Assembly (NCBI GenBank): GCA_028290355.1
Contig: JAQGKA010000122.1
Span: 1-37,271 of the forward strand
Length of the DNA stretch: 37,271 nt
Direction: 5' to 3'
Source of the DNA: Tardiphaga sp.
GTDB taxonomy: Bacteria; Pseudomonadota; Alphaproteobacteria; Rhizobiales; Xanthobacteraceae
Shown one piece after another: positions 1 through 37,271 of this stretch. A model generated the notes under the pieces. That model did no database searches and was not told where the DNA came from. It was given only the letters and a program-made list of their open reading frames with translations. Position 1 is the stretch's first letter. Every line of letters begins with the position of its first letter. Made by a program: the position numbers and the translations under genes.

Positions 1-100
1 TCATCGTCCCAGTCCGAGATTCCCCGCCACTCCAATTGGAGTGGCTGAGGTTCGCTCGCAGCTGACGCTGCTCCCGCCCCGGAATGACATTGCTGTGGCG

Positions 101-2569
101 CTACGCCGCCTGCGACGCGCGGTTGCCAAACTTGCGCAGCAGATCCTCGACTTCGGACGCGGGCCTGGCGGCGCTGAACAGAAAGCCCTGCACCTCGTTG
201 CAGCCTTCGGCGCGCAGCCAGTCGAGCTGATCGACGGTCTCGACGCCTTCCGCCGTGGTGGTGATGTTGAGGCTGCGGCCGAGGCCGGAGATCGCGCGCA
301 CGATCGCGACGCAATCCGGCCGGCCGACGAGGTCCTTCACGAAAGAGCGGTCGATCTTGATCTTGTCGAACGGAAAGCTGCGCAGATAGCTCAGGCTGGA
401 ATAGCCGGTGCCGAAATCGTCCATCGAGATGCGGACGCCCAGTGCGCGCAGCTGATGCAGGATCGCCAGATTGGCTTCGGTCTCGGCGAGAAACAGCGAC
501 TCGGTGATTTCCAGCTCCAGCCGTAGCGGCGACAGGCCGGAATAGGCCAGCGCGGCGATCACGATCTGCACGATGTTGCGGCTGCGGAACTGGACCGGCG
601 ACAGGTTGACCGCGATCTTGATATCCGACGGCCACTTCGCCGCCTCGGCGCAGGCTTTTCGCAGCACCCATTCGCCAAGCGTGACGATCAGGCCGATGTC
701 CTCGGCCACCGGGATGAAATCCGCCGGCGAGATCATGCCCTTGTCCGGATGCTTCCAGCGCAGCAGCGCCTCGAAGCCGGTGATGCGGTCGGCGGCAAGA
801 TCGACCAGCGGCTGGTAGTGCAGTTCGAATTCGCCATTGGCGAAGGCGCTGCGCAGGTCCAGTTCCATGTCGCGGCGCTTCTGCGCCTGGCGGTCCATCT
901 CGCGTTCGAAGAAGCGGTGCACGCCGCCGCCTTCGGATTTGGCGCGGTACAGCGCCATGTCGGCGTTGCGCATCAGCTCCTCGCTGGATTCGCCGTCGCC
1001 CGGCGACAGCGCAATGCCGATGCTGGCGCCGATCACCACTTCGATGCCGTCCATGTCATAGGGCACGCTGAGGATCTCGATCAGCCGCGCCGCGAAATCG
1101 TTGGCCTCGTTGGGCGAGACGTCCGATGCCAGCACGACGGCGAATTCGTCGCCGCCGAGCCGCGCCACCAGATTATTGCCGCGCACCTCGGCGCGCATCC
1201 GGCTGGCCACCATCTTCAGCAGCCGGTCGCCCATGGGATGGCCGAAGGAGTCGTTGACGTTCTTGAACAGGTCGAGATCGACGCACAGCACAGCGACGTG
1301 CTTGGTCGCGTCGTTGAGGTCGAGCGCCTGGCTCAGTCGCTCCTGATAGAAGACGCGGTTCGGCAATTCGGTGAGGCTGTCGTGATGCGCCATGTGCGCC
1401 ACCCGCGCCTCCGCCTTGCGGCGCTCGGTGATATCGACGATGGCCACCAGAAACCCGTCGCGCCCCTCGAACGTCACGCGGCGCCCGTAAGTCAGCACCT
1501 GGATCTCGCTGCCGTCGGCCTTCAGATGGCGCCAGTTGCGATCCGACTGATAGGCGTCGCCAAGCTGCTGCAGCGCCTTGGAGTGAATGTCCCATTCGTC
1601 CCGCGGCCAGATCTGCCTGAGCTGCATGCGCAGAAAGCTGGCACGGTCATAGCCGTAGTGCTGGACCGCAGCGTCGTTGACGCTGAGGAAGTCCATGGTG
1701 TCGGCGTCGAACACCCACATCGGCATCGGATTGCTGTCGAACAGCAGCCGGAACGAATCCTCCCGGCGCTTGATATCGGTGACGTCGGAGACTGTCAGCG
1801 AGATGAGATCGCCGAACGCGGTGGCGCTGAGCCGCAGGTTGCGGTCCTCGCTGTCGATCTCGAACTGGTCGCTGGCGCCGCTGGCGATCATCGACAGCAG
1901 CCATTGCCTGACGCCGGGCAGACACAGCGCATGCCCGCCGGCGCTGAGCCGGCGCCACTGCAGTTCGGTCGATGCCACCCTCAGCAGCCGCGACGCGCCC
2001 TGGTTGAGATGCACGATCTGGAAGTCGAACGCCTTGCTGGCAGAATCGCGGATTGCCGCCAGCGACACGATGCCTTCGTCGGTGGAGGAAAAGATCGCAT
2101 CGACCAGATTGTAGCGGGCGCCCTGCTCGTTGACATAGGCCCCGATCAGCCGGCCGCCCCAGCGCGACGAGGTCGGCAGCGCCAGGATGTCATAGGTGTG
2201 GACATGGCCGTCGCGGACGCAATGCGCCACCGACGTGTGCGGCCGGTTGGTCTGCAGCGCGCAGCTTGCGGCTTCCGCCAGCGCCACCGCACAATCCGGC
2301 GTCAGGGAATCGAGCGGAATGTCCCAGCGTTCATCGCCCAGCCATTGCTGAACGTAACGGCCACTGCGCGACACTTCGAGCGACGCGCCGTCGCCTTTCA
2401 GGAGAACGATGTGATCGGCCATCCGGCCGAGGCTGCCGAGCATCACCTCTTCGTAGCTGGGCAGCACTTGCCCGGGACGGAGCGCGGCGTGCCACTTGCG
2501 TTGCAGAGCGGGCATGTCGTCGAACAGCTTCGTGTCCAGTTGCCCGGATAATTTTCTGGCCGCGGTCAC
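101..2569 (-). CDS. PAS domain-containing GGDEF/EAL bifunctional diguanylate cyclase/phosphodiesterase
   Basis: 822-aa ORF with PAS region (DSNPMPMWVFDADT), intact RLGGDEFAVVLA and intact GFEALLRWKHP motifs. Confidence 0.95.
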   Translation of the reverse strand: MTAARKLSGQLDTKLFDDMPALQRKWHAALRPGQVLPSYEEVMLGSLGRMADHIVLLKGDGASLEVSRSGRYVQQWLGDERWDIPLDSLTPDCAVALAEAASCALQTNRPHTSVAHCVRDGHVHTYDILALPTSSRWGGRLIGAYVNEQGARYNLVDAIFSSTDEGIVSLAAIRDSASKAFDFQIVHLNQGASRLLRVASTELQWRRLSAGGHALCLPGVRQWLLSMIASGASDQFEIDSEDRNLRLSATAFGDLISLTVSDVTDIKRREDSFRLLFDSNPMPMWVFDADTMDFLSVNDAAVQHYGYDRASFLRMQLRQIWPRDEWDIHSKALQQLGDAYQSDRNWRHLKADGSEIQVLTYGRRVTFEGRDGFLVAIVDITERRKAEARVAHMAHHDSLTELPNRVFYQERLSQALDLNDATKHVAVLCVDLDLFKNVNDSFGHPMGDRLLKMVASRMRAEVRGNNLVARLGGDEFAVVLASDVSPNEANDFAARLIEILSVPYDMDGIEVVIGASIGIALSPGDGESSEELMRNADMALYRAKSEGGGVHRFFEREMDRQAQKRRDMELDLRSAFANGEFELHYQPLVDLAADRITGFEALLRWKHPDKGMISPADFIPVAEDIGLIVTLGEWVLRKACAEAAKWPSDIKIAVNLSPVQFRSRNIVQIVIAALAYSGLSPLRLELEITESLFLAETEANLAILHQLRALGVRISMDDFGTGYSSLSYLRSFPFDKIKIDRSFVKDLVGRPDCVAIVRAISGLGRSLNITTTAEGVETVDQLDWLRAEGCNEVQGFLFSAARPASEVEDLLRKFGNRASQAA

Positions 2570-2765
2570 GACGTCCCTTTCCGAATACTTGCGCTCGTAT
2601 CGGTATTCAGGTCATGCCCCTTAACGTGATGTAAACGTTCCGCCGATCTGGCGCGAAACCGCGCATTATGAATTTTTAAAGTCGCGCGATGGTTAGGGCG
2701 GATTCACAACCATGACAGCTGCGTGACGGTTGCCTCGCAATTGACGCTTGTTGTTCAGGGATGAT

Positions 2766-3812
2766 CTACGCGGCAGCCGCTGGCGGATTCTCGAAGTCCA
2801 GCACGATGCGACCTTCGATCTGACCGCGGCGCATGCGATCGAATACATCGTTGATGTTCTCGAGCGTGTCGGTCTTCACGGTCGCATGCACCTTGCCGTC
2901 GGCGGCGATGTCGAGCGATTCCTGAAGGTCGAGCCGCGTACCGACGATCGAACCGCGCACCGTGATGCCATTCAGTACAGTGTCGAAGATCGACAGCGGG
3001 AAGTCGCCTGGTGGCAAGCCGTTGAGAGAGACGGTGCCGCCGCGGCGGACCATCCCCATCGCCTGCTGGAACGCCTTGGGCGACACCGCAGTGACAAGCA
3101 CGCCCTGCGCGCCGCCGATTTCCTTCTTGATGAAGGCCGCCGGATCGGTTTTCAGCGCGTTCACGGTGAGCGCGGCGCCGAGCTTGCTAGCAAGCGCCAG
3201 CTTGGCGTCGTCGACATCGACAGCGACAACATTGAGTCCCATCGCCTTGGCATATTGCACGGCCATGTGGCCGAGCCCGCCGATGCCCGAAATCGCTACC
3301 CAGTCGCCGGGCTTGGTATCGGTGACCTTCAGACCCTTGTAGACGGTCACGCCCGCGCACAGGATCGGCGAAATCTCCACGAAGCCGACATTGGCCGGCA
3401 GGATGCCGACATAGTTCGGATCAGCCAGCACATATTCGGCGAAACTGCCGTTGACCGAATAGCCGGTGTTCTGCTGCTCTTCGCACAGCGTCTCCCACCC
3501 GCCCAGGCAATGCACACAGTGGCCACAGGCACTGTAAAGCCAGGGCACGCCGACACGATCGCCCTCCTTCACATGGGCGACGCCGCCTCCGACCGCGACG
3601 ACATGGCCGACGCCTTCGTGTCCGGGAATGAACGGCGGGTTCGGCTTGACCGGCCAGTCGCCCTCGGCGGCGTGAAGGTCAGTGTGGCAGACGCCGGTGG
3701 CAGCGATCTTGACGAGAATCTGCCCGGGGCCGGGCATCGGCACCGTGACTTCCTCGATGACGAGCGGCTTGCCGAACGCACGAACGACGGCCGCCTTCAT
3801 GGTCTTCTGCAT
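2766..3812 (-). CDS. adhP: Zinc-dependent alcohol dehydrogenase, AdhP type
   Basis: [45 protein letters not shown] zinc site and [17 protein letters not shown] Rossmann motif. Confidence 0.93.
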
Positions 3813-3859
3813 GATGTCATTCCTGTAACGGGAGGGGGCGGGAGGTTTGCGAACGCCGC

Positions 3860-5251
3860 TCAGAACGGTGCGTCGATATCGACGACGTCGATGAGCTTGT
3901 GGTTGACGAACTCCTTGATGCCCAATCCGAGCAACTCGCGGCCATAACCCGAGCGGCGAACACCGCCAAATGGCAGGTCCGCCTTCACCATGGTCGGGTG
4001 GTTCACGAACACCATGCCCGTGGAGATCTTCCTGGCCACCTCCACGCCATGCTTGGTATCGGACGTGAACACCGACCCACCGAGCCCGAACGGAGAATCG
4101 TTGGCGATGCGGACCGCGTCCGCCTCATCCTTGGCGCGGAACAGCATCGAGACCGGGCCGAAAAACTCCCAATGGCGTGCCGGATTGTCCTCACCGACCT
4201 CGGTGAGAATCGTCGGCTGCACGAAGCAGCCTTGATTGGGGACGTTCGGTCCCACCTCCGTCGCCGTTGCACCATGCGCGACCGCCTGGCGAATCTTGTC
4301 CTTGATCTCGTCGGCCGCGCCTTGCGACGACAGCGGCGCCAGCGTGGTGGCTGGATCGAACGGATCGCCTGCCCGCAATTCGGCGACGCCCTTGGTGTAG
4401 CGTTCGAGGAAGTCGTCATACACTTCATCGACGACAATCATCCGCTTGGAGGACACGCAGACCTGACCGCCGTTCCAGTGGCGACCGAACACGCCCCACT
4501 TGGCCGTCTTCTCCATGTCGGCATCGGCCAGCACGACGAATGCGTCGGCGCCGCCGAGCTCCATGGTCGACTTCTTCAACGCCTTGCCCGCCTGCGCGGC
4601 AATCACCGCGCCCGCGCCCTCGGACCCCGTGAGGGCAACACCGTGGACATGCGGGTCATTGAGGATGAGCTCGATCTGCGCGCGCGTGGCGAACAGGTTC
4701 TTGAAGGCGCCGTCCGGAAGGCCGGCATCGCGCATCAGTTTCTCGAACGCCTGGGCGCTCTGCGGAACGTTCGATGCGTGCTTGAGCAGCATCGTATTCC
4801 CCGCCGAAAGCTGCGGCGCGATGATGCGGGCGATCTGGTAGTAAGGAAAATTCCACGGCTCGATGGCGAGCAGCACACCGAGCGGCTCGCACACCAGCGT
4901 CGCCTCGCCTTCTGCCGGATCGGCGACCGCCAGCGCCTCGGGCGCGAGCAGCTTCTCGGCATTTTTCGCATAGTACTCAAAGATCGCGGCCGACAGCTCG
5001 ACTTCGGCCTCCGCCTCGGACAGCAACTTGCCCATCTCAAGTGTCAGCAGTTTCGCGTAGGACGCGCGCTCCTTGCGCAAAATATTGGCCGCGCTCTGCA
5101 TGATCCGGGAGCGTTCGGCGAACGAAACGTCCTTCCAGGACAGAAACGCGCGGTGGGCATTGTCGATGGCCAGCCGGACTTCTGCGTCCGTGGCGTCGCG
5201 GAAGCTCTTCAGAACTTCGCCGGTATAGGGATTCCTGGTTTCATAGGTCAT
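3860..5251 (-). CDS. NAD(P)-dependent aldehyde / succinate-semialdehyde dehydrogenase family protein
   Basis: [16 protein letters not shown] start, [31 protein letters not shown] catalytic Cys region, [13 protein letters not shown]. Start moved from 5335 to the ATG at 5251. Confidence 0.93.
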
Positions 5252-5452
5252 GGCAGCTTTCTCTCGCAGGTTCCGGGCGGGGCCGATGTCGAGAGTATGG
5301 TCGTGCCCCGATCCAACGGAGATGACCTGCATCAATGTTCGTGCGCTGCGATCGCTTTTTCTGAAGAGAGTGTTGTGGATCGTGCGGGCTGGCTCGCTGG
5401 CGGGAACCTACCGAAATTCCGCAGTTAGAGCTTTTTTTGGATTGAGCCCACC

Positions 5453-5565
5453 CACCGTCCTCATGGTGAGGAGCGCGCCACTTGGCGCGCGTCTCGAACC
5501 ATGAAGCGTGTGTCGCCCATCCTTCGAGACGCGGTCGAAGGCGACCGCTCCTCAGGATGAGGAAT
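5453..5565. repeat. Paired inverted hairpin intergenic repeat (BIME-like)
   Basis: Hairpin 1: TCATGGT(5461-5467)/ACCATGA(5498-5504) with inner GCGCGCC/GGCGCGC. Hairpin 2: CATCCT(5518-5523)/AGGATG(5554-5559) with inner GCGGTCG/CGACCGC. The GAGGAG and TCTCGA modules occur in inverted order in the two hairpins. Confidence 0.85.
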
Positions 5566-5626
5566 CCTTGTGGAGAGGACGACTCATCTCAAAACGAAAA
5601 TGCTCTAAACCAGCGCGTTCCGGCGC

Positions 5627-6706
5627 CTAGCGCGCGACGACTTCGATTTCGCCGTCGACGCCGTTGACGACGTTGAACGGGCGCTCGAACACCTTGCCTT
5701 CGTTCTTGGCGATGGCGCGGTACTCGCCTTCCGACAGCACCACGCGCGGAAACGCGCCGATCGATTCCTTGATGACGTCGCCGGCCGGCGTGATCACCGA
5801 CCACGCGGTGTTGGCGAGCGCTTCGCCGCCCTTGTCGCTGACCAGCTTCAGCGTGATCACCGCGGCGCGATGGGTGATGATCACGTCGGTAAGCTTGCTG
5901 GCCTGAACGCGGATGTCGGAGCGCACCACCGAATTGGCGTCGCCGTAATTCGAGATGATGTAGTAGGTGCCTTCCTGCAGCAGCACGACGTCGCCGGCGG
6001 CGACGCTGGGCAGCAGCGGCGAACGCTCGCCGGCTTCGAACTGGCTGCCCTTGTAGATGCTGAACGAAATCTGGTTCTGCGGAATCTTCGAGGTGCCGAC
6101 GCGGCCTTCGATGCGCAGACCGCCGGCCGGCAGCACGAAGGATTCGCGATCGGTGTCGGACTTGATGGTCACCGGCCTGACGGCGCTGACCAGGCCCATC
6201 GCGACGTGAACCACATAGCTGCCCGGCGGCAGCACGATGTTCGGCGTCGCGCCGCGGTCCTCGCGGATCAGCTTGAACGCGCCGGTCTCGTCGGGCCGGT
6301 CGGAATACACCCGCCACACCAGCCCGCTATTGATCACCGGCATGTCCTTGCCGTAGCGCGCCGTCAGCGCCAGCACACCCTGTCCGGGGGCCGAAGGAGT
6401 TGCGGGCAGTGGCGACGGCACCGGCGGCGATACCGCGGCGACCGGAGGCTGCGTCAGTGGCGGCGGCAACAGAGGCGCGGATGCCGGGCCCGAGGGCGGC
6501 GCGAGGCTGATGGCCGGGCCGGATGGAACGTCCGGGATCGACCCCGGCGGAACCGGTGCCGGACGATCGCTAAAGAACTGCGCGAAGGCAGCGTTCGGCG
6601 CGGCCAGGGCCGACAGCAGGACCAGCACCAAGGCGCACGCCAAGCGTCCGCCCCGACCGGTTTTTGACAAGTCATGGCCCCGTGCAATCATCGCCATGCT
6701 TTTCAC
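5627..6706 (-). CDS. Hypothetical secreted protein, Pro-rich N-terminus
   Basis: N-terminal signal peptide (LACALVLVLLSALAAPNAAFAQ) followed by a Pro-rich linker and a long beta-rich domain. Confidence 0.8.
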   Translation of the reverse strand: MKSMAMIARGHDLSKTGRGGRLACALVLVLLSALAAPNAAFAQFFSDRPAPVPPGSIPDVPSGPAISLAPPSGPASAPLLPPPLTQPPVAAVSPPVPSPLPATPSAPGQGVLALTARYGKDMPVINSGLVWRVYSDRPDETGAFKLIREDRGATPNIVLPPGSYVVHVAMGLVSAVRPVTIKSDTDRESFVLPAGGLRIEGRVGTSKIPQNQISFSIYKGSQFEAGERSPLLPSVAAGDVVLLQEGTYYIISNYGDANSVVRSDIRVQASKLTDVIITHRAAVITLKLVSDKGGEALANTAWSVITPAGDVIKESIGAFPRVVLSEGEYRAIAKNEGKVFERPFNVVNGVDGEIEVVAR

Positions 6707-6917
6707 CGAAAACGCGGCAAATTCAAGCCTTGGGATGGTCCCTTACACAATCCCGCGAGCCGGCCCGAAAAGCCCCTCTGCCCGGCGTAGCGTCGCCATG
6801 CAGTCATAATTGCTGCCTACCCCGGATAAACGCGGCATAAATCGTGATTGTGGTACGATCTGGCGGGATCAGGCCACAGCGAATAAATTGGGCCAAGGCC
6901 GTCTGAGGAGTTTGTGG

Positions 6918-7964
6918 GTGCTGGACAGTTTGATGGGGCGCAGCCAGAACGGGGCGAATGGCCGCGACAAGCCGGGTCTCGGCAGCGTCCGCCGCCCGGT
7001 GATCGGGCTGGCCCTGGGCGGCGGCGCGGCGCGCGGCTTTGCCCATATCGGCGTGCTCCGAACCCTGCTGGCCCACGGCATCGTGCCCAACGTGGTGGTG
7101 GGAACCTCGATCGGCGCTGTGGTCGGCGGCTCCTATGCCGCGGGCCATCTCGACACGCTGGAGGAATGGGCGCGCAGCCTGCAGCCGCGCAACATCCTCA
7201 GCTATCTCGATATTCGCCTCAACGGTTCCGGCCTGATCGGCGGCAACAAGCTCGCCGCGCAACTCGAGGCTTCGCTCGGGCAGACCATCATCGAAGACCT
7301 GCCGCTGAAATTCGCCAGCGTCGCGACAGAAGTTCGCACCGGGCACGAGATCTGGCTGACCCACGGCCGGCTGGTCGATGCGATGCGGGCGTCCTACGCG
7401 CTGCCCGGCATCTTCTCGCCGGTGCTGGTGGGTGACCGCTGGCTGGTCGATGGCGCGCTGGTCAATCCGGTGCCGGTATCGGCGGCGCGCGCGCTCGGCG
7501 CCGAGATCGTGATCGCCGCCAATCTCAGCAACGACGTGTTCGGCCACAGCACCACGATCTTCGACCATGGCACCGGCCCGGATGCGGTCGAACCTATCAT
7601 CGAGGTTGAGCAGCCAAAGCGCGGTTTCGGCAAGTTCTTCTCGGCCGAACGCACCATGAAGCGGGAGTTCTTCGGCGGCGCCGGCCGCCCCGGCATCTCC
7701 TCAGTGATGGTCGATGCCTTCAACATCATGCAGGACCGCATCACCCGGGCGCGGCTGGCCGGCGATCCACCGGATCTGCTGATCGCGCCGCGCGTCGGCC
7801 AGATCGGGTGGTTCGATTTCCACCGCGCCGACGAAGTAATCGCCCATGGCGCGCGCGCCGCCGAGCGCGCCATCGAATCGATTCAGGAAGCGATCGAACT
7901 CCTGGCGCCGGAAGCCAGCAAATCGCCCGCGCCCATCATCGAACAGAAGCCGGTCACACCGTAA
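6918..7964 (+). CDS. Patatin-like phospholipase family protein
   Basis: GLALGGGAARGFAHIGVL oxyanion motif, GTSIGAVVGG nucleophile motif, VDGALVNPVP. GTG start at 6918 with upstream GAGGAG. Confidence 0.92.
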   Translation: MLDSLMGRSQNGANGRDKPGLGSVRRPVIGLALGGGAARGFAHIGVLRTLLAHGIVPNVVVGTSIGAVVGGSYAAGHLDTLEEWARSLQPRNILSYLDIRLNGSGLIGGNKLAAQLEASLGQTIIEDLPLKFASVATEVRTGHEIWLTHGRLVDAMRASYALPGIFSPVLVGDRWLVDGALVNPVPVSAARALGAEIVIAANLSNDVFGHSTTIFDHGTGPDAVEPIIEVEQPKRGFGKFFSAERTMKREFFGGAGRPGISSVMVDAFNIMQDRITRARLAGDPPDLLIAPRVGQIGWFDFHRADEVIAHGARAAERAIESIQEAIELLAPEASKSPAPIIEQKPVTP

Positions 7965-7976
7965 GGCGTACAGCCT

Positions 7977-8405
7977 TCAGGCCGTCGCGATGTAATCGCG
8001 CAGCGCTTCCTGCTCGGCCTCGAATTCCTTGACGCGCCATTTGACGACGTCGCCGATCGAGATCAGGCCGACGATCTTGTCGCCGTCGAGCACCGGCAGA
8101 TGCCGGAATTTTCCCGACGTCATTTTTTCCATGATGGCCGCGACGGTGTCCGACGGTTTGCAGTTGATCACCTTGTGCGTCATCACGTTGTGAACGGTCT
8201 CATCCAACGCCGCCGCGCCACGTTCGCCGATCACGCGTACAATGTCGCGTTCGGACAGGATGCCATCGATATGCTGGTCGGCGATTACCAGCACCGCGCC
8301 AATCCGCCGTTCCGACAGGAGCTTTACGGCCGCGGATAATTTTACGTCGGGTGTGACGCTGATGATCTGATGGCCTTTGGTATCGAGAATTGCACGTACC
8401 GTCAT
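7977..8405 (-). CDS. CBS domain-containing protein
   Basis: Two CBS repeats (IISVTPDVKLSAAVKLLSERRIGAVLV; VINCKPSDTVAAIMEKMTSGKFRHLPVLDGDKIVGLISIGDVVKW); GGAGG Shine-Dalgarno. Confidence 0.93.
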   Translation of the reverse strand: MTVRAILDTKGHQIISVTPDVKLSAAVKLLSERRIGAVLVIADQHIDGILSERDIVRVIGERGAAALDETVHNVMTHKVINCKPSDTVAAIMEKMTSGKFRHLPVLDGDKIVGLISIGDVVKWRVKEFEAEQEALRDYIATA

Positions 8406-8551
8406 TGTCGCCTCCTAGAGTCGGCCACGCCCTTGAGCAGGCGCGGTCTTTCATTCTTGGGTCGAGACATAGTGCAGCCGCAGGCGAAATTCGCCTGTCG
8501 AACTATAAAGATGGATGAATTCGGCCGGCCCCGCAAGGCGGCGATACCCGC

Positions 8552-9325
8552 TCAGTGCAGATCGGACACGTCAGGAGCCGATATCCCGGCGGCGGGACGG
8601 CCGGCGCGCGGGATGGGATCGAACACCGAGAACAGCAGCAAACCGGCGAAAAAACCGCCGATGTGGGCCTGCCAGGCAACGCTGGCGCCGTCGGCGCCGA
8701 TCGCAATCGAGCCGACGCCGAAGATGATGTTGACGCCGAACCAGACGGCGAGGAAGCCGAGCACGCGCGGATCGCGCAACGCACGCAACAGCGGCAGCGC
8801 CGGCACCCGGGCAGCCTCGTCGGCATCGCCGCGGTTGAACGACAGGAAACTGCCGCGCACGAAAGCAAAGCGGATCGCCGCCGCCATCGCGCCGGACACC
8901 GAGGCCGACGCGCCGATCATCGGCGCCAGCGCATGTTCATGGGTGACCAGATGCGCCGCGGCACCGCCGATCGCCGTCACCGCCATAAACAGAAAGAACC
9001 GGACGGCGCCGAAGCGGCGCGCCAGCGCGCTGCCGAACGGCAGCAGCCACAACACGTTGAAGCCGATATGGCTGAGATTGGCGTGCAGCAGCGAATAAGT
9101 GACAAAGCTCCAGATCTTGGCACCGGTGCCGCCGGGAAACGGCATCGTCAGCAGGGTCTGGTCGTAGCGCTTCGGAATGAAGCCGAACATCGCGATGACC
9201 AGGTCATCCAGATCCGGCGGCAGCAGCAGCCGCCCGACATGAATGACCGCCAGCAGCGCGACATAGGCCGTCAGGGCGCCCGGCAGGGTCAGGATCGGTT
9301 CGCGCGGGGGAACAGAGGAATCCAA
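8552..9325 (-). CDS. Rhomboid family intramembrane serine protease
   Basis: Multi-TM protein with HANLSHIGFNVLWLLPFG, MIGASASVSGAMAA (Ser region) and AHIGGFFAGLLL (His region). Confidence 0.88.
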   Translation of the reverse strand: MDSSVPPREPILTLPGALTAYVALLAVIHVGRLLLPPDLDDLVIAMFGFIPKRYDQTLLTMPFPGGTGAKIWSFVTYSLLHANLSHIGFNVLWLLPFGSALARRFGAVRFFLFMAVTAIGGAAAHLVTHEHALAPMIGASASVSGAMAAAIRFAFVRGSFLSFNRGDADEAARVPALPLLRALRDPRVLGFLAVWFGVNIIFGVGSIAIGADGASVAWQAHIGGFFAGLLLFSVFDPIPRAGRPAAGISAPDVSDLH

Positions 9326-9460
9326 GGGGTCAAAGGCCTGGTCAGCGGGCTCAAGCGAGCGATGGCCCCAAATAGGCGGCTTTGGCGGGGCGGCGCAAGC
9401 TCAGGATCGCCGCGGTCGGGCAAAAACGACAAGAGACTTGCCGGGATTTTCGAGGGGTCG

Positions 9461-9497
9461 TTGACGACCGCCGACATGTATCTTATAAAATACAACC
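9461..9497 (+). promoter_or_regulatory. Putative sigma70 promoter and operator of the TA module
   Basis: TTGACG (9461-9466), 17-bp spacer, TATAAA (9484-9489). Near-perfect 18-bp palindrome TGTATCTTATAAAATACA at 9477-9494 over the -10; toxin ATG at 9498. Confidence 0.7.
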
Positions 9498-9800
9498 ATG
9501 CTGACCGTCATTCGCACGGACGCATACGCGTCCTGGGCCCTCTCCCTGAGAGACGACCGGGCCAAGGCCCGGGTCGCCACACGGATTGACCGGCTCGGCC
9601 TTGGCAACCCCGGCGACGTCAAGCCGGTCGGCGGTGGCGTCAGCGAGATGCGGATCGATTACGGCCCCGGCTATCGCATTTATTACGCCCGCCACGAAGA
9701 CACGATCATCTTGCTGCTGTGCGGCGGGACGAAGAAGACCCAACAAGCAGACATCAAAGAAGCCAAACGTCTCTTCTCGGAATGGAAGAAACCGAAATGA
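9498..9800 (+). CDS. Type II toxin-antitoxin RelE/ParE (HigB-like) family toxin
   Basis: 100-aa protein; NPGDVKPVGGGVSEMRIDYGPGYRIYYARHEDTIILLLCGGTKKTQQADIKEAKRL is typical of this family. Confidence 0.92.
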   Translation: MLTVIRTDAYASWALSLRDDRAKARVATRIDRLGLGNPGDVKPVGGGVSEMRIDYGPGYRIYYARHEDTIILLLCGGTKKTQQADIKEAKRLFSEWKKPK

Positions 9801-10147
9801 CAAAAACAAGCCCCTACGATTCCGCCGAATTTCTGAATACGCCCGCGGCGATCGAATTCTATATGGCGGAGGCTCTGGAAACCGGTGATCCCGCTTTCAT
9901 CATGCACGCGCTCGGCGTCGTCGCGCGAGCAAAGAGCATGTCCGATATCGCTCGAAAGACCGGACTGGCGCGCGAGAATTTATACAAGGCACTCTCAGCC
10001 ACGGGCAGTCCTGAATTCTCGACGGTCCTTCGCGTTCTGAAAGCGCTGGATCTCAAGCTGACGATACAGCCCAAACCGGCCAAGGCAACGAAGCCGCTCC
10101 CGACAAAAAACGTCGTGCGAAAGAAGGGGGTAAAGGCTGCAGTCTGA
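9797..10147 (+). CDS. HigA-like HTH antitoxin (addiction module)
   Basis: Starts in a 4-bp ATGA overlap with the toxin stop; MSDIARKTGLARENLYKALSATGSPEFSTVLRVLKALDLKL is an HTH. Confidence 0.9.
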   Translation: MTKTSPYDSAEFLNTPAAIEFYMAEALETGDPAFIMHALGVVARAKSMSDIARKTGLARENLYKALSATGSPEFSTVLRVLKALDLKLTIQPKPAKATKPLPTKNVVRKKGVKAAV

Positions 10148-10181
10148 CAGCCAAGCGCGACATCGATCGGCGCGCAAAGAA

Positions 10182-10208
10182 AAAGGGAGGCCTGAGAAGC
10201 CTCCCTTT
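10182..10208 (+). terminator. Stem-loop terminator after the TA module
   Basis: AAAGGGAGGC (10182-10191) / GCCTCCCTTT (10199-10208) with a 7-nt loop. Confidence 0.7.
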
Positions 10209-10402
10209 GCCTGGACCGATCTTTCCGCGCCGGGTGGATTTTTCGAAATCCGATATCCCCACCCCTCCCCGCGCGACGACCAAACCTTGTTTGCAGCCAC
10301 CCTGGTATCAAACGTCCGCGTCGCAGGCCCCCTGGAGAAAAGCCCGCAGCGCCATGGAGTAAGGCGATACTACCCGCTCTCCACCGCTCGCCAACAACAT
10401 GC

Positions 10403-10418
10403 TTAATTTAACGTTAAC
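10403..10418. promoter_or_regulatory. CtrA-like box
   Basis: TTAA-TTTAACG-TTAAC, exact match to the TTAA-N7-TTAAC consensus, upstream of the PAS gene at 10569. Confidence 0.5.
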
Positions 10419-10568
10419 AACGAGATCCCGCGTCAACACGGTGGAAAACGCGCCTTCGGCATGGACGGTGCAATGCCTGATCTGCACAAGATGTAGCGGG
10501 CACGCGGTGCCTGGATTCGGGACAGAGATGTCCCCCGGAAGGCCGCGAGCGGGTCAGGGTTGACGTTA

Positions 10569-11126
10569 ATGAAGCATCCATCGAGCCGTGAATTCTTTGC
10601 CTATTGGGACGACAAGCGCGGTTTCGCGCGCGCGCCGGAACGCAGCGACATCGAGCCCGGCCCGGTGCGCGAGCTGCTCGGCGATATTTTCGTGCTCTCC
10701 TGCGACAAGCCGGCGGGCTTCCCGTTCCGCGTCGCCGGCACCAGAGTTTGTGCCCTGCTAGCCCGCGACCTGAAGGGTCAGGCCTTCCCGATGCTGTTCG
10801 CGCCGGACAGCCGCAGCGAGATCGAGGACATCATCACCGTCGTCTCCGAGGAATTGCTGGTCGCGGTCGCCGGCATCACCGCGACGACGGAATACGGCAA
10901 GAAGGCGCATCTGGAATTGCTGCTGCTGCCGTTCAACCTGCGTGCCCACACCCCGATCAGCCTCACCGGGCTGCTGGCGCCGTTCGGCGAAACCCGCGGC
11001 AAGCTCGGTCCTTTCAACCTGACCTCGTTCCGCTACCTCGCCCATCCGCCGCAGCGCTTCGCGCCGCGCGCGCTGCGCAAGCTTCAGGTCGCGCGCGGCC
11101 TGATGGTCTACGAAGGACTGCGCTGA
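10569..11126 (+). CDS. PAS domain-containing protein (alphaproteobacterial PAS_5-like)
   Basis: REFFAYWDDKRGFARAPERSDIEPGPVRELLGDIFVLSCDKPAGFPFRVAGTRVC is typical of this PAS-like family. Confidence 0.8.
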   Translation: MKHPSSREFFAYWDDKRGFARAPERSDIEPGPVRELLGDIFVLSCDKPAGFPFRVAGTRVCALLARDLKGQAFPMLFAPDSRSEIEDIITVVSEELLVAVAGITATTEYGKKAHLELLLLPFNLRAHTPISLTGLLAPFGETRGKLGPFNLTSFRYLAHPPQRFAPRALRKLQVARGLMVYEGLR

Positions 11127-11258
11127 TTGATCGGTCTGGGTGCCGCACGTCAGTGTCACGCCAGCTGGTTGCGGACCATCGGCATTTGCTAACGCCCCAT
11201 TAACCCTGAAGGCCGTAGGGTCGGGTTGACCTCGACCCGCTTGACCGGCACGGCATTG

Positions 11259-11873
11259 ATGGCGTTAGCGCAAACACGATCGATCCTTCCCTCCGCGGAA
11301 GAACGCCGACGCTTCCAGCGGGTGAAGGTCCATTTGCTTGGCCGCTACATGCTGCCGGACCGCCGCGAATTTCCCTGCCAGGTCATCAACATGTCCCCGG
11401 GCGGGCTCGCTCTGCTGGGCCCCGGTATCGGCAATGTCGGCGATCGCGTCATTGCCTATCTCGACCATATCGGCCGCGTGGAAGGCAAAGTCACCCGCAT
11501 CATCGACAACGGTTTTGCCATGAGCGTCGGCGCCACGCCGCGCAAGCGCGACAAATTGGCCGCGCAGCTGACCTGGCTCGCCAACCGCGACATCCTCAAC
11601 CTGCCGGAAGACCGCCGCCACGACCGTATCGTGCCGCGCAACCCGATTTCGCTGCTCACCCTCGAGGACGGCAGCCAGATGACCTGCCGCATCATCGATC
11701 TGTCGCTGTCGGGCGCCGCCATCGCGGCGGAGAAACGCCCGCCGCTGAACACCCAGGTCTTGCTTGGCCGGGTGAAGTCCCGCGTGGTCCGTCATCTCGA
11801 AGACGGCTTCGCGCTGGAGTTCGTCCACGAGCAGCCTGCAGAGACGCTCGAAGATAGCGTCAACGCCCGGTAA
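11259..11873 (+). CDS. Tandem PilZ domain protein
   Basis: Two PilZ-like units: RRFQR...NMSPGG and RRHDR...DLSLSGA. Confidence 0.88.
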   Translation: MALAQTRSILPSAEERRRFQRVKVHLLGRYMLPDRREFPCQVINMSPGGLALLGPGIGNVGDRVIAYLDHIGRVEGKVTRIIDNGFAMSVGATPRKRDKLAAQLTWLANRDILNLPEDRRHDRIVPRNPISLLTLEDGSQMTCRIIDLSLSGAAIAAEKRPPLNTQVLLGRVKSRVVRHLEDGFALEFVHEQPAETLEDSVNAR

Positions 11874-12028
11874 ACAGCCGCGCGACCCAAATCCCGATTT
11901 TCCCTGCCCTGTGAAGGCGATATCTGCGTTGGCGAATACCGCCACGCGGTATTTTGTTGGCGCGGTTTGCAGTTAACGCCGCGCCGTTTTCACGCACAAG
12001 CCCCCGATTTGCAGCATCCCGGCGCTTA

Positions 12029-12118
12029 ACGCGTAAAATTTGAATCAATTGCAATTGCTTCAAATTTGAATCGAAGTTGCCTCAAGTATAGTTCGAATGC
12101 ACCGCGTGTTTTACGCGT
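12029..12118. promoter_or_regulatory. Nested inverted repeats upstream of the BTLCP gene
   Basis: ACGCGTAAAA (12029-12038) / TTTTACGCGT (12109-12118) surrounding a near-perfect 32-bp palindrome at 12036-12067. Confidence 0.6.
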
Positions 12119-12203
12119 ATTCGCTTCAAATGTAGTTCTGTGATTTAGCGGCGACGAAAATCCTTTCTGCAAAACATGGTCCCAACAAGAAACGGGGGCC
12201 ACA

Positions 12204-12827
12204 ATGTTTGGTAACAAGGGGCACTTCACGGGACTGGCATTCGCAGCTGTCCTGTTCGGATTTTCGGCAACGGCGCAGGCCGGTGACGAACGACTATATG
12301 CAAGTCTCGGCGACAGCACACGGTCGCCGATCGGCTGGATCGAATTCTGCGCCGACAATCCCGGCGATTGCCGCGGCGGCGCGACCCAGGCGCGTGACAT
12401 CGTCATCACGCAGACCGCGTGGAAGGATCTGCTGCGGGTCAACCGCTGGGTCAACGAAACCATCAAGCCGATGACCGACATGGATCATTGGGGCGTGATC
12501 GAGAAGTGGTCGCTGCCGACGGACGGTTACGGCGACTGCGAAGATTACGTGCTGCTGAAGCGCAAGATGCTGATCGACGCAGGCTGGCCGCGCGAGGCGC
12601 TGCTGATCACCGTGGTGCGCGACAAGAAGGGCGAAGGCCACGCGGTGCTGACGGTGAAGACCGACAAGGGCGAGTTCGTTCTCGACAACCAGAACGAAAA
12701 CGTCGTGGCCTGGACCGAGACTGGCTATCGCTTCGTCAAGCGGCAGTCGCAGAGCGATCCGAATGTCTGGGTCTCCCTCGGCGACACCCGCCCTGCGGTG
12801 GCTACGGCCAGCGCAAGAGAGCGCTAA
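12204..12827 (+). CDS. Bacterial transglutaminase-like cysteine peptidase (BTLCP / DUF920)
   Basis: Signal peptide; YGDCEDYVLLKRKMLIDAGW, GEGHAVLTVKTDKGEFVLDNQ catalytic Cys/His/Asp segments. Confidence 0.93.
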   Translation: MFGNKGHFTGLAFAAVLFGFSATAQAGDERLYASLGDSTRSPIGWIEFCADNPGDCRGGATQARDIVITQTAWKDLLRVNRWVNETIKPMTDMDHWGVIEKWSLPTDGYGDCEDYVLLKRKMLIDAGWPREALLITVVRDKKGEGHAVLTVKTDKGEFVLDNQNENVVAWTETGYRFVKRQSQSDPNVWVSLGDTRPAVATASARER

Positions 12828-12909
12828 CTCAAGCGCTAACGCCAACACCTTTTGGAGACACGCGACCCGGTCACATCCCCACCCCTCCCCGTCCCAGACC
12901 GGATCGCGC

Positions 12910-12948
12910 GCGGCCAGCTCTCCCCCAAGAGCTGGCCGCAACTTTTTT
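12910..12948 (+). terminator. Rho-independent terminator for the BTLCP gene
   Basis: Perfect 11-bp stem GCGGCCAGCTC/GAGCTGGCCGC followed by AACTTTTTT. Confidence 0.88.
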
Positions 12949-12975
12949 GAGGGATGTAGCTGGAAGCAGATGCGT

Positions 12976-13015
12976 CAAAAGAATCGGGCCGCAGGAAAAA
13001 CTGCGGCCCGATTCT
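12976..13015 (-). terminator. Rho-independent terminator for the minus-strand gene at 13053-13247
   Basis: Perfect 15-bp stem AGAATCGGGCCGCAG/CTGCGGCCCGATTCT, 6-nt loop; a short T run follows on the minus strand. Confidence 0.82.
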
Positions 13016-13052
13016 GAATCGTTGAAAATATCATGACGCTGGCGCGATGACG

Positions 13053-13247
13053 TCAGTCGCGCCCATTCGGGTTGCGGTCGCGGCGACCATCGGGCCGGTA
13101 GCCGAAGCGCGCCAGCGTGGTGGGCGCACGCCGCTTGCCGATGTGGCGTTCGAATTCGATGAACATCCAGACAAAGGCGGTCGCCAGGCAAAACACCGTG
13201 CCGAGAAACAGCAACGTAAGGTGGGGTGCATCGAGGGTCATCAGCAT
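13053..13247 (-). CDS. Small single-pass membrane protein, hypothetical
   Basis: 64 aa with one TM segment (LTLLFLGTVFCLATAFVWMFIEF) and a basic tail; followed by a strong terminator. Confidence 0.7.
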   Translation of the reverse strand: MLMTLDAPHLTLLFLGTVFCLATAFVWMFIEFERHIGKRRAPTTLARFGYRPDGRRDRNPNGRD

Positions 13248-13319
13248 GGACCTAATTTAGCAAGCGCCGTACGCTGAGGCCGCAGATTCAATCACATCGT
13301 CGTGTTGATGCGCGTTCGG

Positions 13320-13700
13320 TCAGTTGCACACCTCAACCCGGCGCAGGCGGTACCCGGCCGGCGTCCAGACACGGCGCCGAACCAGGTAGCACCCGCCCTC
13401 GTCCTCGTAGCCGCCGTAAGCATATGGGTAACCCGCATAGCCGTAGGGATAGCCGTATCCGTAGCCGCCGTAGGCCCCATAAAGTCCGGCGCCGGCGAGA
13501 CCCAGTCCAAGCCCGATGCCTATCCCGCGGCCGCCCCAACCTCCGCCGTGGAAGCCACCGCCATGGAAGCCGCCACCGTGGAAACCTCCGCCCCCATGAA
13601 AGCCGCCGCCACCGAATCCGCCGCGGGCCGAAGCCGCCGTCGGCGCGGCCAGCGCGATCGCTGCCACCGCCATCAATCCAAACACCATTTTCCGCAACAT
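13320..13700 (-). CDS. Secreted Gly/His/Tyr-rich hypothetical protein
   Basis: Signal peptide then tandem GGGFHGGG units and GYGYPYGYAGYPYAYGGY. Confidence 0.8.
   Translation of the reverse strand: MLRKMVFGLMAVAAIALAAPTAASARGGFGGGGFHGGGGFHGGGFHGGGFHGGGWGGRGIGIGLGLGLAGAGLYGAYGGYGYGYPYGYAGYPYAYGGYEDEGGCYLVRRRVWTPAGYRLRRVEVCN
13541..13615. repeat. 15-bp tandem coding repeat encoding (GGGFH)n
   Basis: Repeated ccgccg/a-tggaagccaccg units. Confidence 0.75.
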
Positions 13701-13944
13701 CGACTTTCCTCCGTCGGAGATCGCACCCAGTGCTGACTACTCCAGTCACTTAAGATCGTTGCGAAGAATAGCTATAAATTCAGCCGGCTGGTCCCTCAAT
13801 TATTCGCGATTGCGCGCGCTGGCTGAACAGCCAAGCGGGTTGTTTCCGGAGGTTGCCAGCAACGCGTGGCTGGCAGCCCTTGCAGATGCTCTTGACCTTG
13901 GCAAAGGGATCAACCGGTTTCCGTCACGCGACCTCAGGCTACCT

Positions 13945-15594
13945 TCAGGCGGCATTCCTGGCATATTCGGTCTGATCCTGAATCAAGCTCAGCAAAATGT
14001 GCGAGCCGCCATCCGGACTGATGATCGGCATTCGTCGAACGGCAACCTTCCGACTTCCGTTTTTGGGCGTCTCGATCATCTGAGTGCCGATTTCGATTTC
14101 GTGATTTTCCGTCAATAGCTGACGATCATAGCCCTCGATCAGGTCGGCGCTCTCGCCCGAAAACAGCTCGCGCGCAGTCTTGCCGATGATCTCGGAGCGC
14201 GGAACACCAAACAGAGTTTCGGCGGCGCGATTGACGAAAACATAACGCAGGTCGCGTGCGTCCTTGGCGATAATCGCTTCAGGGATATTTTCGATCACCG
14301 TCACGAGCAGCATTTCGGTCCGCTCAAGGATTCGCTGCATGCGGCGCTGGTCGGTACAGTCGTCGTGCGTGGCAACCCAGCCTCCACCGGGCATTGGCTG
14401 CTCCGAAATCCGCACCACCCGTCCATCGGCAAGTTCAACTTCGCTGACTGCGGGCTCCTGCTTTGCAATGCGCGCGATGATCGCGGCCAGATAGTTGGCG
14501 ACGTTGCCGGAAAACAGACCGCTCCGGACCCGGCATTGCAGGATATCCTGCAGCGAGGATCCCGCTTTGATCTCGGGAGGCAGACCATACATCTTCCTGT
14601 ACCGGTCGTTGATGACCAGCACTTCGGCCGCAGCGTTGAGCATGATCACGCCTTGCGGCATGTTATTGATGGCCGCAGAGAGCTGCCACTTCGCGGCGTA
14701 ATACTTGTCATTAAGCTTGTCGCGCTGACCCATCGCCTCGTCGCGCTGTTTCGCGATCCCGATCTCCAGTTCCTCCAGCTGCAGATTGCGGCTCACGGCG
14801 TCGCGAAAGTTCTGCACGGCGTGGGCGAGACGTCCGATTTCATCTCGACGCGTCATGTGCGGAATAGCAACCTCGATCCGCCCGGCAGCGATCGCGTCAG
14901 TCGCTTCTGTGATATCGGACAAGGGCGCAACGACGAACCGTTTCATGACAAGAACGTTGAGACCAGCCATCATCATGGCACCGACGCCGAGAAGCGCGAG
15001 GTACCAGGCGGCGAGCCGGGTCCGATCCCCTAGCTCCGCGACAGTCTTGGTCCGCTCGGCGTAGATTCCGGCGAGCGCTCCAAGGTCTTCGTTCAGCGCC
15101 GTGCGCAGGCTGCGGTTGGCGTCATTGTCGCCCCATTCGCGTCCGGCGGCGGGGCTGATCTCGACGGCACGTCGAACCAGCTCGCGACGGAATTCGATGA
15201 ACTGATCAATCCGCTTCTTGAAGGTCATGAATCGCGCAGCGTCGTCGGGAAGAATTCCTGTCTGCCACTGCTCCACGACCTTGCCCAGTTCGCGATTGCG
15301 CGCCGTCAGCGCATCTCCGAACGGTTTTGCCTTTGCGGGGTCCGTGGACATATAGATGCCGCGCGACTCCATCACGATCGCAAAGATCAGGCCGTTGACC
15401 CGTTCGATGTTAAGCGCGGCGGTCGCGGGAGCCACCAGGTCTTCGCGATATGCGGTTTGCAGCCGGACGGACTGGATGGCCATGACCACCAGAAGCGCGG
15501 TCATCACGGCAAACAGGGCCGCGATACCGTAGACTTTCTCGGCAACGCCGAGGTCGCGAAAAGCCTTGACCAGAACGGTCGACAACCTCTGCAT
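13945..15594 (-). CDS. Membrane HAMP-PAS-PAS sensor protein without a recognisable output domain
   Basis: TM, periplasmic sensor, second TM, HAMP (VAPLSDITEATDAIAAGRIEVAIPHMTRRDEIGRLAHAVQNFRDAV), two PAS domains, then stop. ATG at 15594 with upstream AGGA. Confidence 0.85.
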   Translation of the reverse strand: MQRLSTVLVKAFRDLGVAEKVYGIAALFAVMTALLVVMAIQSVRLQTAYREDLVAPATAALNIERVNGLIFAIVMESRGIYMSTDPAKAKPFGDALTARNRELGKVVEQWQTGILPDDAARFMTFKKRIDQFIEFRRELVRRAVEISPAAGREWGDNDANRSLRTALNEDLGALAGIYAERTKTVAELGDRTRLAAWYLALLGVGAMMMAGLNVLVMKRFVVAPLSDITEATDAIAAGRIEVAIPHMTRRDEIGRLAHAVQNFRDAVSRNLQLEELEIGIAKQRDEAMGQRDKLNDKYYAAKWQLSAAINNMPQGVIMLNAAAEVLVINDRYRKMYGLPPEIKAGSSLQDILQCRVRSGLFSGNVANYLAAIIARIAKQEPAVSEVELADGRVVRISEQPMPGGGWVATHDDCTDQRRMQRILERTEMLLVTVIENIPEAIIAKDARDLRYVFVNRAAETLFGVPRSEIIGKTARELFSGESADLIEGYDRQLLTENHEIEIGTQMIETPKNGSRKVAVRRMPIISPDGGSHILLSLIQDQTEYARNAA

Positions 15595-15821
15595 CGGATC
15601 ATCCTGATCGGTTTCAAGTCGGCATTGCACGACCGGGTGCGTCGGCCACGAACTCGCCGGGCCTCGAAGCGCATGCAAGAGCCGCGTCATCATGCGACCA
15701 GCGTGATATATACGCCTGCGCCGCTACCGAAGCGTTAAGTCGCTTGAAACAAAGCGGATGGCGATGCTCGAACTGGGATGTTTTCGAGCTTAGGGACTTA
15801 AATCCTCAATGATTAATGTAT

Positions 15822-15922
15822 GGTCGGCACAAAGTACCGCCCGATGGCAGGCTCCGCGAAGCAATCCAGACCCTCAACTCAAACTGGGCTGCTTCGCCGC
15901 AAGTGCTCCTCGCAATGACAAT
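15822..15922. repeat. Intergenic repeat of the GTCATTGCGAGGAGC...GCGAAGCAATCCAG type
   Basis: GCGAAGCA (15856-15863) / TGCTTCGC (15890-15897) stem with CCAG/CTGG extension and a CTCCTCGCAATGACA end. Confidence 0.75.
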
Positions 15923-15950
15923 GACAAGGAGGCTTGACGCGGGTGACGCG

Positions 15951-16481
15951 TCATCCGATTTTCTTAAGTCCCTTTTTGAATCTCGGGCCGTTCGCCGCGT
16001 AGAACCGCGCCGCTCCGCCCATGGCCGCGATCTGCGCCGGCTCCAGCGTGCGGATCACGCGCGCGGGCGCGCCGATGATCAGCGAGTTTTCCGGAAACTG
16101 CTTGCCTTCGGTGATCACTGAACCCGCGCCGACCACGCTGTTGCGGCCGATCCGCGCGCCGTTCATGACAATCGAGCCCATCCCGATCAGCGCGCCATCC
16201 TCGATGGTGCAGCCGTGCAGGATGACGTTGTGGCCGATGGTGCAGTTCTTGCCGATGGTGAGCGGGAAGCCCTTGTCCGTGTGGCAGGTGCTGTTGTCCT
16301 GCACGTTGGAATGTTCGCCGATTTCGATCCATTCATTGTCGCCGCGCAGCACCGCGCCGAACCAGACGCTTGCCTGTTCCAGCAAGCGGATCTTGCCGAT
16401 CACCTGGGCGGTGTCGGCAATGAAATAGTTACCATCGGTGGGAAGTTCGGGGCCCTGCCCGTCGAGTTCGTAAATCGCCAT
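15951..16481 (-). CDS. Gamma-carbonic anhydrase family protein (left-handed beta-helix)
   Basis: VWFGAVLRGDNEWIEIGEHSNVQDNSTCHTD...IGKNCTIGHNVILHGCTIEDGALIGMGSIVMNGARIG. Confidence 0.94.
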   Translation of the reverse strand: MAIYELDGQGPELPTDGNYFIADTAQVIGKIRLLEQASVWFGAVLRGDNEWIEIGEHSNVQDNSTCHTDKGFPLTIGKNCTIGHNVILHGCTIEDGALIGMGSIVMNGARIGRNSVVGAGSVITEGKQFPENSLIIGAPARVIRTLEPAQIAAMGGAARFYAANGPRFKKGLKKIG

Positions 16482-16530
16482 AGTGCTTTTGTTCTCCCTG
16501 TACGGGAGACATTGCCATGGATGACGAGGC

Positions 16531-16863
16531 TTAGGCCAGCACGCCTACGGCCTGCAGCGTCATGACGATGAAGGTGCCGGACATCAGGCTCCAGAAGCCG
16601 GCGAGCACGGTGGCCATCATCACGAACTGGAAACGGCGCTGCTGCTCGATGCGGCGGCCAACCAGCGTGTTGCGCATGATGATGAAGGGAGCGGCGAACA
16701 CCAGGAATGGCACGGCGGCAAAGGCCTGCGGCACCGCGCCCTGCTTCAGCAGGGCAAAACCGGCGGGGCGCTGCACCAGCGCCTGATAACCGCTGGCCAG
16801 CGCGCCAGCCAGGGCAAAACCAATGCACAGCTCAAACAGGGAATTCAACGCATCTGGCGACAT
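16531..16863 (-). CDS. Hypothetical multi-TM protein
   Basis: 111 aa, three or more hydrophobic segments; start ATG at 16863. Confidence 0.75.
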   Translation of the reverse strand: MSPDALNSLFELCIGFALAGALASGYQALVQRPAGFALLKQGAVPQAFAAVPFLVFAAPFIIMRNTLVGRRIEQQRRFQFVMMATVLAGFWSLMSGTFIVMTLQAVGVLA

Positions 16864-16934
16864 CGACGATCTTTCGTACACACGACAACACCCGCCATGC
16901 ATCGCAAAATCCCGAGCCACCCGCCATCACATCC

Positions 16935-16949
16935 TTAACAAAGGGTTAA
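16935..16949. promoter_or_regulatory. CtrA-like box
   Basis: TTAA-CAAAGGG-TTAA in the divergent intergenic region. Confidence 0.45.
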
Positions 16950-17084
16950 TACGCGAACCGCTTCCCGCGCATGGCTCGGCGCCGCCGCCCGGCGAGCAAA
17001 ATCGTCAGGGCGTTAACCACCCGATGGCATATTGACGGCTGATTCGACCCGCCTTTACACCGCCTTCCCTGTCCCCCAGTTCGC

Positions 17085-17801
17085 GTGCGCATGTCCCTGC
17101 TTTTCCCGACCCAGACCACGATGCGGCGGCGGCGCCGCAAACGGCGCAGCCATCTCGTGCCGATCGTGCTTGGCGGCCTGTTCGCGGCAAGCGCGATCGC
17201 GACGGTCGCCTACCTGCTGTGGCCGACCTGGCAAAGCGCCAAGGTGGGCGATCCCGACCGGATTCCGGTCAGCGTCGGCGCCACCTTGTTCAACGTTCCC
17301 ACCTATGCCTTCCGCCGCAAGGTGCAGAAGCATTCCGGTCCGCAGGAGCGTGTCGATCTCAGTTACAACTACCCGTCACTCGAGGCGACCGACGCGCCCA
17401 GGCATGTCAGCGTCGAAACTTTCGATGAGAACCAGCAGCCGATCGACAGGATCTTTCTATCGATCTCGGCGCATCACGACGCGCTGTCGCCGGACACGCG
17501 CTTGCGCACGATCTATCCGCGCTATGTCGAGCAGGCTCCAACGGCAGAGGACGGCCTGACCACGCGGCCGTTCCGCGACAACTCGCCCTACAGCCATGAA
17601 GACCTGTTTCTCGGCGATGCGCCCACGCTGGTGGCGCGCTGCACCCGCGATGCCGCCACGCCCGGCATGTGCCTGAGCGAACGCCGCATCGACGGCGCCG
17701 ACCTCACCTTTCGCTTCCCGCGCGCCTGGCTGGAGCAGTGGCGCGAGGTGGGGAATGCGATGGACCGGCTGACAGCGCAACTGAGTGGCCCGCGGGGGTA
17801 G
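17085..17801 (+). CDS. Hypothetical protein with one N-terminal TM segment
   Basis: RRRRRKRRSHLVPIVLGGLFAASAIATVAYLLWP then a soluble domain. Confidence 0.8.
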   Translation: MRMSLLFPTQTTMRRRRRKRRSHLVPIVLGGLFAASAIATVAYLLWPTWQSAKVGDPDRIPVSVGATLFNVPTYAFRRKVQKHSGPQERVDLSYNYPSLEATDAPRHVSVETFDENQQPIDRIFLSISAHHDALSPDTRLRTIYPRYVEQAPTAEDGLTTRPFRDNSPYSHEDLFLGDAPTLVARCTRDAATPGMCLSERRIDGADLTFRFPRAWLEQWREVGNAMDRLTAQLSGPRG

Positions 17802-17820
17802 CAATCATTCCGCAGTCTCG

Positions 17821-17975
17821 TGCCCCGGATGCTGCGCAACGCGCCGCCTTGGCGGCGTGGTGCGCTGCTAATCCGGGGCCTACAGCCAGCACAGCTTGTG
17901 GGTCCCGGATCTGCGGAGCGGCATGCGGCGATGCTTCGCATCGCCTGAGAATGCCGCACCGCGTCCGGGACACGA
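17821..17975. repeat. Double-hairpin intergenic repeat (CCCGGA/TCCGGG type)
   Basis: Hairpin 1: GCCCCGGAT (17822-17830)/ATCCGGGGC (17871-17879). Hairpin 2: GTCCCGGA (17902-17909)/TCCGGGAC (17964-17971), with inner CGGCAT/ATGCCG and GGCGATGC/GCATCGCC. Confidence 0.85.
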
Positions 17976-17985
17976 GGCATTGTCG

Positions 17986-18216
17986 TCAGCCGTTGTCGAC
18001 GAGGTCTTCTTCCAGGATCGCCATCTGGAACTGGAACGAGCGATCGTCGTCCTCATCGTCGACAAACAGCACGCCGATGAATTCCTCGCCGATATAGACC
18101 TCGGCCGAATCATCCTTCTTCGGTCGCGGCACCACGCGGAGCTTCTGGTTGCCGAATACGCGCTTGAGATAGGCGTCGAGCTTTCTGACTTCCTGAACGT
18201 CCACAGGTGTCTCCAT
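17986..18216 (-). CDS. DUF3126 family protein
   Basis: VRKLDAYLKRVFGNQKLRVVPRPKKDDSAEVYIGEEFIGVLFVDDEDDDRSFQFQMAILEEDL. Confidence 0.88.
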   Translation of the reverse strand: METPVDVQEVRKLDAYLKRVFGNQKLRVVPRPKKDDSAEVYIGEEFIGVLFVDDEDDDRSFQFQMAILEEDLVDNG

Positions 18217-18333
18217 TGCAATTGTTGTGATCGGTGTGATGCCGAAGCTTTAAAGCGAGACGGCGCCCACGGCTAGGCTGTTTGTCGAGAAATCACACAC
18301 ACAGATTAAAACACCTGCAAAACGTCCGAAAGA

Positions 18334-19161
18334 TCAAAGCCCGGTCGCGTTCAGCATCTGGTTCATGGTGCGCGACGGCTCTGCACAGCCGGCCTCGCCG
18401 ACAATTTTCGCAGGCACGCCGGCCACGGTGACGTTATGCGGTACCGGCTTGACGACCACCGAGCCCGCGGCGATCCGCGCGCAATGGCCGACTTCGATAT
18501 TGCCGAGAATTTTCGCGCCGGCGCCGATCAGTACGCCGTGCCTGATCTTCGGGTGACGGTCCTCGTTCTCCTTGCCGGTGCCGCCGAGCGTCACACCGTG
18601 CAGGATCGAGACGTCGTCCTCGATGACAGCGGTCTCGCCGACCACGAAGCCGGTGGCGTGATCCAAAAAGATTCCGCGACCAATCTTTGCGGCCGGATTG
18701 ATGTCGGTCTGGAATACCGCGGAGGACCTGCTCTGCAGGTACCAGGCAAAATCCTTGCGGCCCTTGTTGTGCAGCCAGTGCGCCAGGCGATGGGTCTGGA
18801 TCGCGTGAAAGCCCTTGAAGTACAAAAGCGGGTCGATGAAGCGCGTGGTGGCAGGATCGCGGTCGAACACCGCGACGAGGTCGGCGCGAAACGCGTTGCC
18901 GAGATCGGGCTCGTCGCGCAGCGCTTCGTCAAAGGTCTGGCGGATCAGATCGCCCGACAGCGCCGAATGATCGAGCCGCTCGGCGACACGATGCACCACC
19001 GATTCTTCCAGACGGTTGTGATGCAGCACGGTGGAGTAGATGAACGATGCCAGCTCCGGCTCGCGGTGGACGATGTCCTCCGCCTCGGTGCGAATGCGAT
19101 CCCAGATCGGATCGAGCGTTGCCAGTTTCGCGTTCTGCGGAATGAGGTTCTGTACGGCCAT
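18334..19161 (-). CDS. cysE: Serine O-acetyltransferase
   Basis: DPLLYFKGFHAIQTHRLAHWLHNKGRKDFAWYLQSRSSAVFQTDINPAAKIGRGIFLDHATGFVVGETAVI. Confidence 0.95.
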   Translation of the reverse strand: MAVQNLIPQNAKLATLDPIWDRIRTEAEDIVHREPELASFIYSTVLHHNRLEESVVHRVAERLDHSALSGDLIRQTFDEALRDEPDLGNAFRADLVAVFDRDPATTRFIDPLLYFKGFHAIQTHRLAHWLHNKGRKDFAWYLQSRSSAVFQTDINPAAKIGRGIFLDHATGFVVGETAVIEDDVSILHGVTLGGTGKENEDRHPKIRHGVLIGAGAKILGNIEVGHCARIAAGSVVVKPVPHNVTVAGVPAKIVGEAGCAEPSRTMNQMLNATGL

Positions 19162-19399
19162 GCTGGACTCGCAAATTCTCAATGTTCGGTCATGCACTAT
19201 AGCACAACGCGGGGTTCTGTCGCGACAGGCCTTGCGCCATGATGAACGCCGACTACCCGCGAACACCTGCTAAGGCATTGAATAAGCAGAAGTTCTCGGA
19301 CGATCCGCGAGCTGCCTCAGCGCGAGGCGTGCATCAGAAATGGGCGGCCGTTTGGTCAAAACAAGGTGTAGGCCAGCACCATCGTGCCAGTGACTGACA

Positions 19400-20155
19400 T
19401 CATACCCGGCGCGACAGGAAGTCCAGCACGCCTTCCTTGTAGACACGGTCGCCGACCGCACGCATGTGATCGCGGTTGGGGATGTCCAGCACCTCGGAGC
19501 CTTCGATCACCTGCTGCAATTCCTGCGCGGAGCCGGCGATCTCGTCGATGGTACCGACGGCGATCAACGTGGGTACCTTGATGCGCGCGGCTTCTTCCTG
19601 CGTCATCAGACGCCGCGATCCGCGCATGCAGGCGGCGAGCGCGAGGCGGTCGGAGCGGGTCTGGTCGGCGAAGGTGCGAAAGGTGCGGCCGACGGGATCC
19701 GTGACATCGTCGAGCGACGGCGCTTCCAGCGCGAGCGCGACATTTTCACCGGGGCCACCGCCCTTGATCAGGCCGATGCCGAGGCCTGCGATGATCGCAC
19801 TACGCAGCAACTGAGGCTGAGTTTCCGCGATCAGCGCCGTAATGCGAGCGCCCATCGAATAGCCCATCATATCGGCGCGTTCGATCTTCAGATGCGCCAT
19901 CAGCGCGCGGACGTCGCCGGCCAGCAGGCTTAGATGGTAGTCTTCCGGATCATACAGTTTCGTGGAATCGCCGTGGCCGCGATGATCGAGGGCGACGACG
20001 CGCTTGCCGTGCTTCTTCAGCTCCGAAACCCAGGTCGGATACACCCAGTTGACGTTCTTGCTGGAGGCGAAGCCGTGCACGAGCACGATCGGATCGCCCT
20101 CGCCTTCATCGAGATAGGCAATTTCAACATCGCCGTTGTGAAAGCTCGGCATCAA
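19400..20155 (-). CDS. Alpha/beta fold hydrolase
   Basis: GDPIVLVHGFASSKNVNWVYPTW, VALDHRGHGDSTK, MGYSMGARI nucleophile elbow. Confidence 0.93.
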   Translation of the reverse strand: MMPSFHNGDVEIAYLDEGEGDPIVLVHGFASSKNVNWVYPTWVSELKKHGKRVVALDHRGHGDSTKLYDPEDYHLSLLAGDVRALMAHLKIERADMMGYSMGARITALIAETQPQLLRSAIIAGLGIGLIKGGGPGENVALALEAPSLDDVTDPVGRTFRTFADQTRSDRLALAACMRGSRRLMTQEEAARIKVPTLIAVGTIDEIAGSAQELQQVIEGSEVLDIPNRDHMRAVGDRVYKEGVLDFLSRRV

Positions 20156-20203
20156 AAATTCCGTTTGTAATGGGGAATGGGTAATCGGCGGGAGGCGCGC
20201 AGT

Positions 20204-21352
20204 TTAGCCGTGCACGGCGATCGCCGCCAGTGTGGGAGGTAAGGCCATTTCGTGGCGGAGCCGCAGCTCATGGCGCAGCCGCCGCGCCTTGGAGCGCTGC
20301 AGCCACGACCAGGTGAGGCGTTCGGTAGTGGCCTTGATGGAAGAGAGAAATCCGAACAACGCCAGCAGCGCCCAGAACACCCACATGGTCAGGTTGAACG
20401 CGCCGGCCGCCAGCAGCAGCGCGCCGCGGCCGAACATTTTTATGATGGCGCGGGTCTGGCCGCCCTTCGATTCCGCGAGCTTTGCCGCGCGGGCCACGTC
20501 CTTTGGTCCCTCGGCGATGCGCAGCGTATCCAGCGCGCCGCGGGCGCCGGCCTTCTCGCTGACGCGGCCGACATCCTTCGCGAGGCGAACGAGCCCGCCG
20601 GCCTTCTCGGCGCGGAACGCGGCCTTCACCGCATCGATGGTTTTGCCCGGCCGCAGGATCGAGGCATCGGCCATCGCCGTCTGCAGCAGCGGCGTATCGA
20701 CGACGCTGCGCGCCGATCGCCCGGCCCAGACAGTAAGCCCCTCGCCGAGCCGCCCGACCTTGCGGGCGTCCTTGACCAGCGTCAGCCCGGCCCGCACCGG
20801 CGCAACGCCGCCGACGGTGACATAGGTCGCGGCCGTCACCGCAAGGCCGGCAGCGGCGAGGCCCAGAATCAGATGATCGGTGTCCTCGCCCATGGCGAGA
20901 TGCTTGCCTTCGCGGACGACGTCGCGGATGTCGCCAAACACGAACAGATCGCCGGCCACGGTACCCGACATGCTGCCGACATCGTCGGCATTGCCGGTGA
21001 CGAAGCCGGTGGCGAATTTACTGGCGAAATGCGAGGCGGAATTCTCTTCGGCCACGGCATCGCTGACGCGCTTCGTCAGCTCCTCGGGCAGCACGACATT
21101 CTTGGCAGCTGCAACCTCGACAAAGCTCTTCGCCAGATCGGCATCCCCAGCCGCCAGCGCGTCCTCGATATTGCGCCTCAGCACCGCCGGATCATTCTTC
21201 AGTGCGGAATTGACCTGGGCGTCGGCCAGCGCCACGGGGTCATCCTGCGCCGCCAGTACGGCGCCGGCATCATGGGCACGCGGCCACAGCAGCAGGCCGA
21301 CGGTGGCGCAGACCGCTATTCCCGTCAGTGCTGTGTCGATCCGGAACCACAT
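20204..21352 (-). CDS. Hypothetical membrane protein
   Basis: N-terminal TM (ALTGIAVCATVGLLLWP), internal glycine-rich membrane segments, C-terminal TM; start ATG at 21352. Confidence 0.8.
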   Translation of the reverse strand: MWFRIDTALTGIAVCATVGLLLWPRAHDAGAVLAAQDDPVALADAQVNSALKNDPAVLRRNIEDALAAGDADLAKSFVEVAAAKNVVLPEELTKRVSDAVAEENSASHFASKFATGFVTGNADDVGSMSGTVAGDLFVFGDIRDVVREGKHLAMGEDTDHLILGLAAAGLAVTAATYVTVGGVAPVRAGLTLVKDARKVGRLGEGLTVWAGRSARSVVDTPLLQTAMADASILRPGKTIDAVKAAFRAEKAGGLVRLAKDVGRVSEKAGARGALDTLRIAEGPKDVARAAKLAESKGGQTRAIIKMFGRGALLLAAGAFNLTMWVFWALLALFGFLSSIKATTERLTWSWLQRSKARRLRHELRLRHEMALPPTLAAIAVHG

Positions 21353-21587
21353 TGCGCGCAAAACCCTATCTCTGCACCTCTTGGACAGGTGGTGTGCCGT
21401 TTTTGCGACACAACTGCCCCGACGAAAGAAGGGCTTCTCGAACACACCAGGATTGTGTCGAATTTGCCCCAAGCAATGAACCATTCGTGGCCTAGGAATC
21501 AGCACCAGCGGCCAGTATGGTGCGCCGCACTGAATGGCGCGAGACCCCTGTTTAAGTCCGCAGCCGTTGCGAGCAAAGGTAGAGAAG

Positions 21588-21833
21588 ATGTCCGACCACG
21601 TCGTTCCGCACTTTCACAATGATGCCGGCGTTCCGATCATCGAGATCGGTTCGAAGGAGTTCATGTGTGTGGGCGCCAATCCGCCGTTCGATCATCCGCA
21701 CGTCTTCCTCGACCTCGGCAACGACAACGAGATCATCTGCCCGTATTGCTCGACGCTGTATCGCTTCGCCGCTGATCTCGGCCCCGGTGCGGCCCGCCCG
21801 CCGGAATGCGTGGTGCACGACAAGGTCGCCTGA
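21588..21833 (+). CDS. Zinc-finger (CHCC, NDUFS6-like) domain protein
   Basis: FMCVGANPPFDHPHVFLDLGNDNEIICPYCSTLYRF. Confidence 0.92.
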   Translation: MSDHVVPHFHNDAGVPIIEIGSKEFMCVGANPPFDHPHVFLDLGNDNEIICPYCSTLYRFAADLGPGAARPPECVVHDKVA

Positions 21834-21842
21834 TCCCACACG

Positions 21843-23042
21843 ATGGCTCTGTCGCGCACCATCGTCATCGCTGGTGCCGGCATCGGCGGATTGACGGCAG
21901 CGCTGGCGCTCGCCGCCAGGGGATTTCGCATCCTCATCCTTGAGAAGGCCGAACGGCTGGAGGAAGCCGGCGCCGGGTTGCAGCTGTCGCCCAATGCCAG
22001 CCGGGTGCTGATCGACCTCGGCCTGCAGCCTCGCCTCGCCCCGCACCTCATGACGCCCGATGCCGTCAGCATCATGAGCGCGCGCAGCGGCGGCGAGGTG
22101 ATCCGCCTGCCGCTCGGCATCGCGGGCGAATTCCACGCCGCCGCACCCTACTGGCTGATCCATCGCGCCGATCTGCAATCCGCGCTGCTGGCTGAAGTGA
22201 ACAACCATCCCGGCATCGAATTGCGGCTCGGCTGCCAGTTCGAGGATTTTGATGTCCATTCCACCGACGTCGTGGTCGGCCATCGCAAGGGCGTGGCGCG
22301 CGAACACGAACCGGCGCTGGCGCTGATCGGGGCCGACGGCGTCTGGTCCGCGGTGCGACAGCAGCTGTTTCCCGACACCCAGGCGGAATTCGCCGGGCTG
22401 ATTGCCTGGCGCGGCACCATCGACGCCAGGCAATTGCCGCGCGAGCTGACACCGCACCGCGTGCAGCTATGGATGGGTCCGAAGGCACATCTGGTGGCCT
22501 ATCCGATGTCGTCAGGCAAACAGATCAACGTGGTGGCAATCATGCCCGGCGCCTGGAACAGGCCAGGCTGGAGCGCGCCGGGCGACCCCGCCGAGATCAA
22601 GAACCATTTTGCGGCGTCGCGCTGGCCGGACAATGCCCGATTGATGATCGGCGCCGTCGACGACTGGCGGCGCTGGGCGCTGTTCACCATGCGCGACGGC
22701 GGGGTCTGGCACAAAGGCCCGGTGGCACTGCTCGGCGATGCCGCGCACGCCATGCTGCCCTTCGCAGCCCAAGGGGCCGGCATGGCGATCGAAGACGCCG
22801 CAGTGCTGGCAAAATGCTGCGGCGAATTCATCGACGATCCCGCCAACATTGCGGTGGCGCTGCAACGCTATGCAATGATGCGCCGCTCACGCGTCGGAAG
22901 GGTTCAGCGCACGGCGCGGCAATCCGGACAGATCTATCACCTCCGCGGGCCGATGGCGCTGGCGCGCGACCTGACCATGCGGGCATTGGGCGCGCCGCGG
23001 CTGCAGGCGCGGCAGGACTGGATCTACGACTGGAAGCTGTGA
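21843..23042 (+). CDS. FAD-dependent monooxygenase (salicylate hydroxylase-like)
   Basis: IVIAGAGIGGLTAALALAARGFRILILEKAERLEEAGAGLQLSPNASRVL; LLGDAAHAMLPFAAQGAGMAIEDAAVLAKC. Confidence 0.94.
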   Translation: MALSRTIVIAGAGIGGLTAALALAARGFRILILEKAERLEEAGAGLQLSPNASRVLIDLGLQPRLAPHLMTPDAVSIMSARSGGEVIRLPLGIAGEFHAAAPYWLIHRADLQSALLAEVNNHPGIELRLGCQFEDFDVHSTDVVVGHRKGVAREHEPALALIGADGVWSAVRQQLFPDTQAEFAGLIAWRGTIDARQLPRELTPHRVQLWMGPKAHLVAYPMSSGKQINVVAIMPGAWNRPGWSAPGDPAEIKNHFAASRWPDNARLMIGAVDDWRRWALFTMRDGGVWHKGPVALLGDAAHAMLPFAAQGAGMAIEDAAVLAKCCGEFIDDPANIAVALQRYAMMRRSRVGRVQRTARQSGQIYHLRGPMALARDLTMRALGAPRLQARQDWIYDWKL

Positions 23043-23075
23043 GGCACTACACCGCCGGCGCCAGACCTCGGCGCC

Positions 23076-23504
23076 CTAATCGATCGCGCTGCTGGAGCGT
23101 TTGCGGGCGCTCTTGGGCGGCGTCGGCGCGACGGGCGTCGCCACCACCGGTGCGCTGGCCACGCATTTGCTGCGCTGCCAGTTCTCTTCCGCAAGCTTCG
23201 CCGATGCCCGCGCCGAGATGTAATCGTTACGGTAGGCGAGTTCGCCGACCACCGATCCGGCGGCGCCGGTCTCGGCCTTGTCGATCAGCCCCTGCAATTC
23301 CGCGGTCCGCGCGGCCAGCGCCTTGCGCTCGGTTTCGAGCTGCTTGCAGTCATACAGGTTATATTTCGCGGGATCGACGAAGGCCCCCGACGCAAAACTG
23401 TCGCCGAGCCCGGCGCAGCCGCCGAGACCAGCGCCGAGCTCCAGCAACGACGCCAAAGCGGCGGCGCGGGCAAGCAGATGAAGATGGTAACGGCGATCGA
23501 TCAT
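23076..23504 (-). CDS. Hypothetical lipoprotein
   Basis: Signal peptide with a lipobox-like LGGC, Cys and coiled-coil region; start ATG at 23504. Confidence 0.7.
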   Translation of the reverse strand: MIDRRYHLHLLARAAALASLLELGAGLGGCAGLGDSFASGAFVDPAKYNLYDCKQLETERKALAARTAELQGLIDKAETGAAGSVVGELAYRNDYISARASAKLAEENWQRSKCVASAPVVATPVAPTPPKSARKRSSSAID

Positions 23505-23724
23505 ATGGCTTGGTAACCCGACAACATTGAAGTTGCGTAAAGCAGCGCGAGGTGACCGGATTGAGGCCGACCGGACCTCGAATCCGGACCCGGATCCTGC
23601 GATATGCGTCGTTATACCCGCCCCGATCCCCAAGGCCAGGTCGCCTCCGACGAGAAGCGCAGCCAGCCCAACTGCTGGCTTGGTCGATCAACGGCCCGTG
23701 ACCTTCGCGCCGGGATGTCCGGGG

Positions 23725-24714
23725 TCAAACGCCCTCATAGACCAGCCGGGTGAAGAAGCCCGAATCGATCACGAACTGTCCCCACTTGGCATCGAACGCG
23801 GCAGTCGGCTTGGCCGCGACCGTCTCGTCGCGCGACCTGCCCTGTTTTTTGAGCGCCGCAACATTGTCGCGGATGGCGACGAGCATGTCGCGGAATTCCT
23901 TGAGCTCTGCCTTGTTGCTGACCGGCTTGCCGTGGCCCGGGATGATGATCGTGTCGTCCCGCGTCGCGGCGAGATTGGCATCGGACGCAGCGATCATTCC
24001 ATTGATGCTGCCGCCCGTCGAATAATCGATGAACGGATAGATGCCGTTCCAATAGGTGTCGCCGACGTGAACGACGTTCGCTTCGGCAAACGTCACCGAG
24101 ATGTCGCTGTCGGTATGCGCAGACCCATAGTGCTTCAGATGGATCGAAGCGCTGTTGAGCTTGAGGCTGTGCTCCTTCGCAAAGACCTCGCTGGGGATTG
24201 CACCTGGCGCCGAAGGAAGAAAATTATAATCCCAGTCTTCAACGCGCTGGATGCCGGACAAGTGCTTGCGGGTGTTGTTCTGGGCGATAATTTTCGCGCC
24301 GGCCGCATGCAGCCATGCATTGCCGTCCGCATGATCGAAGTGCCAGTGGGTATTGATGAGGCGCGTCACCGGATCGGCACCGAGATCGGCGAGAGCCTTG
24401 GTGAGCTGCGGGCGCGATACGCCGATGCCGGCATCGACAAGCAGTTTGCCGTCGGAGCCCGTAAGCACGGCGATATTGCCACCGGAGCCCTCCAGCACGC
24501 TGACGTTGTTTCGCAATTTGTAAGTCACGATCGGCGAAGCAGCGGCACTGTCCTTGATCAGGCTGACGAGGCCGCGGGCTTCCGCGAAGGCCTCACGCGG
24601 CGTGAGCCAGCCTTTGGTGGCGGCATATGTCGCTCCGGCCACACAACAGAAACAGAAGTGCCGGCGTGAAAACAGATTTGGCTGCGCAAGCGTCATGACT
24701 CTTCCTCGTTTCAT
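23725..24714 (-). CDS. MBL fold metallo-hydrolase with Tat-like signal
   Basis: SRRHFCFCC Tat-like start; LINTHWHFDHADGNAWLHAAGAKIIA metal-binding motif; GHGKPV. Confidence 0.92.
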   Translation of the reverse strand: MKRGRVMTLAQPNLFSRRHFCFCCVAGATYAATKGWLTPREAFAEARGLVSLIKDSAAASPIVTYKLRNNVSVLEGSGGNIAVLTGSDGKLLVDAGIGVSRPQLTKALADLGADPVTRLINTHWHFDHADGNAWLHAAGAKIIAQNNTRKHLSGIQRVEDWDYNFLPSAPGAIPSEVFAKEHSLKLNSASIHLKHYGSAHTDSDISVTFAEANVVHVGDTYWNGIYPFIDYSTGGSINGMIAASDANLAATRDDTIIIPGHGKPVSNKAELKEFRDMLVAIRDNVAALKKQGRSRDETVAAKPTAAFDAKWGQFVIDSGFFTRLVYEGV

Positions 24715-24954
24715 TCTGCTGGGGAGTTCATCTCATTGGCGGCGACGTTGGATTTCGCGCAAGCTGAAGCTAGTCAGATTCATGGTCGGGCTTTGGCTCA
24801 GAGTTTGGTTTAATGTGTGAAAGCAACAGTGGCTGTCTTCACCGTCCGATCACAGCCGAGCCGCTGGATTTCGCCCAAGCGTGTCGATTTTTAAACCGAT
24901 TTTCCTCACGTACAATCGCGCGCTCATTGCCTTGCTAACCTGACGGAGGTGGGA

Positions 24955-25311
24955 ATGAATAACTACAGGACCAGATGGCATGGACTTTATGCCGAATACG
25001 TTGAACAGTCCGTGCAAGCCGTCTTCGGCCACGTCGAGAGAATCATCGTCGGTACCTTGATTGTATCGGCCGGCACACACGTCTCGACGAATGAGCCCGC
25101 CATCATGCTGTTCGGCTATTTGCGCCACGGTCTGGTGGGCCGAGGCGTCGAATTGTTCGGCGTCATTCTCCTGTTTCTCAATTTTCTCGACGGCTTGTAC
25201 CGGCTCTCCAAGTCGGAGTGGCATTCGGCACTCCAGATCATCATGTCGATCTGCTACATCGCGTTGTCCGTGCGCCTCGTGCAGCTCATCCTCGCATTTC
25301 GCGGCGAATAG
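24955..25311 (+). CDS. Hypothetical membrane protein
   Basis: Strong Shine-Dalgarno GGAGG before the ATG at 24955; several hydrophobic segments. Confidence 0.75.
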   Translation: MNNYRTRWHGLYAEYVEQSVQAVFGHVERIIVGTLIVSAGTHVSTNEPAIMLFGYLRHGLVGRGVELFGVILLFLNFLDGLYRLSKSEWHSALQIIMSICYIALSVRLVQLILAFRGE

Positions 25312-25318
25312 CCGCCGC

Positions 25319-25348
25319 GCAGAACTGCTGCGCACGCAACAGTTCTGC
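25319..25348. terminator. Hairpin between convergent genes
   Basis: GCAGAACTG (25319-25327) / CAGTTCTGC (25340-25348). Confidence 0.5.
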
Positions 25349-25394
25349 GAACTGCGATCAAACCGCCTGAAGCGAGCTGACGATCGGGCTGGTT

Positions 25395-25634
25395 CTACCA
25401 GCACCTGCGGACAAACACGCAGCCATTCGGACCGCAGGTGCGCACGCGCCGGCACCCGCCATAGCGATTACCGCGATAGACACTGCGACGATAGACATAT
25501 GCCTGCTCAATGAGCGAATTGGCCGATGCGGCGTTTGCGATTGCCGCACCGTTCATAGGAGCGGCGACGGATCCTGTCGCGCCGGCAAAAGCAAGACAAG
25601 CGAAAGCCAGGATTCCAAGCGCAATTCGTTTCAT
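25395..25634 (-). CDS. Small secreted Cys/Arg-rich protein
   Basis: Signal peptide MKRIALGILAFACLAFAGATGSVAA; mature CRRVRTCGPNGCVFVRRCW. Confidence 0.75.
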   Translation of the reverse strand: MKRIALGILAFACLAFAGATGSVAAPMNGAAIANAASANSLIEQAYVYRRSVYRGNRYGGCRRVRTCGPNGCVFVRRCW

Positions 25635-25708
25635 ACGCGTTCTCCCTCTCTCTTTTTTATCGCTTCCCAGCGGAAATCGCGAACGTCAGCCCAATGGACT
25701 CAACAAGT

Positions 25709-26497
25709 TCAGCGCAATCCGAGCATCGCACTTTGGCAAGTCGGGGAAAGCGACGCTGCGTTTGCTCGCAAGCATTCGACAGCCCGTCCGCCGCCAAGCG
25801 GGACGTTGCTGCAATAGGTGCGGAAATCTCCGCCGCAAGCCGACCGGACAAGCATGATTTCCCGGCGCGGAGAAATGGCGCGCATCGGAACGACCGGCGC
25901 GGCACCGACAGTCGTTGGCGCGGGGCTGGCCGTGCTCGCCGCAGATCCGGCTGCCGCCGGAGCACCGCCCACGGCGCTGACAGCCTGCTGACAAGGCTGC
26001 GAAAGTTTGGCCGAGTTGGTTTGCAGGCAGCTCAACGCGGCGGCTCCGCCGGGCGGGATACTTGCGCAATTCGCTTCATAGTCCGAGCGGCAGACCTGAC
26101 GTATCGTGTCGGTCTGCGCCTGACTGGGCTGTTGCTTTGGCGCAGCAGCAGTCGCTGCTTTTGGCGCCGCGGCTGCAGGAGTTGCTGCGGCTTTGGGCGC
26201 GGAAGCCGGCGCTGCAGCAGCGGGCGTTGCAACCGATGGCTTGTCGATCGCGCTCACGGCCGTCTGACATGAGGCCGACAGACTCGCCATGTTTTTCTGC
26301 AAGCACATCAGTGCCGGTTTGCCCCCCGTCGGGACGCTCGCACAATGCGCCTCGTAATCAGAGCGACATTCCTCGCGGATCGCATTGCGTTGCGCCGATG
26401 TCGGCTGCTGCGATGCAGCAGGAATTGTTAGGACAACTAAACTTGTCGAGATAACAGCAAGCAGCGCCGCCAGGCGGCGTTCAAGACCTTTGGTCAT
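25709..26497 (-). CDS. Secreted protein with three Cys-rich (GLG1-like) repeats
   Basis: Three copies of (I/V)R-x2-C-x2-D(Y/F)-x3-C-x5-GG-x3-(L/V)xCL-x2-N-x3-L-x3-C; signal peptide; start ATG at 26497 after GGAG. Confidence 0.85.
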   Translation of the reverse strand: MTKGLERRLAALLAVISTSLVVLTIPAASQQPTSAQRNAIREECRSDYEAHCASVPTGGKPALMCLQKNMASLSASCQTAVSAIDKPSVATPAAAAPASAPKAAATPAAAAPKAATAAAPKQQPSQAQTDTIRQVCRSDYEANCASIPPGGAAALSCLQTNSAKLSQPCQQAVSAVGGAPAAAGSAASTASPAPTTVGAAPVVPMRAISPRREIMLVRSACGGDFRTYCSNVPLGGGRAVECLRANAASLSPTCQSAMLGLR

Positions 26498-26678
26498 TTT
26501 GATCTCCAATGCTTTGCCTGGTTCAGGACGTGTCAGCAGCAAATTAAATCAAGCGGCGACGAGCAGAGACCTCAATGGCCAAAGACTGCCCGCTTTTGAA
26601 TTTTCCGGCAAGAAGAATGTGCTATTAATCGAGCGAGCGGGCCTGCTTGCCGAAACATGTCGACAGGGAGGAAGGGGA

Positions 26679-27881
26679 ATGGAGTCCTTTCATTTGCTGC
26701 CCGATGTTGAGCCTCGGAGTTCTGCGAGGTTTTCAAGATATTCCACGCAACGCATCGCTCTCGCTTTGGCCGCACTCGGCCTTCTCACGGCATGCGAACA
26801 AAACAGTTTCGTTCCGCCGTCTCCGCCAACCGTCGAGGTTGCGCAGCCCGTTCAGAAAGCAATCACGCGTTATCTTGAAGCAACCGGCAACACCGCGCCG
26901 ATCAAGACGGTCGATCTCGTGGCACGCGTGCAAGGCGTCTTGCAGTCCATCAACTACAAGGATGGAACGTTCGTAAAGGAAGGCACTACGCTTTTCACGA
27001 TCGAACCCGAGACCTACAAGCTGAAGCTGGATCAGGCCCAAGCATCTGAGGCGGGCCTTCAGGCCCTGCTGAAACAAACCGAGGCCGAATTCAAGCGACA
27101 GTCGGATCTCGTCTCCAAACAATTTGCGTCGCAAGCCACATTCGAGCAGGCAACTGCCGCACGCGACAGCGCTCAGGCAAACCTGCAGCAGGCTCAGGTC
27201 AGCACCAAGATCGCAGCCGTCAACTACGGCTACACCAATGTGACGGCGCCGTTCGACGGCATCGTGACCGCGCATCTGGTTTCGGTCGGCGAGCTCGTGG
27301 GTGCCGCGTCGCCGACCCAGCTCGCGACGATTGTGCAGCTCGATCCGATTTATGTGAACTTCAATGTCAGCGAGCAGGACGTTCTGCGCATCCGCGCGGA
27401 AGCTGTGAGAAAGGGACTGAAGCCGACCGATCTTCTGAGCATTCCCATCGAGGTTGGCTTGCAAACGGAAACGGGCTACCCGCATGTCGGCAAGCTCGAC
27501 TACGCCGCACCGACGGTTAATCAATCGACGGGAACGCTCGCGGTTCGCGGTGTCCTGCCGAACGAGAATCGCGTGTTGCTGCCGGGCTATTTCGTCCGCG
27601 TCCGCGTTCCCGTCGATGAGTCGGCGAAGGCATTGCTGGTCCCCGACGTTGCATTGGGCAGCGATCAGGCCGGCCGGTACGTTCTAGCCGTCAACAAAGA
27701 CGATGTCGTCGAACAGCGCAAAGTGGAGGCCGGTCCGCTCGATGGCAATCTGCGTGTCATCGAAAAGGGACTGGCGCCCGAAGATCGCGTGGTGATTGCC
27801 GGCATTCTGCGCGCCATTCCCGGCCAGAAGGTGAATCCAAAGGTCCAGACGATCGAGCAGCCCCGCGCGTCAGCCAACTAG
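26679..27881 (+). CDS. RND efflux transporter periplasmic adaptor subunit (lipoprotein)
   Basis: Lipobox LLTAC; TVDLVARVQGVLQSINYKDGTFVKEGTTLFTIEPETYKLKLDQAQA; APFDGIVTAHLVSVGELVG. Confidence 0.94.
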   Translation: MESFHLLPDVEPRSSARFSRYSTQRIALALAALGLLTACEQNSFVPPSPPTVEVAQPVQKAITRYLEATGNTAPIKTVDLVARVQGVLQSINYKDGTFVKEGTTLFTIEPETYKLKLDQAQASEAGLQALLKQTEAEFKRQSDLVSKQFASQATFEQATAARDSAQANLQQAQVSTKIAAVNYGYTNVTAPFDGIVTAHLVSVGELVGAASPTQLATIVQLDPIYVNFNVSEQDVLRIRAEAVRKGLKPTDLLSIPIEVGLQTETGYPHVGKLDYAAPTVNQSTGTLAVRGVLPNENRVLLPGYFVRVRVPVDESAKALLVPDVALGSDQAGRYVLAVNKDDVVEQRKVEAGPLDGNLRVIEKGLAPEDRVVIAGILRAIPGQKVNPKVQTIEQPRASAN

Positions 27882-27889
27882 GATCGCGC

Positions 27890-30800
27890 ATGATTTCGAA
27901 ATACTTCATCGAGCGCCCGGTTCTCGCCAACGTCATCGCGATCCTGATGGTTCTCATCGGCGCGGTGGCGCTTTTCAATCTGCCCGTTGCGCAGTATCCC
28001 GACGTTGTTCCGCCGACTGTTCAGGTGACAACGCGCTATCCCGGCGCCAGCGCGCAGATCGTCGTCGATACCGTGGCGCTCCCGATCGAGCAGCAGGTCA
28101 ACGGCGTCGAGGACATGCTCTACATGCAGTCCTACAGCGGCGCGGACGGCAGCTATACGCTCACCGTGACGTTCAAGATCGGGACCGACCTCAACTTCGC
28201 GCAGGTGCTGGTGCAGAACCGGGTGTCGAGTGCATTGTCGGCGCTGCCGCAAGCAGTGCAGACACAAGGCGTGAACGTCCAGAAACGTTCGACGGCCATC
28301 CTGCTGTTCGTCACCCTCACCTCGTCGGATTCCGCGTACGACAGTCTTTACCTAAGCAACTACGCCACCATCAACCTCAAGGATGAACTGGCCCGCCTGC
28401 CCGGCGTCGGCAATGTGACGGTGTTCGGCGCCGGCCAGTATTCCATGCGGCTATGGCTCGATCCGAGCAAGCTTCAGTCGCGGGGACTGATGCCGCAGGA
28501 CGTCATTCAATCGGTGCAGCAACAGAGCCAGCAGGTGACCGCTGGCCAGGTCGGCATGCCGCCGACGCCGGCCGGGCAGGCCTTTCAATACACGCTGAAT
28601 GTCAATGGGCGGTTCGACGACGTCGACCAATTTGCCAACGTCATCGTCAAGACCGGCAACGCCGGCGATATCACCCGTCTGCGCGACGTCGGCAGAGTCG
28701 AGTTGGGCGCCCAGACCTACAGCCAGGTGTTTTCGCTCGACAAGCGTCCGGCCACGGGCATCGGTGTGTTTCAATCACCCGGCGCCAATGCGCTCGACGT
28801 CGCCGGCGAGGTCAAGAAGAAGATGACCGAACTCGCCAAGGGATTCCCGCAAGGGATCACATTCGACGTCCCGTTCGACACCACCAAATTCGTCCAGGCA
28901 TCCATCGACGAGGTCTACAAGACGCTGATCGAAGCGGCCTTGCTGGTGCTGATTGTGATCCTCGTGTTCCTGCAGGACTGGCGCGCCATGCTGGTGCCGG
29001 CAACTACCGTGCCCGTGACGATCATCGGCGCTTTTGCCGCGATGGCAGCCTTGGGATTCACGGTGAACCTCTCGACCTTGTTCGCCATCATCCTCGCTAT
29101 CGGCATCGTGGTCGACGACGCCATCGTCGTCGTGGAAGGCGCCGCGCACAATATCGAGCAGGGAATGTCGGGACCGCAGGCGGCGATCAAGGCGATGGAC
29201 CAGTTGTTCGGCCCGATCATCGGCATCACGCTGGTGCTGATATCGGTATTCCTGCCGGCCGCATTCCTGCCAGGCCTGACCGGGCGCATCTATGCGCAGT
29301 TCGCGCTGGTGATCGCAGCCACGGCCCTCATTAGCGCAATCAACGCGGCAACGTTGAAACCAACGCAATGCGCGTTGTGGCTGCGCCCCGCGGTGCCGCC
29401 GGATCAGCGCAACTGGTTCTATCGCGGCTTCAACTCGGTCTATGGGCGGGTGGAGCGTTGGTACGGAAACCTGATCGGTCGTCTCGTCGCACACAGCGGG
29501 ATGTCGGTGATCGTGGCGCTGATCCTGATCGGCATCGGCGGCTACGGTCTGTCGCGCGTGCCGACCGGCTTTCTGCCGATCGAGGATCAGGGCTACCTGC
29601 TTGCGGCCGTTCAATTGCCGGACGGAGCCTCGCTCGACCGCACCCGGCAGGTGATGGACCGGGTCAGTGAGATATCCGGCAAGACGCCCGGCGTGGCGCA
29701 CGTCCTCGGCATTTCCGGCATTTCCGCGCTCGACAACAGTGCGAGTCTGGCCAATGCCGGCGTCGCCTATCTCGTCCTCAAGGACTGGAGCGAACGTGGA
29801 GCCGGCGAGGATTTGCGATCGCTGGTGGTCGGGCTCAATCAATCGCTCGCAGCCATTGCCGAAGCGCGGGTCATCGTACTGCCACCGCCACCGATTCAGG
29901 GCATCGGCAACGCCGCCGGCTTTGCCATGCAGGTTGAGCTGCGCGACGGCAGCTCCGATTACAACAAGCTGCAGGCCGTCACCAATGCGGTTGTTGCCAA
30001 CGCCCAGACGCAAAGTTCATTGCAGCGGGTCAACTCTCCGTTCCGCTCGATGGTGCCGCAGTTCAACGTCGAAGTGGACAGGATCAAGATCCAGACACTG
30101 CATGTCTCCACCGATCAGGTGTTCTCGGCGCTGGCGTCATATCTCGGATCGAGCTACGTCAGCCAGTTCAACAAATTCGGCCGGACTTTTCAGATCTACG
30201 CCCAGGCGGATGCTCCGTACCGGCTGAACACGCGGGACATCGAGAACATGATGGTGCGCAATCAGCAGGGCGACATGATCCCGCTCGGCACGGTGGCGAA
30301 GATCACGCCGGCGATCGGCCCCTCGCTTGTCAGCCTGTATAATCTCTATCCAGCCTCGACGATCATCGGTTTGCCCGCGCAAGGCTTCAGTTCCGGCCAA
30401 TCCATCGCGCTGATGGAACAGATCGCGGCCAGGACGCTGCCGCCCGGCACCGGCTACGAATGGACCGCGATGTCCTACCAGGAGAAGATCGTCGGCAACC
30501 AGATCTACTACACGTTCGGTCTGGCGATGCTGCTGGTCTATCTGGTGCTGGCCGGACAATATGAAAGCTGGTACGCGCCGATCTCCGTCATTCTCGCCGT
30601 GCCGCTTTCCTTGCTCGGACCGATGTCGGTGCTGACCGGGTTGCGGATCGAAAACAACCTTTATGTCCAGATCGGGCTGATCCTGCTGATCGCCCTTTCC
30701 GCCAAGAATGCCATCCTGATTGTCGAGGTGGCGCGCGAACTGCGCGTGCGCGACGGCAAGCCGTTGCTTGAATCCGCTGTCGAAGCCGCGCGCGCCCGCT

Positions 30801-31033
30801 TCCGACCGATCATCATGACGTCGTTTGCCTTCATTCTCGGTGTTGCGCCGCTGGTACTGGCAAGCGGTGCGGGAGCCAGTGCCCGCAAATCGATTGGCAT
30901 CACGGTCTTCAGCGGCATGATCGCTTCGACCTGCCTGGCGGTGCTGTTCGTGCCGGCATTCTTCGTCATCGTTCAGCGGTTCGAGGAGTGGCGCGCGAGC
31001 CGAAAGAAGCAGGTGAAGCCTGTCACCGTGTGA
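27890..31033 (+). CDS. RND efflux transporter permease (HAE1/AcrB-MexF-like)
   Basis: 1047 aa; MISKYFIERPVLANVIAILMVLIGAVALFNLPVAQYPDVVPPTVQVTTRYPGA; IGIVVDDAIVVVEG; full RND topology. Confidence 0.97.
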   Translation: MISKYFIERPVLANVIAILMVLIGAVALFNLPVAQYPDVVPPTVQVTTRYPGASAQIVVDTVALPIEQQVNGVEDMLYMQSYSGADGSYTLTVTFKIGTDLNFAQVLVQNRVSSALSALPQAVQTQGVNVQKRSTAILLFVTLTSSDSAYDSLYLSNYATINLKDELARLPGVGNVTVFGAGQYSMRLWLDPSKLQSRGLMPQDVIQSVQQQSQQVTAGQVGMPPTPAGQAFQYTLNVNGRFDDVDQFANVIVKTGNAGDITRLRDVGRVELGAQTYSQVFSLDKRPATGIGVFQSPGANALDVAGEVKKKMTELAKGFPQGITFDVPFDTTKFVQASIDEVYKTLIEAALLVLIVILVFLQDWRAMLVPATTVPVTIIGAFAAMAALGFTVNLSTLFAIILAIGIVVDDAIVVVEGAAHNIEQGMSGPQAAIKAMDQLFGPIIGITLVLISVFLPAAFLPGLTGRIYAQFALVIAATALISAINAATLKPTQCALWLRPAVPPDQRNWFYRGFNSVYGRVERWYGNLIGRLVAHSGMSVIVALILIGIGGYGLSRVPTGFLPIEDQGYLLAAVQLPDGASLDRTRQVMDRVSEISGKTPGVAHVLGISGISALDNSASLANAGVAYLVLKDWSERGAGEDLRSLVVGLNQSLAAIAEARVIVLPPPPIQGIGNAAGFAMQVELRDGSSDYNKLQAVTNAVVANAQTQSSLQRVNSPFRSMVPQFNVEVDRIKIQTLHVSTDQVFSALASYLGSSYVSQFNKFGRTFQIYAQADAPYRLNTRDIENMMVRNQQGDMIPLGTVAKITPAIGPSLVSLYNLYPASTIIGLPAQGFSSGQSIALMEQIAARTLPPGTGYEWTAMSYQEKIVGNQIYYTFGLAMLLVYLVLAGQYESWYAPISVILAVPLSLLGPMSVLTGLRIENNLYVQIGLILLIALSAKNAILIVEVARELRVRDGKPLLESAVEAARARFRPIIMTSFAFILGVAPLVLASGAGASARKSIGITVFSGMIASTCLAVLFVPAFFVIVQRFEEWRASRKKQVKPVTV

Positions 31034-31159
31034 CACCAATCCAGGGCTGAGCCCCGCTTAAGCACAAGTTAGAATCAATCCGTATTTTGCTAAGTGCCAA
31101 TGAGTCCACGGCGCAGATCAGACAATCGAAACCGGCTTGTTGCATGAATCGACATCAAG

Positions 31160-31276
31160 CTAATCGAGTTCTTCGCTGGGTGTTTCTCGAATGTCCCGCA
31201 CGATGCAGGCGAGCAAAAGAAGTGAAGGCGACCATGCGAGCATCGCTCCGAATAGAATCGCTTGTAGCGTCGTCAT
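31160..31276 (-). CDS. 38-aa single-pass membrane mini-protein (not in the supplied ORF list)
   Basis: Hand translation: MTTLQAILFGAMLAWSPSLLLLACIVRDIRETPSEELD-stop. GAGGAG Shine-Dalgarno with 5-nt spacer (GAGGAGCTATC-ATG). Confidence 0.7.
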   Translation of the reverse strand: MTTLQAILFGAMLAWSPSLLLLACIVRDIRETPSEELD

Positions 31277-31348
31277 GATAGCTCCTCGATTATCTCTTCC
31301 ACGCCACTGCTATCGACGGTCCTTAATACAACCAGCTTGGCACTTTCT

Positions 31349-31371
31349 AAAAAAAGCGCCCCCGCAGGGGC
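31349..31371 (-). terminator. Rho-independent terminator (minus strand) after the small Cys-rich pair
   Basis: Short GC stem GCCCC/GGGGC (31358-31362/31367-31371) with a run of seven T on the minus strand. Confidence 0.7.
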
Positions 31372-31406
31372 AAGGTTTCCAGTGTGTGAGGGAGCGCAGC
31401 ACTGGA

Positions 31407-31592
31407 TTAATTCTGGTCTGCGACAGACGGGTCAGGACATTTGTAGAGCCATCTCCAATAAGCCTTGTTGCGTTCCCACAAGCGCCTGTAACTCTCGCGG
31501 CACCTGGTCGAGCAAAACTGCTCGAAGCGCCAGCTGCATCGGACCAACCCGAAGGGACGTTTGCAGTCCGGATTGCCGCAATGATTTTTCAT
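31407..31592 (-). CDS. Small Cys-rich putative zinc-binding protein
   Basis: 61 aa, MKNHCGNPDCKRPFGLVRCSWRFEQFCSTRCRESYRRLW; ATGA-coupled to the upstream gene. Confidence 0.72.
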   Translation of the reverse strand: MKNHCGNPDCKRPFGLVRCSWRFEQFCSTRCRESYRRLWERNKAYWRWLYKCPDPSVADQN

Positions 31593-31753
31593 GACACGGC
31601 CTCCGCGTCGATTCGCCGTATCCAGCGAATGAAGCTCTCCTGACCTTCGTCAAGGCAGGACCGTCCGCAGTAATGTTCACGCGAAGGATTTCTCAGAGAG
31701 ATTATCTTTGGGTCTTCACTGTCGCACTCAGAACAACGTGGGCCTCTACGCAT
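31589..31753 (-). CDS. Small Cys-rich putative zinc-binding protein
   Basis: MRRGPRCSECDSEDPKIISLRNPSREHYCGRSCLDEGQESFIRWIRRIDAEAVS; GGAGGAG Shine-Dalgarno upstream of the ATG at 31753. Confidence 0.72.
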   Translation of the reverse strand: MRRGPRCSECDSEDPKIISLRNPSREHYCGRSCLDEGQESFIRWIRRIDAEAVS

Positions 31754-32034
31754 GGCGATCTCCTCCTGGGGAATAGCCATTTGCCGATCATCATGTGCTG
31801 CTTTATCTCGCCTTCGTGCTCTCGAAGGGCGACGATGTTTCCAGTCTCATTCCCTCCCGCGCCATTATCAACTCGTCTCAATGTTTGGTGCACCCATCCT
31901 TACGTATAACCCGATCGCAGCACGTTCATGCGCTTGTAGAACACCGCTACACTGTGACCTTCCTGTACTTTTTTCCACTGCCGCAAACCGATCGACACTC
32001 GCGACGTACGAGATGCTACGCCAGCCTAATAGCC

Positions 32035-32490
32035 TCATTTTCCCGCTCTCTCGCCGTACCCTTGCAGAGCTGTGTCAAGGCATTTGATCAACGCTTCTCC
32101 GCCGAAAGGCTTGGTCAGGAAACACGTCGCTTCTGCGTTCAGCGCTCGCGCGCTTTCAACGGGGAAGGCCGTGATGAAAATGAACGGCACGCGGTTTCCC
32201 TGAGCAAGCAGGCTGGCTTGCAGTTCAACACCGCTCATTGTCGGCATTTGAACATCCGCTATCACACATGACGTGTCATTCAGCTGGGGCGATCGCAAGA
32301 ACTCTTCGGCCGACGCAAATGTATGGACGATGTACCCAACCGACCTCACGAGGTTGTGGATCGCGGCGCGAACGGATCCATCGTCGTCAATGATTGAAAT
32401 GACTACTGGTTTGGGCAAAGCGGTCTTTCCTGGAGGCGCAAACAGGGCGCTTCGTGCTGCACAGCCGCTTGACGGCAGAATGCATCGCAA
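32035..32490 (-). CDS. Stand-alone response regulator receiver protein
   Basis: VISIIDDDGSVRAAIHNLVRSVGY, CVIADVQMPTMSGVEL, FITAFPVE, CFLTKPFGGEAL; no output domain; start uncertain. Confidence 0.88.
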   Translation of the reverse strand: MRCILPSSGCAARSALFAPPGKTALPKPVVISIIDDDGSVRAAIHNLVRSVGYIVHTFASAEEFLRSPQLNDTSCVIADVQMPTMSGVELQASLLAQGNRVPFIFITAFPVESARALNAEATCFLTKPFGGEALIKCLDTALQGYGERAGK

Positions 32491-32558
32491 ATCAGGATCG
32501 GAAAATCATACTTAGGTTTGTAGCCCGCCAACAGACTCCGACCTAGAGCAGCTCCATT

Positions 32559-33218
32559 CTACGACGCTGCGCGCCGTATCCCGAGCGTCTCCGCCATCCT
32601 CACCAGGTCGGCCAACGACTTCGCAGCCATTTTCCTCATAATATGTCCGCGGTGTATCTTCACGGTGATCTCGGCAAGTCCGATTTCGGCTGCGATCTGC
32701 TTGTTCATGAGCCCGGCGGCGACCAGAGCCATCACTTCCCGCTCCCGAGGGGTCAGGGTCGCGAAAAGAGCATGCAAGTCCGAGTGGATCTTCGCATCAG
32801 TGCGACTCTTTCGGTCGCGCTCGATTGCTGTCGTCACGGCATCCAGCATGTCCTGATCGCGAAATGGCTTGGTCAGAAAATCGATGGCTCCGGCTTTCAT
32901 CGCCCTGACCGACATCGGGATATCGCCGTGCCCCGTCATGAAGATGATCGGAATGTGAATACCCGCCTTGGCCAGGTCGGCCTGAAAATCGAGGCCGCTC
33001 AGTCGAGGCAACCTGATGTCAAGGATCAGGCAACTGGCAACATCCGGAAGCTTGCTCAGCAGAAACTCAGAAGCCGAACCGAACACTTCGACCTGCAAGC
33101 CCACCGACCGGAACAGACTCCTGAGCGCTTCGCGCATTGAGACGTCGTCGTCGATGACGAAGACGATCGGTTCCTCGGCGCTGGCGAGATCGCGAGGCGA
33201 TATTGGGCGCCCGGTCAC
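32559..33218 (-). CDS. FixJ-family response regulator (receiver plus LuxR HTH)
   Basis: VFVIDDDVSMREALRSLFRSVGL...LILDIRLPRLSGLDFQ...LTPREREVMALVAAGLMNKQIAAEIGLAEITVKIHRGHIMRKM; GTG start overlapping the kinase stop. Confidence 0.93.
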   Translation of the reverse strand: MTGRPISPRDLASAEEPIVFVIDDDVSMREALRSLFRSVGLQVEVFGSASEFLLSKLPDVASCLILDIRLPRLSGLDFQADLAKAGIHIPIIFMTGHGDIPMSVRAMKAGAIDFLTKPFRDQDMLDAVTTAIERDRKSRTDAKIHSDLHALFATLTPREREVMALVAAGLMNKQIAAEIGLAEITVKIHRGHIMRKMAAKSLADLVRMAETLGIRRAAS

Positions 33219-35104
33219 GGCGTATCGTCCTTTTGATGCAGCGGCAAGGTAAACTGAAACGTCGCGCCCGGCCCGACATTGCCGGAGGCTGACAGTCGCC
33301 CTCCGTGAGCGTCGATGATCGAGCGGCAGATCGATAGGCCCATGCCCATACCGCTGGATTTGGTGGTGAAGAAGGCGTTGAACAACTGATCAGCATTCTC
33401 GGCGTCTATTCCAACACCGTCGTCCTTCACCGTGACCAGAATTTTTCGAGCTTCGTCCTGGCGCGTTCGGATCATCAGTTCGCGCGGCCGGTCCGTGACC
33501 GATTGCATCGCTTCCATGCCGTTGACCACCAGATTGAGAATCACCTGCTGTAGCTGGATCCGATCGGCGAGGACCAGGGGCAGTGCGGGCGCGAGTTCCA
33601 TCCGCAGCGACACCCGGTGGCTGAACAATTCACGCTGCACCAGGGTGATAACCTCATTAACGACTTCATTGATGTGGAGCGGCACTTTCTGAACCGGGGT
33701 CTTGTTCACCAGCGCACGGACGCGCTGGATCACTTCGCCGGCCCGATTGCCGTCATTGATGATCGACTCCACCGTGCTGCGCGCTTCATCCAGGTTGGGC
33801 GTTTCGTGGTCAAGCCAACGCAGGCAGGCTGCGGCGTTGGTGACGACGGCGGCGAGCGGCTGGTTCACTTCATGGGCAATCGACGCGGTCAGTTCCCCGA
33901 GCGCCGTCACGCGCGTGACATGAGCAAGGTTCGCCTGCGCTTGATGCAGCTCCTCCTCGGCTCGCTTGCGTGCGGTGATATCCGTCACCGCTCCAACAAA
34001 CGCGAGGCAGCCCGATGCATCCTTTACAGCACGTGCCACGGCATGGACGTATTTCACTGAGCTGTCGGGCATCAGCAAACGATATCCGTGATCGAAATCC
34101 TTCCCGTCGCTGGACGCACGATCGATGGTCTGTTGCGCCAGAGCACGATCGTCCGGATGAATGCGTTGAACGACCATGTCGATGTTGACGGAAGGAGCCT
34201 TGTCGTACCCAAAAATTCTAAAGGTTTCCTCCGACCAAATGATCTCGCCGGTGGCGGTGCGCCAGCCAAAGCTGCCGGTGTGACTCAACCGCTGTGCTTC
34301 GGCCAAATACGTTTCGCTCTGCCGCAGGGCATTCTCCGTTTCCTTGCGCTCGGTAATGTCCTCGCACGCGATCAGGACGATCAACCGGTTATCCAACCGC
34401 CGCACGGCTTTGGCATTTTCACGAACCCAAAGTGCGGAACCGTCCTTTCGGACCTTTCGGATTTCCCAACTGTTCGTTTGGCCGATATTTTCCAGGCAGA
34501 CGGCAACATGTTTCTGGACCAGCTCTCGGTCTTCCTCGAAGAAGACTTTCAGCACGGATTGTCCAAGCAATTCGCTGACTGAATGGCCGAGTTGCGCAGC
34601 ACCAAGAGTGTTGACTGACAGGACGGTGCCGGTCGCGTCGACCATGAAATACATGACCGGGTTGTGCTCGAAGACCTCCCTCCATTGCGCCTCGCTATCG
34701 CGCAGCGCTTCCATCGCGCATTGCTCGGCCCTCGCTCGGTCCTGGAGCGCGGCTTCCATCTGCCTGCGGGTACTCTCCACGAGGCGCGTCATGATCAACG
34801 AGACCAGAAGCAAGGCGAGCAGCACGATGGCAATCAAATAAGCAAGGACCATTGGTGCAGGACCAAGCACGAGCCAAATGCCAGCCACAGTCACCAACGC
34901 CAGCACTGTGCTGCCGAGCAACCATTGCTCAGCTGAGCGCCGGAGTTTCATTGTCTGGTTACGCATCATCGGCAACACCACGCATTCAGCGAGCTTAGGT
35001 CCGCGCTGCGTCGCTAGGTGATCGTTATCATCAGCGGACCCCGCCGCCTCCAAGACAACCTCGCCGTCCAAACAGACTAGCAGCTTTTCGACGTTTTGGG
35101 ACAT
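33215..35104 (-). CDS. Membrane PAS-domain sensor histidine kinase (FixL-like architecture)
   Basis: N-terminal TMs, PAS domains, H-box ASIAHEVNQPLAAVVTNAAACLRWL, N-box LNLVVNGMEAM, VKDDGVGID, GMGMGLSICRSI; ORF open to 35314, so N-terminus uncertain. Confidence 0.92.
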   Translation of the reverse strand: MSQNVEKLLVCLDGEVVLEAAGSADDNDHLATQRGPKLAECVVLPMMRNQTMKLRRSAEQWLLGSTVLALVTVAGIWLVLGPAPMVLAYLIAIVLLALLLVSLIMTRLVESTRRQMEAALQDRARAEQCAMEALRDSEAQWREVFEHNPVMYFMVDATGTVLSVNTLGAAQLGHSVSELLGQSVLKVFFEEDRELVQKHVAVCLENIGQTNSWEIRKVRKDGSALWVRENAKAVRRLDNRLIVLIACEDITERKETENALRQSETYLAEAQRLSHTGSFGWRTATGEIIWSEETFRIFGYDKAPSVNIDMVVQRIHPDDRALAQQTIDRASSDGKDFDHGYRLLMPDSSVKYVHAVARAVKDASGCLAFVGAVTDITARKRAEEELHQAQANLAHVTRVTALGELTASIAHEVNQPLAAVVTNAAACLRWLDHETPNLDEARSTVESIINDGNRAGEVIQRVRALVNKTPVQKVPLHINEVVNEVITLVQRELFSHRVSLRMELAPALPLVLADRIQLQQVILNLVVNGMEAMQSVTDRPRELMIRTRQDEARKILVTVKDDGVGIDAENADQLFNAFFTTKSSGMGMGLSICRSIIDAHGGRLSASGNVGPGATFQFTLPLHQKDDTP

Positions 35105-35425
35105 AATGCAGCATACCCTTACCCTTGCGCCGCCGTGCCGCGATCGTCCGGCCGGCGGCGCGACGAGATGGTTGTGCAGCGCCGTGGTGCCGACGAGGGT
35201 GACGCGAACCGACGCCCTCGCGCCGGTCTCGCGCACGCCGCACCCTTGAAGATTGCCTGGAACCACGATCCACGGATCGCGGCTGGCGGTGTTGTTGGCC
35301 CGCCCTTTCGACATTTAAGGAGCGAGCTCGCCTGGAGACCGATCTATCAGCATTCATTAACCGCCCGCTGATAATTTCAGCCTGCTGAAGATGCGTTCAA
35401 CGCACCGCAGGGCATCGGAGAAGCC

Positions 35426-35665
35426 GTGCAGATCGTCCAGACGACGGATGAAGTAGAGGCCCGACGTGCACGGCGCGCGCAGTTCAGCGGTCAAATATCG
35501 ACGCTTCAACTCGGCGGTCACACAGTCAGCGGATTGGTCCAATCCGTCATGCGAGACGCAGCGAGCAGTTCTCCTAGCTGGATCGTGAAAGTCATTCTGA
35601 AGGCCGAGCGACAATGCTCACCTGCCCTTCGTTATAATCCGCACACGCAGGCGTATACCGGTTAG
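35426..35665 (+). CDS. Small hypothetical protein
   Basis: GTG start with GGAG Shine-Dalgarno (35417-35420, 5-nt spacer); FSGQISTLQLGGHTVSGLVQSVMRDAASSSPSWIVKVILKAE reads as beta-rich protein. Confidence 0.5.
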   Translation: MQIVQTTDEVEARRARRAQFSGQISTLQLGGHTVSGLVQSVMRDAASSSPSWIVKVILKAERQCSPALRYNPHTQAYTG

Positions 35666-35760
35666 ATCCGGCAGCATCGTTTTGCGTTGTTTTGGAATGC
35701 CACGGACAAGGTCCGAAGAACGTGCCAGTACATGCCCAAGCCACCAACAAGGCGTCAAGC

Positions 35761-36441
35761 ATGCAGAAGCTGACCATCGACGGCGAGAGTTCGATCCCGG
35801 TTTCAGCCATCCTGATGAAACCGGAGCAAGCTCGCGCGTGCTTCGTCTTCGCCCATGGCGCCGGCGCCGGAATGTCCCACATCTTCATGGAGCAAGTCGC
35901 GGCCGGTCTCTACGACCGTGGCATCGCGACTCTGCGCTACCAGTTTCCCTACATGGAGAAAGGCAGCAAGCGGCCGGACGCGCCGGCAGTCGCGCACGCC
36001 ACGGTTCGCGCAGCCGCTGCGGAAGCGCGCGAGCGCTGCCCGGGGCTTCCACTCATAGCCGGCGGCAAATCCTTCGGAGGGCGCATGACCTCGCAGGCGC
36101 AGGCTACGGCACCGCTGAAAGGAGTCCATGGGCTCGCCTTCCTCGGATTTCCGTTGCACCCGGCAGGCAAACCTTCAACCATGAGGGCCGAGCATCTGGC
36201 GCAGATACTAGTCCCTACGATCTTCATCCAGGGGACGCGAGACAAACTCGCGGAGCTTTCGCTTCTCAAACCCGTCGTCGAAAGCCTCGGCCCGAAAGCC
36301 TCACTTCATCTCGTGCAAGATGCCGATCACGCGTTCCACGTTCCGGCACGCACCGGTCGAAACGACCACGATGTCATGGCCGAATTTCTCGACGCCTTTG
36401 TGACGTGGGTTTCCACCATCGCTCCTCGCAAACAGCCGTGA
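35761..36441 (+). CDS. Alpha/beta hydrolase family protein (KANL3/Tex30-like)
   Basis: ARACFVFAHGAGAGMSHIFMEQVAAGLYDRGIATLRYQFPYME, GGKSFGGRM nucleophile elbow, HLVQDADHAFHV. Confidence 0.9.
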   Translation: MQKLTIDGESSIPVSAILMKPEQARACFVFAHGAGAGMSHIFMEQVAAGLYDRGIATLRYQFPYMEKGSKRPDAPAVAHATVRAAAAEARERCPGLPLIAGGKSFGGRMTSQAQATAPLKGVHGLAFLGFPLHPAGKPSTMRAEHLAQILVPTIFIQGTRDKLAELSLLKPVVESLGPKASLHLVQDADHAFHVPARTGRNDHDVMAEFLDAFVTWVSTIAPRKQP

Positions 36442-36627
36442 GGACGGACGGCGATCATTGCGGCAAGACTGCCGATCGTTCCTGATCGTGTGCCAGCACG
36501 AAAATTACTCTGCTGACGGTTCTTGTCGACCTCGGCGACGAGTTCCGACAGAACGAGACTGTCCGCTCGCGGACTCTGACGGATCGAGCCTCCTCGGGAT
36601 ATCCACGGCAGCACGCGGCATTCGAAT

Positions 36628-36966
36628 TCAGTGGAAATTCACCGAGACGTTCGACGGCTGCGGACTGCTTGTATTTGATGAAACTGGGCGCACGCCGCCT
36701 GAGCCTGGCTTCGGAGTTTCGATCGCCGGCCTTGGCTCACTACGCTTGATCACTCCAGCCTCGACCAAACCCCGCAGCGCATTCTGCATAACCTCGACAG
36801 AATTCGCGAATGCTTCAATCGAAAAAATCAATCGTTGTCGAAAGACTTTCTTCGGAGCGTTGTTCGCATCGCGCTCGGTCGGCGAAAGGCTCACCAGATC
36901 GACGCGCACAATCGTGCCGCTGACCGTAATCTCGTCAACTCCATCCGTGTAAAGTTCCGCATGCAT
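36628..36966 (-). CDS. Conserved hypothetical protein
   Basis: MHAELYTDGVDEITVSGTIVRVDLVSLSPTERDANNAPKKVFRQRLIFSIEAFANSVEVMQNALRGLVEAGVI; compact globular-looking domain with Pro/Ser tail. Confidence 0.75.
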   Translation of the reverse strand: MHAELYTDGVDEITVSGTIVRVDLVSLSPTERDANNAPKKVFRQRLIFSIEAFANSVEVMQNALRGLVEAGVIKRSEPRPAIETPKPGSGGVRPVSSNTSSPQPSNVSVNFH

Positions 36967-36976
36967 GGCCGCTCTC

Positions 36977-37271
36977 CTATGCTACCAACTGTGCCCTGAA
37001 GAGGACATCGACGCCGTAGCTATTCGAATTGTACGTGTTGGTGGGAAAAAGTCCGCCGCTGCCATACGCGTACACGCCATTGCCGCCGCTGGCTGCACTC
37101 GACGGGGCAGTCAGCGGACCGCTGGTATGGGCGGTAGCGAAGTAATTTGGGTCTGCCGAATAGTTGCCGTTGGTGTGGTAGGAGGCGACATAGGTCGTCC
37201 CCGCTGCGATCGTCACAGGGTTCGCGAAGGGGACTTGCTGCCATCCGCTTGCGGTTTCATTGGTGAAGGTA
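36977..37271 (-). CDS. DUF4082 domain protein, C-terminal part (5' end beyond the window)
   Basis: Frame stays open to the edge: TFTNETASGWQQVPFANPVTIAAGTTYVASYHTNGNYSADPNYFATAHTSGPLTAPSS. Confidence 0.88.
   Translation of the reverse strand, partial: TFTNETASGWQQVPFANPVTIAAGTTYVASYHTNGNYSADPNYFATAHTSGPLTAPSSAASGGNGVYAYGSGGLFPTNTYNSNSYGVDVLFRAQLVA

Follow-up and report, generated by a model that had tools for sequence, protein, structure and literature searches.

The window, the whole stretch of 37,271 nucleotides of Tardiphaga sp. DNA analysed here, carries on its plus strand two overlapping genes that form a small operon. The leading gene (9498..9800) encodes a toxin of 100 aa belonging to the TIGR02683/PF05973 Gp49-like family with a RelE/ParE/HigB fold, and scores 133.3 bits against TIGR02683, above the NCBIfam cut-off of 62.85 bits. 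Directly downstream, the second gene (9797..10147) encodes an HTH antitoxin of 116 aa that matches PF21716 and TIGR02684 (117.7 bits; cut-off 53.7 bits). By these family assignments, the locus is a type II toxin-antitoxin (TA) operon of the TIGR02683/TIGR02684 family, HigBA-like and toxin-first. The structure predicted for the toxin (mean pLDDT 91) is closest to Mycobacterium tuberculosis HigB1 (7nbu, TM 0.75) and HigB2, and because of this resemblance an RNase activity on the ribosome is plausible. At E <= 0.01, PF05973 is the toxin's sole Pfam match, PF05015 being absent; phmmer searches of the PDB returned no match for the toxin or the antitoxin, profile searches gave weak HigB1 and HigA matches only, and PADLOC a marginal match to the toxin only.

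The start of the antitoxin gene and the stop of the toxin gene are fused in an ATGA overlap (9797-9800, plus strand; ATG 9797-9799, TGA 9798-9800), preceded within the toxin gene by GGAAG (9784-9788), a moderate Shine-Dalgarno (SD)-like site of the antitoxin. A rhomboid-domain gene lies divergently upstream (8552..9325, minus strand). After the antitoxin gene, a 12-pair hairpin AAAGGGAGGC..GCCTCCCTTT (10182-10208) resembles a terminator only on the minus strand; the plus strand lacks a T run. No Rfam match was found at 9200-10400. The nearby genes include CBS, patatin, PAS_5, PilZ and BTLCP genes, which place the TA module in an ordinary chromosomal setting.

Promoter, presumed operator and start codon

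The best promoter of the 172-bp intergenic region is made of a -35 element TTGACG (9461-9466) and a -10 element TATAAA (9484-9489) separated by 17 nt, on the plus strand and adjacent to the toxin ATG, exactly where the sequence-only reading had put it. This -10 ends 8 nt before the ATG (9498-9500). An overlapping variant, TAAAAT (9486-9491, 19-nt spacer), ends 6 nt before it and would thus define the same start region. The two score 12.0 and 11.6 bits, respectively, with an E. coli sigma70 matrix. Among 2000 dinucleotide shuffles of the intergenic region, 12.0 bits was matched anywhere in 0.2% and at 5-9 nt from the ATG in 0.05%, and besides the overlapping -10 variant the region holds no other promoter above 6 bits. 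A stricter consensus scan does not report this promoter because it demands a T at -10 position 6, which TATAAA does not have. Judging from the position of the -10 and from the family-wide peak described below, transcription is predicted to start at 9496-9498, so that the promoter would place +1 at the start codon with a leader of 0-2 nt; for the favoured -10, ending 8 nt upstream, a leader of 1-2 nt is possible.

The same DNA contains an 18-bp near-perfect palindrome, TGTATCTTATAAAATACA (9477-9494), the presumed operator of the antitoxin. Eight of its nine pairs match, C9482/A9489 being the exception, and it covers the -10 and stops 3 nt short of the toxin ATG, as previously described. The layout is that of an autoregulated TA promoter, in which a palindromic putative operator overlaps the promoter. 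By chance, such a palindrome is expected with P = 0.02 anywhere in the intergenic region and with P = 0.005 in the last 40 nt of that region. Palindromes of similar quality occur 18 times in the window, roughly once every 2 kb, and this one was rejected as stand-alone evidence. By itself it is unremarkable; what is remarkable is its position.

Upstream of the ATG at 9498, the reading frame runs through ACC, ACA and AAT into a TAA stop (9486-9488) located 10-12 nt from the ATG. With this stop and no other start codon in between, 9498 is the only possible start; the next in-frame start of the toxin ORF falls deep inside sequence conserved in the homologue alignment, predicted strand 1 already occupying residues 3-6. 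Of the two objections named in the sequence-only reading, a start site well upstream of 9480 and homologues with a real start codon downstream behind its own SD, neither applies here. The absence of an SD between promoter and ATG is likewise borne out, the best anti-SD duplex in the 20 nt upstream having a free energy of +0.9 kcal/mol. The first 40 nt of the predicted transcript do not fold more stably than shuffled sequences beyond one s.d.

In the nearest relative collected (L083), which belongs to the same genus and whose toxin is ~73% identical, the -35, the start codon and the DNA between them form a conserved block, in contrast to the diverged DNA further upstream. TTGACGACCGC and TGTATCTTATAAAATACAACCATGCTG are unaltered, the -35 element included, the palindrome is identical and the spacer differs by 1 nt.

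Promoter position and SD asymmetry among TA families

A total of 218 TIGR02683 loci were collected, their toxin starts were set by homology, and 177 remained after dereplication by upstream sequence. The promoter distances come from an E. coli-based model, which is a limitation. In 65 of the 177 loci, exactly 6 nt separate the end of the best promoter's -10 from the toxin ATG, and in 119 the distance is 5-8 nt; the distribution in shuffled upstream sequences is flat, at about 4 per position and without a peak. According to promoter numbering, a distance of 6 nt would make the A of the ATG the +1, and in relatives where it is 4-5 nt the start would by the same rule fall inside the AUG. When a score threshold is applied, the -10 lies 4-8 nt before the ATG in 123/177 relatives, 117 of which have no SD. 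Extending the scan 60 nt into the ORF leaves the peak in place (121 at 4-8 nt); only 14 of 170 strong best promoters then have their -10 inside the ORF. The same spacing is found without any matrix: TTGAC most often starts exactly at -35 relative to the ATG (30 relatives), and 63 of its 85 occurrences lie between -37 and -33. A pyrimidine occupies position -1 at 78% of the toxin starts versus 54% of the antitoxin starts, the preference that an initiator should show. Palindromes in which 7 or more of 8 pairs match are present in 114/177 relatives against ~10 expected from shuffles. The neighbouring genes display no promoter-distance peak.

This layout is encountered in Alpha-, Beta-, Gamma- and Deltaproteobacteria and in single relatives from Nitrospirae, Acidobacteria, Chlorobi, Treponema and Actinobacteria, several of which are metagenome bins. 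Plasmid copies that conform to it are those of pUM505 and an Acinetobacter plasmid, both at 6 nt, and of NAH7, at 7 nt. About 30% of the TIGR02683 relatives do not; some 15 possess an SD leader, among them distant members of which one is carried by an E. coli IncK plasmid and another by a Pasteurella phage. On the evidence of these comparisons, a promoter predicted to sit at the ATG is the norm of the family and not a peculiarity of the locus. The sequence-only reading had proposed the palindrome-to-ATG distance in homologues as a test, and its leaderless prediction is supported by the sharp promoter peak at 6 nt, by the position of TTGAC and by the pyrimidine at -1; its view of the arrangement as an oddity is overturned by the 123 relatives with the 4-8 nt spacing and by the other toxin-first families considered below.

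Several variations on this arrangement were observed. For the toxin of a Vibrio anguillarum plasmid (L252:698-703), the annotated start is the downstream member of a pair of adjacent ATGs, whereas the upstream one gives 7 nt, the family spacing. A second operator-like copy, AACCATAGTTGACA, overlies the -35 in L009, L011, L017, L019, L032, L044 and similar loci in addition to the copy at the -10/ATG, probably an indication of two-site cooperative repression. The operator half-sites differ strongly (TTCGCTTATAAGCGAA, GTAACATATATGTTAC, TGTAGCCTATAGGCTACA) in L123, L168, L183, L189, L204, L207, L158, L216 and L218, all of which keep the layout; operator specificity seems, from these sequences, to diversify within a fixed promoter-operator-ATG frame.

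The two genes of the family differ in their SD content. An SD core precedes 14% of the toxins, with a mean duplex energy of -1.5 kcal/mol versus -1.4 for shuffled sequences, and 83% of the antitoxins, with -7.0 versus -4.3 kcal/mol. The GGAAG of the present antitoxin (-4.1 kcal/mol) is weaker than the family mean and contains no core motif by the rule used. The proposed ATGA coupling of antitoxin to toxin is present at this locus and was discarded as a conserved feature, a -4 overlap being found in 23/166 relatives; what is conserved is the SD on the antitoxin.

The same computation was applied to other TA families of the same phylum, with 24-29 loci per family and gene order taken from the family and not per locus, the order of HicA being variable. 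Among toxin-first families (L219-L248, L285-L344), the promoter lies at the ATG in 17/26 loci of PF05015 HigB, 17/29 of BrnT and 9/24 of HicA; among antitoxin-first families (L255-L284, L345-L404), it does so in 0/29 loci of RelB, 1/27 of Phd/YefM and 0/28 of ParD. The contrast between 43/79 and 1/84 is highly significant (Fisher P ~4e-16). An SD core precedes the second gene in 70-88% of the toxin-first operons; in antitoxin-first operons, it precedes the first gene in 45-86% and the second one, the toxin, in 16-30%. The antitoxin therefore tends to have an SD in either order, and toxin-first operons appear, from their upstream regions, to reach this asymmetry by dropping the leader. A general rule might be drawn for type II TA operons outside mycobacteria, to which we give about an even chance of being correct: the antitoxin would have an SD and the toxin none whatever their order, and the toxin-first TIGR02683, HigB, BrnT and HicA modules would achieve this by fixing the start on the toxin AUG. 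Leaderless translation of the toxin would be expected to be weak in growing cells and to gain a relative advantage under stress, with changes in ribosomes or initiation factors.

Proposed mechanism and alternatives

The elements themselves, the unique start, the lack of an SD on the toxin, the conserved distance, the SD asymmetry and the recurrence of the layout in toxin-first families only can be read directly. From these we infer where transcription actually starts, that the operator is bound, that translation is leaderless and that the toxin:antitoxin ratio is affected. We consider it probable that an autorepressed promoter-operator places the 5' end of the mRNA at the toxin AUG, with leaderless translation of the toxin and SD-led translation of the antitoxin. 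Transcription would start at most 2 nt from the toxin AUG, driven by a promoter of the sigma70 type with its -10 embedded in the palindromic operator of the antitoxin. The toxin would be translated from the leaderless 5' end, and an internal SD would serve the antitoxin, with the ATGA coupling as an aid at the present locus. Binding of the antitoxin, probably together with the toxin, to the palindrome would block the -10 and the start site; once repression is relieved, the mRNA would yield much antitoxin and little toxin. Efficient antitoxin and inefficient toxin output would in turn maintain an excess of antitoxin in growing cells. It may be speculated that a scatter of the start site by 1-2 nt splits the transcripts into toxin-competent and antitoxin-only molecules and thereby sets the ratio. 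In Bradyrhizobium japonicum, a presumed relative of this host, 192 start sites coincide exactly with start codons (PMC4842269), common enough to make a leaderless layout workable in a host of this kind. Leaderless mRNAs are reportedly translated poorly in E. coli and well in mycobacteria (PMC3898074; PMC8485053).

The strongest competitor, which we nevertheless regard as unlikely, is a promoter that favours the antitoxin, as do hicAB P2 and that of Haemophilus influenzae toxTA; the toxin would be essentially untranslated from it and made from an upstream start instead. In hicAB and toxTA, an antitoxin-repressed promoter near or inside the toxin start gives transcripts that produce antitoxin only (PMC6957337). 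The lack of an SD on the present toxin fits such a promoter, and HicA is one of the families displaying the promoter-at-ATG layout. The spacing, however, is tuned to a +1 on the AUG, with a -10 inside the ORF in just 14 of the 170 strong best promoters, and a promoter that needed only to miss the toxin would not require such exactness; at the present locus, the predicted start is at the toxin AUG and not inside it. Moreover, the intergenic region offers no second promoter above 6 bits apart from the -10 variant, and a transcript from upstream would likewise carry no SD for the toxin.

A further alternative is ordinary translation from a short leader or without an SD, the real transcription start being upstream and the -10-like sequence part of the operator only. 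An AT-rich operator could mimic a -10, and many bacterial genes have no SD. Against this very improbable reading, the -35 is conserved outside the palindrome, correctly spaced and with its distance to the ATG fixed, and the distance peak is missing from neighbouring genes and from antitoxin-first TA families. A misplaced toxin start, which would make the layout an annotation artefact, is hardly credible: some relatives do have ambiguous toxin starts, such as the Vibrio plasmid copy mentioned above, but here the in-frame stop and the conservation of the protein from residue 1-3 leave a single possible start and contradict this explanation.

The TA field has yet to explain how toxin-first operons avoid an excess of toxin before the antitoxin is made. 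Fixing the start on the toxin AUG while giving the antitoxin an SD would be a simple answer applicable to several families. If the leaderless prediction is true, toxin synthesis would obey leaderless rules (70S initiation, strict AUG, kasugamycin tolerance), and TA output would be tied to the state of the ribosome without antitoxin proteolysis.

Comparison with known systems

TA transcripts without a leader are well documented in M. tuberculosis, and lambda cI and PaaR2 are known cases of an autoregulated first gene that is leaderless. Outside M. tuberculosis, the openly searchable literature yielded no description of a leaderless toxin mRNA in these toxin-first families. The family-wide leaderless toxin, tentatively predicted from sequence in Pseudomonadota toxin-first modules, and the contrast with antitoxin-first ones may be new, though the silence of that literature is weak evidence for it.

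The closest known modules are the TIGR02683/TIGR02684 pairs themselves, HI1419/HI1420-like modules such as the RelE/ParE toxin-antidote pair of Pseudomonas aeruginosa plasmid pUM505, which belong to the same families, have the toxin first and show no structural difference. The pUM505 pair has the same layout as the present locus, its -10 ending 6 nt before the ATG. HigBA modules with a PF05015 HigB share the toxin-first order, the RelE-like fold, the HTH antitoxin and, in the 17 loci counted above, the promoter at the ATG; they differ in that the toxin described here matches PF05973/TIGR02683 instead of PF05015. In hicAB P2 and toxTA P2, an antitoxin-repressed promoter also adjoins the toxin start of a toxin-first operon, but the toxin is not made from P2 and the toxTA start lies ~30 nt inside the ORF (PMC6957337).

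Of the 37 TA pairs of M. tuberculosis that have a primary start site, 32 lack a leader (PMC3898074). That organism has no leader on a quarter of all its genes, whereas the predicted leaderless state described here characterizes toxin-first modules and is seen mainly in Pseudomonadota, in which only a minority of genes are leaderless. In lambda cI and in PaaR2 of paaR2-paaA2-parE2, the start site is the AUG of the first gene, overlapped by the operator (PMC8630535). The leaderless gene is the repressor in both of these cases; at the present locus, it would be the toxin, and the repressor comes second with its own SD.
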